From NCBI RefSeq assembly GCF_012027555.1, contig NZ_SNUQ01000003.1:62001-126000 (forward strand): a DNA stretch of 64,000 bases. The letters run 5' to 3'. Under the pieces are notes generated by a model. That model was not told where the DNA came from and ran no database searches. It saw nothing but the letters and a program-made list of their open reading frames with translations. Shown piece by piece: positions 1 through 64,000 of this stretch; positions within the stretch are counted from its first letter, which is position 1; each line of letters opens with the position of its first letter. Source of the DNA: Thermococcus sp. CX2. GTDB lineage: Archaea; Methanobacteriota_B; Thermococci; Thermococcales; Thermococcaceae. The translations under genes were made by a program, and so were the position numbers.

Positions 1-69
1 AACTGCCCGGGTCACCGCGCGGGCCATAGTGCTTGCCACTCCTCACTTCCCCGGGAGTGGTGGGGTGAC
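1..69. other. GC-rich, structured edge segment; possible end of an RNA gene
   Basis: This is a GC-rich stretch in front of AT-rich DNA, with no convincing reading frame. Bases 36-42 and 54-60 form a perfect 7-bp hairpin (CCACTCC/GGAGTGG). GTCACC at 11-16 can pair with GGTGAC at 64-69. In a hyperthermophile, a GC-rich structured block between genes is often a stable RNA. The left part lies outside the window and I do not recognise the family. Confidence 0.3.
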
Positions 70-118
70 TGGTTAGTTAGGAGAGCCACTTAAAATTCGT
101 AAAGCGAAAAGCGAAATT

Positions 119-139
119 AATATATGTTCGAAATTCGAA
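119..139 (+). promoter_or_regulatory. TATA element followed by a 13-bp palindrome before the HEAT-like gene
   Basis: An AATATATG-type TATA box lies at about 119-126, roughly 28 bases before the ATG at 152. TTCGAA-A-TTCGAA (127-139) is a perfect odd palindrome between the TATA box and the start codon. That is where archaeal repressors often bind. There is no clear ribosome-binding site, so the transcript is probably leaderless or nearly so. Confidence 0.5.
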
Positions 140-151
140 TTATCTACTGTA

Positions 152-985
152 ATGTCCCCGCGCAACACTCTATCAAAAGCCGAGCTCAGAGAGATTGTGC
201 TTTCCTGGCAGATCTTGGAGGCGGTTAGACTGGCCTCCGAGGATGAGGGCCTTCTGTTTCTCATTCTGGAGCTTGCCAGGGAGCGGGATGATACTACGCG
301 CCTTAGGGCGTTCATGGCCCTTAACGAGATTTTCAAGAGAACTGGTGGGGATGTGAAGAGCAAGGTTCTAAAGAACCATCTGGATGTGTTTATTGGTGCA
401 CTGACTGACGAGAACGAGAGAATAGTAATGAAGGCGCTTCGTGCTCTGAGGCACCTGGTTGAGGGTATTCCCCTTGAAGAGAAGGAATTCCTGGAGATAA
501 CAGAGGTTTTAACGAATCTTGTGGAAAATTCAAATCATCATGACATAGTGACGCTGGAAGCTATTGACGTGCTCTCAAAAGTTCGGCCACTCAGAATGTC
601 CGAATCCGTAAACACCAAGATCAATAAACTCATCGGTTCCGATGACCCATACTTAAAAACGATAGGGCTGTGTCTTCTTGTCAATTCTTTTATTCCCTCT
701 GATGACGTGGATGCTTTGAGACTCCTGCTTACTGAGGCATATACTCTCCTCTTGAGTGGGGATGATTTCCTTTTGGAACTGATCCTCGATGTGTTGGGGG
801 ATGTTATGAAGTATCCTCTTCCTGCGGACGTAAAAGATGAGGTCGTAAGAATCTCTAAAGTTGTGGGGGAGTTAATCCACCAAAAAGAGGATCCTCTGGT
901 GCGTATAAAAGCCAAGGAGGTCTCTGGACGGGTTACATCTTTTATTTCTAGTTCACAGTCTGTCAGGGAGTTTCGCAGGTTTTAA
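152..985 (+). CDS. HEAT/ARM-like helical repeat protein, function unknown
   Basis: The product has 277 residues and is almost entirely alpha-helical, with leucine-rich helix pairs of about 35-40 residues typical of HEAT or armadillo scaffolds. It has no signal peptide, membrane segment or catalytic motif, so it is probably a cytoplasmic protein-binding scaffold. I do not recognise a specific family. The first ATG is used because a TATA box and a palindrome lie just upstream. The gene is monocistronic or leads into the methyltransferase 36 bases downstream. Codon choice is somewhat more AT-rich than in the next gene. Confidence 0.75.
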   Translation: MSPRNTLSKAELREIVLSWQILEAVRLASEDEGLLFLILELARERDDTTRLRAFMALNEIFKRTGGDVKSKVLKNHLDVFIGALTDENERIVMKALRALRHLVEGIPLEEKEFLEITEVLTNLVENSNHHDIVTLEAIDVLSKVRPLRMSESVNTKINKLIGSDDPYLKTIGLCLLVNSFIPSDDVDALRLLLTEAYTLLLSGDDFLLELILDVLGDVMKYPLPADVKDEVVRISKVVGELIHQKEDPLVRIKAKEVSGRVTSFISSSQSVREFRRF

Positions 986-1021
986 AACCCTAACCTCAAG
1001 AATTCCTTGAGGGGTGCAAAG

Positions 1022-2347
1022 TTGGGGAAGCTCAAACTGAGCGACAGACAGCTCTACGCGCTGATCGAGGCGGTAAAACTCGGTGAGGAGATTAAACCGA
1101 GCCAGAGTGCCAAGAGAAAGGCCTTCGCGAAATACCGAATCGATGGGTGGGAGAACTCCAAGCTTACCGGTATCTTCTATTCAATTCAGCGGAGGCTCGG
1201 CCTGATAGACGAGATAATCGAGGAGCTGGTCGGGGTTTCGCCCTACATCCTCGACCCCTGGCTGAGGGCGACGCTTAGGGTTGCCGTGGAGGCTGCCGTC
1301 TTCAGGGACCCGAGCGAGAAGACGAGGGGACATTTGAAGGGCCTCGCCCAGTTTCTCTCGAGGAGAACACACCCATTCGTGGGCTATTACTACTATGACC
1401 TTCTCCCGAGGGTTCTGGAATACGTCCCCAAGCTAGACACCGAGGAGAAACGCCTCAAATGGGAATACCTGTTTCCAGAGTGGTTTATCCACAGGATGAG
1501 GGAGCTCGTTGGGGAGGAAGCAGAGGAACTTCTCAAGGCCCTTAACGAGACCCTGCCAATGAGCATAAGGGTGAATCTCCTCAAGGCGAGCGTGGATGAG
1601 GTTGAGGACTACCTGGGGAATAAGGAAGTGCGCTTCGAGAGGAGCGAGAGGATTGAGACCGTTCTGAGAATCCTTGACCCGTTCAATCCCGAGTGGCTCT
1701 TCAACAAGGGGCTTGCCATACCACAGGAAGAGGCAGCAGCGGTCGCCTCGCTCATTTTGGCTCCCGAACCCGGGGAAACGGTGGTTGATTTGGCGGCCGC
1801 TCCCGGAGGCAAGACCGCCCACATGGCCGAGCTTATGAGAAACGAAGGAAGCATTTATGCCTTCGACGTTGATGGAGCAAGGATAAAGCGCATGAAGGAA
1901 ATTCTAAGGAGAAGTGGCGTTAAGATAGCTGAAGTAATCAAGGCCGACGGGAGGAAGGCTCCAGAAATCCTCGGGGAGGAGATAGCTGACAGAGTTCTCC
2001 TCGATGCCCCCTGCACGAGTGATGGAACCATAGCGAAAAACCCCGAGCTGAGATGGCGCCTCAGGGAGAAGAACATCCCTAAGGTCGTTTCCCTTCAGAG
2101 GGAGCTCATCGAGAGCGCCTGGAAGCTGCTGAAACCTGGGGGAAGGATGCTCTACTCAACCTGCTCGATGCTGCCAGAGGAGAACGAAGAGCTAATTGAA
2201 TGGTTCCTGGGGAGGCACGATGATGCCCGTTTGGTTCCCCTGAAGGGCCCCTATGATGAGGGATTCCTGCCCGGAACGATGAGGGCCTGGCCCCATAGGC
2301 ACAGGACGATAGGCTTCTTCTACGCCCTGCTGGAAAAGAAGGAGTAG
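1022..2347 (+). CDS. NOL1/NOP2/Sun-family RNA (cytosine-5) methyltransferase
   Basis: This SAM-dependent enzyme makes m5C in rRNA or tRNA. Residues 1-150 resemble the NusB-like RNA-binding domain of RsmB-type proteins. The C-terminal half is the Rossmann methyltransferase, with the AAPGGKT SAM-binding motif, the DAPCTSDG motif IV cysteine and the STCS motif VI catalytic cysteine. The start chosen is TTG 1022 because GAGGGGTG at 1009-1016 sits 5 bases before it; an in-frame TTG at 1007 lacks such a site. The length of 441 aa suits the family. The exact target base cannot be read from sequence. Confidence 0.92.
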   Translation: MGKLKLSDRQLYALIEAVKLGEEIKPSQSAKRKAFAKYRIDGWENSKLTGIFYSIQRRLGLIDEIIEELVGVSPYILDPWLRATLRVAVEAAVFRDPSEKTRGHLKGLAQFLSRRTHPFVGYYYYDLLPRVLEYVPKLDTEEKRLKWEYLFPEWFIHRMRELVGEEAEELLKALNETLPMSIRVNLLKASVDEVEDYLGNKEVRFERSERIETVLRILDPFNPEWLFNKGLAIPQEEAAAVASLILAPEPGETVVDLAAAPGGKTAHMAELMRNEGSIYAFDVDGARIKRMKEILRRSGVKIAEVIKADGRKAPEILGEEIADRVLLDAPCTSDGTIAKNPELRWRLREKNIPKVVSLQRELIESAWKLLKPGGRMLYSTCSMLPEENEELIEWFLGRHDDARLVPLKGPYDEGFLPGTMRAWPHRHRTIGFFYALLEKKE

Positions 2348-2351
2348 GGGT

Positions 2352-3434
2352 TCAGGTTTCCTTTTCGAGTTTTATCCTCAGCGGCTCTGCGAACCAATTA
2401 ACGCGCTGCGGGAAGGGTATCTCTATGCCGGCCTCGTCAAGGGCCTTCTTCACTTTTGATATCAGCTCCGTTTTGACGTCGAACCATTTCTCACTCGGAG
2501 CCCATGCCCGGATCGAGAGTATAACCGCGTTGTCCCCAAGGTCCTCGACGAAAATGAGGGGCTCTGGTTCCGCCAGGACTAGGGGCATCTCGTCGAGGGT
2601 TTCCCTTATCACCTCGATGGCCTTTTCGATGTCTGCACTGTAGGCTATGCCGATCCTTACGTCCACCCTTCTGGCTGGATACCTCCGGAGGTTGATTATG
2701 TTGCTGTTGAAGAGCTTTTCGTTTGGAATTCTGATAAGGGTGCCGTCCCAAGCCCGAATCCGAGTCGACAGGATTCTTATGTCCTCCACAACGCCCCCGA
2801 GCTCGCCTATCTTCACTGGGTCGCCGATGTTAAGGGGCTTATCGAAGTACATGAAGACTCCGGAGATGAAGTTCGAAACTACAGTCTGGGCTGAAAAACC
2901 GAGGACGATACCTGTTATTCCCGCCGCGGCGAGAAGGGCGCTCAGTTGAGTGCTGACTCCTGCAAAGTTGAGACTCAGAAAGAACGCCACGGTGATGAAG
3001 GTATAGTAGAATATTTTGGCCTTTATCTGCACGTCTGGGGAGGGCCTCCTGCCCGCGCTCATGATGAAGTAGTCCTTGGACTTCCTGGCTATCAAGTAGG
3101 CGAAGTAAAAGAAGCCGACCGCGAAGGTTATGTTCCCGACCGTCGTCCGCAATATCGGGTAAGCCATTAAGCCAATCTCAAAGAGGGACCATGTTATTCC
3201 CCCAAGGACGAACATGCGGAACACTATATCAGCGGTGTCCTCGTTGATTATCCACGTGAGGCTGGTCTCCTTTGATTCCCTGATTATGATTTTTCTGAGG
3301 ATCCTCCCAAGGATTATCATGGCAATTAGGATAACAACTGCCTTGATGGCCGTTTCTAATGTTATCCCCGCCAGTATTGGTTTCTCCAGGCCTGTGGGGA
3401 GAGTTGTGGTGGTATTATCCGTTAAGTTTGCCAT
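2352..3434 (-). CDS. MscS-family mechanosensitive channel
   Basis: This is an inner-membrane channel of 360 aa that opens under membrane tension to release solutes. An unstructured, Thr-rich N-terminus precedes four or five predicted membrane helices. A pore-lining helix rich in Gly and Ala (around GITGIVLGFSAQTVV) leads into the MscS beta domain (FDKPLNIGDPVKIG) and a C-terminal alpha/beta domain. The ATG at 3434 follows GGTGGTGA, so it is preferred to the GTG at 3443. It starts 2 bases after the DUF432 gene stops, which implies one transcript and coupled function. Confidence 0.93.
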   Translation of the reverse strand: MANLTDNTTTTLPTGLEKPILAGITLETAIKAVVILIAMIILGRILRKIIIRESKETSLTWIINEDTADIVFRMFVLGGITWSLFEIGLMAYPILRTTVGNITFAVGFFYFAYLIARKSKDYFIMSAGRRPSPDVQIKAKIFYYTFITVAFFLSLNFAGVSTQLSALLAAAGITGIVLGFSAQTVVSNFISGVFMYFDKPLNIGDPVKIGELGGVVEDIRILSTRIRAWDGTLIRIPNEKLFNSNIINLRRYPARRVDVRIGIAYSADIEKAIEVIRETLDEMPLVLAEPEPLIFVEDLGDNAVILSIRAWAPSEKWFDVKTELISKVKKALDEAGIEIPFPQRVNWFAEPLRIKLEKET

Positions 3435-3436
3435 TC

Positions 3437-4075
3437 TCACCACCTCATCTTGAAGTTTGGTAGCGGTTCTGCCCTGTGGGTGGCCTTCAATGTTCCATCG
3501 GGCGGGTTTCCAGTGTTGTTGACCTCGTAGGGCTCTTTGGTTGTCAGTATTACGAGCGGGTAGTATGCCCTCTCCGGGGAGTAGAACATGACGCTGTTCC
3601 TTATCGGGATGACAATCTTATCGACGAGCTTCCACTCGTCGGTTGGATTGTTTATCACGAGCTTTATAACACCGAGCTCCTCGGGTGTTCTCTCGAGGAA
3701 CTCGCTCACATGATAGCGCGCTATTACACCTACGTTATCCTGGCCGTAGAGCGCGTACTTCTCCCTGCCGATCACGAAGCGGTCTATCGTAACGTCTCCA
3801 CTTTTGACTTCTATATCTATCGGAGCGGATAGGTAGCCTGTGAGCCTCTCCTTGGGTGGAATGGCTATTCTGGACGAGAACTTCACCATGAGAAACTTGA
3901 CTCCATAGCCCGTGGCAGGTGAGGGGAGTACATTAAACGCCCCTTCGCCCCGTTTTATCAGAACCCGAACATCGTCCCGCTTGTAGAGGATTTTATCCCC
4001 CGGCATCTCTACGAGGTGTATTTTTTTGTCGAGGATTTTGATGAACTGCGTTTTGAGCTCGTGCTCTCCAAACAT
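3437..4075 (-). CDS. DUF432 protein, partner of the MscS channel
   Basis: A soluble protein of 212 aa, mainly beta-strand, with no signal peptide or membrane helix. It matches the DUF432 family, which in Thermococcales is commonly encoded beside MscS channels. A role in tuning channel gating is inference from context only. The ATTTAAAG box at 4098-4105 lies about 26 bases before the ATG and there is no ribosome-binding site, so the transcript is probably leaderless. The mscS gene follows after 2 bases. Confidence 0.85.
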   Translation of the reverse strand: MFGEHELKTQFIKILDKKIHLVEMPGDKILYKRDDVRVLIKRGEGAFNVLPSPATGYGVKFLMVKFSSRIAIPPKERLTGYLSAPIDIEVKSGDVTIDRFVIGREKYALYGQDNVGVIARYHVSEFLERTPEELGVIKLVINNPTDEWKLVDKIVIPIRNSVMFYSPERAYYPLVILTTKEPYEVNNTGNPPDGTLKATHRAEPLPNFKMRW

Positions 4076-4149
4076 GGATAAAAATTGGGGTTTAAGGATT
4101 TAAAGTTTGCCTGGGATTGTGGAAAAATTGATAAAACAACGAAAGGGCC

Positions 4150-4386
4150 TCAGACCTTCTCGAAGCCTATGTCATCGAGCTTGAGGTAGGTGTACATGTT
4201 GGTTCCCTGGGCAATGAAAACGTAAGTATCGCTGTATCCTCCCGTTTCTGAATGGGTTTCGCTCTTCGTGTACTGGTATTCTCCTGTTTGGGCGGATGAA
4301 GTGTCCCCTCCACTTATGCAGCCGTTAGCACTCACAAAAAGCAAAATCACCAAGAAAATTGCAGAAACTACTTTACCTTTTTTCAT
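4150..4386 (-). CDS. Small secreted lipoprotein
   Basis: A 78-aa precursor with a classic lipoprotein signal: Lys-Lys-Gly-Lys, a hydrophobic stretch, then a lipobox ending in Asn-Gly-Cys at about residue 23. The mature part is short, Ser/Thr/Tyr-rich and polar, and ends in a more conserved-looking acidic segment. It is expected to be lipid-anchored on the outer face of the membrane. The function is unknown. It has its own AT-rich upstream region and is not tightly linked to its neighbours. Confidence 0.8.
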   Translation of the reverse strand: MKKGKVVSAIFLVILLFVSANGCISGGDTSSAQTGEYQYTKSETHSETGGYSDTYVFIAQGTNMYTYLKLDDIGFEKV

Positions 4387-4487
4387 AATATCCCGACCTT
4401 TTCCTTAGATTATACCTACCACACAGTTGGAATATTTAAACATTAGCTCCGGTATGAAGTCGTCTTCATACGTTTTCCGAGCCTGTG

Positions 4488-5135
4488 CTATCGTTCCCTC
4501 AAGAGTTGCTGAAATGATACTGGTCTCTTCCCGAGCTTCTCCCCAACGTATCTCGCGAGGTCGAAAACGTGGGGAACCTTGGAGATTATTCCAACGTCTG
4601 CCGTTGCAACAACCTCGAAGGCCTTAAGCTCGGAATCTGGGTTCTTCACAAGTTTTACCTCACCGGAAAGACCGAACTCGACCAGCTTTTCTTCCGTCAG
4701 CTTCCTAATTTCGCCACTCTTTGGGACGTTTTTTCCATAGAGGAACACCGCCTCTCCAACTTTCAGCTCGTTCAGAGCATTCGCTATTTCCCCGAGCAGG
4801 TTCGGGGTCCTTTCGCTAAGCCTGTACTTCCCCTGATATTTTAAATCCCTGACCAGACCGTCCTCGCAGAGTATCGCTTTTCCCTCGAGGAGCGATTCGA
4901 GGGTTATAAGGACGTTGAAGCCGTCAATTGCTAAAACATTCCCGGCGAGCTCTCCTGGCCTGAGGAGCTTTCCCTCAACTTCTGTGATCCATCTGTCAGA
5001 AAAGACGCATCTGGCCAGAAGATGCCGCTCTTTCTTCGTAAGCCTGTAGTGGTTGGCAACGAATTCTAATGCATAGCTTTTCCGGTAGCCCCTGTTGAGG
5101 AGGTACTTGAGATCGAGGTAGGCATCGGGAAGCAT
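4488..5135 (-). CDS. DUF434/DUF5616 protein, possible nucleotide-binding or nuclease fold
   Basis: A 215-aa cytoplasmic protein. The N-terminal third is helical and basic (DUF434-like); the rest has the VLAIDGFNVL and EVVATADVGI strands with acidic ends that suggest a PIN- or Toprim-like alpha/beta fold. The catalytic role is unproven. A TTATTTAAC box around 5156-5163, inside the 3' end of the upstream HD gene, lies about 26 bases before the ATG, and no ribosome-binding site is visible. It is probably a leaderless transcript with its own promoter. Confidence 0.82.
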   Translation of the reverse strand: MLPDAYLDLKYLLNRGYRKSYALEFVANHYRLTKKERHLLARCVFSDRWITEVEGKLLRPGELAGNVLAIDGFNVLITLESLLEGKAILCEDGLVRDLKYQGKYRLSERTPNLLGEIANALNELKVGEAVFLYGKNVPKSGEIRKLTEEKLVEFGLSGEVKLVKNPDSELKAFEVVATADVGIISKVPHVFDLARYVGEKLGKRPVSFQQLLRER

Positions 5136-5155
5136 GGAGAAAGTTGGGATGAAGG

Positions 5156-5926
5156 TTAAATAACCTTCTCCATTACCTCCTCGCCGGCGTGTATCCTTAT
5201 CCTCACCTTCCCGCCCAGTACCGAACTCTTGACCTTCTTCGTCAGTATCTCGTCCACTTGGAAGACTCCCGCGAGGTGCTTCATGCGTATCTCAATTAAT
5301 ATCGGCTGCTCCTCATTTCCTTCCTTGATTTCGACGCTCTCTATAGCCAATGCCGAAACTGCGTGAATATCAACGCGGTCCTTCTTGTGGACCAGCCTGC
5401 TCCTTCCTGCCTCCATGTCGCAGCCGTCCGCTATTGTCACTAAGCTGCCCTCGACCGTCGTGCACGGAACGTGCTCGTCGTGGGTGTAGATGGCGTTGAG
5501 CGTTAGCGCCTTTAGGAGGAGCCAGTCGTCTTTCTCGAACTCCTTGGCGAGCCTGTCGATGATGGGCTCTGCAAGGAAGACGCTGAACTCGTAGTGGTTT
5601 ATTCTGTGTATCATGTTGCCCGTGTCGTGGAAGAGCGCGCCGAAGGCCACTATGAACTTGCTCCAGCGGAAGGACTTACCGAGCTTTTCGGCGGTCGTCT
5701 CGATGCCGAACTTCTTGATGATCCTGAGCAGCTCCAGAGCCCGCCTCGTTGTGAGGAGAACGTGGATCGGCCCGTGGTCGTTGAACTGGTAGATGTTCAG
5801 CACTATGTAGTTAGTCGTCTCGAAGTAGTAGTGGTATTCCTTGAATGCCCGCTCGTACATTTGATATAGCTCGTCGTCTTCCATTAGTTCCCTAATCTCT
5901 CTCAAAAGATCCTCTTCGGTGTACAC
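5156..5926 (-). CDS. HD-domain metal-dependent phosphohydrolase
   Basis: A cytoplasmic enzyme of about 256 aa expected to hydrolyse phosphate esters or nucleotides using bound metal. HD-fold signatures are a His in YQFNDHGP, the central HDTGNMIH pair and the later THDEH; a helical C-terminal part follows. The substrate is unknown. The GTG at 5926 is preferred to the GTG at 5935 because GGGTGGG (5931-5937) is then correctly spaced. The gene ends 20 bases before the DUF434 gene, whose promoter it appears to contain. Confidence 0.88.
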   Translation of the reverse strand: MYTEEDLLREIRELMEDDELYQMYERAFKEYHYYFETTNYIVLNIYQFNDHGPIHVLLTTRRALELLRIIKKFGIETTAEKLGKSFRWSKFIVAFGALFHDTGNMIHRINHYEFSVFLAEPIIDRLAKEFEKDDWLLLKALTLNAIYTHDEHVPCTTVEGSLVTIADGCDMEAGRSRLVHKKDRVDIHAVSALAIESVEIKEGNEEQPILIEIRMKHLAGVFQVDEILTKKVKSSVLGGKVRIRIHAGEEVMEKVI

Positions 5927-6028
5927 ATTTCCCACCCGAATGCATGGAGAAAAGGAAGTTTTAAGGGTTTTGAACGCCCAGGCGAAAAGAACTCTTTGAA
6001 TGGTTGTGGAGCTTGGACAGAAAATAGC

Positions 6029-6439
6029 TCACTCCAGCATTCCTTCAAGCTCGAGTATCTTCTTCGAGCGGAGATAAACCACGGGAATGCCCCTCGCGCG
6101 GAGCCTCTTTTTCAGCCCCTTATCGTTGGTGCAGACCACAACGCGCTCGTTATTCAGGGCGAAGTCAAAAATCTGGTCGTCTATCGGCCTTTCCCCAAAG
6201 CGGCCTATATCAACGGTCTCGAACCTCTCGGCCAGCTTCTTCGCCATCCTGATGGCCATCAGGTCCTTCCCGCGCGACTTTCTTTCGATGACGTCCAGCT
6301 CCTGAAGGACAACGTTTGGAATTACAATCCTGAACTTTACATCGAGAACCCTGTTCAGCTCGGATATTATGTCGACGCCGAACTGCCCCGGGACGAGGAG
6401 AAAGTTGGTGTCTGGAATAACGAGCCACTCGCGGCGCAT
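6029..6439 (-). CDS. PIN-domain RNase, Fcf1/Utp24 and UPF0129-like
   Basis: A small single-domain PIN protein (136 aa) with the expected acidic residues: IPDTNFLL near the N-terminus, LQELDVIE in the middle, and CTNDKGLKKR near the end. Such proteins are metal-dependent endoribonucleases; this type sits with translation genes in Thermococcales and is thought to act on rRNA. There is no adjacent antitoxin, so a toxin role is unlikely. The ATG at 6439 follows a GGTGGT site. The gene lies 30 bases after aIF2 gamma and is probably co-transcribed. Confidence 0.9.
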   Translation of the reverse strand: MRREWLVIPDTNFLLVPGQFGVDIISELNRVLDVKFRIVIPNVVLQELDVIERKSRGKDLMAIRMAKKLAERFETVDIGRFGERPIDDQIFDFALNNERVVVCTNDKGLKKRLRARGIPVVYLRSKKILELEGMLE

Positions 6440-6469
6440 GGAGACCACCAGAAGGAAAGAAAAGAGGGC

Positions 6470-7702
6470 TCACTCCCTGATGAAGCCGTAGCCTATGAGT
6501 CTCCACCTGCTGCCGACCTGCCTGCTGATGGCAACCCTGTCGCCGACCTCGGCACAGATGGGTATCTGCAGCTTGAGCTCGACTTCGTCCTTTCCGAGGC
6601 CGGTAACGAGGCCCATCGTCCTTGCCGTGCCGACGTTGAGGAGCAGGACTTCCCTCCTCTTAATCGGCTCGACCTTAAGCTCCTCCTCGGTTCCTACTAC
6701 CCTCTCGAGAAGGTGAACCTCAAGCCTGAGCTCATCCCAGACCGGCGGGAGCTTACCCGGCTTTCCGACGACGTTTCCAGCCATGAGGTCACCCTTGGTG
6801 AGGAACGGGTCGAGCTTGGTTCCCACTCCGACGAGACCTCCCGGATAGGCTTCCTCGACGAATCTTCCTCCCGCCTGGAGGGATACGATTTCGGTGGTTA
6901 TCGGCTCGTACTTGATCCTGCCGTGCTCCTCGTAAGGAACGCCCGGGCGGATCTCTATCTCGTCGCCGACCTTGAGCTTGCCCTGGACTATCGAACCGCC
7001 GATGACTCCACCGACGAGCTTCTCGGGCTTGGTTCCGGGCTTGTTGACGTCGAAGCTCCTCAGAACGAGCATCTTTGGAGGCTTGTTCGGATCGTGCTCG
7101 GGCGTTGGGATGAACTCCTCTATTGCAGCCAGGAGAACGTCAACGTTCGCTCCATGCAGGGCCGAAATCGGGATTATTGGAGCGTTTTCTGCCACTGTCC
7201 CCTTAACGAATTCCTTTATCTCATGGTAGCGCTGTATGACCTTCTCCCTATCGACGAGCTCGATCTTGTTGAGGGCGATGACGATGTTCTTGTTGCCGAC
7301 TATCTGGAGGGCCATGAGGTGCTCCCTCGTCTGAGGCATAACACCTTCGTTTGCCGCTATGACGAGAACGGCTCCATCCATGAGGGAAGCTCCGGCGAGC
7401 ATGGTCGTCATGAGTGCCTCGTGTCCGGGGGCATCGATGAAGGAAACCCTCCTCTCGAAGTCAGTTTCAGCGCCGCAGTACGGGCAGACAGGGGAGTTTG
7501 AATACCTGCCACAGCTCGGGCACTTCCTTATCTCGGCATCGGCAAAGCCTATCTTGATGGTGATTCCTCTCCTCAGCTCCTCGCTGTGGGTGTCTGTCCA
7601 GATTCCGGTTAAAGCCTTGGTGAGTGTCGTTTTACCGTGATCAACGTGACCAACCATTCCGATGTTGACCTCGGCCTGTCTAAACTCCTTCTTCTTTGCC
7701 AT
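6470..7702 (-). CDS. eif2g: Translation initiation factor aIF2 subunit gamma
   Basis: This is the GTPase core of the heterotrimer that brings initiator Met-tRNA to the small ribosomal subunit. It has 410 aa, the usual length. The G1 loop GHVDHGKT is at about residues 18-25, DAPGHE marks G3 and ALNKIELV marks G4. Two CPxCG knuckles around residues 60-75 form the zinc ribbon typical of the archaeal and eukaryotic factor. Two beta-barrel domains follow. The PIN gene lies just downstream and the S6e gene 156 bases upstream, all on the same strand. Confidence 0.98.
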
Positions 7703-7858
7703 CTTCTCTCACCCCTAAGATTAGAGAGTTTGGGCATTTATTAAGGTTACCTCATGGGGGAGGAGATAGAAACTGGAAGATGATTCGGCTGATCAAAATT
7801 CCGCACACAGGAACATCTGAGGAAAACCTGAAGAAGTTTAAGGGTGAAAGGAAGAAGC

Positions 7859-8236
7859 TCAGAAGACGAGCTTCATGTTGATCTGAACGATCTCGGGGCT
7901 GATGGTGTTGCCCCTGACGGTCTTCTTCCTCCTCTCACCCTTCTCCTTGGGCCTGAAACCCGGTCCCCTGGAGACGAGGATCTTGACCCTCCTCGGACCG
8001 TGGACATCGGGCCTCATGGGGAAGCCGTCCTTGTCGGTTCCGCCGGTTATCTTGAGCTTGGCATCGGCCGGAATCTCCTCGCCGAATATCTCGGTGAGGT
8101 TGAGGCCAAGCTCCTTGGCGGAGATCTCATCTCCGATTCTCTTTCCAATGAGCTTCTCAGCCTCTTCGCCGCTTATCTCAACCTGCCTGGCGATACCGTT
8201 CTTTGGGTTCGATATGACGAGTTTAAAGGTCGCCAT
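7859..8236 (-). CDS. rps6e: 30S ribosomal protein S6e
   Basis: A 125-aa basic protein with the S6e signature: [11 protein letters not shown] at the start, [15 protein letters not shown] in the middle and a lysine/arginine-rich segment ([10 protein letters not shown]) near the end. It is a component of the archaeal small subunit. A GGAGGTGGGAGG site precedes the ATG. A TTTAAA-type TATA lies near 8310-8321. The 156 bases to the aIF2 gamma gene contain nothing I can firmly assign beyond a short unsupported frame. Confidence 0.97.
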
Positions 8237-8357
8237 TTCCTCCCACCTCCTACGTCATTAGCGGGATTCATTGGGTAAACCCCTTATCCACCATGGGCTG
8301 AGGGCTACCATTTAAAAAAGTTTCTTCTTCCAAAAAATTGAGAGGGAGCAAAGCTCC

Positions 8358-8663
8358 TTACTTCTGGCTCAGACGATACACCCAGTTCCATAACCTAACC
8401 ATATATTCAATGGTCGGCGGGTAGCTCTGGATTACCTCCGTGATCTCCATGTTCTTTCTGAACGTCGGGGTTATGATCACCTCTTCAAGGATCTCCCTGC
8501 TGGGTGCTTTCCAGATTGTGTAGGCACCGCCGTCGAAGTTGTATGCGGCTAGGAATTCGACCCCCTTGGGCAGTTCGGTTGAAGAAAAGAAGTCGGCAGC
8601 TTCCTTTGCGGCAACTGCACTCTCGTCTATTGACCATCTATGAGTTACATGGTATACGGGCAT
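8358..8663 (-). CDS. Conserved small protein of unknown function
   Basis: A soluble protein of about 101 aa with an alpha/beta pattern like a ferredoxin-like barrel (VYHVTHRWSI, VEFLAAYNFDGG, AYTIWKAPS, then helices). Such folds occur in stress-response dimeric barrels, but no catalytic residues stand out and I do not assign a function. The ATG at 8663 is chosen because of the strong GGAGGTG site 5 bases upstream. The frame stays open upstream to a GTG at 8774; that part looks like an untranslated leader rather than protein. Confidence 0.75.
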   Translation of the reverse strand: MPVYHVTHRWSIDESAVAAKEAADFFSSTELPKGVEFLAAYNFDGGAYTIWKAPSREILEEVIITPTFRKNMEITEVIQSYPPTIEYMVRLWNWVYRLSQK

Positions 8664-8793
8664 TGGCACACCTCCACGTAATTCACTAAAATTTCCATGC
8701 ATACCTGTTAGATGGGGCACCGTTGGGTGGGAAGAATCGCTGGGTTTCTTTGGTGCTCCAACTTGCGGCCTCACCCAGATAGAACCTGTTACT
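8664..8793 (-). promoter_or_regulatory. Long structured 5' leader, riboswitch-like
   Basis: A strong minus-strand TATA (CTTTATATA, 8812-8820) predicts initiation near 8790, leaving about 125 nt before the ATG at 8663. Here leaders are usually under 20 nt. On the minus strand, CCCAG (8796-8792) can pair with CTGGG (8778-8774), while CTGGGT (8778-8773) can instead pair with ACCCAG (8745-8740). GTTGG (8762-8758) pairs with CCAAC (8726-8722). GGAGCACC (8759-8752) pairs with GGTGCCCC (8721-8714) with one mismatch. The last two helices interleave as a pseudoknot. Confidence 0.45.
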
Positions 8794-8911
8794 GGGGCCT
8801 TGGGCTTATGTTATATAAAGCTTTTGGCAGACATGTCTAAATATACATCGCGAAAAATCTTTACACAACTAAGGTTAAATTGTGGGTGAGGGAATGGCCC
8901 ACCATCAAAAC

Positions 8912-8920
8912 TTTTTTATA
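8912..8920 (+). promoter_or_regulatory. TATA box of the Sec61 beta gene
   Basis: TTTTTTATA at 8912-8920 predicts a transcription start near 8943, giving a leader of about 16 nt that holds the GAGGTGAGAGGG ribosome-binding site before the ATG at 8959. Confidence 0.6.
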
Positions 8921-8958
8921 CCGTGCCGAACTTAGGGATTTCGTAAGAGGTGAGAGGG

Positions 8959-9129
8959 ATGGCAAAAGAAAAGGCGACGCTACCACCCACTGGCGCCGGT
9001 CTCATGAGGTTCTTCGACGAGGATACCAGGGCAGTAAAGATAAGTCCAAGGGGCGTTATAGCCCTCACGCTGATACTCGTTGCTATGGAGTTGCTTCTTC
9101 ACGCCTTTGGAACCCAGATCTTCGGTTAA
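8959..9129 (+). CDS. Preprotein translocase subunit Sec61 beta (SecG-equivalent)
   Basis: A 56-aa tail-anchored protein, the small beta subunit of the archaeal SecYE-beta translocon. The N-terminus is cytosolic, with the typical PPTGAGLMRFFDED region and IKISPR-like junction; one hydrophobic helix (about residues 36-51) spans the membrane. The start has a GAGGTGAGAGGG site. Its TAA (9127-9129) shares the sequence TTAA with the TAA of the opposing PRC-barrel gene (9126-9128), so the two genes converge and overlap by 3 bases. Confidence 0.95.
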   Translation: MAKEKATLPPTGAGLMRFFDEDTRAVKISPRGVIALTLILVAMELLLHAFGTQIFG

Positions 9130-9788
9130 ATGAAGCTGGTTTTCTTTAATCCCCTTGCGTTCAGTTCCTCGTTTATTATCGCCCTCACGACTTCTTCGAG
9201 CTGGGTCTGGATGAGCTTGTCTACGTCATCCTTTATTTTGTCGATGTCATGCCTCAGTCCCTCCAGGAGCCGTATGTAGTCCTTCGCCATTTCGAGCTGG
9301 CCTTCCTGCCTAATTAACTGCTCCTTGAGGTGTTCGAAGTCCTCCTTCATGACATGGAGCTTCCTGAGCTCCCTCTGTAGCTCGTCGAGCTGTTTGGTTA
9401 ATGCGTAGTTCTCCTCTTTGAGCTTCTCTATAAGCCTCTCTTTGGCTTCAAGCTCGCGCACAAGGGCATTGTACTCCTCAGCTATCTGGGTAAGCCTTTC
9501 TATCTCCCTCAAGGGGGGCACTTTACCGTTTCCGAGGATTATGACGTCCGGACCCACGTTGACGATGTCATCCGGTCTGATTTTCATTTTTTTCTCGTTG
9601 GAGAACATTCCTGGATGCTCGCCCTTTCCGAGGTTTTCCACGAGCTTCATCTTCAGGATAAAGTAGAACTGGTCGCCCTCAACCTCGACGTTGATGTCCG
9701 TCACGAATCCAAGTATCCTTCCCTCCGTAAGGGAAATCACGAACTTGTTAATGAGCTGATTGGCCTTGGCCTCGCTACCCTCTGCCAT
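9126..9788 (-). CDS. PRC-barrel and coiled-coil protein
   Basis: A 220-aa soluble protein. Residues about 10-85 form a PRC-barrel-like beta domain (VISLTEGRILGFV, then IRPDDIVNVGPDVIIL). The rest is a long, highly charged coiled coil rich in Glu, Lys and Leu heptads. PRC-barrels occur in rRNA-maturation factors and cell-division proteins; here a structural or scaffolding role is only inference. The ATG at 9788 follows GGTGGTG. The frame is open much further upstream, but that part is antisense to EngB. Confidence 0.85.
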   Translation of the reverse strand: MAEGSEAKANQLINKFVISLTEGRILGFVTDINVEVEGDQFYFILKMKLVENLGKGEHPGMFSNEKKMKIRPDDIVNVGPDVIILGNGKVPPLREIERLTQIAEEYNALVRELEAKERLIEKLKEENYALTKQLDELQRELRKLHVMKEDFEHLKEQLIRQEGQLEMAKDYIRLLEGLRHDIDKIKDDVDKLIQTQLEEVVRAIINEELNARGLKKTSFI

Positions 9789-9881
9789 AAACACCACCGC
9801 GATTATTTGCCCCTTGGCATACTTAACCTTTCCGCCAAGCCTTATAAAGTGAAAAACCTTCAACCTCATCCGGTGAGAGAC

Positions 9882-10511
9882 ATGATAATTTTCGTGGGGA
9901 GATCGAACGTTGGCAAGAGCACGCTCATCTTTCGCCTGACCGGAAAGCTTGTTAAGCGAGGCAAGCGGCCGGGGGTTACGAGAAAGCCTGTCGAGGTCAA
10001 CTGGCGCAACAGAAGGGTCATCGACATGCCGGGCTTCGGATTCATGAGCGGCCTGCCGAAGGCCAGGCAGGAGAGGATAAAGGACGAGATAGTCCACTTC
10101 ATAGAAGACAACGCCGACGAAATAGAGCTCGCGGTTCTCGTCATAGACGGCAAGAGCGCGCTGGAGATAATTGAGCGCTGGGAGAAGCGCGGTGAGATAC
10201 CGATTGACGTCGAGTTCTTCCAGTTCCTCCGAGAGCTGGGTATACCGACCATCGTCGCTGTGAACAAAATAGACAAGGTCAAGAACCTTCAGGCCACTAT
10301 GAACCGCCTCGTGGAGAAGTTCGGGCTGAGCGGCACGTGGAACGACCACAGAGAAACCTTCGTGCCGATATCCGCCAAGTTCGGGAAGAACCTCGAGGAA
10401 CTGAGGAGGCTCATGGAGAAGAAGCTCCAGGAAGGTAAGAGGAAGGAAAAAGAGCCTTCAGAGGACTTCGAGAACGATATGGGTGATGGTCTCCTTGACG
10501 CCGTCGAGTGA
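9882..10511 (+). CDS. engB: EngB-family GTP-binding protein
   Basis: A 209-aa TRAFAC GTPase of the EngB/YihA type, which in bacteria assists large-subunit assembly. Motifs visible are GRSNVGKST (G1), a G2 Thr in PGVTRKP, DMPGF (G3), NKIDK (G4) and SAK (G5). The C-terminus is a charged tail. The ATG follows CGGTGAG. The last 54 bases overlap the 3' end of the opposing Lrp-like regulator gene, an unusually long convergent overlap for coding regions. Confidence 0.93.
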   Translation: MIIFVGRSNVGKSTLIFRLTGKLVKRGKRPGVTRKPVEVNWRNRRVIDMPGFGFMSGLPKARQERIKDEIVHFIEDNADEIELAVLVIDGKSALEIIERWEKRGEIPIDVEFFQFLRELGIPTIVAVNKIDKVKNLQATMNRLVEKFGLSGTWNDHRETFVPISAKFGKNLEELRRLMEKKLQEGKRKEKEPSEDFENDMGDGLLDAVE

Positions 10512-10922
10512 GGCTATCTCCTCGAGTATCTCGTCGAGTCTGGTCTTGTCTGCCTCGATTATGAGGTCTATATCCCCGGTAACCCTGTAAATCTTCTTTA
10601 TCCTGAGCTTCTTTATCTCCTCGTAAACGTGCTTTCTCTTAGTTGGCTCGATTCTAACAAAGACAAAGACGTCACCTTTCTTCTCTCCGAGGAGGTCGAG
10701 GGCCTTGTCGGTGAGGTCGATGAAGCCCCTTCCCGTTCTTATGTAGCCGAGCTCTTTGAGGATCTTGAGGTGGTTGCTGAGAGCCTGCCTGGTTATTCCC
10801 AGCTCTTCGGCAAGTTCATCCTGGGTCTTTTCAACGGTATGGACCTCTATTGTCTTGCCTTCGTCATAGAACTTCCTGAGCAGTCTAATTTGTCTTGGGG
10901 TAAGGGTGGGTTTCTCTTCCAT
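10458..10922 (-). CDS. Transcriptional regulator: winged HTH plus Lrp/AsnC-type effector domain
   Basis: A 154-aa DNA-binding protein. Residues about 8-70 form a helix-turn-helix (KTQDELAEELGITRQALSNHLKIL) resembling sigma-70 r4 or ArsR-like wings. The C-terminal half is a RAM-like domain (IYRVTGDIDLIIEA) that binds amino acids or other small effectors in the Lrp family. The ATG at 10922 follows a strong AAAGGAGGT site; an upstream in-frame ATG at 11003 has none. Its own targets cannot be read here. Confidence 0.88.
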   Translation of the reverse strand: MEEKPTLTPRQIRLLRKFYDEGKTIEVHTVEKTQDELAEELGITRQALSNHLKILKELGYIRTGRGFIDLTDKALDLLGEKKGDVFVFVRIEPTKRKHVYEEIKKLRIKKIYRVTGDIDLIIEADKTRLDEILEEIASLDGVKETITHIVLEVL

Positions 10923-11094
10923 TTCCAAAACCTCCTTTGCAAGATTAGCGTTTACACCTTTTACATCTTTTATTAAACCAACTAGTTTCAAGGCCAATGT
11001 CAAATTTTCTTGGCCTCTACACTGATAGCCCCAAGCTTCTTTTATAAGTCTTTCTCAAGATTAACTTTTTAATCCTCGCCTCCAACCAACTCAC

Positions 11095-12162
11095 ATGAAC
11101 AAAGCGACCTACACCGAAGACGTCCCGGAGGACAGGTTTGAACTCCTTGAGCGGATTGCCAGTGATGATAAGCCGCTTAAGGTAATGCTCGTCGGCGGAA
11201 CTGACAGCGGAAAGACCACTCTGCTGACGTTTTTAGCAAATGGTCTCCTTGAACTGGGCTTCAGGGTCGCTGTAATCGACAGTGACGTTGGGCAGAAAGG
11301 AATTCTTCCTCCAGCGACCTTGAGCCTCGCCTTTCCGGAGGAGCGCTTCAAATCGCCGGGCGACCTGAAGGGGGTCGCTCACTACTTCATCGGAACCACT
11401 TCTCCCGGCCAGTATGCCGGAGAGATGGCGGTGGGTGTTAGGCGCCTTACCGATATAGCGATCAACGAAGCCGACGTCGTTCTTATAGATACCACCGGAT
11501 TTGTAACCGGTCCGGGCCTCGAGATGAAGCGTCTTAAGGTCGAGCTGATAAAGCCCGAACTTACACTCCTCTTGGAGCGGACGGACGAGCTGAGTCATCT
11601 GAGGAAGGTCCTTGCTCCTTACACGGAGATAATTGACCTCTCCGTGAGCCAGAAGGCAAGGGAACACTCGCGGAAAGAGCGTCGGGAAGTGAGGAAAGAG
11701 AAATGGAAGACCTACTTTTCAAATGGAGAGCTCATCGAGGTGGATCTGGAGAAAGTCGCCCCAACCGGGACGGAAATGTTCCGCGGCAGACCGCTGACGT
11801 CTGAGGAAAAGGATCTCCTCGCCGCCCTGTTCAAGTGGCTCGTGATTGCAGGCTGGAAAAACGAGCGCTACACCGTCGTTAAGGCCGATATGGAAAGCTT
11901 CCCAAGGCACTATAGCAAATCCGTAATTCACACTGTGGATTTTGAGAAGCTTAGCAACCTGCTCGTTGGCTTTATAGATGGGGACGGCCTGTGCCTCGGG
12001 GTTGGCATACTCAAGTGGATAAACTTCAGCGAAATGAAAGCGCAAGTGCTTACTCCACTCACACCCGAGGAACTGGAGAAAGCCCTCGAGCTCAGGTTTG
12101 GGCGCATACGGGTGCTTGAAACAGGCGAGGAACTTGGCCTCCTTCGGAGGGAGGAGCTGTAG
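11095..12162 (+). CDS. Polyribonucleotide 5'-hydroxyl kinase, Clp1/Grc3 family
   Basis: A 355-aa enzyme that phosphorylates 5'-hydroxyl ends of RNA and DNA, in RNA processing or repair. The P-loop is GGTDSGKTT at about residues 34-42; DSDVGQKG forms the following Asp-containing motif characteristic of Clp1, and VLIDTTGFV is the Walker B strand. The C-terminal beta domain is also typical. The length matches the Pyrococcus Clp1 enzyme. The start at 11095 directly follows the AT-rich upstream region without a clear ribosome-binding site. Confidence 0.93.
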   Translation: MNKATYTEDVPEDRFELLERIASDDKPLKVMLVGGTDSGKTTLLTFLANGLLELGFRVAVIDSDVGQKGILPPATLSLAFPEERFKSPGDLKGVAHYFIGTTSPGQYAGEMAVGVRRLTDIAINEADVVLIDTTGFVTGPGLEMKRLKVELIKPELTLLLERTDELSHLRKVLAPYTEIIDLSVSQKAREHSRKERREVRKEKWKTYFSNGELIEVDLEKVAPTGTEMFRGRPLTSEEKDLLAALFKWLVIAGWKNERYTVVKADMESFPRHYSKSVIHTVDFEKLSNLLVGFIDGDGLCLGVGILKWINFSEMKAQVLTPLTPEELEKALELRFGRIRVLETGEELGLLRREEL

Positions 12163-12206
12163 CAAAGGTTTTTAAATTAAGAACCCAATAGAATTAGGTG
12201 GCCCTA

Positions 12207-13037
12207 ATGGAGCTCAAGGCGTTCGTTGAGATAACGAGGCCCCACAACTGCGTCCTCGCTGGGATAGTGGGTCTTCTAGGCTCTATAGTGGCGGTGGGCC
12301 ACTTCCCGGACCTTAAAACCAGCCTGCTTGTCTTCTTAGTGGTCACCCTCGGCTGTGCCGGTGGAAACACGATAAACGACTACTTTGACTACGAGATTGA
12401 TAAAGTCAACAGGCCAGATAGGCCCCTCCCGCGGGGGGCTATGGATAGAAAAACCGCCCTCTGGTACGCGATGCTCCTCTTCGCCGTCGGTCTGGCCTTG
12501 GCTTATATGATAAACCGCTACGCCTTCATCCTCGCTATCATAGCCTACGTTACGATGTTCCTCTACGCATGGAAGCTCAAGCCGCTCCCATTCATCGGGA
12601 ACCTCGTGGTGGCTGGCCTTACGGGTGCGACGCCACTTTACGGTGCCGTCGCTGTTGAGCACCTCGGCCTGGCTGGCTATCTTGCCATCTGTGCCTTTCT
12701 TGTGAACGTCGCGAGGGAAGTCATCAAGGATATAGAGGACGTCAAGGGGGATTTGGTAAAAGGTGCTAAGACTCTACCCATCATATGGGGAAAGAAAAAA
12801 GCCGCCTACGTCGGGTCGTTCTTTGCCCTGTTAACGGTCATTGCCTCATTCCTGCCTGTGAAAGCTGGTGTGGGTGTTGGTTACTATGCTATGGTTCCTG
12901 TGGACGTGATTATACTCTACGCGGCCTATCTAATCCTGAAGAGCCAGGAGAGAGAGGTGGCACGCAAATCACAGAAGTTGCTCAAGATGAGCATATTCCT
13001 TGCCGTTATGGCGTTCCTGATTGCTGCAATAGTTTAG
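12207..13037 (+). CDS. Digeranylgeranylglyceryl phosphate synthase
   Basis: An integral-membrane UbiA-family prenyltransferase (276 aa) that adds the second geranylgeranyl chain in archaeal ether-lipid synthesis. The two aspartate-rich motifs are visible: NTINDYFDYEIDKVN (about residues 54-68) and DIEDVKGD (about 176-183). Eight or nine hydrophobic helices surround them. The start ATG at 12207 follows AGGTGG; a GTG at 12198 is in frame but less well placed. A small gene follows 12 bases downstream and is probably co-transcribed. Confidence 0.95.
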   Translation: MELKAFVEITRPHNCVLAGIVGLLGSIVAVGHFPDLKTSLLVFLVVTLGCAGGNTINDYFDYEIDKVNRPDRPLPRGAMDRKTALWYAMLLFAVGLALAYMINRYAFILAIIAYVTMFLYAWKLKPLPFIGNLVVAGLTGATPLYGAVAVEHLGLAGYLAICAFLVNVAREVIKDIEDVKGDLVKGAKTLPIIWGKKKAAYVGSFFALLTVIASFLPVKAGVGVGYYAMVPVDVIILYAAYLILKSQEREVARKSQKLLKMSIFLAVMAFLIAAIV

Positions 13038-13049
13038 GGGGTGAGTCTT

Positions 13050-13430
13050 ATGGAGTTTAGGGATGAGATAATCAAGAACCTTGAGGGGGAGGGCCTCTGG
13101 ACGGTTATCACGTTCAAGACTCCCCACGGGCCAGGGGTTACGATGGAAAAGCTAAGCTCGGTCGTTGAGGAGGCTGGATGGAAAGTAACCTTCAAGGCCA
13201 ACTGGTGGACTGCGGATATACCCTACGGCCTCATCAGGATGGACCTCGAGAGGGACGGAAGGGAGAAGATACTGCTCGGCAAGTGGATACTCGGCGAGGA
13301 CTGTGCCCTAATCAAAGTGGAGAACTTTGACCTCGAACGCGGAAAGGACGAGTTCTTCCGCATGGTGGACAGCATAACCTCGACCCTCATCCACGACCCC
13401 GTGATAAGGACGATGAGGGAGCAGTACTGA
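13050..13430 (+). CDS. Conserved protein of unknown function
   Basis: A 126-aa soluble protein without signal peptide or membrane helix. It has an alpha/beta pattern with a tryptophan-rich middle (EAGWKVTFKANWWTADIPYG) and a helical, charged C-terminus. No catalytic motif or known family is recognised. The ATG at 13050 has GGGGTGAG (13038-13044) before it. The proximity to the DGGGP synthase gene suggests co-transcription but does not prove a lipid role. Confidence 0.75.
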   Translation: MEFRDEIIKNLEGEGLWTVITFKTPHGPGVTMEKLSSVVEEAGWKVTFKANWWTADIPYGLIRMDLERDGREKILLGKWILGEDCALIKVENFDLERGKDEFFRMVDSITSTLIHDPVIRTMREQY

Positions 13431-13435
13431 GGGGA

Positions 13436-13471
13436 TGTTTTTAATTTTTAACTTTTCTAAGCTTTTTAATC
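13436..13471. terminator. T-rich terminator between convergent genes
   Basis: The region after the TGA of the small + strand gene holds three runs of five T residues on the + strand (TTTTTAATTTTTAACTTTTC and CTTTTT). This matches the oligo-T terminators used by archaeal RNA polymerase. It separates the gene at 13050-13430 from the convergent RPA operon. Confidence 0.6.
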
Positions 13472-13530
13472 CCTCACCTAAGACGAGTGGTTTGTGAAAA
13501 AGAGGGTGAAGGAAATATTGAAAAGCTGAC

Positions 13531-14337
13531 TCACAGCGGCTCGTAGTAGCCTATCTCCGGTTCGTAGATTTCTCCCTCAGCTAAGAGCTGGGTTATGGCC
13601 TCTTCGATGAGCTCCTCGTCGAACTCCTTGGAGAGCTTCTTAACGATGAACTTGTGCGAGAGGGCCTTCTTCTTCTCGTTCAGCAGGTCGAGGACAGCCT
13701 TCTTGGCCTTCTCCAGCTCTGGGCTCTCTTCTGCCTTCTCCTCTAGTTCCTCCACTTCCTCCTCGAAGAGTTCCTCCTCGAGGTTTCTCTGTTCGAGCAT
13801 TATGGTGTAGAGCTCGTCTATAGTGAGGAGCATGTCCTCGCTTACACCTTTGTTTTTGGCTATCACCTTGGCCTTCGCCGTGATGCCGTACTTGTCGTAA
13901 ATCTCAAAGGCTATCTGGGCCTTCTTTGCGTGCTCGACCTTCTCCTTAAGGGTCTCGAAGCGGTGGAGTATCCACATGTTGGGGTGGACCTTAGCTATGC
14001 CCTCCACGAGTATCTGCTTGTCGTCGCGCCATTCAGCAACCTTGCCGATTATCTGGACGAGGTCGCCCTTCTTCACGAGCCTTATAAAGCGGGTGTCGTC
14101 TCTAAACCCGAGAACCCATATCGTCCCTGTTCCGTCGTCTATCTGGAGCTTTCCGTAGGTCTCGTCGTCGCTTATGACTGGCTCGCGGACGACGGTTGCG
14201 ACTACCTTAACGCGGTAGACTTTCCTCGCGTCCTTCGTTATCAGGTAGTTGGGCTCGAAATCGCCCTCGCTCTTGACGTAGTATCCCTCTATGATATCCT
14301 TTATGTAAACCCTACTCGCTGGGAGGCGCTTCTTCAT
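13531..14337 (-). CDS. Replication protein A subunit RPA32
   Basis: A 268-aa subunit of the heterotrimeric single-stranded-DNA-binding protein used in replication and repair. An N-terminal OB fold (IDDGTGTIWVLGF, VKKGDLVQIIGKV) is followed by an acidic Glu-rich linker and a C-terminal winged-helix domain (LSHKFIVKKLSKEF). This layout matches RPA32/RPA2. The ATG at 14337 overlaps the TGA of rpa14 as ATGA, so translation is likely coupled. A GGTGGT site is inside the rpa14 end. Confidence 0.95.
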   Translation of the reverse strand: MKKRLPASRVYIKDIIEGYYVKSEGDFEPNYLITKDARKVYRVKVVATVVREPVISDDETYGKLQIDDGTGTIWVLGFRDDTRFIRLVKKGDLVQIIGKVAEWRDDKQILVEGIAKVHPNMWILHRFETLKEKVEHAKKAQIAFEIYDKYGITAKAKVIAKNKGVSEDMLLTIDELYTIMLEQRNLEEELFEEEVEELEEKAEESPELEKAKKAVLDLLNEKKKALSHKFIVKKLSKEFDEELIEEAITQLLAEGEIYEPEIGYYEPL

Positions 14338-14702
14338 TCTGACCACCACGCGAGCGTGCTCTCAACCTTTGGGAGAACCTTCCTCTCAAGTTCTCTAATC
14401 TCCTCGAGGGCTTCCAAATCGGCCTCGCTGAAGTCCTGTATGACCTCGCCGTAGATGTGAACCCCCTCGTCATTCCTTATGACTCTCCCTATGACCCTGA
14501 CGATTTGACCGTTCTGAGGGAGGACGTTCTCCTCGCTCTCGATAAGTATGACTCCAGTTCCGTCGTCGAGCCAGAAGGTGTAGTCCATCTTGTCGACCTT
14601 GAAGGCCTTTCCTATGAGAGCCACGCGGGTGTCGTCCTCGGTTATTTCTCCTATTTTCCTCTCGACGGCCGGCTTGCGCCGCCTGTACCTAACCTCCTCC
14701 AT
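14334..14702 (-). CDS. Replication protein A subunit RPA14
   Basis: The smallest RPA subunit, 122 aa, a single OB fold (VALIGKAFKVDK, WLDDGTGVILIE, QIVRVIGRVIRN) with a short C-terminal helix that mediates trimerisation in the family. It sits directly between rpa41 (no gap) and rpa32 (4-base overlap). This order, 41-14-32, is the one known in Pyrococcus. Equal amounts of the three subunits are expected from one transcript. Confidence 0.95.
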   Translation of the reverse strand: MEEVRYRRRKPAVERKIGEITEDDTRVALIGKAFKVDKMDYTFWLDDGTGVILIESEENVLPQNGQIVRVIGRVIRNDEGVHIYGEVIQDFSEADLEALEEIRELERKVLPKVESTLAWWSE

Positions 14703-15767
14703 TCACAGCACCTCCTTGAGGGCCTCCTTCAGCTCGGCCCTCACCCGGCTTATCTCCCTTCTGTAGTCCACCTCGTCCCAGCCGAAGGCCTTCAGTATTA
14801 GCCCGAGGAACTTGTCGTCCACCACGTTGCCCCTGACCACTATTTCCCTGCCGAGCAGGTAGTAGTACTCCTCTTCTGCGAGCTTCCTACTGGCTTCCTT
14901 GGCAGTTAAGCCCTCCTCCATGAGCTCCCTCATCCTCTCGGCTATCTCTTCCGGATCCTTTCCGATAAGCTCCGCCGCGTCGTCCCCGAAGAGAGTTGTC
15001 CTGATGTAGCCGGTGGAGTCGTCAAGGCCAAAGTCAATGATGGTTATCTTTATCGGGTGAACCTCGCCGTGCTCGGGGCACACCCAGGTGTCCGTTGCGG
15101 GCTCGTAGTCAACCTTTCTCCTGCACTCTGGACAGGCGTCGTAAACGGTAACGCGGTATAGCCTCGCTATAGTTCCGCGAACCTCAACGAACCTTTCACC
15201 GCCCATCAACTCGCCTATATTGACGCGCCTGTAGTTGTAGCTCCTCACCTCTTCGAGCGGTGGGATTTCTTCAACGCGCGGATCCTCTGGATTGAGTATT
15301 ATCCTCGTCCTGAAGTTGGCATGGAGTTCTATTCCGGACCTGCCCTCCCTGATGCTCGGGTCTATAATCTTGATTACATCTCCCGGGTTAAGCTCGTTGT
15401 AGTACTTGGCCACTTGACTGTCCCAGAGGACGAGCCTGGCTTTTCCGGTGGAGTCGTAAATTATCACGTTGGCGACCTGGCCGCTCGAGCCGTCCCTCCG
15501 CTGGTACTCCCTCGGCGGGTACTTCCTCAGTATCCTCGCGACTATGTTCACGTTGGTCATCCCGGGAACGAGATCTGCTATGTGAAGGAGCTCTTCTCTC
15601 CCCTCCAAGTTGACGCCCAACTCCTCGGCGAGCATTAAAGCCGCGGCATGCTCGGAAATTCCCTCGCGGGAAGCTATCTCCGCTATCTTCTCTTCGATTT
15701 CGTCTTTGGAGAGACCCTTCTGCCTCTCTATCATCTCGATGATTTGTTCCTTGGTCAGCACTCCCAT
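14703..15767 (-). CDS. Replication protein A large subunit RPA41
   Basis: A 354-aa subunit that carries most of the ssDNA-binding activity. An N-terminal helical segment is followed by an OB fold (NVIIYDSTGKARLVLWDSQ) and a second OB domain with a zinc finger (CPECRRKV then CPEHGEV). The ATG at 15767 is preferred because AAGGTGAG precedes it; a GTG three codons upstream overlaps that site. It heads the rpa operon, with ScpB upstream on the same strand after about 120 bases. Confidence 0.95.
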   Translation of the reverse strand: MGVLTKEQIIEMIERQKGLSKDEIEEKIAEIASREGISEHAAALMLAEELGVNLEGREELLHIADLVPGMTNVNIVARILRKYPPREYQRRDGSSGQVANVIIYDSTGKARLVLWDSQVAKYYNELNPGDVIKIIDPSIREGRSGIELHANFRTRIILNPEDPRVEEIPPLEEVRSYNYRRVNIGELMGGERFVEVRGTIARLYRVTVYDACPECRRKVDYEPATDTWVCPEHGEVHPIKITIIDFGLDDSTGYIRTTLFGDDAAELIGKDPEEIAERMRELMEEGLTAKEASRKLAEEEYYYLLGREIVVRGNVVDDKFLGLILKAFGWDEVDYRREISRVRAELKEALKEVL

Positions 15768-15891
15768 AGAACTCACCTTAATGGTAATAATGGGTGCGGG
15801 TATTTAAACTTTTCTCTAGGGGCTGAGTTCTTGGAAAAGAGCGTTCTGTTTCTTTTATGGGCAGAAATAAGGGAACTGAAAGGTTAAGAAA

Positions 15892-16467
15892 TTACTCTTC
15901 GCCTTCTGAAGCCGCCTCACCTTTCTCGAGCTTCTCGATTAAATCGCTGTACTCAGCGTGAACCACTTTCTTGAAGGCCTCCTTAATTATCATTGGATCG
16001 TTCTCAGGGAATCCGTAGAGCTCAGCAAATTTGGGCGTTGTTCCGAGGAGCTTTGTCCTCTCGTAGGGTTCCGCATAGATGAGGCCCATCTCCAGTAGCT
16101 TCCTTATGTGCTCGTAGGCCTGGCTTCCGCGGAGCTTCACGAGCCTGCTCTGCTCTATCGGCTGAAGATAAGCTATAAGCGCCAGCGTTTTCAGCTCGCC
16201 CGTCCTCAAATCGGGCCTCGGCATCAGGTGGATAACTTTTTGAGAGTACTCCTGCTTCACCTGCATCACGTACTTGTCCCCGAGAACGCGCACCACTTCG
16301 ATTGCACTCTTCCGCTCTGCATATTCCGCTGCGATAAGTTCGATGAGCTTTTCGAGATAATCCAGCGACTTTATTCCCAAAGCTTTGGACAGTTCTTTAA
16401 CGCTCAGTGGCCGTCCAGAAACGAAGAGGGCTGCCTCAACAAGGGCCTTGTCTTCTATGAGTCCCAT
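15892..16467 (-). CDS. scpB: Segregation and condensation protein ScpB
   Basis: A 191-aa protein with two winged-helix domains: the N-terminal one at about residues 5-80 (VEAALFVSGRPLSVKEL) and the second at about 85-155 (LKTLALIAYLQPIEQSRLVKLRG). It binds the kleisin ScpA of the SMC complex that organises chromosomes. No scpA or smc gene is in the window, so the partner lies elsewhere. The start ATG at 16467 follows GGAGGTGGTGA. A short acidic tail ends the protein. Confidence 0.92.
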   Translation of the reverse strand: MGLIEDKALVEAALFVSGRPLSVKELSKALGIKSLDYLEKLIELIAAEYAERKSAIEVVRVLGDKYVMQVKQEYSQKVIHLMPRPDLRTGELKTLALIAYLQPIEQSRLVKLRGSQAYEHIRKLLEMGLIYAEPYERTKLLGTTPKFAELYGFPENDPMIIKEAFKKVVHAEYSDLIEKLEKGEAASEGEE

Positions 16468-16509
16468 TATCACCACCTCCTTGGAGATTTGAATTTCCTC
16501 TTATAGGGT

Positions 16510-17556
16510 TTACTCCCCAAGGAGAATTCTCCTGATGGTGAGGTACTCCTTCTTCTCCCAGGCTGCCTCGTCGACCACCACTAAGAGGGAGCCGTTTCTA
16601 ACTACGACCATATCTCTAAGGGTCGCCAGGAACTTCACAACTGCGGTGATACCGTTGTATATCGTTAGATACTCGATGCCGTCTAGTATTATGACGCCGT
16701 TGAGTCCATGCGTCTCTGCCTCGCGCAGGTACCTGTTAGAAAGCTCGAGCATTTTGGCCAGGTTCGTGGGGTGAATTGCGTTCTCCCCCCTTGTGTTGGT
16801 GATGAAGTACGTTCTCCACGTTTCTGGAGGGGATACATCCCTGACAAAAGCTAAGGCCGGGTATTCCCTAAGCATCTCTTTCATCTTGCGGTATTCATCA
16901 CTGGGAATCAGCTTGACTCCGGGCTCGATGTTGGCCTTTACCGGATTCTCCAGCTTGATGAACTCTTCGGAAAGCACCATGCAGGCCATGAAGTATACTG
17001 AGAGAACCGTAAGTATGGCCCCCAATGTGAAGCCTATCGGGGCGAACCAATCCACACCCCTGAGGAAGGGATAATCCATCTCGTGAAGTCCCATCAGAAG
17101 AACCATCCACCCAGCCCTTTTGGCTCTCTTGAAGCTCTCCTCGCTGGCGTGCAGTATGAATAGTCCAGATAGGACAACAAAGAAAGCAGAGACACCGTAG
17201 GAGATGCCCACTATGGAAACCCAGTCCTTGCCTAAGGCCACACTGTACAGGGCGGCGATCAGGGGGGGAGTGGCATATATGAAGGCGTGTTTGGTATTCC
17301 AGCCGAGCTCCTCGGAGAGAAATATTAGTGAGCCGAGAAATAGCATGGAGGAAAACGCAGCTTCGGTGATTGCTATAAGCCGGAGGATGTCCAGGGCGTC
17401 GGAGACTATGCTGAGAGCCGCGATTATCCAGGCGAGGAACCATACAAAGGCGGACCTTCTTCGGGAGCGGAGGTAGACTTTGAGGAGAATCATTGAGACT
17501 GTCAGCTTTGCAAGCAGACTGAGGGTCTGGCCAACCAGCAAGAGGGACTTATTCAT
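16510..17556 (-). CDS. Seven-helix membrane protein with C-terminal DUF835 domain
   Basis: A 348-aa protein. The first 220 residues hold about seven hydrophobic helices; the cytoplasmic C-terminal 120 residues carry a DUF835 domain (ALAFVRDVSPPETWRT, NGVIILDGIEYLTIYNG). DUF835 proteins are abundant in Thermococcales and resemble RecA-like or signalling domains, but the biochemical activity is not established. The architecture suggests a membrane sensor with an intracellular output domain. The ATG at 17556 follows AGGTGAG. Confidence 0.88.
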   Translation of the reverse strand: MNKSLLLVGQTLSLLAKLTVSMILLKVYLRSRRRSAFVWFLAWIIAALSIVSDALDILRLIAITEAAFSSMLFLGSLIFLSEELGWNTKHAFIYATPPLIAALYSVALGKDWVSIVGISYGVSAFFVVLSGLFILHASEESFKRAKRAGWMVLLMGLHEMDYPFLRGVDWFAPIGFTLGAILTVLSVYFMACMVLSEEFIKLENPVKANIEPGVKLIPSDEYRKMKEMLREYPALAFVRDVSPPETWRTYFITNTRGENAIHPTNLAKMLELSNRYLREAETHGLNGVIILDGIEYLTIYNGITAVVKFLATLRDMVVVRNGSLLVVVDEAAWEKKEYLTIRRILLGE

Positions 17557-17662
17557 GCTGCTCACCTATGGATGTCCAAGTATATTTTTGGACTTCAAAG
17601 CCTAAAAACTTTAACTGACCACCTAACCACAAAATGACCGTTGGATGCTCCCTGACCGCAAT

Positions 17663-17671
17663 CTTTATAAA
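17663..17671 (+). promoter_or_regulatory. TATA box of the 5S rRNA gene
   Basis: CTTTATAAA at 17663-17671 lies about 27 bases before the predicted 5' end of 5S rRNA at 17694, the standard archaeal spacing. It is a strong consensus box, as expected for a stable RNA gene. Confidence 0.75.
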
Positions 17672-17684
17672 CCCATCCCGATAG

Positions 17685-18536
<852 letters not shown>

Positions 18537-18574
18537 GCTTTTAAGTCGTGATGAGCTTTTCTTCTGGTGGGATC

Positions 18575-19198
18575 ATGGTGAGACTGATTGCATTTGACCT
18601 TGAGGGAACGCTTGTTAAATCCGTCTCCAGCTGGGTGGAGCTTCATAAGAAGTTCGGAACATGGGAGAAGGGAAAGGAATACGCTGAGCGCTTCTTCGCT
18701 GGGGAGTTTGACTACGCAACGTGGGCAGAGCTCGACGCTTTGCTCTGGAGGGGCCATACAAGGGAGGAGATAATGGAGTGGGCTAACTCTGTGGAGTACA
18801 TGGATGGTGCATGGGAGCTCATCGAATTTCTAAAGGAGAACGACTTCAAAATAGCGATACTGAGCAGCGGACTGATGTGCCTCGCGGGAAGGATAGCCAG
18901 CGAACTCGGCGTTGATTACGTCTTCGCCAACGAGCTGATTTTTGATGAGAACGGCTTCGTCACCGGAAAGGTAAAGTCTGTAGTGGATTTCGAGAGCAAG
19001 GGGAGAATTTTGGAGGAGCTAAAGAAGGAGTTCAACCCGGAGCTGACTGTTGCGGTCGGCGACGGCCACAACGACCTCAGCATGTTCCGCGTTGCCGATG
19101 TCAGCATTGCTATAAACCCGCACGAGGGAGTTGAGGGCGACCACAACGTCGAGAGCCTGCACGAGGTCATGGAGATAATCAAGGGGCTCCTCGAGTGA
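18575..19198 (+). CDS. HAD-superfamily phosphatase, SerB-like (IB type)
   Basis: A 207-aa phosphatase. The nucleophile motif is FDLEGTLV at about residues 6-13, so the usual second Asp (DxD) is replaced by Glu; motif II is ILSSG and motif III/IV is GDGHNDLSMF. The helical cap between the first two motifs matches phosphoserine phosphatase-like enzymes. The substrate is not determined, and the DxE nucleophile motif makes serine phosphate less certain. The ATG at 18575 follows GGTGGGA. Confidence 0.88.
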   Translation: MVRLIAFDLEGTLVKSVSSWVELHKKFGTWEKGKEYAERFFAGEFDYATWAELDALLWRGHTREEIMEWANSVEYMDGAWELIEFLKENDFKIAILSSGLMCLAGRIASELGVDYVFANELIFDENGFVTGKVKSVVDFESKGRILEELKKEFNPELTVAVGDGHNDLSMFRVADVSIAINPHEGVEGDHNVESLHEVMEIIKGLLE

Positions 19199-19212
19199 TT
19201 CTTTTCTTCCTC

Positions 19213-19287
19213 GGGGTCGGTGAAGGGCGTGTTCATCACGACGCCGCGCGAAACGCGGTCTCAGCAAAGCAAAAGCTCGTCATCCCC
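19213..19287 (-). ncRNA. C/D-box guide RNA candidate A
   Basis: Read on the minus strand, the 75 nt parse as GGGG, box C ATGACGA, a 12-nt guide GCTTTTGCTTTG, box D' CTGA, a 21-nt segment with a CCGCG/CGCGG hairpin, box C' GTGATGA, a 12-nt guide ACACGCCCTTCA, box D CCGA and CCCC. Spacing of exactly 12 nt is the norm for archaeal C/D sRNAs that direct ribose methylation. Box C and D each differ from consensus by one base, giving a C-C in place of the usual U-U pair of the kink-turn. It aligns without gaps with the copy at 22962-23036. The targets of its guides are not established. Confidence 0.7.
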
Positions 19288-19357
19288 CTGTCGGCCCGAC
19301 CGGAACCCCCGCTTCACTCCTCCGCGGAGAGGGCGGGAAGCCGGGCCGTTGGGGGAT
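19282..19357 (-). ncRNA. GC-rich hairpin next to, and overlapping, candidate RNA A
   Basis: ATCCCCC (19282-19288) pairs with GGGGGAT (19351-19357), CGGCCCG (19292-19298) with CGGGCCG (19342-19348), and CCCGC (19308-19312) with GCGGG (19333-19337). The outer helix uses the same bases that close candidate RNA A, so the two folds compete. A TTAAAA element near 19369-19374 could start a minus-strand transcript covering both. Whether it is a separate RNA, a processing signal or the eppA terminator is unknown. Confidence 0.4.
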
Positions 19358-19382
19358 TGGAAGAGGGGTTAAAAAGCCTTGC

Positions 19383-20594
19383 TCAGAGGCCGGCTATTTT
19401 GAGCTGTATCCACCAGAAGATGTCGCCCCAGAAGTATGCTATTAGGAAGCCGATGAAGAGCGCAGGGGCAAAGGGCATAGCCTTCTTCCTCAAAAAGCGG
19501 TTCTCAAGCTTCCCCTCCTCAACAAGGCGCTTGAGTTCCTCGATCTGCTCCTTCTTTAGCCCTTCTGCGGTGGGGGACGCTATGACCCTGCCGTAGTCTG
19601 GCCTCAGGACTTCGAGGTTGGCCGTCAGGAGGGAGATCTTCAGGCGGACAAAGGCATCGGTTCTGTCCCTCCCTATCTGGCCGTTCTTCTCGAATATCGT
19701 CTCGCCGAGGATGTCCCATTCCTCAAGCTCTTCAACGGGCACCTCCTCCATGAGAACCTCGGTGCGCATGAACTTGACGGTCGAGAAGAAGACCTTGAAG
19801 AGGTATATCACCGCGAGCAGCCTGGCGAATATCCAGAGAGCCATTCTGGGGTCGAGGTAAAGCAGGTAACCGAGCACGAGAAGTCCAAATGCATCACCGA
19901 ACTTCCTGGCCCTTCCAAGTGCCACCACTACAATGAACGTGAAGGCCCATCCAAGAAGACCACCGAACACGGTTCCAGTCGTGTCGTAGAGGACTATCTG
20001 CAGCCCCAGTGCCGCGGTTATCCAGAGCGCAACCTCAACTGTGAGCCTGGCCCCGCCGGTGAGTATCTCCTTCAGCTCGCTGAACTTTTTCCTGGCTATG
20101 ATTACCCCAAACGAGTAGAGGAATATGAAGGGGAACACTGCGATGATGCTGTTGAAGAGTATTGAGAGGGGATACACCGGGTAGGTCAGGGCGTAGGGGG
20201 GAACCACCGATGCTGTAGCCGGTGGATACGGCAGGAGGGCCGAGAAGCCGGCGAGGATAACCACGTCGCCGCTCGCCCAGGCGCCGATGATGTAGAGGAT
20301 GACTCCAAGGGCAAGGCCGATGAAGAAGCCGATAATTCCGGAGAGAGCCAAGGGAACGTCTCCGGCTTTAATTCCCTGGTAGAGATAGTACAACACTCCT
20401 ATCTCCGTTGCAGGAACGACGATCTTCGAGATAATTCCGAATTCAGACGTTTCCTCCTTTTTCCCTCTCAGCCTCTCGATGATTTCAAGGGTTGGAAAGA
20501 CGTGGGAATCGAGGATAAAGCCGGACTTCAGATCTGTGTAGGAGGTTAGAATACCCGAGATAAGCCCGACAAGAAGGGGTATCGAGATGTCCAT
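19383..20594 (-). CDS. Prepilin peptidase, A24/EppA-like
   Basis: A 403-aa membrane aspartic peptidase that cleaves class III (prepilin-like) signal peptides. The two catalytic aspartates are visible: in SYTDLKSG (about residue 21) and in GAWASGDVVILAG (about residue 109). Six to eight hydrophobic helices follow the usual pattern, and a charged cytoplasmic C-terminal region comes before a final helix. The ATG follows GGAGGGTTGGG. The class III pilin-like gene at 20617-20784 is directly upstream, so enzyme and substrate appear to share a transcript. Confidence 0.9.
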   Translation of the reverse strand: MDISIPLLVGLISGILTSYTDLKSGFILDSHVFPTLEIIERLRGKKEETSEFGIISKIVVPATEIGVLYYLYQGIKAGDVPLALSGIIGFFIGLALGVILYIIGAWASGDVVILAGFSALLPYPPATASVVPPYALTYPVYPLSILFNSIIAVFPFIFLYSFGVIIARKKFSELKEILTGGARLTVEVALWITAALGLQIVLYDTTGTVFGGLLGWAFTFIVVVALGRARKFGDAFGLLVLGYLLYLDPRMALWIFARLLAVIYLFKVFFSTVKFMRTEVLMEEVPVEELEEWDILGETIFEKNGQIGRDRTDAFVRLKISLLTANLEVLRPDYGRVIASPTAEGLKKEQIEELKRLVEEGKLENRFLRKKAMPFAPALFIGFLIAYFWGDIFWWIQLKIAGL

Positions 20595-20616
20595 AACCCA
20601 ACCCTCCGAATTTTAG

Positions 20617-20784
20617 CTAGAGATCCTCAAGAATTTGCTTCCTAACCTGGGTCGTGTAGTTTGAAATGGCCTCGTTGAGGTTCTTCGTGCCGTTGAGCAC
20701 CACTCTCGCTGCCATAAGCACAAGCACAAGCACCGCGGCCAGCATAAAGAGGTACTCTATCGCGCCCTGGGCGTTTCTTTTCAT
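20617..20784 (-). CDS. Class III signal peptide pilin-like protein
   Basis: A 55-aa protein with a short positive N-terminus (MKRNA), then the conserved QGAIEYLFML, which matches the class III signal motif of Gln, small residue and Glu, followed by a hydrophobic helix and a polar tail of about 25 residues. EppA-type peptidase should cut before the Gln. It is probably a minor pilin or a surface fibre subunit. It lies 22 bases ahead of the peptidase gene on the same strand. Confidence 0.9.
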   Translation of the reverse strand: MKRNAQGAIEYLFMLAAVLVLVLMAARVVLNGTKNLNEAISNYTTQVRKQILEDL

Positions 20785-20877
20785 CACTTACACCTAAACT
20801 ATCTGCGGCGCTAAAGGATTTAAAAGTTTCCATTGGCTAAGCTTTTAAGTGGAGTGAAAAAGGGAAACGTGGTGAAG

Positions 20878-21213
20878 ATGAAGGTCTACAGGCTGTACGT
20901 GAAAGACGAGTACCTCGAGATGATAAAGTCCGGGGAAAAGAGGATAGAGGTCAGGGTAGCTTACCCCCAGCTGAGGAACATAAAGCCCGGCGACAAGATA
21001 CTCTTTAACAACGAGGTTCCGGCAGTTGTTACTGGTGTCAAACGCTACGAGACGTTCAGGCAGGTTCTGCGCGAGGAGCCAATTAAGAAGATCTTCCCCG
21101 ACGAGCCGAGCTTTGAGAGGGCCGTGAAGAGGTTCCACAACATGTATCCCAAATGGAAGGAGAACAGGTATGGGGTCATGGCCATAAAGTTCAAGCTCGT
21201 CGGTGAGGGATGA
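20878..21213 (+). CDS. ASCH-domain protein
   Basis: A 111-aa single-domain protein of the ASCH (PUA-like barrel) family: [20 protein letters not shown], then [14 protein letters not shown] proteins bind RNA or modified nucleotides; some act on RNA, but no activity is assigned here. A GGTGA site precedes the ATG at 20878. A second ASCH gene starts 3 bases after its stop, so the two are probably translated from one mRNA. Confidence 0.9.
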
Positions 21214-21216
21214 AGG

Positions 21217-21786
21217 ATGAGGCATCTTGAGTTTGACGGACGGTACAAAGATGCCATCCTGAGCGGAAAAAAGCGGGCGACGGTACGGCTCGGCAAGAGG
21301 CCAAACCTGACACCGGGAGACGTAGTTTTGATACACTCCGGTGGCTATGCCATAGGGCGGGCGGTAATCGAGCGAGTTGATAGCAAAACCGTTGGGGAGC
21401 TTACCGATGAGGACGCGTTTCTTGATGGGTTCTCAAGCAGGGAGGAGCTGATTGAGGCTCTGAAAGAGCACTACCGTCACGTTACAGATGACTCAAAGGC
21501 CCACGTGGTCGTTTTCAGGCTCGTTGAAAAGTTCGATAAACCCGTCACCTCTTCCGACTATGCCTACGAGGGGAACCTGCCAATTGAGATAGCGGAGATG
21601 GCCCTCAAGCACCTTGACCTCCCCGAGGAGGATAGAAAGCTACTTGAGCTCTTTCTGAAGTCTGGGAGCCTTAGGAAGGCCGCCTATAAGCTTGGGGGTC
21701 TGAACAAGAGATACTTAATACGGGACGCCCTGAAAAGGGCCTACGAGGAGTTGAAAAAGAAAGGGCTCATGGGGCCGAGACTTTGA
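21217..21786 (+). CDS. ASCH domain plus C-terminal helical domain
   Basis: A 189-aa protein. Residues 1-105 are an ASCH domain (YKDAILSGKKRATVRLGKR, LTPGDVVLIHSGG); residues about 115-189 form a helical, helix-turn-helix-like domain (LRKAAYKLGGLNKRYLIRDAL). The combination suggests RNA or DNA binding with a PUA-like pocket. It is the second of two tandem ASCH genes. Its 3' end overlaps the opposing RAM-domain gene by 20 bases. Confidence 0.88.
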   Translation: MRHLEFDGRYKDAILSGKKRATVRLGKRPNLTPGDVVLIHSGGYAIGRAVIERVDSKTVGELTDEDAFLDGFSSREELIEALKEHYRHVTDDSKAHVVVFRLVEKFDKPVTSSDYAYEGNLPIEIAEMALKHLDLPEEDRKLLELFLKSGSLRKAAYKLGGLNKRYLIRDALKRAYEELKKKGLMGPRL

Positions 21787-22048
21787 TGCTTTCGAGCACG
21801 CTTACCTTTGCCTCGCTTCTATTGATTCTCTTAACGGCAGAAAGTTTGACCGGGATGAGCTTGAAGGTGCCCCCATGAATGAGCCTTCTAAGTTCTCTCA
21901 CGAACTCCTCAGCTTCCTTCTCGCTCATGAACTCCACCTTCGCAATGAAGTCGTACTCCCCGTAGAGCCAGTATCCCTTCACGGGGAGCTTTTCCAAAAC
22001 CTCGTCTCGGACGCCCCAGACGAGGAGTATCGCTTCGATTTCCCTCAC
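21767..22048 (-). CDS. Stand-alone Lrp/AsnC ligand-binding (RAM) domain protein
   Basis: A 93-aa protein resembling only the effector half of Lrp/AsnC regulators (AILLVWGVRDEVLEKL, YWLYGEYDFIAKVEF), with no DNA-binding domain. Such stand-alone RAM proteins form octamer-like rings and may sense amino acids. The GTG at 22048 is the only plausible start. A perfect GTGGT-TTC-ACCAC inverted repeat (22068-22080) lies 20 bases upstream in the leader and could be an operator or hairpin. Confidence 0.82.
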   Translation of the reverse strand: MREIEAILLVWGVRDEVLEKLPVKGYWLYGEYDFIAKVEFMSEKEAEEFVRELRRLIHGGTFKLIPVKLSAVKRINRSEAKVSVLESIKVSAP

Positions 22049-22130
22049 CCCCTATGTTTTCCTCCCTGTGGTTTCACCACTGATAAAAGCTTTTCCAAAG
22101 TTTTTCTGTCATGTGGGCAAGTCTTCGAAA

Positions 22131-22166
22131 TTCCTTCGGTACAAAGTTGTCGTTGTGCCAAAGGAA
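22131..22166. promoter_or_regulatory. 12-bp inverted repeat upstream of the HAD gene promoter
   Basis: TTCCTTCGGTAC (22131-22142) and GTGCCAAAGGAA (22155-22166) are inverted repeats with one mismatch and one G-T pair. Two more A-T pairs extend into the spacer. The site lies just ahead of the TTTTAA box (22170-22175) of the gene starting at 22207. This is the usual place for an archaeal activator or repressor; a hairpin RNA is possible but the DNA-site reading is simpler. Confidence 0.4.
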
Positions 22167-22206
22167 GCGTTTTAACGTCATCCCCGGAGTTTTTACGGTG
22201 ATAACG

Positions 22207-22917
22207 ATGCTGAAGGCCGTGTTCTTTGACTTCGTGGGCACGCTCATAACGAAGGAGGGCGAGAACGTCACCCACCAGCATATAGTCGAGGAGGTTCTCA
22301 AGAAGGCAGGCAGGGATGACCTCGATGTTATCAGAATCTGGGAGGAGTACGAGGCTGAGAGCTCTGCCCTCTTTAAGGAGCTCGCAGGAAAGCCTTACGT
22401 CAGAATAAGGGACGTTGACACAAGGGCAATTGAAACTGTCGCCCAGCGTTACGACTTCACCGTTCCAGAGGACTTCTGGGAGGTAAGCATAGCCATGCAC
22501 GAGCGCTATGGAAGGCTCTTCGACGATGCCGTCGAAACGATCAGGGCCCTCAAAGAACTCGGCCTCCACGTTGGAATAATCACGGATTCCGACAACGATT
22601 ACATCGAGGCCCATCTGAAGGCCCTCGGTATTTACGACCTCTTCGATTCAATAACTACCAGTGAGGATGCGGGTTTTTACAAGCCACACCCTAGACCCTT
22701 CGAGCTGGCTCTTCAGAAGGCGGGCGTTAGGCCAGAAGAGGCAGTATACGTCGGCGACAACCCGGCTAAAGACTGCGTTGGGGCCAAGAACGTTGGTATG
22801 TTCAGCGTCCTCCTCGATCCGAGCGGAGCCAAGCGCGAGCTCTGGGTGAACTGCGACTTCGTGGTCTCACGGCTGAGCGAGGTAGTTGATATCGTGAAGG
22901 GCCTACAGGAGGATTGA
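22207..22917 (+). CDS. HAD-superfamily hydrolase, subfamily IA
   Basis: A 236-aa phosphatase-like protein. The nucleophile region reads FFDFVGTLI (the general-acid position is Val rather than Asp), motif II is IITDSD, a Lys is in FYKPHPRPF and the acidic motif is YVGDNPAKDC. A helical cap lies between. The replaced second Asp suggests altered or weak phosphatase activity. The ATG follows GGTGATAACG. Candidate guide RNA B lies 45 bases past its stop on the opposite strand. Confidence 0.88.
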   Translation: MLKAVFFDFVGTLITKEGENVTHQHIVEEVLKKAGRDDLDVIRIWEEYEAESSALFKELAGKPYVRIRDVDTRAIETVAQRYDFTVPEDFWEVSIAMHERYGRLFDDAVETIRALKELGLHVGIITDSDNDYIEAHLKALGIYDLFDSITTSEDAGFYKPHPRPFELALQKAGVRPEEAVYVGDNPAKDCVGAKNVGMFSVLLDPSGAKRELWVNCDFVVSRLSEVVDIVKGLQED

Positions 22918-22961
22918 AAACCTCTATCTTTTCTCGAGGGGGTAAAAAGAGGTCGCGGCGA

Positions 22962-23036
22962 GGGGTCGGTAACGGCAGGGCTCATCACGGTGCCGCGCGA
23001 AGCGCGGTTTCAGCTAGCGAAATTTTCGTCATCCCC
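22962..23036 (-). ncRNA. C/D-box guide RNA candidate B, predicted 23S rRNA target
   Basis: Same layout as candidate A, aligned over 75 nt without gaps: GGGG, box C ATGACGA, guide AAATTTCGCTAG, D' CTGA, a 21-nt segment with a CCGCG/CGCGG hairpin, C' GTGATGA, guide GCCCTGCCGTTA, D CCGA, CCCC. Boxes are conserved while both 12-nt guides differ from copy A. The first guide complements UAGCGAAAUU, a universally conserved 23S rRNA segment; by the fifth-nucleotide rule the C of UAGC would be methylated. It begins 8 bases after the stop of the lipid synthase gene, so it may be cut from that mRNA. TTTTT at 22944-22948 could terminate it. Confidence 0.75.
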
Positions 23037-23043
23037 TCTTGCC

Positions 23044-23607
23044 TCACCTCAGCCTCTGGTAAGCAGCCCACATCCTCTGGAAGACGGTTATCCAAGCGAG
23101 CACGGCAACGATGTAAACACCGTAATCAACGTGGCCAAAGAGTGCGGTGATTATCAGGATGAGAAGTCTCTCAGCCCTTTCGGCTATTCCTACCGCCAAG
23201 GTTCCTGAGCCGGCCAGCTCCGCTCGGCAGCGTTCGTAGCTGACGAGGTAGCTCCCCATGAAGGTTATAAACGCCACCTTCCAGTCTACCAGGTTACCGA
23301 GGGCTATCCCAAACAGTACAGCCCCGTCGCTTATTCTATCGAAGGTGGAGTCGAGAAAGGCGCCAAAGCGGCTTGTCTTCCCAGTCAGCCTGGCGAGCGT
23401 TCCGTCGAGGGCATCCACGAGAGAGCCGAAGAGGAGTACCAAGGCGGCGGTAAACTGTTCGCCGCGGTAGAAGAGGTAGGCACCGGCGAGGCTTATCAGA
23501 AGTCCGATGACCGTCAGGTGGTTTGGACTCAGTCCGGTCTTTGCCAATGGCCGCACTATTGCCTCAAGGTAGCCTTTGACCGCCGGGCGGTATCTGTTCA
23601 GGGCCAT
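23044..23607 (-). CDS. CDP-alcohol phosphatidyltransferase, probable archaetidylinositol-phosphate synthase
   Basis: A 187-aa membrane enzyme that joins a CDP-archaeol to an inositol phosphate headgroup. The family motif is complete: DALDGTLAR followed by FGAFLDSTFDR at about residues 65-91. Five or six hydrophobic helices surround it. Assignment to inositol phosphate rather than serine rests on general resemblance. ATG 23607 has GAGGAGGA at proper spacing; ATG 23613 overlaps the upstream stop as ATGA and is an alternative. Confidence 0.87.
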   Translation of the reverse strand: MALNRYRPAVKGYLEAIVRPLAKTGLSPNHLTVIGLLISLAGAYLFYRGEQFTAALVLLFGSLVDALDGTLARLTGKTSRFGAFLDSTFDRISDGAVLFGIALGNLVDWKVAFITFMGSYLVSYERCRAELAGSGTLAVGIAERAERLLILIITALFGHVDYGVYIVAVLAWITVFQRMWAAYQRLR

Positions 23608-23609
23608 TC

Positions 23610-24152
23610 TCATTCCTCCTCTAGCTCGACGACCTTCTTGCCTTTCTCCTGCGGGATTATCTTGAGCCTGGCGTTCTTGAACTCCTTTCTGAGTCCTTCA
23701 CCATCGAGCAGCCTGTCGAGAAAGACCGCTAAAGCGGCAACCTCGCTGTGGGGCTGGTTTCCGACGGCCACGTTGTAGTTGGCCATCTCGTAAACTTCTT
23801 TTGGCACCTTTTCCGCTCCAACGACCACCATGATGTCCCTTCCCGATTTCAGCTCTTCCTTAATCTTTGGAACCGCATCGTCGATGTGAATGCCGTACAT
23901 GGTCAGGTGGGCTATTATTCCGCCCGTCTCTTTCCACTCGCGCATTATCCTTTTCCAGCTCGGATTGAAGGTTATTTCAAAGGGACCGCCCCATCGCTTA
24001 ACCACGTCCTCAACGCTCTCCTTCACGTGCTCGTCAACCTCTGCCGCGATTATTATTTTATCCGCGCCGAAGGCCCTCGCAGTCAAGGCTACGTGTGTCG
24101 TTATTCTTTTGTCTCTCTCCGGCCTGTGTCCAAGGCGAAGCACTACAATCAT
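23610..24152 (-). CDS. tRNA (cytidine-56-2'-O)-methyltransferase, aTrm56
   Basis: A 180-aa SPOUT-class enzyme that methylates the ribose of C56 in the T-loop of archaeal tRNAs. The N-terminus [19 protein letters not shown] is the family hallmark, and the knotted SAM site is built from [11 protein letters not shown] and [12 protein letters not shown]. Archaea with aTrm56 generally do not use a guide RNA for this site. The ATG follows GGTGAGGT and overlaps the preceding stop codon (ATGA), so it is coupled to the lipoprotein gene. Confidence 0.95.
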
Positions 24153-25747
24153 CCAACCTCACCCGCGAATATTTTCCAGTATCTTGTGAAGTCGTCGCTC
24201 CATGTCATCGTCCTGTAGAACTCGTACATGGTTTTTACGTCTTGCTCTATTTTGCGTGTGCTGTAGGTGGAGAGCACCCTGTTGAGGTCCTCCTTGCTTG
24301 GGGCCGAGAACAGGAAGAGGGCATAGAGCCTCTGGTTCTCGTCGAGGTTGTTCATTACTATCATGAGCTTGGAGCGTAGCTCCGGTTTGAGCCTCTCGGT
24401 TACTATCCTAAGGAGCCTGTCCTCGAGATCAGCCAGGAAATCTCCCGTGACGTCCACGTGCTCGTGCCCGTTGAGGCTCGAGGGGGACTGAGCAACGATC
24501 CTATATCCGTCGCGCGTTACGAGCTGGTACAGCTTGGGGAAGTAGGGACTGGCCAAGTACTCGTCCAGTGAGCCAACAAAGCCGTGCTTGATGTCAGCTA
24601 CGTACCAGCCATCCGCGGTGTAGAACTCGGTCATCGGCCAGAGGGTGCAGTTGGTTCCGTTGAAGAGCGTAACTATCCTAGCGGGAACGTCCACTGAGCG
24701 CAGCATCGCGGTCATGAGTATCTGAGCTTCGGCATAACTTATCCTGTCCTGTGGGAGGATCTTTGAGGGCTCGAGGGTTGAAGTGGTGTCCCCGAAGGAG
24801 TATGTCCTCATCATCCAGTCGTAGATGGCCTGAGCAGCCTGGAACTCTGATTCGGCGTTGCCGATTACCTTGAGCGTTAGGTTCCTCAGATCCGTCCCAT
24901 TGAATGCCGATGTCGAGTTGTAGCGCTCCATCCAGTAGCCGTCCACTATGTACTCGTCGGTTATCCAGTGATACCTGAGCCCATAGGCCGTTTGCAGGGT
25001 CTCGTCATCCTCCTCCCAGGGCCTCCACACGACTTTGAGCGGCACGCTTTTTACTATGCTGCTCTCGGCGCCGCTGAGGGAGTATTTGACTATGACCGAG
25101 ATGTAACCGTCTCTGTAGGCATAGGGGGCCTTGATGGTATAGCTCAGTTCGATCTTCTCGTTGGCATCCAGAGTATCCGGAAGGGCGTCGGCACTGAGGA
25201 GCTTCATCCCGTCCATGAGGTTGAAACTTATGTCGCGGAGATCCACTGGAACCTCCAGCGTGTTTTCGATGGTGACGTTTATCTGCGCAGTTTCCCCGCC
25301 CTTTAGTGTGGATGGAGCTTCCACATTAAGCTTCAACTCATCTGGGGGGCCTGCCTCGTCTGATACAGTGATTCTAAACTGCCCGTAGAAACCGGTCCAG
25401 GAGCGCTTGAGCTCGTCCGTTAGCTCGAGGGAGAGCTTTAAGTTGTAGACCCCCGGCTTTAGGGGCGCCCTCAGGATCCACACGAGTTGAACGCTGTCGC
25501 CAACTTTCAGCAGATCAGGAAACTTGGGCTCCTGCAGGATTTGAAAGTTGTCGTCGCCGAGGACGAGCGTCGCACCCGTGAGACCAACCTTTCCTGTGTT
25601 GTTGACGAAGACCATCACGTGAAGAGTGCCGCCTGGCCTGACCAGGGTTTTATCAACCGAGAACCTAACCTCGGCCGGCGGCTTGAAGAGGCAGCCGAAG
25701 ACCAGTACCACGAGAATGAACACAACCGGAACGAGCGCCTTCCTCAT
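24149..25747 (-). CDS. Lipoprotein with Ig-like region and degenerate transglutaminase-like domain
   Basis: A 532-aa surface protein. A lipoprotein signal ends in Val-Phe-Gly-Cys near residue 20. Residues about 25-260 are beta-rich, with repeated CARDB-like segments ([29 protein letters not shown]). Residues about 300-420 match a transglutaminase-like fold ([29 protein letters not shown]), but the catalytic Cys and His positions appear to be substituted. The end is helical. It is probably a binding or structural protein rather than an active enzyme. ATG 25753 is an alternative start. Confidence 0.82.
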
Positions 25748-25786
25748 GACCATCTTCCAAAGCCTCTTAAGCACTGACGTTAATAA

Positions 25787-26575
<789 letters not shown>

Positions 26576-26593
26576 AAGTAAGGGGTGATTAAA

Positions 26594-27157
26594 ATGCCGA
26601 GGCGCGGTCTCTTCGTTGGCCGTTTCCAGCCGGTTCACAATGGGCATATCAGGGCCCTTGAGTTCGTTTTCTCGCAGGTGGACGAGGTGATAATAGGCAT
26701 TGGTAGTGCTCAGGCCAGCCACACGCTCAAGAACCCCTTCACGACGAGCGAAAGGATGGAGATGCTCATAAGGGCTCTGGACGAGGCTGGTCTGGAGAAG
26801 CGCTACTATCTGATTCCACTACCGGACATCAACTTCAACGCCATCTGGTCAACTTACGTCCAGAGCATGGTTCCAAGATTTGACGTCGTCTTCACTGGAA
26901 ACTCTCTTGTCGCCCAGCTCTTCCGTGAGAGGGGCTATGAGGTCGTAGTACAGCCGATGTTCAGGAAGGATATCCTCTCGGCGACGGAGATAAGGAAGCG
27001 TATGGTGGAAGGAGAACCCTGGGAGGAGCTCGTGCCGAAGAGCGTCGCCGAGTTCATAAAGGAAATCAAGGGTGTTGAAAGGATAAAGATGCTCGCCACA
27101 AATCTTGAAAACTCGGAGAAAGAGCTGCAGGCGCCGATAAGGATTCCGGAGTTTTAG
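26594..27157 (+). CDS. Nicotinamide-nucleotide adenylyltransferase
   Basis: A 187-aa archaeal NadM that forms NAD from NMN and ATP. The nucleotidyltransferase motif GRFQPVHNGHI is at about residues 8-18 and ISTTEIR-type motif appears as LSATEIRKRM near residue 137. The C-terminus has the usual helical tail. The ATG at 26594 follows AGGGGTGATT; an ATG-less upstream extension is not needed. It lies 18 bases after the SAM hydrolase gene and is probably co-transcribed, which links two SAM/NAD nucleotide enzymes. Confidence 0.96.
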   Translation: MPRRGLFVGRFQPVHNGHIRALEFVFSQVDEVIIGIGSAQASHTLKNPFTTSERMEMLIRALDEAGLEKRYYLIPLPDINFNAIWSTYVQSMVPRFDVVFTGNSLVAQLFRERGYEVVVQPMFRKDILSATEIRKRMVEGEPWEELVPKSVAEFIKEIKGVERIKMLATNLENSEKELQAPIRIPEF

Positions 27158-27201
27158 AAGCCTTGGATCTCTTTATTTTACTTTGAATAGGGGAGATATG
27201 T

Positions 27202-27966
27202 ATGGAGGCAGACTGGAAACTCGCTTTGGAACAGTTCATCGAAGACTGGAAAATTAAGGACTTCGTTGAGGCCGCTCTGCTAACTGGAAGTTATGCAGTT
27301 GGGCTACAGACCAGATACTCCGATGTAGACGTTTACATCGTGCTCTCCGATGACGTGGAATGGAGGGAGAGGGGAAACGTCGTTATAGATGGGACTTTAA
27401 TCGAGTACTTCGCAAATCCAGCAAGACAGATCAGACACTACTTTGAGGAGGAGTTTGCCCAGAACAGCCGGGCCACAGCGAGGATTATAGTAATTGGGAA
27501 AGTTCTCTTTGACAAGACTGGAATAGCTGAGGTTCTAAAGGCGGAAGCGCTGGAATACATGAAGAGACCCTTTGAACGGCCCGATGAAACCTGGGTGGAG
27601 GTAGCTAAGTACTCCCTCTGGGACATGCTCGACAGTCTGAAGGACGCTGAAGACAGGAACGATCCCAGCTCTGGCTACCTCTACCACCTGGCTCTCAGCA
27701 GAGCCCTTGAGGTTTATTCGAAGTTCTTGGGTGTTGAAATTCCTCCAGCTAGCAAAGTTTACAGGCTCTTCAGCGACGAAAGGTTCAGAAAAGCGTACAT
27801 GTTTGAGGAATTTCCCGATGGGGAGTTCGTGAAGCTGTTTCTGAAGGCTCTTGAGAGGCGCGAGGCCGAAAACCTGAAGAGAGTCATAACGCACATCTTC
27901 GAGAGGATGGGAGGCTTCAATATCAACGGCTGGCGGCTGAGAACTAAGGCTTTAGATTCTTTATGA
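27202..27966 (+). CDS. Nucleotidyltransferase-domain protein
   Basis: A 254-aa protein with a Pol-beta-type nucleotidyltransferase core at the N-terminus: LLTGSYAVGL, then SDVDVYIV, giving the Gly-Ser and Asp-x-Asp metal motifs, and a third acidic residue in GTLIEYF. The C-terminal half is helical. Similar proteins include toxin-neutralising and antibiotic-modifying enzymes; no partner HEPN gene is adjacent. Its 3' end overlaps the opposing HAD gene by 23 bases. Confidence 0.85.
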   Translation: MEADWKLALEQFIEDWKIKDFVEAALLTGSYAVGLQTRYSDVDVYIVLSDDVEWRERGNVVIDGTLIEYFANPARQIRHYFEEEFAQNSRATARIIVIGKVLFDKTGIAEVLKAEALEYMKRPFERPDETWVEVAKYSLWDMLDSLKDAEDRNDPSSGYLYHLALSRALEVYSKFLGVEIPPASKVYRLFSDERFRKAYMFEEFPDGEFVKLFLKALERREAENLKRVITHIFERMGGFNINGWRLRTKALDSL

Positions 27967-28528
27967 AATCCACCAGCTCTTTCAGGTCTTTTACCAGAAA
28001 ATCCGCCCCGGGTATCTCTCTGCCGACGGCTATCCCCACATTGGCTTGCTCAAACATCTTTGAATCTGCGCTACCATCCCCAATGGCGAGTAGAAAGGTC
28101 TCCTTGAACCGTCCAGCTATCTCGCCCTTATCCTTGACGCGGAGATCTATCCCCTCAAACCTTCCCTCCCTGAAAACCGCCCTGTTGGCCATGAACTCGT
28201 CCCCGAGTGCCTTAAAGGGTTCAAGAACCTCCTCAAAGGAGCCGCTGATGAGAACCACCTTAAAGCCCTTCTCCCTGAGCATTTCAACGAGCTCTCTCGC
28301 CTTGGGGCTCACGCTGACCTTCTCCCTCGCCCTGAGGAACGTCCCCTCATCGATCCCTCTTATGAGCTCCACCCGTTTGAGGAGGGAATCCAGCCACTCC
28401 ACCTCTCCGGAGAGGCCCTTTTCAAGAAGCTCCTCTATCTCCCGTTTTCCTGTTATTCTGGCCATCTCCCTCCAGAACTCGAAGTCTGTTAAAGTCCCCT
28501 CGACGTCTATTACCGCGACCTTCTTCAT
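27944..28528 (-). CDS. HAD-superfamily phosphatase, SerB-like
   Basis: A 194-aa phosphatase. The nucleophile motif is VIDVEGTLTD, again with Glu in place of the second Asp; motif II is LISGSFEE and the acidic motif is AIGDGSADSKMF. A helical cap separates them. It resembles the HAD gene at 18575-19198 in general layout but is clearly diverged. The substrate is unknown. The ATG at 28528 has GGTGAGGGG upstream. The MFS gene upstream ends 12 bases earlier, so one transcript is likely. Confidence 0.87.
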   Translation of the reverse strand: MKKVAVIDVEGTLTDFEFWREMARITGKREIEELLEKGLSGEVEWLDSLLKRVELIRGIDEGTFLRAREKVSVSPKARELVEMLREKGFKVVLISGSFEEVLEPFKALGDEFMANRAVFREGRFEGIDLRVKDKGEIAGRFKETFLLAIGDGSADSKMFEQANVGIAVGREIPGADFLVKDLKELVDFIKNLKP

Positions 28529-28539
28529 TTTCCATCCCC

Positions 28540-29727
28540 TCACCGGGGGCTATTTCTTACCTTCGCCTTTCTAAAGGCTTCCCCTCTAACGAAAAGTACC
28601 CCAGCTAAGAGGAACAGAACTAAGCTGGCTGCATAGGGCAGCGTCGCATGTACGCTCGCTAGTGCGCCGGCGATGAACGGCGTAACGAGAGCTATCAAGC
28701 GGTTGTAGCTCGATATCGCCGCATGGAACTCGCTGGCGCGCTCCTTTGGGATGAGCGAGAACTGCCACGAGCGGTAGAACGGGAACCAGAAGGTGTTTCC
28801 AAAGTCTCCGATAGCATAAACCAGCAGCGCCAGCCAGAACGGCGGTGAGAGCGCCATGACGAGGGCATAGACCGCGTTGAGGAACATTCCAAGGCCTATC
28901 GCCTGAAAGCCCTTCCCCTTCGGAACCCTCTCGCTGGCGTAGGTTCCAATTATCGAGGCCAGACTGCTCGCGCAGGCTATCAGCGTTACCTCGAAGACCG
29001 TCTTGTGGAGCACAAAGACAACGTAGTTGATGAGCACCAGCTCAGGCGCGAGGGACCACGCCAGAGTCAGCAGCGCTTCAAAGGCCAGCAGGAGCTTGAA
29101 CTCGCCGACCCTGAAGGTGAAGCCCTCAGGGGTTAGCCTCTTCTCTTTGCCAACCGACGGAAGGAAGAGCCAGATGTATGCAATCGTGAAGAGCGAGAGG
29201 AGGCCAAAGGCGATGAAGGCCAGTCGATAGTGCTCCGCCGAGCTCCAGACGTAGCCGAAGAGGTAGCCGAGGATTGGGAAGGTTACCAGCCTGCTGATTT
29301 CGGGCAGGCGCAGGTGCCAGGCGAAGATTTCTTCGTACCTGTCCTCCGGGTAGATAATCTGCTCATAGGCACGGTAAAGAGGGTAAAGCACCGTCGAGAG
29401 CTTCTCGACTGTTCTTCCCGCAAAGAACATGACCGGAGCTATAGCACCTTTGGCAAAGCCGTAGAGGACGTAGGCTATTCCGTCGAGGGCGTCAATTACC
29501 ATCAGCCCTTTCTTGATGTCCCATCTGTTGAACGCCCTGCCGAGGAGATATGTAAGCGGAATCGCGATGATGTTGACGGCGGTAAAGAAGGCCCCGACCT
29601 CGAGGACGGAGTAGCCGGAGTACATCATATAGAGGGGCAGAAGAATCCAGACTATGAGCTGGGGCGCTATGATAGTGTGGTAGAGCATGTAGGCTTTGGC
29701 ATCTCGCGGAATCTCGCTCCAGCGCAT
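28540..29727 (-). CDS. Major facilitator superfamily transporter
   Basis: A 395-aa membrane protein with about twelve hydrophobic helices in two halves, typical of MFS carriers. The loop between helices 2 and 3 reads GRAFNRWDIKKGL, matching the MFS motif A position. The N-terminus is cytosolic. The substrate is unknown; relatives export drugs or small metabolites. It precedes a HAD phosphatase by 12 bases on the same strand, which could hint at a phosphorylated metabolite. Confidence 0.9.
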   Translation of the reverse strand: MRWSEIPRDAKAYMLYHTIIAPQLIVWILLPLYMMYSGYSVLEVGAFFTAVNIIAIPLTYLLGRAFNRWDIKKGLMVIDALDGIAYVLYGFAKGAIAPVMFFAGRTVEKLSTVLYPLYRAYEQIIYPEDRYEEIFAWHLRLPEISRLVTFPILGYLFGYVWSSAEHYRLAFIAFGLLSLFTIAYIWLFLPSVGKEKRLTPEGFTFRVGEFKLLLAFEALLTLAWSLAPELVLINYVVFVLHKTVFEVTLIACASSLASIIGTYASERVPKGKGFQAIGLGMFLNAVYALVMALSPPFWLALLVYAIGDFGNTFWFPFYRSWQFSLIPKERASEFHAAISSYNRLIALVTPFIAGALASVHATLPYAASLVLFLLAGVLFVRGEAFRKAKVRNSPR

Positions 29728-29765
29728 AGGAACACCATATGGGTTTTTAGAACGGACCTATAAGC

Positions 29766-30236
29766 CTAACGCTCTTCCTTTCCCTTTAGGCACTTCACGT
29801 AAATCAGAGCCGGCTCGCCCCATTCTGGATAGGGGTCTATTAAAGCAACCCTGACGAGACCTCTCTTTTCGTAGAACTTCCTCGTTTCATCGTAGGGCTT
29901 GTAAAATAGATCGCCTGAGGTTTTCACTACGAGAACTTCGAAGCCTTTCTCAAGGGCCCATCCCTCAATGAAGGCCAGCAGTTCCGAGCCTATTCCTTTC
30001 TCTCGCTTCTCACGCTTCACGGTCATCCAGAGGATTTCGAGGGCTTTTTCATTGAGGGGCTTGACCGCTATGAAGCCAAGGACGCCCTTGCTAAGGGCTA
30101 TGAACGTAATCTCACTCTTCAAATCCTCTTCAATCGCTTTTATTCCAGCTTCGTTGAACCACTCTCTGAGGTCTTTGGCTATCTGGAGGCACTGCAAATA
30201 CTCTTCTTCACTTTGGAGGGGTTTGATTTTCATCAT
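29766..30236 (-). CDS. GNAT-family N-acetyltransferase
   Basis: A 156-aa acetyltransferase. The acetyl-CoA site is visible as KREKREKGIGSELLAFIEGWA, which carries the Arg/Gln-x-x-Gly-x-Gly/Ala loop, with the preceding strand LEILWMTVK and the following strand FEVLVVKTSG. The acceptor substrate is unknown. Two ATG codons (30236 and 30233) lie side by side without an obvious ribosome-binding site, so the transcript may be leaderless. Confidence 0.88.
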   Translation of the reverse strand: MMKIKPLQSEEEYLQCLQIAKDLREWFNEAGIKAIEEDLKSEITFIALSKGVLGFIAVKPLNEKALEILWMTVKREKREKGIGSELLAFIEGWALEKGFEVLVVKTSGDLFYKPYDETRKFYEKRGLVRVALIDPYPEWGEPALIYVKCLKGKEER

Positions 30237-30354
30237 AATTGGTCACTTTTAGACGTTTTCTTAAGTCGTATGAAACGCTCCGAAACATTCTTTTGTAGAG
30301 TTCCTTAAATAATCCCAGCCTAATAATCTTTTGGCTGGACATGGAGGGAGTTCG

Positions 30355-31674
30355 ATGAATGCGGGCAGGTTTGAGATGGAGATTAAACTTGAAAATCCAG
30401 AAACCCGCTACTTCCTGATGATGCTTATCATAGCACTCATAGTTTTCTCAGCTGTTTTAGTGATCCCTATCAAGCTCATAGAGCCCGACGACATAACGTA
30501 CTACGCCGCAATGAAGGCGTTTTCCCAGGGCAAGATTACAGTTTCGCGTTCCGAGCTTCTGGAGCTTCAAAGAGATGCAAGCTATGAAGAGCTCATAGGC
30601 GTGCCTAATCTTGCAGGCAAACACCTTGGAATACAATATGTGAGAATTGATGTCGATGAATATGCTTTGGAAAAGGCGCCCGGTTATGCCTTCATACTCG
30701 CCTTCTTTCACAAGCTCGGGCTTGAGAGAATAGTAAATTTAGTTTTTGGACTTTTTGGGCTGGTTGTCTTCTACAAGCTCATTTCACTGGCTTACAATCC
30801 AAAAGCCGCTTTCTTCTCTTCGCTAATTCTACTCTTTAATGCAACCTTCTTGGGAATGTTCTACAGGATTTACATGTCAGACTTTGTCAGCATGGTGTTT
30901 GTGCTCATCGGCGTGGCGTTCTATTATATGGGGCTCGAAAAAGAAAGCAAAACCCTAGCTGTATTTTCTGGATTAGCTTTGGGTTCGAGCGTAGCAATAA
31001 GATATACAAACGTAGTAATTTATCCTGCAATCCTGCTCTATGCGCTCTGGCTCTTGAAAAAGGGTATGAAAAACCCGCTTAGATACTTTGGCCTGCTCCT
31101 TTTGGGCTCAATTCCTCCTGCAATCCTGCTCATGATATATCACTACACGGTCTTTGGAAGTCCCTTTAGGGTGGGCTATGCCTATACAATTGGCTACACA
31201 AACTTTGCCCTCCAGTTCCTGCTGAAGGGAGAGTGGCATAGGGCCTTTGCAATACTCCTGAGAAACCTTCTGGTTCACCCAAAGCTTCTCTTTGAAGGGT
31301 TTCCATCAATCTTCCTGCTCCCGGCGGGCTTATACTTTGCAAGAAAAAGCCGCTTAACGCCCCCATTATTCCTGTGGTTCTTAGCTTACTTCGGGCTCTA
31401 CTTCCAATACGATTGGCTCCGCGCAGATGCCTACATCTTCCAAATGCGCTTTTATCTCCCCTTCGCCCCAGTACTCGCGGCTTTTGCTGGTGTCATTATA
31501 TGGAAGCTCTTGGAGGGGGAGGATGAGCTTAAAGTGCTGGGCTACACGCTCTTTGGATTCCTAATACTTGTAGACTTATCTTCATTTGCGAGTTTTGTGG
31601 CCCACTACGTCCTTAATTTTGGGTTTGGACAGCCTTTACTGCCTCCTCCTTCCCCGTTACCCAGTGGGCTTTGA
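30355..31674 (+). CDS. GT-C type membrane glycosyltransferase, dolichyl-phosphate-mannose mannosyltransferase-like
   Basis: A 439-aa membrane protein with ten or more helices. The first extracellular loop carries a Glu-Pro-Asp-Asp after helix 1 (IEPDDITYYAA), the acidic catalytic loop typical of GT-C enzymes that use polyprenyl-phosphate sugars, and AGKHLGIQYV/PGYAFILAFF follow as in ArnT/PMT relatives. It probably glycosylates lipids or S-layer proteins. The ATG follows GGAGGGA. The gene is more AT-rich than its surroundings, and the last 10-15 residues look unlike family ends, so a late frameshift is possible. Confidence 0.82.
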   Translation: MNAGRFEMEIKLENPETRYFLMMLIIALIVFSAVLVIPIKLIEPDDITYYAAMKAFSQGKITVSRSELLELQRDASYEELIGVPNLAGKHLGIQYVRIDVDEYALEKAPGYAFILAFFHKLGLERIVNLVFGLFGLVVFYKLISLAYNPKAAFFSSLILLFNATFLGMFYRIYMSDFVSMVFVLIGVAFYYMGLEKESKTLAVFSGLALGSSVAIRYTNVVIYPAILLYALWLLKKGMKNPLRYFGLLLLGSIPPAILLMIYHYTVFGSPFRVGYAYTIGYTNFALQFLLKGEWHRAFAILLRNLLVHPKLLFEGFPSIFLLPAGLYFARKSRLTPPLFLWFLAYFGLYFQYDWLRADAYIFQMRFYLPFAPVLAAFAGVIIWKLLEGEDELKVLGYTLFGFLILVDLSSFASFVAHYVLNFGFGQPLLPPPSPLPSGL

Positions 31675-31767
31675 CTGACCTGGAGTGGTACTACCCCAAA
31701 CACTGGAATTCGCTCCAAACTACCCCATTGAAGTATTCCGGAATATCCTTAAGGTATCTTCTTGCTT

Positions 31768-32589
31768 TTACCCGCGGAGTGTCGTCAGAGGCATCCGGAA
31801 CACCAGCACGTTCGGCTCCTCCGTCTCATCCCAGAGCTTGAGGCCGAGCCCCATTAGGCCTAGGAGGACGGGATTCATTCCGCCTGGGAGCATGATGTCG
31901 AACCATTCGCCCCTTTCCTTCGCAACGTAGGCCATGGCTGGAAGCATCGTCCTTATGCAGGCAAGCCCAGTTGAGAGCGGAGTGAAGGTCGTTCCTCCTC
32001 TTGGGACTATGAACTTGAAGCCGTCTATCTCGTAGACCTCTGCCCTCTTCCTGAGCCATTCTAACGTTTCCTCGCTCCTGTGGAGGAACTTCCAGCCAAG
32101 CGGGATTATTCCGAGCGTTAAGTCCTCGTAGGTCAGCTCTGAAGGGGTTGGTTCCTCCTGATCGAAATCCTCAGCTTTGGCACCGAGAACGTAGAACTTG
32201 GCAAGGATTGAGAAGCCGTCCTTCTTTGCCATAGCTATGCTCTCCCTGTTGAGGAAGTAGGTGGAGAACTCGAGGGCCTCTATTTTTCCTTCCTCGGCGA
32301 GCCTCTCACCGAGTTCGAGCATAAAGCTGTGGAGGAGCCTTCCGAAGCCCCTGCCCCTGTAATCGGGATGAACGCGCAGGCCCTCAAGCCAGCCAACGCG
32401 GTTTGGAAGGAGCGTCAGCTTTGCAGTGCCGATGACCCTGCCGTCCAGCTCCAGGACGTAGAAGTTGCCGTCTTTAACCCAGTCATCGAAAACTTTCGCT
32501 AAATAGTCCTCTCCGCCCCACGTGAGCCTTGCTATCTCCTCAATGAATGGCTTATCTTCAGGTCTGGCTTCGCGGATGAACGGCTCCAT
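31768..32589 (-). CDS. GNAT-family acetyltransferase with C-terminal extension
   Basis: A 273-aa protein. Residues 1-150 are a GNAT domain with a clear acetyl-CoA loop (GLRVHPDYRGRGFGRLL). The remaining 120 residues form a second alpha/beta domain (FKFIVPRGGTTFTPL, WFDIMLPGGMNP) seen in some archaeal acetyltransferases and perhaps a degenerate second GNAT. The acceptor is not known. GGTGAAAC precedes the ATG. The gene converges with the AT-rich glycosyltransferase gene. Confidence 0.9.
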   Translation of the reverse strand: MEPFIREARPEDKPFIEEIARLTWGGEDYLAKVFDDWVKDGNFYVLELDGRVIGTAKLTLLPNRVGWLEGLRVHPDYRGRGFGRLLHSFMLELGERLAEEGKIEALEFSTYFLNRESIAMAKKDGFSILAKFYVLGAKAEDFDQEEPTPSELTYEDLTLGIIPLGWKFLHRSEETLEWLRKRAEVYEIDGFKFIVPRGGTTFTPLSTGLACIRTMLPAMAYVAKERGEWFDIMLPGGMNPVLLGLMGLGLKLWDETEEPNVLVFRMPLTTLRG

Positions 32590-32661
32590 AGTTTCGTTTC
32601 ACCGGAGACATCTTAAGGAAAACCTTTTAAGCACCTTTCGTTATTACGACTGGTGGTGTTA

Positions 32662-33165
32662 ATGCAGAGGGTCTGTTCCCTTGTCATTGCGGTTCTTCTG
32701 ATTCTCTCAACCACCCTCGGCTACCTCTACCACGGGGAGAGAAACGACGTGGAGAACGCGAAGGGGGGCATCTTTCAAGCCTCCACCATGGCCATTTTCT
32801 GCCTTTCGGACATGGCTGCCCTTGAAACGATGCTCGAAAACAACGTGAGCGATGATGTTCTAAGGGAAAGGCTGAGCCGCTACACTTACTGCGCCTGGGA
32901 GCTGAGCGGGGCATCTTTTTCGCTCTACGAGCTCACGGGGGAGAATAAGTACTGGAACCTCTACGTGGCGGGTGGCAATCTGGAAAGCTACTTCTCAACG
33001 GCTGTAAACAGCCCGGATCCCAGAGAGAAGGTTTCCAAGGATGTGAGAATCTTCAATGAACTATCTGAGGAGTTGTCCTCCATACTGCAGAATGGAGGGG
33101 TAGAGAACCTCACTGACGCCGAGGCGGAGAGACTTTTCAACCTAGCTCAATCGCTCTCAGGCTGA
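32662..33165 (+). CDS. Membrane-anchored or secreted protein of unknown function
   Basis: A 167-aa protein with an N-terminal hydrophobic segment (VCSLVIAVLLILSTTLG) that acts as a signal anchor, then a helical extracytoplasmic domain with three Cys residues (FCLSD, TYCAWEL) and a helical C-terminus. No known domain is recognised. The ATG at 32662 follows CTGGTGGTG. Its last 29 bases overlap the 3' end of the opposing MFS gene. Confidence 0.78.
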   Translation: MQRVCSLVIAVLLILSTTLGYLYHGERNDVENAKGGIFQASTMAIFCLSDMAALETMLENNVSDDVLRERLSRYTYCAWELSGASFSLYELTGENKYWNLYVAGGNLESYFSTAVNSPDPREKVSKDVRIFNELSEELSSILQNGGVENLTDAEAERLFNLAQSLSG

Positions 33166-34297
33166 GCTGGAGAAAAGCCAACGCCACGAGTGCTATGAGA
33201 AATGCCCCAGAGGAGAGGCCCAGTGGGGAGAGACCCCTCTCAATCAGCCACGCAAAGAGTATCTGTGAAATTGGAATGACGAGCGTTGCGAGGGCGTCGA
33301 AGATTCCCCTGAAAGTCCCCAGTCTCTCAAGCGGAAAGACCTTCTGGAAGAGGCTGTCGAAGGAGACGTTGATGAGAGCACCGCCGAGGCCTAGGACGAA
33401 GACCGCCGGTAGAAGCGCCGCAACTTTGGGAAGACCAACGAGGATGAGGGCGAAGCTCTGGAGCAGCATACCAGCTAAGAGTGGCCTTCTGATACCCAGT
33501 TTCCTTCTGTGGGCAAAGTAGGTGATTCCCAGAACGGCCACCAAACTCCCCACCGTCGTCAGCGACTGAAGTAAGCCGTATATCACCTCTCCCTTTTCCA
33601 GGGCCCTGAGCGATGAGAAGACGAATATCCTGAAGGAGCCGAGGGCGAAGTTGAAGAGCAGGAGAGTTATCATGAAGCCAATGACGAGCTTTCTGCGGAT
33701 TTTAGCTGGTTTAGACCTTTCTTTTGTCTCTTTTTCCCGCTTCACATCAACGTTGAGGTACGGAATCAGCGCGAGTGCACCGATGAATAAGAGGGCTGCA
33801 TCTATCAGCATGCTCCATATTCCGAAGCGGTAGGCGAGAAAACCCGCGAGTGGATACGCGAGGAGTGAAGTGGCCTCACCAACGGTCTCCTTGGTCGCGT
33901 TGAGCCTCTGGAGTTCGGACTCGTGGAGGGTCATTGAGGCAACGAGCGAAAAGCCGTAGTACCTGTGGAGGATGTCCAGAGCCGAAATCCCTGAGACGAG
34001 GAGATAGAAGGCCCAGATGTTTGAGGAGAGAGGGATTATGAGAACCGCCAGGAAAGCCTGAAGGATGAGCGCGAGAAAGGCCAGCCTCACCTTTTTGACC
34101 GTTCTGTCGAGGGTTCGGCCGAGAATGGGTGGCAGGATAACCCATGGAAGGTGAGTGAAGAGCGCGTAGCCACCTATGCTTATCAGTGAGCCCGTAGCGT
34201 TCAGGATGCTCCAGGGTAGGGCAACGGTCTCTATGGCATCCCCGGCTACTCTGAGCGAGGCAATGAGCAGGTAGAGGTGGTAGAGGGCTTTCTTCAT
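33137..34297 (-). CDS. Major facilitator superfamily transporter
   Basis: A 386-aa carrier with about twelve hydrophobic helices; the loop GRTLDRTVKKVRLA fits MFS motif A. A charged cytoplasmic loop (KREKETKERSKPAKIRRK) divides the two halves. Substrate unknown. The start ATG at 34297 lacks a clear ribosome-binding site; the frame continues upstream, but that part is antisense to the start of the carotenoid gene and is not protein-like. It is divergent from that gene. Confidence 0.87.
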   Translation of the reverse strand: MKKALYHLYLLIASLRVAGDAIETVALPWSILNATGSLISIGGYALFTHLPWVILPPILGRTLDRTVKKVRLAFLALILQAFLAVLIIPLSSNIWAFYLLVSGISALDILHRYYGFSLVASMTLHESELQRLNATKETVGEATSLLAYPLAGFLAYRFGIWSMLIDAALLFIGALALIPYLNVDVKREKETKERSKPAKIRRKLVIGFMITLLLFNFALGSFRIFVFSSLRALEKGEVIYGLLQSLTTVGSLVAVLGITYFAHRRKLGIRRPLLAGMLLQSFALILVGLPKVAALLPAVFVLGLGGALINVSFDSLFQKVFPLERLGTFRGIFDALATLVIPISQILFAWLIERGLSPLGLSSGAFLIALVALAFLQLSLRAIELG

Positions 34298-34354
34298 AGA
34301 TGGGCCTGGGAAGATGCTGTTTTGAGTTTTACTAGGTAGGTGCCCATATGAGAC

Positions 34355-35296
34355 ATGCTCAAACTCATACCAAACGAGGGCCTTGCCAGAGAAGTTCAGG
34401 AGCTCAAGAAAGTTCTCACAGCGCTTACGGCTCTGTTCGCGGTCGCTCCTTCTATCCTGTTCAGGGATAAGCTTGCGAACATCGGAGAGTACTTGAGCGG
34501 GATTTACTCGCCCGCGGGACTGCTCTGGGGCATCACCTTTGGAGCCCTGATGCTTGCGGCAGTTCGATACCTTTTTATCATCCTGATACAATTGAGGTGT
34601 ATGGAAAGGGATATCCAAATCGCGCTAGTTTTAATTCTGCTGGCCAACGTCCTCAAGACGTCTCCCATTTATCTCGTACTCTACATGGCCTCCTTCGTGC
34701 TCCTGTCGCGGAGAGCTTGGACGTCCCTGCCAAGGCTCCTCCTCTGGGCGTTCTTTATCGGATTTGTGGTCGAAATAATTGGAACTCGCGTGTGTGCACC
34801 CTTCGGGTGCTACGAGTACATAAACTTGAGACCTCAGATTCTGAGGGTCGGACTCTTCGTTCCATTCGCCTGGGCAATTTTTGGGGCGGTCTCTTACCTG
34901 GCGGCAAGCTACTACTTCACGAGCCCATCCAAGAGGATTCTCTTTGCCTCCCTGCTGATGGTGATTATTGATCTCTCCGTCGACCCTATTATGACCTCGT
35001 GGGAGGCGTGGATCTGGAAAACGACCACTGAGGTAACTTGGTTCGACATCCCCTGGACCAACTACTTGGGCTGGTTCGTGGTGTCCCTGATGTTTTTCTC
35101 TCTCTACGAGCTTTTAAGGGGAAGCGATGTTGACAGAAAGCTGTCCCGGGTTGGGCCGCCGGTTTACCTGCTGGAGATGTTCACATTTGCCCTCTACGCT
35201 CCATCTGCCGTGAAGTTTCCAGCGGAACTAGCACTTGTGCTGTCGATTGCAGTCTTGGCTTTCCCCTACCTCGTTACCCAACTCCGCACAAGGTAG
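34355..35296 (+). CDS. Carotenoid biosynthesis membrane protein, CruF/DUF422 family
   Basis: A 313-aa protein with seven or eight helices. Family signatures are EIIGTRVCAPFGCYEY in the middle and IDLSVDPIMTSWEAWIW with WFDIPWTNYLGWF later. Relatives are 1',2'-hydratases that finish bacterioruberin-type C50 carotenoids in haloarchaea. A similar role here is inference; no phytoene synthase or desaturase gene is nearby. The start at 34355 has only a weak ribosome-binding site. Confidence 0.85.
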   Translation: MLKLIPNEGLAREVQELKKVLTALTALFAVAPSILFRDKLANIGEYLSGIYSPAGLLWGITFGALMLAAVRYLFIILIQLRCMERDIQIALVLILLANVLKTSPIYLVLYMASFVLLSRRAWTSLPRLLLWAFFIGFVVEIIGTRVCAPFGCYEYINLRPQILRVGLFVPFAWAIFGAVSYLAASYYFTSPSKRILFASLLMVIIDLSVDPIMTSWEAWIWKTTTEVTWFDIPWTNYLGWFVVSLMFFSLYELLRGSDVDRKLSRVGPPVYLLEMFTFALYAPSAVKFPAELALVLSIAVLAFPYLVTQLRTR

Positions 35297-35373
35297 GATT
35301 GTAGAAATTCATTTCCTGCTTCTTATGAGGACGAACGTTAGAACGGAGAAAATGGGGATAAGAAAACGGGCAC

Positions 35374-36141
35374 TCAGTCCGTCGGCATTCCCGTCTCCAT
35401 CGGGGAGTTTACTATGGCCTCGTACTCATCCTGCGGTAGTATCTGGGGCTCGTAGGTTATCCCGTACTGCCTTGAGAGCACCGTGGTGAAGGCCCTGAGG
35501 TGGTTCCTTGAGCCCATCATGAGGTTCTCGAAGACGTACTTGATGTCTTCGTTGTCGGTCTTGGCCAGCCACTCTTCGAGGTCCTTGATGTCAACCTCCT
35601 CTATGAGTGCTCCCACTTCGAGGGCCGCAACTTCGCTCTGCATTCCCTGCTCAACGAGCTGGTCGTAGAGCTTTTGAAGCTCGGGGTTCTCGAACTCGCC
35701 GATGTCCTTGCCAGTGGCCGGGTCGGTCAGGTTGTACTTCTCGATGAGTGCCAGCACCATGTCCATGTGGGCCTGCTCGCTCTGGGCTATGTTGTTGAAC
35801 ACTGGTTCACCCCACTTCTCGTAGAGAGTCAGGTAAACGTCCCTCGCGAGCTTCTCCTCCTCGCGCATGTAGAGGATCGCCTGAATCTCTTCCAGGCTTA
35901 AGTCCTCGGTTGGGAGTGAATAAACGTAGTCCACGTTGTACGTGATGTCAGCAAAGCCGCCAGCCGTCACGTTGCTGGGTGGTCCGCGCGGGGCCGCCTC
36001 GGGACCGTAACCCTGAGTCACCGTGGGACTTGAGGACTCGGTGGTCGTAGCGTCCTCCTCCGTGGTTATGCATCCTGCGCTGAAAACCCCGAAGAATATA
36101 ACCCCTATGATCAGGAGCCCGTAAAGCTTCTTACCAAGCAT
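35374..36141 (-). CDS. DUF2202 ferritin-like lipoprotein, copy 1
   Basis: A 255-aa surface lipoprotein. The signal ends in Ser-Ala-Gly-Cys near residue 24, then a Thr/Ser-rich linker. The DUF2202 domain is helical with ferritin-like metal ligands: EEEKLARDVYLTLYEKW and NNIAQSEQAHMDMV early, ALEVGALIEE in the middle and NHLRAF late. Metal or oxygen chemistry is inferred from the fold, not shown. The ATG at 36141 is best spaced from AAAGGTG. A clear paralogue lies at 37062-37814. Confidence 0.88.
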   Translation of the reverse strand: MLGKKLYGLLIIGVIFFGVFSAGCITTEEDATTTESSSPTVTQGYGPEAAPRGPPSNVTAGGFADITYNVDYVYSLPTEDLSLEEIQAILYMREEEKLARDVYLTLYEKWGEPVFNNIAQSEQAHMDMVLALIEKYNLTDPATGKDIGEFENPELQKLYDQLVEQGMQSEVAALEVGALIEEVDIKDLEEWLAKTDNEDIKYVFENLMMGSRNHLRAFTTVLSRQYGITYEPQILPQDEYEAIVNSPMETGMPTD

Positions 36142-36368
36142 TTTCATCACCTTTTCCCATATGTAATTCAAATGTTACATATGCTCGCAACTTTATAAAT
36201 CTTTCGGGTTACAGAAGTGGGGAGTGGCTGGAGAAGAAAGGGACGAGGGACATTACCTCAATCATCGGCGCTGTGCACTGGATATGGCGGGCTGTAGTGG
36301 AGGCCGTTTCGTGCATTTGGCGTGATGGATTTAAAAAGAGGCTGGTAAGAAACAAAAGTGTGCGGGTG

Positions 36369-37049
36369 ATGACCTTGAGACTCGCTCTAATCCCGATGAA
36401 GGTTAAAGTCAACGACTTTGAGGCCAACTGGCGAGAATTTGAGCGGCGCTTTTGGGAGGCCATGGAACACCGCCCTGACATCATAGTTTTTCCGGAGTAC
36501 TGCCTCACGGGCTTCAAGGAGTGGGACTTCAGTCGGGCAGTCCTCTACGACGAGATAGTCTCAAGGGTGAGCCGCCTGGCGAGGGATAATTCGGTTTACG
36601 TTATATTTGGCCTCCTTGAGCCCTACAAGAACTGCACCTACAACTCGGCGCTCCTTATAGACCGCGAGGGCGAGGTTGTCTTGAAGCACCGCAAGTTCCA
36701 GGAGCCCATGAGGTTCTGCACCGGCAACACCGTGAGGACTGCAAGGACGGAGTTCGGGAAGCTCGCGATAATCATCTGCGGCGACCTCTACAACAAGAGG
36801 ATAGCGAAGTGGATTCGGAGAAAAAGACCGGACTACCTCTTCGTGCCTATGGAGTACTCCCCAGAGGGTGGAGAAATCGCCGTGGAGGACATCGAAGCGA
36901 TGTCTGAACGTGTTAGGCTTTTGGGGGTTAGGACATTTATCGTTAACGCTCATCCGCCTGGTGGAGCATGGGTCTTTGGCAGGAATGGAAAGCTCCTGGC
37001 CCAGAGCCGTGGGGAAGAAATTTTGATCTACGAACTCGGAAAAGGATAA
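36369..37049 (+). CDS. Carbon-nitrogen hydrolase (nitrilase superfamily)
   Basis: A 226-aa cytoplasmic hydrolase or amidase with the complete Glu-Lys-Cys triad: VFPEYCLTG, LKHRKFQEP and IIICGDLYN. It probably cleaves an amide such as an omega-amide or carbamyl group; the substrate is not known. A TTTAAAA box near 36329-36336 predicts a short leader. The ATG at 36369 touches a GGGTG site; a TTG two codons on is an alternative. It lies between the two DUF2202 genes, on the opposite strand. Confidence 0.92.
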   Translation: MTLRLALIPMKVKVNDFEANWREFERRFWEAMEHRPDIIVFPEYCLTGFKEWDFSRAVLYDEIVSRVSRLARDNSVYVIFGLLEPYKNCTYNSALLIDREGEVVLKHRKFQEPMRFCTGNTVRTARTEFGKLAIIICGDLYNKRIAKWIRRKRPDYLFVPMEYSPEGGEIAVEDIEAMSERVRLLGVRTFIVNAHPPGGAWVFGRNGKLLAQSRGEEILIYELGKG

Positions 37050-37061
37050 GAAAAGAACCGT

Positions 37062-37814
37062 TCATCCGTTGTTGCCGTATCCCTGCGGTCCGCCCTGTCC
37101 CCCGGTCTCCATCGGGCTGCTGATGATCTGCTCGTACTCCTCCTTGCTGAGAATCTGGGGCTCATAGGTTACGCCGTAGTTCTTAAGGGTGCTCACGAAG
37201 GATCGGAGGTGGTTCCTCGAACCAATCATGAGGTTCTCGTAGACGGTTATTATGTCAATCTTGTTCGTCTGGGCTATTCTCTCCTGGAGGTCAACTATGT
37301 CTGTCTCCTCTATCAGAGCTCCAACCTTAAGGGCGTCAACTTCGCTCTGCATCCCCATCTCGATGAGCTGGTTGTAGAGCTCCTGGAGGTGTGGGTTCTG
37401 GAATTCACCTACTCCTTCGTTTATCGTTGGGTCTGTGAGATTGTACTTCTGGAGGAGCATTCTAACGGTGTCTATGTGGGTTGTCTCACTCTGGGCTATG
37501 TTGTTGAATATCGGAAGCCCCCACTTGTCGTAGAGCTTAACGTAAACGTCGTGGGCGAGTTTTTCCTCCTCGACCATGTAGAGCAGACCATTCTTCTCCT
37601 CTTCCGTTAGAGGTGCCGCTGGAAGGGAGTCAATGTATGACTGCAGGTTTTGCGTGTCGATGTTTCCATTTGAATCAGCAACGAGCGGAATCGTATCGGT
37701 GGGCGTCGAAGTTTCCGTGGGAGTTGTGGAGGTCTCTGTGTCGCTAATGCATCCAGCCGCGAGAACGCTTAGGAGCAGAATCCCAACCAGGAAAAATGCG
37801 TAAATCTTTTTCAT
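37062..37814 (-). CDS. DUF2202 ferritin-like lipoprotein, copy 2
   Basis: A 250-aa lipoprotein (lipobox ending Ala-Ala-Gly-Cys) closely similar to the product of 35374-36141 through the whole ferritin-like region: EEKLAHDVYVKLYDKW, NNIAQSETTHIDTV, GSRNHLRSFVS and the ending SPMETG. Both have a Thr/Ser linker after the lipidated Cys. The pair arose by duplication, with the nitrilase gene left between. GGGGTGAT precedes the ATG at 37814. Function unknown. Confidence 0.88.
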   Translation of the reverse strand: MKKIYAFFLVGILLLSVLAAGCISDTETSTTPTETSTPTDTIPLVADSNGNIDTQNLQSYIDSLPAAPLTEEEKNGLLYMVEEEKLAHDVYVKLYDKWGLPIFNNIAQSETTHIDTVRMLLQKYNLTDPTINEGVGEFQNPHLQELYNQLIEMGMQSEVDALKVGALIEETDIVDLQERIAQTNKIDIITVYENLMIGSRNHLRSFVSTLKNYGVTYEPQILSKEEYEQIISSPMETGGQGGPQGYGNNG

Positions 37815-37960
37815 AACTATCACCCCGCCCGGGGATTGCTCCCCGGACTCTGCACGGTGGTATTTACGTGATGGCTCCTAAATAGGTTTTGGTTGTAACC
37901 ACTGGGTTGGTGCCGAAGTAAGGCTTATCTTCGCGTGGGCATACTCTCTTGGGGGTGGTG

Positions 37961-38410
37961 ATGATAAACCCGAGGTTCGTATCCGAGAATGTTGCCTTCT
38001 CTTCAATGCCATATCCAGAGGACATTCCAAGGCTTGCTGAGGAGTTCGGGGCCTTCGTTGTGCTGGTCGAGGATCACGAGCTCTTCTATGGACTCGAAAG
38101 GCTGAAAGAACTCGGCCTGGAAGTTCTCCACAGCCCGATTCCTGACTTTACTGCTCCAAGCCTTGAAGCGCTCCTTGAAATACTCCGGTGGATCGAGGAG
38201 AAAACAAGGGAAGGCAAGCGGGTTCTGATACACTGTCTCGGCGGCTCTGGGAGGAGCGGGACGGTGGCGGTTGCGTGGCTCATGTATTCTCAGGGATTGT
38301 CCCTGCGGGAGGCCCTCACGAGGGTTCGTTCGCTAAGGCCGAGCGCCGTTGAGACTGAAGAGCAGATGGAGCGTTTAATGGATCTTGAGAGATTCCTCAA
38401 AACCCGTTGA
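37961..38410 (+). CDS. Dual-specificity/tyrosine protein phosphatase
   Basis: A 149-aa phosphatase of the Cys-based superfamily. The P-loop HCLGGSGRSGT at about residues 91-101 gives the Cys and Arg of the CX5R motif, and the general acid is the Asp in SPIPDFTAPS. It should remove phosphate from Tyr or Ser/Thr of proteins, or from small phosphoesters. The start ATG lies after GGGGGTGGTG. Its 3' end overlaps the opposing nitroreductase gene by 14 bases. Confidence 0.92.
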   Translation: MINPRFVSENVAFSSMPYPEDIPRLAEEFGAFVVLVEDHELFYGLERLKELGLEVLHSPIPDFTAPSLEALLEILRWIEEKTREGKRVLIHCLGGSGRSGTVAVAWLMYSQGLSLREALTRVRSLRPSAVETEEQMERLMDLERFLKTR

Positions 38411-38960
38411 GGCTCATGACTTCCTCCAGCCTTTTCCTCTCGTACTTCGGCTTCGGATCAGTGGGATATCCAACGGGAAGGATGGTCTGGAGCTTGTAGT
38501 CCTTTGGGGCGTTCAAAAGCTCTTCTATCAGCCTCGGATTCGGTGGCGTGTACGTAACCGTGCCTAGCCCTTCTTCCTCCAGCGCGAGGAGGAGGTAGCC
38601 AACCGCTATCCAGACCGACTGAAGCCAGTAGGGCGCTTTGGTGTGGCCGAAGACGAGTATCAGGTAGGGTGCATCGCTCAGGAAGGGCTTCTCTGGTGAG
38701 AACCCTTTTTCCTGAAGCCACTCACCGAGATCTCCTTCAACCTTCTCGTAGAACTTCCTCTCGGCATCTTCGCAAAGCTCTCTTATCCTGCCCTTGAGCC
38801 ACTCGTCATCGATTACGACGAAGTGCCACGGCTGCGCGTTCATCCCCGATGGGGCTTCCTTTGCGGCTTCTATTGCTCTCATAATTGCATCCATCGGAGG
38901 CTTATGGGGGAGGAACTGCCTTACAGTCTTTCTCCGCTTTGCCAGCTCGAGAACCCTCAT
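38397..38960 (-). CDS. Nitroreductase-family flavoprotein
   Basis: A 187-aa FMN-dependent oxidoreductase. The N-terminal RRKTVRQFLPH and the central APSGMNAQPWHFVVI are family hallmarks that bind FMN; GLGTVTYTPPN and VGYPTDPKPKYERKRLEEV close the fold. Substrates may be quinones, nitro compounds or cofactor fragments. The ATG at 38960 has GGTGGTTG before it. There is no linked transport or biosynthetic gene. Confidence 0.92.
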   Translation of the reverse strand: MRVLELAKRRKTVRQFLPHKPPMDAIMRAIEAAKEAPSGMNAQPWHFVVIDDEWLKGRIRELCEDAERKFYEKVEGDLGEWLQEKGFSPEKPFLSDAPYLILVFGHTKAPYWLQSVWIAVGYLLLALEEEGLGTVTYTPPNPRLIEELLNAPKDYKLQTILPVGYPTDPKPKYERKRLEEVMSLNGF

Positions 38961-39003
38961 GCAACCACCGTGGAAGTTAGGAAGCGGAGAATAAAACGTT
39001 AAC

Positions 39004-39753
39004 TCAGACGTAGAAGACCATTCCGTCGTATGCGACCAGGACTTTGTTGCCCCACCTTTCACGCACGTGTTTGGTGAGCTCCAGGAAGGGCAAGTTTTTA
39101 TGGGATATGTGGCTCAACACTGTTCTCTCTGCAATTTCAAGCCCAATCTCAGCAGCCTCATCAACGTTGTTGTGGTATGGATCGCTGAATCCAGGAGGAT
39201 AAGTGGCATCGACTATCGCCAGTCTCAGAGGAGCCTTTTTCCTGAGAATCTCCCAGGTCTCCTCGGGCAGTTCCTTGGTATCGTAGAGCAGAGCTATAGT
39301 CCTTCCGTCCTCTTCTATGAGGTAGCCGAGGGTTTCAACCTGGTGGTTGAGCCTGAGGGCGGTAATCCTTAGCGTGTCAACATTCACGGTATCGCCGGGC
39401 TTTATTACCTTGGGTCTCAGGTTCTTTGGGTCGTTGAGGATGAGGGCGTCGGCCTGACCTTCTGGGGCATAGAGGGGTGTTTGGAGTGCCATCCAGCGGA
39501 GCTTGTAGAGGCCGTAGAGGTGGTCGTGGTGCCAATGCGTAAGAAAAATCGCCTCAAGGGGTACGTTGAGGTGGTCCCTTATGTCCGTCCCAACGTCGAA
39601 GAGAACGGCTTTTCTATTTTCCGTGATTACCGCCAGCGTTGAGGGCTTTCTCTGGGCAAAGCCGAAGTTTCTCGCTTCGCTGCATGAGGGACAGGTGCAC
39701 AGATGGGCTGGAATGCCCTCGCTGCCGCCCGTGCCAATGAAGTAGACTATCAT
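39004..39753 (-). CDS. Metallo-beta-lactamase-fold hydrolase, PhnP-like
   Basis: A 249-aa hydrolase. The N-terminus has GTGGSEGIPAHLCTCPSC, matching PhnP-like cyclic phosphodiesterases with a small extra zinc site, then FDVGTDIRDHL and the di-metal motif THWHHDHLYGL. Later ligands are in LYDTK and VLSHISHKN. Activity on cyclic or diester phosphates is likely; the natural substrate is unknown. The start ATG at 39753 follows AGGGGATGG and is the N-terminus expected from the family. Confidence 0.91.
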   Translation of the reverse strand: MIVYFIGTGGSEGIPAHLCTCPSCSEARNFGFAQRKPSTLAVITENRKAVLFDVGTDIRDHLNVPLEAIFLTHWHHDHLYGLYKLRWMALQTPLYAPEGQADALILNDPKNLRPKVIKPGDTVNVDTLRITALRLNHQVETLGYLIEEDGRTIALLYDTKELPEETWEILRKKAPLRLAIVDATYPPGFSDPYHNNVDEAAEIGLEIAERTVLSHISHKNLPFLELTKHVRERWGNKVLVAYDGMVFYV

Positions 39754-39787
39754 GCCATCCCCTGTTTCACAGCCGTGAAATATTTCC

Positions 39788-39794
39788 TTTATAA
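39788..39794 (+). promoter_or_regulatory. TATA box of a leaderless gene
   Basis: TTTATAA is centred at 39791, exactly 26 bases before the A of the ATG at 39817. With no ribosome-binding site in between, transcription should begin at the start codon. Confidence 0.6.
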
Positions 39795-39816
39795 GGGTTG
39801 TTCCCAAGTTTTTCCC

Positions 39817-40278
39817 ATGAAACTCATCGCCGACATGATGCTGGGTCGTTTGGCAAGATGGCTCCGCCTTTACGGCTACGACACTCTCTACGGCATCACG
39901 GACGACGAGGGGATAATTCAAGTTGCACTCACCGAGGGGAGGGTAATACTCACGAGAGACTCTGGCCTGGCTGAAAGGGCGAAGAAGCTCGGGGCCGAGG
40001 TAATCCGCCTCTCCTCGAACTCCCTTGAAGAACAGGTTGAGGAGCTCAAAAAGTACGGCTTGGAGTTCGGGGAGCTCTTTCCGGCCAATGCGAGGTGTCC
40101 GAAGTGCAACGGTCTGATAAGGCCCGTGAAGAAGGAAGAGATTAAAGGGAAAGTTCCACAGAGTGTTTATGAACGCTACGACGAGTTCTACGTCTGCGGG
40201 AACTGCGGGCAGATATACTGGCCGGGAAGGCAGTGGAGGGAGATGCTCAAAATCGACAAGAGGCTGAGGAGGATTTAA
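39817..40278 (+). CDS. Mut7-C RNase domain protein (DUF82)
   Basis: A 153-aa protein of the Mut7-C family, which joins a PIN-like nuclease fold (ADMMLGRLARWLRLYGYDT, LTRDSGLAERAKKLG) to a zinc ribbon. The ribbon Cys pairs are RCPKCNG and YVCGNCGQIYWPG. Members are thought to act on RNA. It is most likely a leaderless gene. MptE starts 32 bases downstream and shares its transcript. Confidence 0.92.
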   Translation: MKLIADMMLGRLARWLRLYGYDTLYGITDDEGIIQVALTEGRVILTRDSGLAERAKKLGAEVIRLSSNSLEEQVEELKKYGLEFGELFPANARCPKCNGLIRPVKKEEIKGKVPQSVYERYDEFYVCGNCGQIYWPGRQWREMLKIDKRLRRI

Positions 40279-40310
40279 AAACTCCCACCCGAAGTCTGGC
40301 TGGTGAGCCG

Positions 40311-41021
40311 ATGGAGTGGAAGGAATGGGAGCCATTCTACCTCAGGATCGTCCGGGAGATGGGTTATTCCATTGAGAAAGACCGCGAAGCCGCCCAAATA
40401 CTGCGAGCGCTTCTGTTGGAGGGTGATGAGTATATCCTGAAGGAGGAGCTTGGGGCGGTTATCGAGAGGAAGATCTATGTTTTTGGGGCGGGTCCAAGTC
40501 TGGAAAAGGCCTTGGAGAGGTTTGACTTCTCCGACGGGACTCTCATAGCGGCTGATGGGGCAACGTCAGCCTTACTTGAGTTTGGATTGGTTCCCGATAT
40601 AGTAGTCACCGACTTGGACGGCAGAATTCCTGATCTGAAAATAGCCAACGATAGGGGGTCTTTCGTGGTAATCCACGCCCACGGCGACAACATCGAGAAA
40701 ATGAATGTTTACGTGCCCCTCTTCCAGCGAATTCTCGGGACGTGCCAGACGGAGCCTCTTGACATTGTTTACAACTTTGGAGGTTTCACCGACGGAGACA
40801 GGGCCGCTTTTCTTGCAGAAGCCCTCGGGGCGAGGGAGATAGTTCTTGTCGGCTTCGACTTCGGAGAAACCGTCGGAAAGTGGAGCAAGCCTGGCCTGAG
40901 AGAGCACTCCCCCGTCTGGGAGAGCAAGAGGAAGAAGTTTGCCTTCGCCCAGGAACTGTTAAAATGGCTGGAGAGGAATGGGAGCGCTAAAGTTACGTGG
41001 TTCCAAGCTTCAGACTTGTAG
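40311..41021 (+). CDS. 6-hydroxymethyl-7,8-dihydropterin pyrophosphokinase MptE-like
   Basis: A 236-aa protein of the archaeal DUF115 family, whose Methanocaldococcus member MptE activates hydroxymethyl-dihydropterin in tetrahydromethanopterin or folate-type cofactor synthesis. VFGAGPSLEKAL, IAADGATSALLEFG and VTDLDGRIP are the conserved nucleotide-binding segments, and GFTDGDRAAFLAEALG follows. The start ATG follows GGTGAGCC. It is probably in an operon with the Mut7-C gene. Confidence 0.9.
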   Translation: MEWKEWEPFYLRIVREMGYSIEKDREAAQILRALLLEGDEYILKEELGAVIERKIYVFGAGPSLEKALERFDFSDGTLIAADGATSALLEFGLVPDIVVTDLDGRIPDLKIANDRGSFVVIHAHGDNIEKMNVYVPLFQRILGTCQTEPLDIVYNFGGFTDGDRAAFLAEALGAREIVLVGFDFGETVGKWSKPGLREHSPVWESKRKKFAFAQELLKWLERNGSAKVTWFQASDL

Positions 41022-41069
41022 GGGTAACTTTTTATATCGTTTCTCCGCTACTAACATTTAGGTGATTCC

Positions 41070-41423
41070 ATGGCGGACGTTGAGATTGCGAAACTGCTGA
41101 TAAAGATTGGAGGAATAATCTCGCTCATAGCGGGTGTTCTTGAGGGTCTGGCGCTCCTAATAACCATAATCGGGATAATTCTCGCGGTTCCGGCCTTCAT
41201 ACTAGCCTGGTGGATTTACAAGCGCTCCATTGAAGTGATTGAGCTCATTGATATGGGTGACTACAAAAAAGCCAAGGACAAACTCATAATTCCGATGGTG
41301 CTCTCGCTGATTTTCTTCAGCACAATCAGTGGAATCCTGATGCTGATTGGCTTGATATTACTTCCTTCAAAACCATCGAAGGATTTGGAACCCAAAGGAC
41401 CCACGGACTGCCAGGGGTATTGA
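41070..41423 (+). CDS. Small membrane protein, three or so helices
   Basis: A 117-aa protein with a short N-terminal cytoplasmic helix, two long hydrophobic stretches (IAGVLEGLALLITIIGIILA and VLSLIFFSTISGILMLIGLI) separated by a loop with KRSIEVIELIDMGDYKKAKDKL, and a short polar tail. This loop pattern resembles small archaeal DUF4064-like proteins. No known function. AGGTGATTCC precedes the ATG, which follows the MptE gene after 48 bases. Confidence 0.8.
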   Translation: MADVEIAKLLIKIGGIISLIAGVLEGLALLITIIGIILAVPAFILAWWIYKRSIEVIELIDMGDYKKAKDKLIIPMVLSLIFFSTISGILMLIGLILLPSKPSKDLEPKGPTDCQGY

Positions 41424-41438
41424 AAATAAAAAGAAACC

Positions 41439-42266
41439 TCAAACGAGGTTCTTCAGTTTCTTTACCTTCCCGGCCTTTATTTCGATGTAGCCAAACTTCT
41501 TCAGGAGCCTTAGAGTTTCCTCCAGGGCCTTCCTGGTAAAGTTTATGACGAGCGTTCCCTTCTCCGTTGGGATCTCCATCGGTGAGGTCTTCAGGAATGC
41601 GTTTATGAGGTCTTCTTCAGGCACCTTCTCCTTTCCGATGGCCTTCAGAACTTCGGTAGCAACTATGGCCCTTCCAATGAGTGCAAAGTAGACCCTCAGA
41701 AGGTAGTCCTCCGGGAAGTACCTGCTCGCGAGCTTTCCGAGGGTGTTTATCTTGGCTATGTCAAGCTCTAGTATCTCGAACTCATACTCCGGGACAAGGT
41801 CGGTGAGGGCGAACTGCTTGGCTACCTTCTCGACTCCCTCTGGATTGTGGACGAGGTTGAAGGGGAATTTGAACTCGAACTTCAGGCTCATAACGTCAAC
41901 GCCTTCTTTAAGCTTCACCACTCCGTCGCTGTAGTCTATTGCCCCGTTCTTCATGAGCTGGTCGAGGAGCTCGGCCACCCACGGCCCTTCTTGGATCAGG
42001 CTCTCGATGTGCTCGCCCACCTTGATGTGCTCGAGCAGGTGATTTAGGCTCTCCTTGAATGACAGGAAGCCCTCTTTCAGGGCTTCCCTATCGGCGCCGT
42101 TGAGAACCTCTATCTTCGCGCCGATTTCCTCTAACGTGCCCTCTAGAAGGTAGCCAGCAAAGCTTTCGTAGCTCAACCTCTCGTGAAGCTCGAACTTGAT
42201 TCCTTCCCTCTTCAAATCCTCGAGGAAGGCTCTCCTGATTGCCTCGTTCTTTGTGACGAACCTCAT
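41439..42266 (-). CDS. Conserved protein of unknown function
   Basis: A 275-aa soluble protein, mostly helical, with a mixed alpha/beta centre (MSLKFEFKFPFNLVHNPEGVEK) and a C-terminal winged-helix-like part (LLKKFGYIEIKAGKVKKL). No catalytic motif is recognised. GGTGAT precedes the ATG at 42266; the open frame continues upstream but is antisense to the Sm-like gene. It is divergent from that gene. Confidence 0.78.
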   Translation of the reverse strand: MRFVTKNEAIRRAFLEDLKREGIKFELHERLSYESFAGYLLEGTLEEIGAKIEVLNGADREALKEGFLSFKESLNHLLEHIKVGEHIESLIQEGPWVAELLDQLMKNGAIDYSDGVVKLKEGVDVMSLKFEFKFPFNLVHNPEGVEKVAKQFALTDLVPEYEFEILELDIAKINTLGKLASRYFPEDYLLRVYFALIGRAIVATEVLKAIGKEKVPEEDLINAFLKTSPMEIPTEKGTLVINFTRKALEETLRLLKKFGYIEIKAGKVKKLKNLV

Positions 42267-42327
42267 TCTATCACCGAACGGGAAACGATTAAAAGCCTTA
42301 TAGGTTTTTGGTTTTGGAGGTGAGACG

Positions 42328-42546
42328 ATGAGCGAGGGGAAGCAGTACCTCCTCGACAGGACGCTCGAAACTTGGAAGGGAAAGAGGGTAGCGTTAGCCG
42401 TTAGCAGCGAACATTCCTTCACTGGAATACTCGATGACTTCGACGAGGAGGTTATCCTCCTGAAGGACGTCGTGGACATAGCCGGAAACAAGGCCAAGGC
42501 TCTGATAGTTAAAATCGATGACCTTAACTGGATAATGCTCCTCTGA
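42328..42546 (+). CDS. Sm-like (LSm) fold protein
   Basis: A 72-aa protein with the two-part Sm pattern: a helix plus KGKRVALAVSSEHSFTGILDDFDEEVILL (Sm1) and IVKIDDLNWIML (Sm2). LSm rings bind U-rich RNA in archaea. The fit is good but it is shorter and more diverged than the canonical Lsm proteins, so binding is only likely. GGAGGTGAGACG precedes the ATG. The MobB gene begins 9 bases downstream. Confidence 0.8.
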   Translation: MSEGKQYLLDRTLETWKGKRVALAVSSEHSFTGILDDFDEEVILLKDVVDIAGNKAKALIVKIDDLNWIMLL

Positions 42547-42555
42547 GGTGATAAT

Positions 42556-43293
42556 ATGAAGGCCATAGCCTTTGTTGGTTATAAAAAGAGCGGGAAAACG
42601 GCAGCGGTTGAAGCCGTCGCAAGGATTCTCAAAGAGCGGGGCTACAAAGTGGGCATAGCCAAGAGCATGCACGCTGACTTTGACAGGCCAGAGAGCGACA
42701 CGGGGCGCTTCTCGAGGGTGGCTGACTACGTTCTCGTTAAGGCCAGCGATACTGAGGCGCTTCTCTTCAAGTCCAAGGACATCAATGCCTTCTTCTCCAC
42801 GATGCCGAGCGTTGATTTTCTCCTGCTCGAGGGCTTCAAGAGCGTAAAGCACGTGCCAAAGGTAATATGCGCGAAGAGCGAGGAAGAGGTCAAAGAGTTA
42901 AACGACGGCTTAGCTATAGCGGTCAGCGGGGTTATAGCTTCCACAGGAGTTGAGGAGATAGACGGCCTGCCCGTGATAAACGCTCTCACCGAGCCCGAGA
43001 GGCTCGCAGACCTTATAGAGAAGCGCGCCTTCATGCTGCCCAACATAGACTGCAGAATGTGTGGGTACAAGTGCGCCGAAATGGCGAGGATGATTGTCAA
43101 AGGCGAGAAAACGCTCAACGACTGTGTGGTTCTCAGCTCAAAGCCGAAGGTCACCGTCAAGATAGACGGCCAGGTTCTTCCGATGAAGGACTGGGTACAG
43201 GAGCTCGTCGAGAAGACGATTAAGGGCATGCTCTCGGCCATGAAGGGCTACAGAGGTGGGAAGAAGATAGAGATAATCATAAGGGAGGAATGA
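42556..43293 (+). CDS. Molybdopterin-guanine dinucleotide biosynthesis protein MobB with Fe-S-type Cys cluster
   Basis: A 245-aa protein. Residues 1-165 are MobB, with P-loop GYKKSGKTAA, used in molybdenum or tungsten cofactor maturation; archaeal hyperthermophiles rely on tungsten enzymes. Residues about 170-195 carry IDCRMCGYKCAEM, with three closely spaced Cys and a later Cys in NDCVVLS, likely a 4Fe-4S site. This fusion is known in archaea. GAGGTGATA precedes the ATG. Confidence 0.91.
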   Translation: MKAIAFVGYKKSGKTAAVEAVARILKERGYKVGIAKSMHADFDRPESDTGRFSRVADYVLVKASDTEALLFKSKDINAFFSTMPSVDFLLLEGFKSVKHVPKVICAKSEEEVKELNDGLAIAVSGVIASTGVEEIDGLPVINALTEPERLADLIEKRAFMLPNIDCRMCGYKCAEMARMIVKGEKTLNDCVVLSSKPKVTVKIDGQVLPMKDWVQELVEKTIKGMLSAMKGYRGGKKIEIIIREE

Positions 43294-43314
43294 ATCAATC
43301 ACAAAGCTCTCTTT

Positions 43315-43489
43315 TTATCCACTCACCTCTGCACAGAGCTTTCTGAACTCCTCCTCGGTCCCGCCCTCTCCGAACATTCCCTTTTTTACTGTCTTTGAGA
43401 GGCGCTTTATCTTCTGCCTCAGCTCCTCTTCATTTGAGGACTGCCTGACGGCAAGTTTTATCCTCTCATAAAATGTGATCGAGGTTCAT
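43315..43489 (-). pseudogene. Decayed antitoxin-like gene with frameshift
   Basis: The minus strand starts ATG AAC CTC GAT at 43489 but ends early at TGA; a +1 shift restores a frame that reads FYERIKLAVRQ, ELRQKIKRLSKTVKKGMFG, TEEEFRKLCAEVSG to a TAA at 43315. The core (RQ, RL, V, GMFG, T, EE, L, A, V) matches the intact small protein at 43710-43865. It was therefore a paralogous antitoxin. No toxin gene follows; mobB ends 21 bases away. Confidence 0.65.
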
Positions 43490-43627
43490 CACGATTACTA
43501 CCCTTAAACGTTGTGTCTGGAGCTTAAAAGATTTTATCCTTGGGATACTCATGGCTCATTGGTCTTTTTCTCCCTTGGCAGGTACGTCCATTTTCGAGAA
43601 TAGAGAGGCAGTGATAAGGGGGAGTGA

Positions 43628-43713
43628 TCACTCCCAGAACTCCTTCGGTACCAGCGGTATCGCGTCGATCCTTTCGAAGTCGCGGTCGAGGGTTGCGTAT
43701 CGACAAAAATCAC
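43628..43713 (-). pseudogene. PIN-domain toxin (VapC-like) relic with internal deletion
   Basis: The GTG at 43713 overlaps the antitoxin stop (GTGA) and begins MIFVDT, the usual VapC N-terminus. Only about 18 bases later, in another frame, comes the typical PIN C-terminus ATLDRDFERIDAIPLVPKEF, ending in TGA at 43628. Over 100 codons expected between are gone and the two ends are out of frame. The toxin is thus inactive. Confidence 0.7.
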
Positions 43714-43865
43714 TCCTCGTTCACCTTCGCCCTAAGGCGAGACAGTTCTTCCGCGGTTCTCCCAGTGCCGAACATTCCTCTCCTGACTTCCTTCGCAAGC
43801 CGCTGAATTTCCTGTCTAACCTCCTCGATTTCAAGGAGTTCCTTTATGAGCTTGGAGGTCCACAT
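43710..43865 (-). CDS. Orphan antitoxin-like small protein
   Basis: A 51-aa protein: a helix (SKLIKELLEIEEV), then RQEIQRLAKEVRRGMFGTGR, and a charged helical tail. It precedes the VapC-like relic with a GTGA overlap, the normal arrangement of an antitoxin and its toxin. With the toxin deleted, it is an orphan. Whether it is still expressed is unknown; there is no strong ribosome-binding site. A second, broken copy is at 43315-43489. Confidence 0.7.
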   Translation of the reverse strand: MWTSKLIKELLEIEEVRQEIQRLAKEVRRGMFGTGRTAEELSRLRAKVNEE

Positions 43866-43998
43866 TCAGAAGGCCATTTTGGTTTTGAGTTCTTCCATAC
43901 CCTCTCCCATTTCAGTATGTGGTTGTTGGATTTAAGGTTTGATACGGGGTTGTGCAGGGGAGATATTGCCAAAACCAAATATCGTATATCGTAAAAGG
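43866..43998. other. Intergenic stretch, no gene seen
   Basis: AT-rich DNA between the PrsW gene and the antitoxin relic. Together with 43490-43627 it shows no coding potential that I can support. It may contain leftovers of the toxin-antitoxin locus. Confidence 0.5.
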
Positions 43999-44730
43999 CT
44001 AAGTTTCCTCCCCAATCCTCTTCAGCCAGTGCTCCTCGACGCTGATCCTTGACTTCTCCATGACCTTCTGCCTGTATTCTTCCTCCGCCCTGATGAGGGG
44101 CAATAACTTCTTCGTGCTGAGGTAGAAGATGGACAGGAGAGCCAACTCTGAGACGAAAGGCAACAGTGCTATTACGTTTTCGTAGTTCACGACGCCGAAA
44201 TCCCAGAGGCCGTGGAGTACCGGGGATGCGAGGAACATCGAGCCCCCGAGGAACTTGTTTCCATTCTTCATCAAGAGGTAGCCCTCGAACATCACTATCG
44301 CCCTGATCGCGTGGCTCATCTTGGCCAGGATTACAATGATGGCGTGGGTATCGAAATTCAGGGCGTACACCCACGCCTCCATGAGGCCAAACACTATTCC
44401 CACGAAGAACGCCATTCCCAGCTTTTCCCTGAGCCACTGGGCTTCACTCTGGAATATTTTCAGCCCCAGGATTATCGTGATGAACTTGGTCCCCTCTTCT
44501 ATGAAGCCAACGGCCATGAGGTTTTTAAAGGACTCAAAATCGGTCAGGAACATCTCAAAAACGATGGGGAAGGTCCCTATCACGAGGAATGAGATGAGTC
44601 CCATGATGAACATGGAAAGCCACGAAATCCTCGGCCTTATCCTCACGAAGAACCAGACCATGAGCGCGGGCTCGGCGATGAGTGCTATGAATAACGTTGG
44701 GTCAAGTCCTACTTCCTCGATTGAGACCAT
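43999..44730 (-). CDS. PrsW-family intramembrane metalloprotease
   Basis: A membrane protein of about 243 aa with seven or eight helices. The zinc/catalytic motifs are VGFIEEGTKFI (Glu-Glu-x-x-x-Lys), then FGLMEAWVYA and SPVLHGLWDFG with the His. PrsW proteases cut membrane-bound regulators such as anti-sigma factors in bacteria; the target here is unknown. The ATG at 44730 has GGTGATCTCC at proper spacing. ATG 44766, which adds 12 residues, is an alternative. Confidence 0.9.
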   Translation of the reverse strand: MVSIEEVGLDPTLFIALIAEPALMVWFFVRIRPRISWLSMFIMGLISFLVIGTFPIVFEMFLTDFESFKNLMAVGFIEEGTKFITIILGLKIFQSEAQWLREKLGMAFFVGIVFGLMEAWVYALNFDTHAIIVILAKMSHAIRAIVMFEGYLLMKNGNKFLGGSMFLASPVLHGLWDFGVVNYENVIALLPFVSELALLSIFYLSTKKLLPLIRAEEEYRQKVMEKSRISVEEHWLKRIGEET

Positions 44731-44778
44731 CTGGAGATCACCGCTGATGAGTTTCCGCAGATCCATTAAAAAAGTTAC

Positions 44779-45177
44779 TCACCTAAGTATGACGCTGACC
44801 TCCTCGACGTTGCCTTCCCTCAGCACCCACGCTCCGTATCTTCCCCTCTCATCAACTATCAGCCACACAACCTGCCAGAGCCTCATCCCCGCCAAATCCC
44901 TCCCGCTCGGCCTTGGCGGACAATCAACGTGAGAGTGGAATATCCCAACGACCTCAAGGCCCCTCTCTTCGGCCTCGTCGATGGCTCTCACCATCTCCAA
45001 GGGCTCCAGCTCGAAGGCTGTCGGGGAGTTCAAGCGGTTGGTGATGAAACGAACCTCCTCTACAAGGATTTTATCCCCAGCCCGTTTTCCAAACAGAAGG
45101 CCGCAGACCTCAACTTCCGAACCCTTTGCCGCTTTGATAATTTGCTTTAAGTCTTCTTGTCGTATCGTTAGCATCAT
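44779..45177 (-). CDS. JAMM/MPN+ metalloprotease (Mov34 family)
   Basis: A 132-aa single-domain protease. The JAMM motif is complete: a Glu in VCGLLFGKR context, then HSHVDCPPRPSGRDL (His-x-His, Ser, Asp zinc site). Such enzymes remove ubiquitin-like SAMP modifiers in archaea or act in sulphur-carrier maturation. Tandem ATG codons at 45177 and 45174 have no ribosome-binding site but lie about 27 bases from a TATA box, so it is probably leaderless. It is divergent from a small gene. Confidence 0.9.
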   Translation of the reverse strand: MMLTIRQEDLKQIIKAAKGSEVEVCGLLFGKRAGDKILVEEVRFITNRLNSPTAFELEPLEMVRAIDEAEERGLEVVGIFHSHVDCPPRPSGRDLAGMRLWQVVWLIVDERGRYGAWVLREGNVEEVSVILR

Positions 45178-45199
45178 GTTCAAAAATAGGCCCGTTAAG

Positions 45200-45209
45200 C
45201 TTATAAAAG
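45200..45209. promoter_or_regulatory. Shared, nearly symmetric TATA element for two divergent genes
   Basis: CTTATAAAAG reads CTTTTATAAG on the other strand, so it can act as a TATA box both ways. Its centre at about 45204 lies 27 bases from the minus-strand ATG at 45177 and about 26 from a start site that would give the + strand gene (45242) an 11-nt leader. Confidence 0.5.
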
Positions 45210-45241
45210 TTGAACCAGTGACAGTTCTTTGCGGTGGTAGT

Positions 45242-45391
45242 ATGAAGTGGGCCCTCACCCTTCACGGTGGGAAGAACTCGGGTGAAAGGATCGTTTTCCA
45301 CGCCGAGACCGCCGACGAGGCCAGAATGGTGGCCGTCAGGGAAATGAAAAAGAAGGACGCAAGGGTTTTTGAGCTTGAGAAACTTGAGTGA
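45242..45391 (+). CDS. Small conserved protein, 49 residues
   Basis: Starts MKWALTLHGGKNSG and ends in a charged helix (KKKDARVFELEKLE). GCGGTGGTAG precedes the ATG. It has an alpha/beta pattern without a recognised domain. It diverges from the JAMM protease gene, sharing a central TATA element, which suggests coordinated expression but not a shared function. Confidence 0.72.
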   Translation: MKWALTLHGGKNSGERIVFHAETADEARMVAVREMKKKDARVFELEKLE

Positions 45392-45439
45392 TTTCTCTGG
45401 GTCTCTTTCTTCTCCATTACACCATAACTTGGCGATGAC

Positions 45440-45597
45440 AATCGTGTTAGCCACCTCCTGGCCACCCCTTCGGGCAGGCGCGCTATAAGGGCGACGTCGT
45501 CTTCGTAATGCTCGCCCCTCGCTATGCCATAGCCTATGGCCTTCCTCGCCTCATCCTCATATTTGGAGACCGGCTTTTGGGCATGCTCAACAGCACG
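45440..45597 (-). pseudogene. Coding remnant without a start codon
   Basis: Directly after the stop codon of the membrane gene at 45598, the same frame continues as protein-like sequence: AVEHAQKPVSKYEDEARKAI, GYGIARGEHYEDD and VALIARLPEGVARRW. There is no start codon at its beginning and the sequence then loses protein character. It looks like the tail of a lost gene, or a C-terminal extension cut off by a TAG at 45598. The family is not recognised. Confidence 0.45.
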
Positions 45598-46104
45598 CTA
45601 CCATGCAACTACTTCCTTGGCATTTTCTAAACCGAACAGGATGAGCACCAGTCCAGTTAGCGTCGCGGCAAAGTAGACGTTGGTGCTGACGAAGTGCATC
45701 GGGATTGCGAGTATCAAAATCAGTCCGGCGGTTCTCAGTATCGTCTGTTCAGTCATCTCGGCAAGCACATCGAGGGTCTTGTAGAGGTAGTAGAGCGAGA
45801 GCGCCTGCAGGAACAGGAAGACCACGTGAACGCCGTTGTAAACGAGCGGGCTCGTTTCAATCGGAGTTATTCCAAGCACTTTCGCCCAGCCAGATATGCC
45901 GAGGAATATCTTTGCCACGTAGAGCGGCACCGAGAGGAGGAAGGCAGCTATCGAAAGCCTAACCGCGCGGCCGAGCTCTTCCCTGCCGAGCTTTTCGAGC
46001 GCTCCCCTAAGAAGGAGCAGGCCCACTATAGTGAGGGGGTAGAGGTACATCATGAGAACCAGCGTTAGCCCATAGGCTCCCTGGAGCTTTCTTACTACTT
46101 CCAT
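45598..46104 (-). CDS. Membrane protein of unknown function, four or five helices
   Basis: A 168-aa protein with hydrophobic helices (LTLVLMMYLYPLTIVGLLLL, VVFLFLQALSLYYLYKTLD, FAATLTGLVLILFG) and short charged loops. No catalytic motif. It is followed in frame by a coding remnant at 45440-45597. It is encoded after the CDC48 gene on the same strand with about 50 bases between. Confidence 0.8.
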   Translation of the reverse strand: MEVVRKLQGAYGLTLVLMMYLYPLTIVGLLLLRGALEKLGREELGRAVRLSIAAFLLSVPLYVAKIFLGISGWAKVLGITPIETSPLVYNGVHVVFLFLQALSLYYLYKTLDVLAEMTEQTILRTAGLILILAIPMHFVSTNVYFAATLTGLVLILFGLENAKEVVAW

Positions 46105-46157
46105 AGCATCCCCAGAAAAGATGCGCTCAAAAGGTTAAAAGGTTAGAGGCTGGGGCA

Positions 46158-48548
46158 TCAGCCCCTCGCCTGCTTGAACTGCTCCTGGATTCTCTTGTAG
46201 TACTCTATGGTCTCCTTGCTCACGCTCGGGCCTATCTTCTCCAGTGCCTCCTCGAAGTCGGCCATTGTAACCTTGACCTTCTGCCTTATCTCGTCGGCCT
46301 TCATTCCAGGCTTGATGATGCCCTCCTGGAGCGCCTTCCTCATGGCGAGCATGGCAGCCTCCCTGACCACGGCCGCGATGTCGGCTCCAGTGTAGCCCTC
46401 CGTCCTCTTGGCGAGCTCCTCGAGGCTGACGTCCTCAGCGAGCGGCACGTTCCTGGTGTGCACCTTGAGTATCTCCAGCCTGGCCTTCTCGTCTGGCGCT
46501 GGCACGAGTATCAGCCTGTCGAACCTTCCTGGCCTGAGCAGGGCTGGGTCTATGATGTCCGGCCTGTTGGTGGCCGCTATAACCACTACGCCGCTGTTCT
46601 CGCCTATGCCGTCCATCTCAGTGAGCAGCTGGTTGATGAGCCTGTCGGTAACCCTGTTCACGTCAGTGCCGCGGCGTGGGGCTATTGCGTCGATCTCATC
46701 GATGAATATCACCGTTGGAGCTGCCTGCCTGGCCTTCCTGAATATCTCGCGGATGTTCTTCTCGCTCTCGCCGACCCACTTGCTGAGCACCTCTGGGCCC
46801 CTGATGGCGATGAAGTTGGCCTCGCTCTCAGTAGCGACGGCCTTGGCGAGGAGCGTCTTACCGGTTCCCGGCGGACCGTAGAGGAGTATTCCCTTCGGTG
46901 GGGTTATGCCCAGTCCGAGGAAGGCCTCCGGGTACTTGAGCGGCCACTCGACGGCCTCTCTGAGCTCCTGCTTGACATCTTCAAGGCCACCGATGTCGTC
47001 CCAGCGAACGTTCGGAACCTCGAGGAGCACCTCCCTAAGCGCTGACGGCTCGACCATCTTGAGGGCCTCGTAGAAGTCCCTCTTTGTGACCTTGAGCTCC
47101 TCAAGGACCTCCTTGGGTATGTGCTCTGCCTCGAAGTCTATCTTGCCCTCCTTGATGAGCCTCCTCAGCGCTGCCATAGCAGCCTCTCTCGCCAGCGCTG
47201 CCAGATCAGCTCCGACGAAGCCGTGGGTCTTCTCGGCCAGCTCCTCCAGCAGGTCGTCGATGAGCTTGACCTTGACCTCATCGTAGAGCCTCTCATCGAG
47301 CTCCCTGAGTATCTCCTTGACTTCTTCCTCGGTCTTGGCCTTCTCGACCCTCTCTATGGCCCTGTCAATTACGTCCCTGAAGCGCTCGTCGCCGCGCAGA
47401 CCCTCCAGTATTTTCTTGACCTTGCTGACCCTGAACTCTGGCTCGATTGGCATTCCCCTGGTGTGTATCTGGAGTATCTCCTTCCTGCCCTGCTTGTCTG
47501 GCACACCTACCTCAAGCTCGCGGTCGAACCTTCCCGGCCTCCTCAGGGCTGGGTCAAGGGCGTCTGGCCTGTTGGTTGCACCGATGACTATGACCTTGCC
47601 GCGGCTCTTGAGGCCATCCATCAGAGTCAGGAGCTGGCTGACAACTCTCTTCTCGACTTCGCCGTGGGTCTCTTCCCTCTTAGGAGCAATTGCGTCAATC
47701 TCGTCTATGAAGATTATCGCTGGAGCGTTCTCCTCTGCCTCCTTGAATACCTCTCTGAGCCTCTCCTCGCTCTCGCCGTAGTACTTGCTCATTATCTCTG
47801 GCCCGTTGATGGCTATGAAGTGAGCGTTAGCCTCGTTGGCGACGGCCTTAGCGAGGAGCGTCTTTCCAGTTCCAGGCGGACCGTAGAGGAGCACACCCTT
47901 CGGCGGCTCGATGCCGAGCTTCTCGAATATCTCAGGGTGCTTGAGCGGGAGCTCTATCATCTCCCTGACCTTCTGGATGACGTCCTTGAGGCCACCTATG
48001 TCCTCGTAGGTGACGCCGAGTGCTGCCGTCTTGCTGACCTCCTTGACGGGCTTCTCGCTGACGGTGAAGTCGGTGAACTCGGTTATCTGGACTATACCAG
48101 CTGGAGTGGTCGCGGTGACGACAAAGGTGAGCTCCTGGCCGAGTATGCCTACCTTGATGTAGTCTCCCCTGACGACTGGCCTACCGACGAGCCTGCTGTG
48201 GAGCCACTCGACGAAGTCGTGTCCAAAGCGTATCGGCTCGGTCGGGGCAACTATGACCTTCTTGGCTTCCTTGACCTCTGCCTTTCTGACAGTAACCTCG
48301 TCGCCAAGTCCAACCCCGGCGTTCTTCCTGATGGTTCCATCCATTCTGATGATGGAAAGTCCTTCGTCCTCTGGGTAAGCTGGCCAAACGACCGCGGCGG
48401 TGTTCTTGGTTCCGATGATCTCGATGATATCACCCGGCTGGACGCCAATCTCGCGCATGGCTTTCCTGTCTATCCTAACTATCCCTCTTCCAACGTCACG
48501 CTGATATGCAGACGCGACCTTCAGCTTAACTTCTCTCTTTTCGGTCAT
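46158..48548 (-). CDS. CDC48/VCP-type AAA+ ATPase
   Basis: A 796-aa hexameric unfoldase that feeds proteins to the proteasome and other pathways. The N-terminal double-psi barrel ([18 protein letters not shown]) is followed by two AAA+ modules; each has Walker A ([15 protein letters not shown]), Walker B ([10 protein letters not shown] and [10 protein letters not shown]) and a sensor region ([14 protein letters not shown]). The length fits p97-like archaeal proteins. GGAGGTGGTG precedes the ATG. The Hsp20 gene lies upstream on the same strand, so both belong to the protein-quality system. Confidence 0.98.
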
Positions 48549-48618
48549 TTTTCACCACCTCCAAACTTTTCATGACCGATGATCTTGATTTTTGCAGCTT
48601 GATTTCATCTGGGGTTGC

Positions 48619-48728
48619 AGGGGGCGGAGCCCCCTCAGGAGTTTAAGGAAAGGCGGGGTTGTGGGGCGAAGCCCCACTACGGGGGTTTGATGGTAGAGGA
48701 AGATAAGGGGGTGTCCCCCTTGTCTTCC
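48619..48728. repeat. Three GC hairpins with 3-nt loops between the Hsp20 and CDC48 genes
   Basis: Perfect palindromes with 3-base loops: AGGGGGC-GGA-GCCCCCT (48619-48635), GTGGGGC-GAA-GCCCCAC (48661-48677) and AAGGGGG-TGT-CCCCCTT (48705-48721). The third extends to 13 bp with one mismatch (48698-48728). It lies 15 bases past the hsp20 stop on the minus strand and may terminate or stabilise that mRNA. All three are unlike neighbouring DNA. Confidence 0.55.
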
Positions 48729-48743
48729 CTTAAAACGAAAGCG

Positions 48744-49244
48744 TCACTCAATCTTAACCTCGAAGCCCTCTCCTTCCTTCTTGGTCGGGTGCTTCTTCGG
48801 AATCCTGATTTCAAGGACGCCGTTGTTGTACTTGGCCTTGGTCTTCTCTGGGATGACCTCCTCTGGGAGCCTGATGACCCTCCTGTAGCCGCTGTAGTAG
48901 CGCTCGATCTTTATGGCTCCCTCGCGCTCAAGCTCCTTCTCGCGCCTGACCTGGGCCTCGATGTAAACCGTGTCGTCAGTAACCCTGACCTTGATGTCCT
49001 CCTTTCTGACTCCTGGAAGCTCAGCGGTGATGACGAACTCGTCGCCCCTGTCGAAGATGTCAACGAAGGGCTCTCTCCAGACCTCGCTGGTAAGCTCTTC
49101 GTACGCTGGCCCCTCGCGGTGGCTCCAGAGCCTCGGCCCGCGCATGAAGTCCCTGAATATTGCGTCAATCTCCTCCTGGATTTCTCTCATTATGTCGAAC
49201 GGGTCCCAGTAGGGGCGGTCCCTCCTCCAGACCACCGGCACCAC
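48744..49244 (-). CDS. Small heat-shock protein Hsp20
   Basis: A protein of about 166 aa forming oligomeric shells that hold unfolded proteins. The alpha-crystallin domain is visible from WREPFVDIFDRGDEFVITAE through LPGVRKEDIKV to the C-terminal GVLEIRIPKK; the IPK motif is near the end. The start is one of several GTG codons; 49244 is chosen from the GGTGA spacing (49253 and 49235 are alternatives). Upstream is a Phr-type operator, so heat induction is expected. Confidence 0.93.
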   Translation of the reverse strand: MVPVVWRRDRPYWDPFDIMREIQEEIDAIFRDFMRGPRLWSHREGPAYEELTSEVWREPFVDIFDRGDEFVITAELPGVRKEDIKVRVTDDTVYIEAQVRREKELEREGAIKIERYYSGYRRVIRLPEEVIPEKTKAKYNNGVLEIRIPKKHPTKKEGEGFEVKIE

Positions 49245-49254
49245 CCCCTTCACC

Positions 49255-49278
49255 TTTTGGTTACCAGTAGTAACTAAA
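49255..49278 (-). promoter_or_regulatory. Phr heat-shock operator overlapping the Hsp20 transcription start
   Basis: On the minus strand the order TTTA (49278-49275), TGGTAA (49266-49261), AAAA (49258-49255) matches the known Phr consensus: TTTA near -10, TGGTAA at the start site and AAAA near +10. The TATA box TTTATAAA is at 49288-49295, about 27 bases from the predicted start. Phr represses heat-shock genes in Pyrococcus until temperature rises. Confidence 0.7.
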
Positions 49279-49336
49279 AAAGAGGAGTTTATAAAGTTTT
49301 GTGTCTTTTAGTGTGCATTGGTGATTAAAACTTGGC

Positions 49337-49819
49337 TCACCCATCTCCCTTTTCCTTGAACCTCACAATAGGCGCGTTCCAGACGAGCTTGGTTGGGATG
49401 GTGACGGTCTCTCCGTCGTCCCCGATTAGAACAATGTTCGTGGCGTTTATCTCCTTAACGACGCCCTTGTAGCCCTTCAGGTTCACATAGTCACCTATCT
49501 CGAAAGGTCTGACCGCCGAGATCCACGCCCCAGCTGCTATGTTGTTCAGCATGTCGTGCAGCCCGAAGCCCATAAGGATGCCGATGAAGGCGGTCACGCT
49601 TATCGTCAGCCCTTCGATCCGATAGCCGAGGTAGCTTAGGGCGGAGAAGATTGAGAACATGACTCCCACAACGACGACAAAGTCCTCGAGAAAGTCGAGG
49701 ATGATGTCGTGCAGGTTAAACTTGGTCATCGATTTTCTTATGCCGAGCCCTACAAGCTTTGAGATCAACGATCCGGCCGCGATTATGAGGAGTGCATAAA
49801 TTAGCCTCCCAAGATCCAT
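49337..49819 (-). CDS. Small MscS-like membrane protein
   Basis: A protein of about 160 aa, shorter than typical MscS channels. It has three hydrophobic helices, a Gly/Ala-rich pore-like helix (FIGILMGFGLHDMLNNIAAG) and a beta domain (RPFEIGDYVNLKGYKG), but no large C-terminal domain. It may be a minimal channel or a regulatory relative. ATG 49819 follows GGAGAGGG; an upstream ATG at 49849 is possible. It differs from the longer MscS gene at 2352-3434. Confidence 0.85.
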   Translation of the reverse strand: MDLGRLIYALLIIAAGSLISKLVGLGIRKSMTKFNLHDIILDFLEDFVVVVGVMFSIFSALSYLGYRIEGLTISVTAFIGILMGFGLHDMLNNIAAGAWISAVRPFEIGDYVNLKGYKGVVKEINATNIVLIGDDGETVTIPTKLVWNAPIVRFKEKGDG

Positions 49820-49860
49820 ACGACGTCCCTCTCCTTTTATTCGTCGCATACCTTTTAAGG

Positions 49861-50718
49861 TTAAAGTTCTAGGACGGCGTTTGGCTCAACAGCCTTCGCT
49901 GGGTAACCCAGTCCCCGCAGAATCCTCGAGAACTCCTCCGCAAATCCATAAACCGTGAAGACCTTCTCGGGCTTTACCCTCTCCACTATCCGAATCAGCT
50001 CCCAGAAATCCGCGTGGTTGCTAAGCTTTAGCCTTCCGAAGCCAGAAACCGTCAGCTCCCAGGGCGAGAGGGAGTTCTCCACTTTGGGAGAGCGGTAGGA
50101 GCGCAGAACTACATCGCCGTTGGCGTCAACGTTTCCAAACTCCACTCCAAACTTCTTGTAGACCCTCGCCACCTTTAACATCTCCCGCGACGGCCTGACC
50201 GTGTAGCCGTGGACGTCGAGTATCTTCATGACCTCTTGGGCCTTTCCCATCTGATTGACGTAGAGCGTTGGCCTTTTTCCCCTGTCCAAGGCCTCCTCCA
50301 CGAAGGCGATCAGCTTTTTCTCGGCCTCCCTCGGCGAGGGAAAAGTGAACGCTGGAACGCCAAAAGTTGCCTCGATTATCAAAAAGTCAGCCCTTGGGAA
50401 GCGGCTCTTCTCAGCGGTTCTCAGCTTGAACCACTTGGTGTCGCCGGTGTAGAAAACCGTCCCCGTGTCCAGCCACAGCTTTATCCCGGCGGAGCCGAGC
50501 ATGTGACCGGCTGGATAGAGCTTGGCTCTGTACTCGCCGAGGTAGAAGGTCTCTCCAAACCCTATCTCGCGGTAGAAGCCGCCCTTACGGAGGTGGCTGA
50601 GGAACTTCGTGGCTCTGGTCGCGTAAATAACCTCACCGCTAACGAAGTGGTCGGTGTGGGCGTGGCTCTGAAAGGCTATCTTGGCGGAACTGTCGAGGCC
50701 AAGGTTTCGGAGTATCAT
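49861..50718 (-). CDS. Beta-lactamase-fold nuclease-like protein (Artemis/SNM1-related)
   Basis: A 285-aa protein with the di-metal motif SHAHTDHF, then PAGHMLGSAG and YTGDTKW; these order as in RNase J/CPSF and Artemis-type nucleases. The following domain (TLYVNQMGKAQEVM) and the Asn-His in LSNHADFWEL complete the metal site. It probably acts on RNA or DNA ends. The start at 50718 is preferred because of the GGTGAAG site upstream; TTG 50721 is an alternative. Confidence 0.88.
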   Translation of the reverse strand: MILRNLGLDSSAKIAFQSHAHTDHFVSGEVIYATRATKFLSHLRKGGFYREIGFGETFYLGEYRAKLYPAGHMLGSAGIKLWLDTGTVFYTGDTKWFKLRTAEKSRFPRADFLIIEATFGVPAFTFPSPREAEKKLIAFVEEALDRGKRPTLYVNQMGKAQEVMKILDVHGYTVRPSREMLKVARVYKKFGVEFGNVDANGDVVLRSYRSPKVENSLSPWELTVSGFGRLKLSNHADFWELIRIVERVKPEKVFTVYGFAEEFSRILRGLGYPAKAVEPNAVLEL

Positions 50719-50780
50719 CAATTAGTTCTTCACCAAAACTCTTTTAGGAACTTCGTTTCGATGTATCTCTTGGTGTTGAG

Positions 50781-51722
50781 ATGAGCGACGAATATGTCAT
50801 TGTAACCGACAAACTCACCAAGTTCTTCGGCAAGCAGAACGTAGTCTACCATCTCGACCTGAGAGTTCCTAGGGGAGTGGTGTACGGCTTCCTCGGACCT
50901 AACGGTGCTGGAAAGACCACCACCATAAAGATGCTGACCGGTGCGCTCAAGCCGACCTACGGCGAGATAAGGATTTTCGGCCTTGAGATGCCGCGCGAGA
51001 GAGTCGAGATAATGAAGCGGGTCGGCTACATGCCCGAGGTGCCGATAGCCTACGAGGACATGACGATCTTTGAGTTCCTCATCTACATGGGGCGCCTCTC
51101 GGGGATGAAAAAAGAGGACGCCAGGGAGCAGGCAAGGGAGCTGATGCAGTACACGGGCGTGGGGAAGCTCGCCCTCAACAGAATCAGGGAGCTCTCTTCC
51201 GGCCAGAAGCAGAGGGTCAGCTTTGCCGCGGCCCTGATGGGTAGTCCGGAGCTCCTCATACTCGACGAGCCGACTGCTAACCTCGACCCGCTTGGAAGGA
51301 TAGAGTTCATAGGAAAAATCCTGAATCTTGCCAGGCATGGCAAGACGATTTTCGTAAGCTCCCACATAGTCAGTGAGGTCGAGAAGATGTGCAACTACGT
51401 CGGAATCATCAACAGAGGGATGATGATAGCGCAGGGGAGGATAAGCGAGCTCGTCAGCATAGAGGAGGACGACTACGACATCGTGACATCGGACAACGAA
51501 AAGGCGATGGCTTTCCTGACCGAGAAGCCCTACATCCGCGAGGTCTGGGAAGAGGAGGGAATGATACGGGTAAAGGTCGGGCCCCGCTTTTTGGAGGAAT
51601 TCTTCCTGGCCTTCCCGAAGTACCTGGTGGCGAACGGAATAAGACTCAAGCTGTTCAGGCCGCACACCAGCCCGCTTGAGAGGATACTCATGGAGAAGTT
51701 CGGCATGGGTGAGGAGGAATGA
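50781..51722 (+). CDS. ABC transporter ATP-binding protein
   Basis: A 313-aa ATPase subunit. The motifs are complete: Walker A GPNGAGKTT at about residue 44, signature LSSGQKQRVSF, Walker B LLILDEPTANLD and the switch His in VSSHIVSEV. A C-terminal helical extension of about 90 residues is typical of DrrA/NatA-type exporters. The permease gene overlaps the stop by 4 bases, so the two proteins are translated together. Confidence 0.95.
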   Translation: MSDEYVIVTDKLTKFFGKQNVVYHLDLRVPRGVVYGFLGPNGAGKTTTIKMLTGALKPTYGEIRIFGLEMPRERVEIMKRVGYMPEVPIAYEDMTIFEFLIYMGRLSGMKKEDAREQARELMQYTGVGKLALNRIRELSSGQKQRVSFAAALMGSPELLILDEPTANLDPLGRIEFIGKILNLARHGKTIFVSSHIVSEVEKMCNYVGIINRGMMIAQGRISELVSIEEDDYDIVTSDNEKAMAFLTEKPYIREVWEEEGMIRVKVGPRFLEEFFLAFPKYLVANGIRLKLFRPHTSPLERILMEKFGMGEEE

Positions 51723-52519
51723 CTAAGGCCATGATAGGCGTCCTGTACTCAAACGAGGTCCTTAGGCTCATCCGCTCAAGGAAGCTGAAGGTCATGCTTG
51801 CCCTCATGTTCCTGCCGGTTCTTGTGTACTTCTTCAGCCACGAGTCAATAACGGAGTACAGCACCAAGGCATTCCAGATTTCCCTGCAGGTCACCTTCTC
51901 AAACTACATGGTCAGCTTCTGGGCGAGCGTCATCGGGCAGCTCATGGTGATAATCCTGATGAGCGAGCTCCTCGCGAGCGAGATCGACAGGGGCACTATG
52001 AGGCTCCTCCTGACGAAGCCGATAAGGAAGAGTGAAATCCTGTTTGGCAAGTTCTTCGCAGGAATGACGGGACTGGCGGTGATATTCGGGGTCCCCTATC
52101 TCATCCTGCACGTCTACATGGTGCTCCTGTACAAGAGGGGGTTCGGCGGCTTTACTGCAACAATTGGCGATGTCCTCTTCGCCCTAGGCGTTACGCTGCT
52201 CGTCCTCGGCACGCTCGGGGCTTTTTCGATGTTCCTTTCGGTGATGCTCTCGCGTCCGCTGTATGCCTCGCTGGCAAGCTTTGGAGTCATCTTCGTCGCC
52301 CAGTTCATACTGCCGCAGCTGCCCTTCTTTGACGACCCGGAGAGGTTCACCCTCAACTACCAGCTCGGCGTCCTGCTGAAGAAGGGCTTCACGCTCCACA
52401 CGGGCCTCGATGCCTACAAGGGCGACCCCACTACCAGCGCCTTGTTCTTCGGTGCGGTCATGCTCCTGAGCCTGATATTCGCGCTGATAGGCCTTTACAG
52501 AAGGGAGTATGGGGGATGA
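51719..52519 (+). CDS. ABC transporter permease (ABC-2 type)
   Basis: A 266-aa membrane protein with six hydrophobic helices. The short N-terminal cytosolic segment and the stretch ASEIDRGTMRLLLTKPIRKSE between helices 2 and 3 are typical of ABC-2 permeases that pair with NatA-like ATPases. It overlaps the ATPase gene (ATGA) and the next gene in the same way. Substrate unknown. Confidence 0.93.
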   Translation: MTKAMIGVLYSNEVLRLIRSRKLKVMLALMFLPVLVYFFSHESITEYSTKAFQISLQVTFSNYMVSFWASVIGQLMVIILMSELLASEIDRGTMRLLLTKPIRKSEILFGKFFAGMTGLAVIFGVPYLILHVYMVLLYKRGFGGFTATIGDVLFALGVTLLVLGTLGAFSMFLSVMLSRPLYASLASFGVIFVAQFILPQLPFFDDPERFTLNYQLGVLLKKGFTLHTGLDAYKGDPTTSALFFGAVMLLSLIFALIGLYRREYGG

Positions 52520-54693
52520 AAATGAGAGCTCTGAAACTGCTTATGCTCACCTTCCTGCTCACGGCGTTTGCTGGGAGTGTCCTTGCCGAGTCCGTGGAGC
52601 TGGGTTTGGATGAGGTTCTGCTCGTCGATGGGCAGGTGGTTACCTTTGACACGGTGAATCAGGGGAGTCTGGTTTTCCTCAGAATCGAGGCCGGAAATCG
52701 GACCTACTCGCCCGTTCTTAAATTCGGGGAGAACATCACGGTGGACGGGGTAACGTACACCGTCGGCAGCTTTGACAGTTATACCGGGAAGCTCAGGCTC
52801 CACATTTCGGGGAACTACTCCCGTGTTAGGGTTCTCAAAAAGCACGACTTCGATGTGGAGCTCGTTGAGGCCTTCAACACCTATGTGAAGCTGAGAATCA
52901 TAAACACCGGCTTTTATAGGCTCAACGGGACGCTGCAGTTCTATTCCCAGGGAGTCCTCCTGAAGGAAGTCCCGGTTGACCTTGAAAAGGACGGCTCGAC
53001 GGTTCTGAAGGTCCGCCCCCTCGGCTCCTCTTTGACCCTGAGCGTGAAGGAACTGGGGATCTCAAAGACGCTCTTTCTGGGAGAGCTTAAAGAGCAGGTC
53101 TCCATCGAGGGGATATGGAACAACGGCACAATCGTCGTCGGCCTGCTCAACCGAGGAGACCCCGTCAATGCGACGGTAAAGCTCCTCTACAGCGGGCTGA
53201 CGCTGGAGTCCAAAAAGGTTGAGCTGAAGCACGGTGAGAACGAGGTTTCCTTCTCCTCGGAGGTCAATCAGGGAACCCTCGTCGTCGACTATGGTGCGAT
53301 TGCACAGGAGAGCTTCTACTTCAGGCCGGCTGAGTTAGTCCTTGAGGACATCGAGAAGAACGGGAGCACGCTGAAGGTAACGCTGAAGAACACGGGTGAG
53401 GTGACCTTCAGGGGCCATGTCAGCGTCCTTCAGAACTCCGTCATAGTGGGACGGCCCCTCTCGGTGGAGGTCACGATTGAACCTGGGGAATCCGAAGAGG
53501 TGACCTTTGAAGTTCCGGAGGATTCCGCTTATCTGACCATCATGGCCACCTCCGGGGCCGGAACGTTCTCGTTCCCGGTGGAGGTAGAAGAGAAGACCGT
53601 CAGGGGGGAAGCCGTTTCGGAAAGCATCAGGGTCCCCCTGGGCGGGCATGGCACCTACATCCTGATCCTGAAGGGCTCCGGCAGGGTGGAGCTGGGCCTT
53701 GAAGGACTTCCGGAGGCAATCGGCTACGCCTTCTATAGCGGCGAGAGCGAGGTCAACACCATCAACGTCGATGGAACCTCCCAAGTAACCCTGCTCCTCA
53801 CGATCCCTTCGATACCAAGGGGTTTCTCCGTAGGGGAGCCGCTCAGGTTCAACGTCACCATCTCAAGGGGTGAGGGGCAGGTTCAGAAGATACCGCTGGA
53901 GCTTGAGGTTTACGGACTTGGAGTCCTGCCGGTTTACGGGGACAACTGGCTGGCCAAGATGAACTACACCGCAAAAACCCACTTCGTTGGCATGCCCTAC
54001 AGCTTCTTCGGCAGGGGGCTGACCCCGCCGATGGCCTTCGAGGAGTGGCCCGGAGAAAAGATAGCGATAGCTTACGGCCGGTACGTCCGCGAGGGGGCCG
54101 ACCTGACTATCCACGTCCTCTCACCGTCGGGGGAGATCCTCCACTCGTCGGAGCAGCAGAAGGGGCGGCCGGATTACGTGGTGTTCAACGAGTCGAAGTT
54201 CATGCTGATGCTCGAGGGGGACCAGTTCAGCGGGGTTCTCCTCGTCGCCGACTACCTGCCCGGGCCCGAGAACCTTACGTTTGAGCTGGGGCAGAAGGAC
54301 TTTGGAACCGGGATAAGGACGTTCATCATCAACGCAACGGGGATGAGGGGGCAGAAGCTCAGGCTCAACGTGCGCTCTGACAGAGCCGTCGAGGTGAGGG
54401 TCTATTACTTCACCCTTAACAAGGAAAAAGAGGACTTCGACCCGCTCTCATCTGACTTCAGGGGTGTCTTCAGGGGCAGGGGAACTTCAGTCGAGGGAAG
54501 CGTGAACGTGAGGTCTTACGAGGACTTCATAGCGGTCTCGATAATCGGAACCGGCAACGTCTCCGTTGGCATGGAGACCGAGAAGGTCGCCCTTCAGGTC
54601 GGCGGGCTGAGCAAGTACACGGGCTACCTTATCATCGCGGGACTGCTGGCCCTGTTGGGGGCGGTTATCTATCTGGAGGGGCGGCTTGAGTGA
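52516..54693 (+). CDS. Large secreted, membrane-anchored beta-rich protein linked to the ABC transporter
   Basis: A 725-aa protein with an N-terminal signal (LMLTFLLTAFAGSVLA), several Ig-like/CARDB-like beta segments (VKLRIINTGFYRLNGTL, IVVGLLNRGDPVNATV, LKVTLKNTGEV) and a C-terminal membrane helix (YLIIAGLLALLGAVIYL) with a short basic end. It probably sits on the outer surface as a binding or assembly partner of the transporter. It overlaps the permease stop by 4 bases; ATG 52522 is an alternative start with better spacing. Confidence 0.85.
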   Translation: MKMRALKLLMLTFLLTAFAGSVLAESVELGLDEVLLVDGQVVTFDTVNQGSLVFLRIEAGNRTYSPVLKFGENITVDGVTYTVGSFDSYTGKLRLHISGNYSRVRVLKKHDFDVELVEAFNTYVKLRIINTGFYRLNGTLQFYSQGVLLKEVPVDLEKDGSTVLKVRPLGSSLTLSVKELGISKTLFLGELKEQVSIEGIWNNGTIVVGLLNRGDPVNATVKLLYSGLTLESKKVELKHGENEVSFSSEVNQGTLVVDYGAIAQESFYFRPAELVLEDIEKNGSTLKVTLKNTGEVTFRGHVSVLQNSVIVGRPLSVEVTIEPGESEEVTFEVPEDSAYLTIMATSGAGTFSFPVEVEEKTVRGEAVSESIRVPLGGHGTYILILKGSGRVELGLEGLPEAIGYAFYSGESEVNTINVDGTSQVTLLLTIPSIPRGFSVGEPLRFNVTISRGEGQVQKIPLELEVYGLGVLPVYGDNWLAKMNYTAKTHFVGMPYSFFGRGLTPPMAFEEWPGEKIAIAYGRYVREGADLTIHVLSPSGEILHSSEQQKGRPDYVVFNESKFMLMLEGDQFSGVLLVADYLPGPENLTFELGQKDFGTGIRTFIINATGMRGQKLRLNVRSDRAVEVRVYYFTLNKEKEDFDPLSSDFRGVFRGRGTSVEGSVNVRSYEDFIAVSIIGTGNVSVGMETEKVALQVGGLSKYTGYLIIAGLLALLGAVIYLEGRLE

Positions 54694-54780
54694 TGGACAT
54701 TTTATCCATTATCAAGCCCCACCTTTCACTATGTAAAAGCTTTTTATAGTCGCCTGTCAAAATAAGGGCAGGTGGTACGG

Positions 54781-56469
54781 ATGACGTTCGATAAGGAGAA
54801 GCTCAAGGCCATAAAGCAGGCCGAGGGGGAGTGGGAGGAAAACGTTGTTAAGCCCCTCATCGCGAAGAGGCCTGAAAGAAAAGAGAAGTTTATGACGGAC
54901 GACGGCTTTGAAATAAAGCGCGTTTACACCCCCGCTGACCTCGGCGAGGACTGGGACTACCTCGAGAAGCTCGGTTTCCCTGGTGAATACCCCTTCACGA
55001 GGGGCGTTTATGCAACCATGTATCGCGGCCGTTTCTGGACCATGAGACAGTACGCAGGTTTTGGAACGGCTGAGGAGAGCAACAAGCGCTATAAGTATCT
55101 CCTCAGCCAGGGACAGACGGGTTTGAGCGTCGCCTTTGACCTGCCGACTCAGATAGGCTACGACTCCGACCACCCGATGAGCGAGGGTGAGGTCGGAAAG
55201 GTCGGTGTTGCCATAGACTCCCTCTGGGACATGCGCATACTCTTCGATGGAATCCCTCTCGATAAGGTCTCGACCTCGATGACGATTAACTCAACCGCCG
55301 CTAACCTTCTTGCCATGTACATTCTGGTTGCAGAGGAGCAGGGCGTTAAGCCTGAACAGCTCCGCGGAACTGTTCAGAACGATATTCTGAAGGAGTACAT
55401 CGCTCGCGGTACCTACATCTTCCCGCCGCAGCCGAGCATGAGGCTCACCACCGATATCATCATGTACTGCGCTGAGCACGTGCCGAAGTGGAACCCGATA
55501 AGCATAAGCGGCTACCACATAAGGGAAGCCGGAGCGAACGCCGTCCAGGAGGTCGCCTTCACCCTCGCCGACGGTATTGAGTACGTTAAGGCTGTCATCG
55601 AGCGTGGAATGGACGTCGATAAGTTCGCTGGAAGGCTGAGCTTCTTCTTCAACGCCCACAACAACTTCCTTGAGGAGATAGCCAAATTCAGAGCGGCCAG
55701 AAGGCTCTGGGCCTACATAATGAAGGAGTGGTTCAACGCCAAGAACCCGAAGTCAATGCTCCTGCGCTTCCACACCCAGACGGCCGGTTCAACCCTAACC
55801 GCCCAGCAGCCCGAGAACAACATCGTTAGGGTCGCGATTCAGGCCCTGGCAGCGGTTCTCGGAGGAACTCAGTCCCTGCACACCAACTCCTACGATGAGG
55901 CTCTGAGCCTTCCGACGGAGAAGAGCGTTAGGATAGCCCTCAGAACCCAGCAGATTATTGCCTACGAGAGCGGCGTCGTTGATACTATAGACCCGCTCGG
56001 TGGAGCCTACTACATCGAGTGGCTCACCGACCACATCTACGAGGAGGCCCTCAAGTACATCGAGAAGATTGAGAAGATGGGCGGCATGATGCGCGCCATC
56101 GAGCGCGGCTACATCCAGAAGGAGATAGCGGAGAGCGCCTACAAGTTCCAGAAGGAGGTCGAGGAGAAGAAGCGCATCATCGTTGGTGTCAACGAGTTCA
56201 TCGTGGACGAGCCGCTTGACGTCGAGATACTCAAAGTCGATCCGGGCATCAGGGAGAAGCAGATAGAGCGCCTTAAGAAGCTCAGGAGCGAGCGCGACAA
56301 CAAGAAGGTCGAGGAGACTCTCGACAAGCTCAGGAAAGCGGCAGAAACCGAGGACGAGAACCTCATGCCGTACATCATCGAGGCCCACAGGCACCTCGCG
56401 ACCCTTGGAGAGGTTACCGACGTCCTGAGAGAGGTCTGGGGCGAGTACAGGGCCCCGCTGATATTCTGA
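54781..56469 (+). CDS. Methylmalonyl-CoA mutase, catalytic (large) subunit
   Basis: A 562-aa TIM-barrel subunit that isomerises methylmalonyl-CoA and succinyl-CoA with coenzyme B12. Conserved segments are [50 protein letters not shown] and [13 protein letters not shown]. The B12-binding domain is absent, as in archaeal two-subunit mutases; the small subunit must be encoded elsewhere. GGTGGT precedes the ATG. The pathway may serve propionate or amino-acid degradation. Confidence 0.95.
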
Positions 56470-56528
56470 TTTCTCAACTTTTCCAAAACTTTTTTAACTC
56501 CTCAACGTTGTTAAAACTGGGGAGTGTG

Positions 56529-58451
56529 ATGAAAAGCTCACGTGCCCTTTTGCTGGTGGTCATCATAGGCGCGCTTCTATTCCCCCCAGCTCATGCGGAT
56601 CCGGCCTCTTCTGGGTACCCTATTCCTGATTACCCAGTCATGATGAGGATAAGCGTTGCCAGCAACGGAAGTCTCGCCCTGTTGGCAATCACGTTCTCCG
56701 TCTACGGCAATCCCCCGGAAGGCATGTGTCCCATAGACTCGCCGGATACGTACCTTGCCTGCCGCGAGCTCTCGTTCAGGGGCTACCTCCTCTTCGAGGT
56801 AGATGATGGCGTGAAATACATAAACGTAACCTCCGTTCTGTTGCCTCAAAACTTCACTGCATTCTCACCTGCTCCGATAGGAAGGAAGTGGTTCCTCGCG
56901 GGAATTCGGTCGGAGTATTACCCGTGCCACTTCGGGGACTGTTTCAATGCAAGCTACACCGTGATGGAGTACTTTCCTTCTGAGGGAAGGATAGGAGAGC
57001 CTGTTGCCGTCCCAAACCTGACAGCCGAGACCCTCTTTAATTTTCCACGCCTCCTTTCTTCACGGGCCACCCTTTCAAACGGCTCCCTGCTCTTCTACTT
57101 TCCCTACGCTAACGAAACCTACACCGTACCGCTCGACACCTTTAGTCCATACCTTGAACTCCTGAACTTCAGCGACTCAAAGGGCCTCGATGTGGAGGGC
57201 TTTCTGAAACTCCTCAGGGCGGTTCCGCTAAGGGACGGCTTCTTGGTTTACCTTCCAACCTATGGGCTGGTGCCGTACGCAGATGCACCACACATGGAGA
57301 GGGAATACCTCCTAATTCGGAATGAGTCCAGCCTTTACATATCCTACCTCTGGGTTGGCCACACTGGTTTTGTGACGTTCCCAAGCAACATGACCAACGT
57401 TCCCCTCACGGAAGAACTCTTTCCCCCGGTTTTCTACTACCACGACGGCGAGCTGAAGCCAATTCTGGAATTTTCGCTTGAGCATTACAACTGGTCTCCA
57501 TATGGGTCAGTGGGAAAGTTCATCCGTACACACATTGCCCTAAAACTGCCCCCAGAAACAAGGGCAAAAGCCGGCGGAAAGTCCTCAATGCCTGGAGTGA
57601 ATATACCTACGGAAGGAAGGGCCTATCTCTCCGTTCTCCAGTCCATGCCCCATTATTCCCCTGAAAACCTGACGTTCATTGACTTCTGCGTGAACCTCAG
57701 GGACTGCCTCCATGCTGAGCTGAGGGGTGATTCTCTCACGTACCTAAAGCTTCCGTTTCCGGGTCTCTTCCAGTATTCGAACGGCTCCTGGTTCTACCGT
57801 TCCATGTCCCGAAGAGAGTGCCTGAACCTCTGCGCCCGCTGGTGGTCCCCCCGGTACAACGGCACCTACATCTACAATCCCATCAAGAGGGAGCTGAGCT
57901 CAATGATCCCCGTGAACTCCCCAGGCTCATCGAAAGAGCGGGGATGGTACCACATTTATAGTGCAAACAAGGCAGGGGTAAGATTTCTGGATTACAATTT
58001 CACCTTCCACGACGTTCCTCTGGAAAAGCTGTCGGAATGTGTTCCAAGTGCCGAAGCGGCGAGGATGTTGAAGGGAATAGAAGTAGGAAACGGAGTTCTC
58101 CTTTACTATCCTGTTTACACCACAGGTGTAGCACTTGAGGGAAGCGAAAGCGCCGGGCTGTGGGGTGCGTACGATAGATACGTCAGAGTTTCGCTCAACG
58201 AAACCTGCATCCTCTTCTACTACTCAGAAGATACCGTAAAATTCGCCTTAAAACCCAGTACCGCCATAGTCGAAGTTCCCGTTGGGGAGTGGGAGATGAA
58301 GCTGAGCCTTCCCTATCTCGACCTGAGTAAGAGCGCCAGCGTCTCCGTAAAATATCCCGGCAACGAAAAGAGGGAAGAGAGCAAGATATGCGGGCCGGGT
58401 CTTCTGGTGGGATTGCCGCTCCTTCCACTTCTCACGAGAAAGAGACGTTAG
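56529..58451 (+). CDS. CGP-CTERM surface protein
   Basis: A 640-aa exported protein. The signal peptide (LLLVVIIGALLFPPAHA) is followed by a long beta-rich region with many N-glycosylation sequons (NLT, NGS, NMT) and Cys pairs (CPID, CREL, CHFGDC). The C-terminus ICGPGLLVGLPLLPLLTRKRR-type tail (Cys-Gly-Pro, hydrophobic, basic) is the Thermococcal CGP-CTERM sorting signal. The role on the surface is unknown. GGGGAGTG precedes the ATG. Confidence 0.87.
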   Translation: MKSSRALLLVVIIGALLFPPAHADPASSGYPIPDYPVMMRISVASNGSLALLAITFSVYGNPPEGMCPIDSPDTYLACRELSFRGYLLFEVDDGVKYINVTSVLLPQNFTAFSPAPIGRKWFLAGIRSEYYPCHFGDCFNASYTVMEYFPSEGRIGEPVAVPNLTAETLFNFPRLLSSRATLSNGSLLFYFPYANETYTVPLDTFSPYLELLNFSDSKGLDVEGFLKLLRAVPLRDGFLVYLPTYGLVPYADAPHMEREYLLIRNESSLYISYLWVGHTGFVTFPSNMTNVPLTEELFPPVFYYHDGELKPILEFSLEHYNWSPYGSVGKFIRTHIALKLPPETRAKAGGKSSMPGVNIPTEGRAYLSVLQSMPHYSPENLTFIDFCVNLRDCLHAELRGDSLTYLKLPFPGLFQYSNGSWFYRSMSRRECLNLCARWWSPRYNGTYIYNPIKRELSSMIPVNSPGSSKERGWYHIYSANKAGVRFLDYNFTFHDVPLEKLSECVPSAEAARMLKGIEVGNGVLLYYPVYTTGVALEGSESAGLWGAYDRYVRVSLNETCILFYYSEDTVKFALKPSTAIVEVPVGEWEMKLSLPYLDLSKSASVSVKYPGNEKREESKICGPGLLVGLPLLPLLTRKRR

Positions 58452-58553
58452 TCAATAAGCCACTTCAGAAAACCTTAAAACCCCACGAAAAAGCTTAAAA
58501 AAGGATAGGTTAAGCAACGTTAGACATCACGATAACCTCAGGAGGGATTATGA

Positions 58554-58709
58554 ATGGCGAGAAACAAGCCGCTTGCAAAGAAGCTCCGTCTTGCTAAGGC
58601 CGCCAAGCAGAACAGGCGTGTTCCGGTCTGGGTCATCGTTAAGACCAACAGGAAGGTCATGACACACCCGAAGAGAAGGATGTGGAGAAGGACCAAGCTT
58701 AAGGAGTGA
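58554..58709 (+). CDS. rpl39e: 50S ribosomal protein L39e
   Basis: A 51-aa, very basic protein: [20 protein letters not shown], then [17 protein letters not shown] and an Arg/Trp-rich end. It lines the exit tunnel of the large subunit. GGAGGGATT precedes the ATG; an out-of-frame ATG sits 4 bases upstream. It starts an operon with L31e, aIF6 and L18a; a TTAAAAAAG box lies near 58493. Confidence 0.97.
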
Positions 58710-58719
58710 GGTGGTGTAA

Positions 58720-58995
58720 ATGCCGATTAAGCCGGGAGACGAGGTCATATTCACCGTTCCGATCAGGAAGGTTAAGAAGAGGGTCCCGCGCTGGAAGAGG
58801 GCCCCAAGGGCAGCTAAGTTCGTTAGGGAGTGGGTAGCGAGGCACGCCAAGGCCGAGGAGGTCATCATCGCCCCCGAGGTCAACGAGAAGATCTGGGAGC
58901 GCGGAGCGGAGAAGCCACCCAACAAGCTCCGCATCAAGGTCAAGGTCGAGGAGAAGGACGGCGTTAGGGTCGCCTTCGTGAACCTCGCCCAGTGA
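58720..58995 (+). CDS. rpl31e: 50S ribosomal protein L31e
   Basis: A 91-aa large-subunit protein with the family core [31 protein letters not shown] and [12 protein letters not shown]. It starts 10 bases after the L39e stop with GAGGTGGTG upstream. L31e sits near the exit tunnel next to L39e, and the two genes are usually linked in archaea. Confidence 0.97.
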
Positions 58996-59032
58996 GTCCC
59001 TTTCCCTTTTAATTCATAAAAGAGGTGACGAG

Positions 59033-59719
59033 ATGCACATCGAAAAGCTCGATTTTGAGAACTCTCCGTATCTCGGCGTCTACGGTGTTGCGACCGATAG
59101 GGTAGTCCTGATTAGGGAGGGCCTCGGAGAGAAGAAGCTCGAAGTGCTTAGAGAGGTCCTCAAGGTTCCGCTCATCGAGACCAGCATAATGAAGTCAAGG
59201 ATTATCGGAATATTTGCCGTTGGCAACTCCAACGCCATAGTGGTTCCCTACTACGTCTGGGATTCGGAGCTTGAGCACATCCAGAACGAGCTCAAGGAGC
59301 ACGGCATAGACATGATTATAGAACCCTTCCAGAGCACTCTGACTGCCTTTGGAAACCTCATCCTGGTCAACGACAGGGCCGCGTTGGTCAGTGCGAAGTT
59401 TACCAGGGAAGATGCCAAGAAGCTGGAGGACATCCTCGGCGTCGAGGTCGAGAGGGGAATTATAGGTGACTACCACGCGGTTGGCAGTGTTGGTGTCGTC
59501 ACCAACAGGGGCGGCCTCGTCCATCCAGAGGCAACCGATGAAGAGCTTGAGTGGCTCCGCGACCTGTTCAAGGTTGATATATACGTCGGAACCGCCAACA
59601 TGGGCGTTCCATTCGTCGGTTCATGCATGCTGGCGAACTCTCACGGTGTCGTGGTTGGACACCTCACCACTGGACCCGAGATAGTTAAGATTGAAGAGGC
59701 TTTGGGATTCCTCGACTAA
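59033..59719 (+). CDS. Translation initiation factor aIF6
   Basis: A 228-aa factor that binds the large subunit and prevents early joining with the small one. Its five-fold pseudo-symmetry is seen in repeated patterns such as GVYGVATDRVVLIR, GIFAVGNSNAIVVP, TAFGNLILVNDRAAL, GSVGVVTNRGGLVHP and GSCMLANSHGVVVG. GAGGTGACGAG precedes the ATG. It is in the operon with L31e and L18a, as in many archaea. Confidence 0.97.
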   Translation: MHIEKLDFENSPYLGVYGVATDRVVLIREGLGEKKLEVLREVLKVPLIETSIMKSRIIGIFAVGNSNAIVVPYYVWDSELEHIQNELKEHGIDMIIEPFQSTLTAFGNLILVNDRAALVSAKFTREDAKKLEDILGVEVERGIIGDYHAVGSVGVVTNRGGLVHPEATDEELEWLRDLFKVDIYVGTANMGVPFVGSCMLANSHGVVVGHLTTGPEIVKIEEALGFLD

Positions 59720-59733
59720 GGGAGGTGTGATGA

Positions 59734-59967
59734 ATGGACGTTAAGGTCTTCCGCGTTAAGGGTGTGTTCGAGAGGCTCGGAAAGAAGCAGCCGTTCACCA
59801 AGGAGTACAGGGCTTTAAAGCCGGAGCACGTTGCCGAGCTCGTCTACTCGGAGATAGGCAGCAAGCACAGGGTTCCCAGGTCCAAGATATGGATCGAAAG
59901 CATCGAGGAAATAAAGCCAGAAGAGGCCGAGGACCCAGTCGTCAGGAAGCTCAGCCTCGAGCTCTGA
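59734..59967 (+). CDS. 50S ribosomal protein L18Ae (LX)
   Basis: A 77-aa protein with the L18a/L20a pattern [20 protein letters not shown] and [16 protein letters not shown]. It is the shorter archaeal form and starts 14 bases after aIF6 with GGGAGGTGTG upstream. It ends the operon; the convergent PP-loop gene stops 7 bases downstream. Confidence 0.95.
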
Positions 59968-59974
59968 TTTCCTT

Positions 59975-60577
59975 TTATCTCGTTTCTTCGGTCTTCCAGC
60001 CCAGAACCCTTGACTGATAGTGCCTCTTGGGAAAAATCTCCAGAGGATCTATTCCCTTCTCCCTGAGCAAATACCTGAGCTCGACTTCGTAGTCGGCCTT
60101 TTGGAGTTCCTCGCTCTCCCTGATTTCAACGATGAACAGCATCTCGGTGAGCTCTCTTATCGTCTTGTAGCCCAGACCGAGAAGCGGGCGGATGTAGGCG
60201 ACGTTAAACCGATCCTCCAGCGAGCGGGTCTTGGGCAGGTCGAGGAATGGAACCCTGTCGTCCCTCCTGGTGCCGTCACTAACCCGGTCGGCAATCTCTG
60301 CCACAGCCTCCAGGGCCTTCTCATGGATGAACTGGATGGCGTTGTTTGGATGGCCGTCCCTTATACACATCTCCGCGGCCTTTTCCAGCGTATCCCTTGG
60401 CAAGTAGAGCACCTGATGCTCAAAGCCAAGCCTTTCGGCGGTTTCCTTGGCATGGCGCCAGTTGTCGAGCAGACCGAAGCTAATCGTTACAAGCTTTACG
60501 TCGTAACCCATTCTCTCCAAAATCCACGCGGCCAAGCTTGAGTCTTTTCCGCCGGAGTAGAGGTGGTAGACTTCCAT
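59975..60577 (-). CDS. PP-loop ATP pyrophosphatase-family protein (COG2117-like)
   Basis: A 200-aa protein with the PP-loop LYSGGKDSSLAAW at the N-terminus. The downstream NAIQFIHEKA, RRDDRVPFLDLPKTRSLEDR and GLGYKTIRELTEMLF are typical of an archaeal group thought to be linked to tRNA thiolation. It activates a substrate by adenylation; the exact tRNA position is not known. The ATG follows GGGGTGAT. Confidence 0.88.
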   Translation of the reverse strand: MEVYHLYSGGKDSSLAAWILERMGYDVKLVTISFGLLDNWRHAKETAERLGFEHQVLYLPRDTLEKAAEMCIRDGHPNNAIQFIHEKALEAVAEIADRVSDGTRRDDRVPFLDLPKTRSLEDRFNVAYIRPLLGLGYKTIRELTEMLFIVEIRESEELQKADYEVELRYLLREKGIDPLEIFPKRHYQSRVLGWKTEETR

Positions 60578-60662
60578 GCCATCACCCCTTAGGCAACCTT
60601 TAAAAGCCAAACTTTTATAAAGCCTTCAGCCGGAGGGCGAGAGGTTGCGAGAGGTGGGAGAG

Positions 60663-61079
60663 ATGGAGAAACGCTTACCCGGAAAAGTGAGGCGAGCCAT
60701 TCGCGCTAAATATTACGATATCGAGCCCAAAGCTTGGATAGGCAAGAGAGGGTTGGATGAAGGTGTCATCAGCGAGATAAACACCCAGCTCGAGAAGGAC
60801 GGTATACTCAAGGTCGAGATCCGGAAGGGCGCACTTATCAGTACCGGTATGGAGAGGAGAGAGCTTGCAGAGAAGGTGGCCGAACTCACCGACAGCGAGC
60901 TCATCGAAGTCAGGGGCAAAAGGTTTATATTGTTCAAGCCGAGAGAGGGGTGGGAAAAGTATTTAAGGAAGCTCCAGAGAAAGGAGCTTTCGAAGGAAAA
61001 GCGGGAAGAGAAGCCCGTTAAGAAAGTCAAGCTCGACATCGCTCAATTCAGGAGGAAATTCAAGAAGGGGAGGGATTGA
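60663..61079 (+). CDS. YhbY/CRM-domain RNA-binding protein
   Basis: A 138-aa protein. Residues about 5-85 form the CRM/YhbY domain (KVRRAIRAKYYDIEPKAWIG, GVISEINTQL, LKVEIRKGALI), including the GKRG loop; a highly basic tail follows. Such proteins bind pre-50S or rRNA. GAGGTGGGAG precedes the ATG. It begins a set with S19e and PDCD5. Confidence 0.92.
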   Translation: MEKRLPGKVRRAIRAKYYDIEPKAWIGKRGLDEGVISEINTQLEKDGILKVEIRKGALISTGMERRELAEKVAELTDSELIEVRGKRFILFKPREGWEKYLRKLQRKELSKEKREEKPVKKVKLDIAQFRRKFKKGRD

Positions 61080-61082
61080 AGG

Positions 61083-61535
61083 ATGGCTACGGTTTATGAC
61101 GTTCCCGGTGATTTGCTCGTTGAGAGGGTTGCCCAGAAGCTCAAGGAGATAGAGGCCATAAAGCCGCCCGAGTGGGCCCCGTTCGTCAAGACCGGCAGAC
61201 ACAAGGAGCGCCTTCCGGAGCAGGATGACTGGTGGTACTACAGGGTTGCTTCAGTCTTCAGGAAGGTATACATCGACGGGCCGGTCGGAATCGAGAGGCT
61301 CAGGACCTGGTACGGCGGCAGGAAGAACCGCGGCCACGCCCCGGAGCACTTCTACAAGGCCAGTGGAAGCATCATCAGGAAGGCCCTCCAGCAGCTCGAG
61401 CAGGCTGGCTTCATCCAGAAGGTTCCGGGCGAGGGAAGGGTCGTTACCCCACAGGGACAGAGCTTCCTCGACAAGATCGCTACCGAGCTCAAGAAGGAGC
61501 TTGAGGAGCAGATTCCGGAGCTCAAGAAGTACTGA
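61083..61535 (+). CDS. rps19e: 30S ribosomal protein S19e
   Basis: A 150-aa small-subunit protein: [58 protein letters not shown] and [14 protein letters not shown]. It starts 3 bases after the YhbY-like gene, with AAGGATG context. Together these genes supply RNA-binding and ribosomal parts. Confidence 0.97.
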
Positions 61536-61610
61536 GCTCGCCTCTTCTACTTTCCTTCCAATAGAGAACCTTTTTAACCTTCCCGCGCAGTTTGAACTGG
61601 AGGTGAGAGA

Positions 61611-61949
61611 ATGGCCGAGGACATAGAGGAGATTAGAAAGAGGAAGCTCCTCGAACTGCAGAAGAGGTACCTTGAACAGCAGAAGGCCCAGGAGGAGGCT
61701 ATAAGGCAGGAGATGGAGCTTGAGGCTCAGCTTAATGCCATAATGAGGCACATACTTACCCCCGAGGCGAGGGAGAGGCTTGGAAGGGTCAAGCTGGTAA
61801 GGCCCGAGCTGGCCCGCCAAGTGGAGCTCGTTCTCGTCCAGCTGTATCAGGCTGGACAGATACGCGAGCCAATAGACGACGCCAAGCTGAAGAGAATCCT
61901 TGCCCAGGTGGATGCAAGAACAAGAAAAGACTACAGGATTAAGTGGTGA
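61611..61949 (+). CDS. PDCD5-related DNA-binding protein
   Basis: A 112-aa helical protein of the PDCD5/TFAR19 family: EIRKRKLLELQKRYLEQQK at the N-terminus, ILTPEARERLGRVKLVRP in the middle and ARTRKDYRIKW at the end. Archaeal members bind DNA or prefoldin-type partners. GGAGGTGAGAG precedes the ATG. The next gene starts 17 bases after its stop. Confidence 0.95.
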   Translation: MAEDIEEIRKRKLLELQKRYLEQQKAQEEAIRQEMELEAQLNAIMRHILTPEARERLGRVKLVRPELARQVELVLVQLYQAGQIREPIDDAKLKRILAQVDARTRKDYRIKW

Positions 61950-61966
61950 GCTTGGAAGGTGCCCCC

Positions 61967-62248
61967 ATGGACGTTAAGGAGATAATCAGGATACTCGACG
62001 AAAAGGGAGAGGTCAGTCTGGAAACCTGGAAGGCCGTTTCCGTTAAGAAGAATGGGGATGGGACAGTTGATATTCTTTACAAGAATCTCCATGTGGGCAC
62101 TGATGACGATCCAGTCTTTCTATGGATTTATGCGAACGTTGTGGAGGATGACTGGGACGTCAGGGTCTTGGAGAGGATTACGTTCAAGCGGGAAGACTTG
62201 GCATGGCTTCTCCGCTATGTTGCCAAGAAAAAAGGCGAAGGTTTATAA
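61967..62248 (+). CDS. Conserved protein of unknown function
   Basis: A 93-aa protein (MDVKEIIRILDEKGEVSLET at the start, then VKKNGDGTVDILYKNLHVG, and a helical end). Alternating strand/helix pattern; no motif recognised. GGAAGGTG precedes the ATG at 61967. It lies between PDCD5 and TFB, so it may be part of the same transcript. Confidence 0.78.
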   Translation: MDVKEIIRILDEKGEVSLETWKAVSVKKNGDGTVDILYKNLHVGTDDDPVFLWIYANVVEDDWDVRVLERITFKREDLAWLLRYVAKKKGEGL

Positions 62249-62286
62249 ACACTTTATAAAAAAGCCGCCCCAGTGGGGGTGTTGGA

Positions 62287-63186
62287 GTGAGCAAGCGTAG
62301 GGTCTGCCCGGTCTGCGGTTCGATGGAGTTCATCTACGACCCGGGTAGGGGCGAGGTCATTTGTAAGGTTTGCGGTTACGTTATTGAGGAAAACGTCATC
62401 GATATGGGTCCAGAGTGGCGCGCTTTTGATGCATCTCAGAGGGAGAAGAGGGCTCGCGTCGGTGCTCCCGAGAGCATTCTCCTCCACGATAAAGGCCTTT
62501 CCACTGACATAGGTGTCGACAGGAACCTCTCGGGTCTTATGCGTGAGAAGATGTACCGCCTGAGGAAGTGGCAGTCCAGGCTGAGGGTTAGCGACGCTGC
62601 CGAGCGTAACTTGGCTTTTGCCCTGAGTGAGCTCGACAGGATAGCCTCCCAGCTTAAACTTCCAAGACATGTCGAGGAGGAGGCCGCAAGACTCTACCGT
62701 GAGGCAGTGAGAAAGGGTCTCATAAGGGGCCGCTCGATTGAGAGCGTTATAGCAGCGTGTGTTTACGCCGCCTGCAGGTTGCTTAAGGTCCCCAGGACGC
62801 TCGACGAGATAGCGGACATCTCCCGCGTCGACAAGAAGGAGATAGGCAGGAGCTTCCGTTTTATAGCGAGGAACCTCAACTTGACACCTAAAAAGCTCTT
62901 TGTCAAGCCCACTGACTACGTTAACAAGTTCGCCGATGAACTGGGTCTGAGCGAGAGGGTCAGGAGGAGGGCCATAGCCATACTCGAGGAGGCCTATGAT
63001 AGGGGCCTCACGAGCGGAAAGAGCCCTGCTGGACTGGTCGCGGCGGCGCTATATATCGCTGGCCTGCTAGAGGATGAGAAGAGAACCCAGAGGGAAGTGG
63101 CCGAAGTAGCCCGCGTTACGGAGGTCACCGTTAGGAACCGCTACAAGGAGCTCGTCGAGAAGCTGAACCTGAAGATTCCGGTTTGA
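62287..63186 (+). CDS. tfb: Transcription initiation factor TFB
   Basis: A 299-aa general transcription factor that bridges TBP-DNA and RNA polymerase. The N-terminal zinc ribbon (CPVCGSMEF then CKVCGYVI) and the B-finger region (DMGPEWRAFDASQREKR) are followed by two cyclin repeats at about residues 110-295. The start is GTG at 62287 with GGGGG about 9 bases upstream. Archaea often have more than one TFB; this is the regular form. No operon partner is clear. Confidence 0.97.
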   Translation: MSKRRVCPVCGSMEFIYDPGRGEVICKVCGYVIEENVIDMGPEWRAFDASQREKRARVGAPESILLHDKGLSTDIGVDRNLSGLMREKMYRLRKWQSRLRVSDAAERNLAFALSELDRIASQLKLPRHVEEEAARLYREAVRKGLIRGRSIESVIAACVYAACRLLKVPRTLDEIADISRVDKKEIGRSFRFIARNLNLTPKKLFVKPTDYVNKFADELGLSERVRRRAIAILEEAYDRGLTSGKSPAGLVAAALYIAGLLEDEKRTQREVAEVARVTEVTVRNRYKELVEKLNLKIPV

Positions 63187-63211
63187 TTTATGGTAATTAA
63201 ATTGGGAGGAG

Positions 63212-64000
63212 TCACCTCCTCCCGAACCAGCTCTCGAGCGTGGACTGCTTCCCCGCTTTTATTGCCTTTTTCAGTCTCTCTAAGCCGTTCTTAACGCGCT
63301 CCTCGCTGAAGTCGTGCTCGTCGCAGAGGAACTTTAAGATGCCCTCCTCGTCGGGCATCCTCCACTCTAACTTGAACTCGTCGGTAACAGGCGGATTGAG
63401 GAAGAACTCCTTTATTGCGTAGAGGTCAATCTCGCTTTCCTTCTGGTACGTCTTGAGCGGATCTTTGGTGCGTTTGACTATAGTCAGGGCTTTTTTGGGT
63501 CCTATGCCCTTGATTCCGCCCGGATTGTAGTCGGTTCCGACTAGGATTGCCATCTCAATCAGCTTTTCCCTGTCGATGCCAAGCTCCTTCAAGACCTCCT
63601 CAAGAACGATGAGTTCGGGCGTGACCTCCACGTAAACGTTTTTCCCGGGGAGCTTTCTCCTTCCTGTTATTGTGAGGTTCCTCACGAGCTTGGGCGCACC
63701 GAAGAGGAGAGAATCGTAGTCCTGACTAGCGGAGGCGTAGACCTTCTTCTTCGCCGCCATGTAGGCCGCTTGAGCTTCGCCTTCGCTTGGGGCCTGAACT
63801 ACTGGGATGCCCATCAGTTCGAGAAGCTTCTTGGCGTCGTTTATCAACCCCTCATTGACGCGCGTTGCCCTCTGGGCGTACTTCTTGGCCTCTTCAAGGT
63901 CGCCCCTCTCAAGGGCCTCGTGCCACTTCTCCTCTGCCTCTTCTCTCGCTTCCCTTCTCTTCTCGAGCTCCTTCCTTTTGAAGTCCGGTGGCTTTCCGTC
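63212..64000 (-). CDS. fen: Flap endonuclease 1 (FEN-1), partial
   Basis: The C-terminal part of FEN-1, which removes 5' flaps in replication and repair; the frame is open to the window edge at 64000, so the N-terminus lies outside. Visible are [20 protein letters not shown] with the Asp-rich active-site SQDYDSLL, the [19 protein letters not shown] helix-hairpin-helix, and a C-terminal PCNA-interacting motif [12 protein letters not shown]. About 263 residues of roughly 340 are in the window. Confidence 0.95.

Follow-up and report, generated by a model that had tools for sequence, protein, structure and literature searches.

A hairpin module directly 3' of box D' recurs among C/D guide RNAs of Thermococcus, with sR9 as one of its carriers

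Why does an archaeal C/D guide RNA carry a hairpin between boxes D' and C'? The question is raised by a 75-nt element in the 64,000-nt stretch of Thermococcus sp. CX2 DNA analysed here (the window), at 19213-19287 on the minus strand. Along that strand, box C (AUGACGA, 19283-19277), a 12-nt D' guide (GCUUUUGCUUUG, 19276-19265), box D' (CUGA, 19264-19261), a 21-nt D'-C' spacer (GACCGCGUUUCGCGCGGCGUC, 19260-19240), box C' (GUGAUGA, 19239-19233), a 12-nt D guide (ACACGCCCUUCA, 19232-19221) and box D (CCGA, 19220-19217) follow one another inside a GGGG/CCCC closing stem at the ends of 19287-19213. Boxes D' and C' match the consensus perfectly, and boxes C and D are each one letter off, a deviation also seen in orthologues, which were recovered in about 80 genomes. 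Four boxes, guide slots of 10-12 nt and a closing stem are the hallmarks of archaeal box C/D sRNAs; the layout C-12-D'-(2-40)-C'-12-D turns up at two places in the window and is absent from all 200 dinucleotide-preserving shuffles. The second occurrence is a gene at 22962-23036 (minus), whose boxes are the same and whose hairpin agrees at 16 of 18 positions. An earlier note on this DNA had described the boxes, the slots, the closing stem, the GC hairpin and the similar copy, and in these respects it was accurate. The spacer of the 75-nt element holds a 6-bp hairpin, and the inserted module (GACCGCGTTTCGCGCGGC, 19243-19260, minus) is delimited by folding, a covariance model, module alignment and covariation. 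The hairpin alone folds at about -9 to -11 kcal/mol. The thermodynamic folding energy of the whole 75 nt is unexceptional (z = -0.8) and uninformative on its own, as expected for RNAs that L7Ae shapes.

Both RNAs pair a box C of AUGACGA with a box D of CCGA (19277-19283 with 19217-19220; 23026-23032 with 22966-22969; minus strand), which would set C opposite C in the kink-turn of each. Kink-turns normally have U opposite U. Relatives show a mixture of CTGA and CCGA.

On sequence grounds, the 75-nt element is the C/D half of a known dual H/ACA and C/D guide RNA, snoR9/Pab21. Rfam family RF00065 (snoR9) matches 19348-19219 (model positions 1-128) at 91.6 bits, over the gathering cutoff of 90, with a poor alignment across the inserted hairpin, and the guides are identical with those of orthologues. 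An Rfam search of the minus strand had been proposed in the earlier note, whose call of a minus-strand guide RNA stands, although it was incomplete: it missed the H/ACA half, a Pab21 orthologue at 19288-19348 (minus) that folds into a stable hairpin (z = -2.0) with a terminal ACA box at 19291-19289. A candidate TATA-like motif found by eye (TTTTTAA, 19369-19375, minus) precedes the H/ACA 5' end (19348) by about 25 nt and stands just past the stop codon of the ORF at 19383-20594. The H/ACA and C/D parts are on one transcript in P. abyssi (PMC4652768), and the snoR9 match in genome G004 (230449-230575) has the same coordinates as in that report. The RNA of the window shares with snoR9/Pab21 an H/ACA hairpin with its ACA followed by the C/D part, and the same two guides in the same order. 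It differs from P. abyssi sR9 in having box C AUGACGA and box D CCGA, and a 21-nt D'-C' spacer with a hairpin where P. abyssi has 4 nt. A study of the T. onnurineus primary transcriptome lists 13 snoRNAs (PMC5316973).

We compared the guides of the orthologues recovered among 94 Thermococcaceae genomes. Both sR9 guides, CTTTTGCTTTG and CACGCCCTTC, are constant, whereas boxes drift by single letters (C as ATGACGA, ATGATGA or ATGAGGA; D as CCGA or CTGA). Drifting boxes beside fixed guides had been named in the earlier note as grounds for refuting a guide RNA, yet this is the pattern that selection on rRNA pairing predicts. Guides were then matched to the rRNA of their own genome, with positions numbered on the predicted 23S rRNA and 60 permuted guides as controls. 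The D' guide of sR9 forms 11 contiguous pairs around 23S G207 with position +5 paired, and no permuted guide did as well; its D guide forms 10 around 23S G55, again with +5 paired (2 of 60 permuted guides as good). The window also contains a 5S rRNA gene (17696-17817, plus), apart from the 16S and 23S genes on another contig.

The hairpin is the unusual part of this otherwise familiar RNA, as the earlier note had proposed. On a species tree of six linked genes (FastTree), 58 of the 65 sR9 orthologues placed have a D'-C' gap of 2-4 nt. The four-species clade of the window (G000, which is the genome of the window, with G029, G026 and G039; support 100) has long spacers, although in G026 and G039 they are shortened and fold weakly; long spacers of other sequence occur in G034/G044 and in G040. 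A search for long D'-C' gaps found the same hairpin in further C/D genes of the window's own genome, a recurrence that the earlier note had missed. The module has the consensus RACYGCGC-YYY-RCGCRGC and sits directly 3' of box D'; its 17-18 nt comprise RA, a 6-bp stem, a pyrimidine-rich triloop and then C. A covariance model of D'-hairpin-C', run on the 94 Thermococcaceae genomes, has matches in 25, all in Thermococcus, and found the module in none of the five other genera.

Pattern and model searches, with the surroundings of each hit read, place the module in at least eight C/D loci with different guides: sR9, the second gene, sR12, an sR14-like gene (guide to 16S U13), sR39 (in G026 and G039), a gene on contig C4 (in G000 and G029), and two neighbouring genes, X and Y. 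Genome-wide counts, from strictly filtered searches anchored on box D', are lower bounds. The sR14-like gene carries the module in 6 of 57 genomes, the others mostly having 3 nt there. At locus X, about half of 44 genomes have a long, hairpin-type spacer, with 10 changes on the tree; a search of the rRNA with the guide of this locus (CCTCTAGGGTAT) found no target above chance. Taking about 17-18 nt out of an occupied site gives the empty one, and the insertion point lies just 3' of box D': G033 reads CTGA|CAAA|ATGATGA and G019 reads CTGA|GTCCGTGACTTACACGG|CAAAA|ATGATGA, and the sisters G039 and G026 read CTGA|GAAAAAG|ATGATGA and CTGA|AACTGCGATTCGTGCAGC|GAAAAG|ATGATGA, respectively. The module is thus patchy between sister species, with the guides unchanged. 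Outgroups lack it at the sR14-like and sR9 loci, where a gain is therefore the more parsimonious view.

Within the window, the module is present at the two sRNAs only; we rejected a dispersed repeat, as the sole further site has three mismatches and is within chance expectation. A scan of 85,000 species with the exact CTGA-anchored pattern, from which close relatives may have been excluded, returned two Thermococcus records and eight matches in other bacteria that we take to be chance. One C/D-like sRNA, at about 1450-1550 of L154 (G000:C4, ~48380-48480, plus), has the same D'-C' hairpin and, instead of a 12-nt guide, a C-to-D' interval of ~42 nt resembling GC hairpins (GCCCCCTTGAGGGG AGCCCCCGAAGGGGGC); its D guide forms 11 pairs with 16S rRNA around G322, and the G029 orthologue (L217) is similar. 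Two more, G029:C1:139983-140028 and G029:C1:51894-51942, with orthologues in G026 and G039, carry unrelated D'-C' hairpins (CGCCGCCCGGGGAGGCGG; CGAGACTCGCTCCCTCGG).

Such patchiness is what one would expect if the hairpin were a neutral insertion into a loop that faces away from the RNP and tolerates it, for the hairpin comes and goes between close relatives with the guides unchanged, and the shortened, weakly folding forms of sR9 in G026 and G039 fit the same explanation. The stem itself points the other way, being maintained by compensatory changes. The 28 distinct 18-letter modules align without gaps, with 92.9% of pair cells standard, and both sides have changed in 14 cells, compared with 5.6 in shuffles; none of 500 shuffles reached 14. 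Sequence kinship weakens this shuffle control, but a slid-partner control is also far lower, so that the module stem looks to be kept at the RNA level. We consider a neutral insertion somewhat unlikely.

How one hairpin came to occupy so many loci is a separate matter. GC-rich hairpins at the C'/D' tip may be favoured in hyperthermophiles, and each locus could have acquired its own, converging on a stable form. Clearly different D'-C' hairpins do arise, as in sR9 of G034, G044 and G040, and across most of the genus the second gene has others (GCCGCT-GGAA-AGCGGC among them), some abutting the kink. But these independent hairpins differ from one another, whereas those of the window's clade match even at unpaired positions (the 5' RA, the pyrimidine triloop and the 3' C), and many between-locus module pairs have 14-17 of 18 letters in common. 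Moreover, random GC-rich hairpins of the same geometry share at least 16 of 18 letters with the second-gene hairpin in only 1e-4 of draws, which favours copying over convergence. Independent origin is accordingly unlikely.

With copying preferred, the module resembles a mobile element in two respects, namely the same sequence at several unrelated sites and clean empty sites in relatives; inspection of the insertion sites by eye revealed no target-site duplication. We suggest, tentatively and short of expecting it, that it is an RNA-level module spreading among Thermococcus C/D genes, inserted precisely after box D', present in at least eight of them and maintained as a stem by compensatory changes. 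Gene conversion between sRNA genes, RNA-templated copying or a miniature element may be the route. Such a module would count as a mobile feature of these genes; according to a 2021 review, features of this kind in archaeal C/D sRNAs "remain to be discovered" (PMC7994747).

A further question is what the hairpin does to the kink. If it supplied a stem I, the C'/D' K-loop would become a standard K-turn, bound by L7Ae as at C/D. Among archaeal guide RNAs, K-turns at the internal position are an accepted variant (PMC8413462), and across most of the genus the second gene carries stems of 2-6 bp that adjoin the kink, accompanied by boxes off the consensus (GCGA or ACGA; ATGAAGA); over all its long spacers, 87 kink-abutting pairs were counted, against 23.4 in shuffles. 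The hairpins of the window belong to another class. Here, D' CTGA and C' TGATGA stand in all 37 rows of sR9, X and sR14 with a spacer of at least 12 nt, an internal loop parts the stem from the kink, and kink-abutting pairs are at or below chance, with 0-1 in the two genes of the window. For this class we therefore reject a standard K-turn, an explanation that we regard as quite improbable. The association between canonical boxes and the hairpin at sR9, X and sR14 is suggestive (p = 0.09 at best). Because the stem stands off the kink and D' and C' are canonical, we read the window hairpin as a K-loop cap.

To judge by sequence, a hairpin-capped K-loop is the most fitting description of the window class, and an internal K-turn that of the other second-gene class. 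The two classes agree with published binding data on L7Ae: the boxes must be consensus or, alternatively, the first pair of stem I must be intact along with the A-G pair (PMC8413462). Neither textbook form describes the two genes of the window: sR9 has a 21-nt spacer with a hairpin rather than a short loop, and the two genes have at most one pair directly beside the bulge. They resemble archaeal K-loops in their consensus C'/D' boxes without a conserved kink-abutting stem, and differ in the 6-bp hairpin; archaeal K-loops have only a few nucleotides, according to Nolivos 2005 as cited in two later papers (PMC7994747; PMC8162545). The closest engineered counterpart is st-sR26 of P. furiosus, likewise an archaeal guide RNA with a helix added at its C'/D' end: in vitro, the RNP of P. 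furiosus sR26 held together for days at 55 C only once the K-loop of the RNA had been exchanged for a K-turn, a change that had no effect on the oligomeric state (PMC7089733). By analogy, the hairpin probably stiffens the C'/D' end of sR9. That precedent is, however, a man-made true K-turn, whereas the window hairpin occurs in nature, with an internal loop between it and the kink, so that its stabilising role is suggested by analogy and the effect may not carry over.

The second gene begins 8 nt past the end of the ORF at 23044-23613 (minus), and its module (AACCGCGCTTCGCGCGGC, 22992-23009, minus) was recognised by the covariance model and module alignment. Rfam RF01122 (sR39) matches it at 36.9 bits, below the cutoff of 50 and mainly through the D' guide (AAUUUCGCUAG). 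This guide is nearly identical with that of the full sR39 found elsewhere in the same genome (G000:C3:147067-147121), and both are predicted for 23S C2039, where the second-gene guide forms 10 contiguous pairs with +5 paired (0 of 60 permuted guides as good). We rejected a plain sR39 given the sub-cutoff score, the different D guide and the true sR39 at another locus; the hairpin is a further difference. The D guide pairs weakly with 23S rRNA, 10 of 60 permuted guides being as good; three of the four guides of the two RNAs in the window are thus complementary to rRNA with +5 paired. The predicted methylations, which we infer from these pairings, are Gm207 and Gm55 for sR9 and Cm2039 for the second gene, all in 23S rRNA.

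Syntenic orthologues of the second gene keep its guides constant, as AATTTCGCTAG or very near and as CCCTGCCGTT. Where the two genes are close, inside the genus of the window and beyond it, sR9 has the second gene ~3.5-4.5 kb on its upstream side. We rejected a recent duplication in which the guides of one C/D gene diverged; shared boxes and near-identical hairpins at a distance of 3.7 kb suggest it, but it is barely credible, since distant genera hold orthologues of both genes with the same guide sets and without this hairpin, the hairpin alone being shared. By its orthologues, then, the second gene is a separate, old C/D gene. The earlier note had read the pair as a guide family with diverging guides; for two old, separate guide RNAs, each with its own guides fixed across Thermococcaceae, diverged guides are to be expected and are no evidence of a young family.

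Taken together, we consider it probable that the element is the C/D half of snoR9/Pab21 and that a Thermococcus module caps and stabilises its K-loop, spreads by copying and is cleanly lost. Sequence layout, the known family, guide conservation, rRNA complementarity, and the recurrence, patchiness and covariation of the module were established here; we infer transcription in this species, methylation, L7Ae binding, the stabilising role and the copying mechanism. With L7Ae, Nop5 and fibrillarin, sR9 would direct 2'-O-methylation of 23S rRNA at G207 through its D' guide and at G55 through its D guide, and the second gene would direct Cm2039, a site it would share with the separate sR39 gene. The 17-18 nt module, placed 3' of box D' in sR9, the second gene and at least six other Thermococcus C/D sRNAs, would leave canonical D' and C' free to make the kink and take up L7Ae. 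With a small internal loop setting it apart, the hairpin may stabilise the C'/D' end without touching the 12-nt guide slots. The module would have spread by copying between sRNA genes and also been cleanly lost.

The guide RNA sR9/Pab21 was already known; what is new is a hairpin family that reaches well beyond sR9 and the second gene. Accounts of the C'/D' end of archaeal guide RNAs give it a K-loop just a few nucleotides long, yet one genus repeatedly places hairpins there, in two classes: a hairpin off the kink with consensus boxes, and a kink-abutting stem with non-consensus boxes. There is also an annotation blind spot, as inserts bring orthologues close to or under Rfam cutoffs. Sister species with and without the hairpin in one and the same guide RNA offer ready-made comparisons for studying the role of the C'/D' end in RNP stability and suit questions of mono- or di-RNP assembly, whose in vivo role is regarded as unsettled (PMC7089733). 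If the module is copied between genes, the architecture of a guide RNA can change while its guides remain undisturbed.
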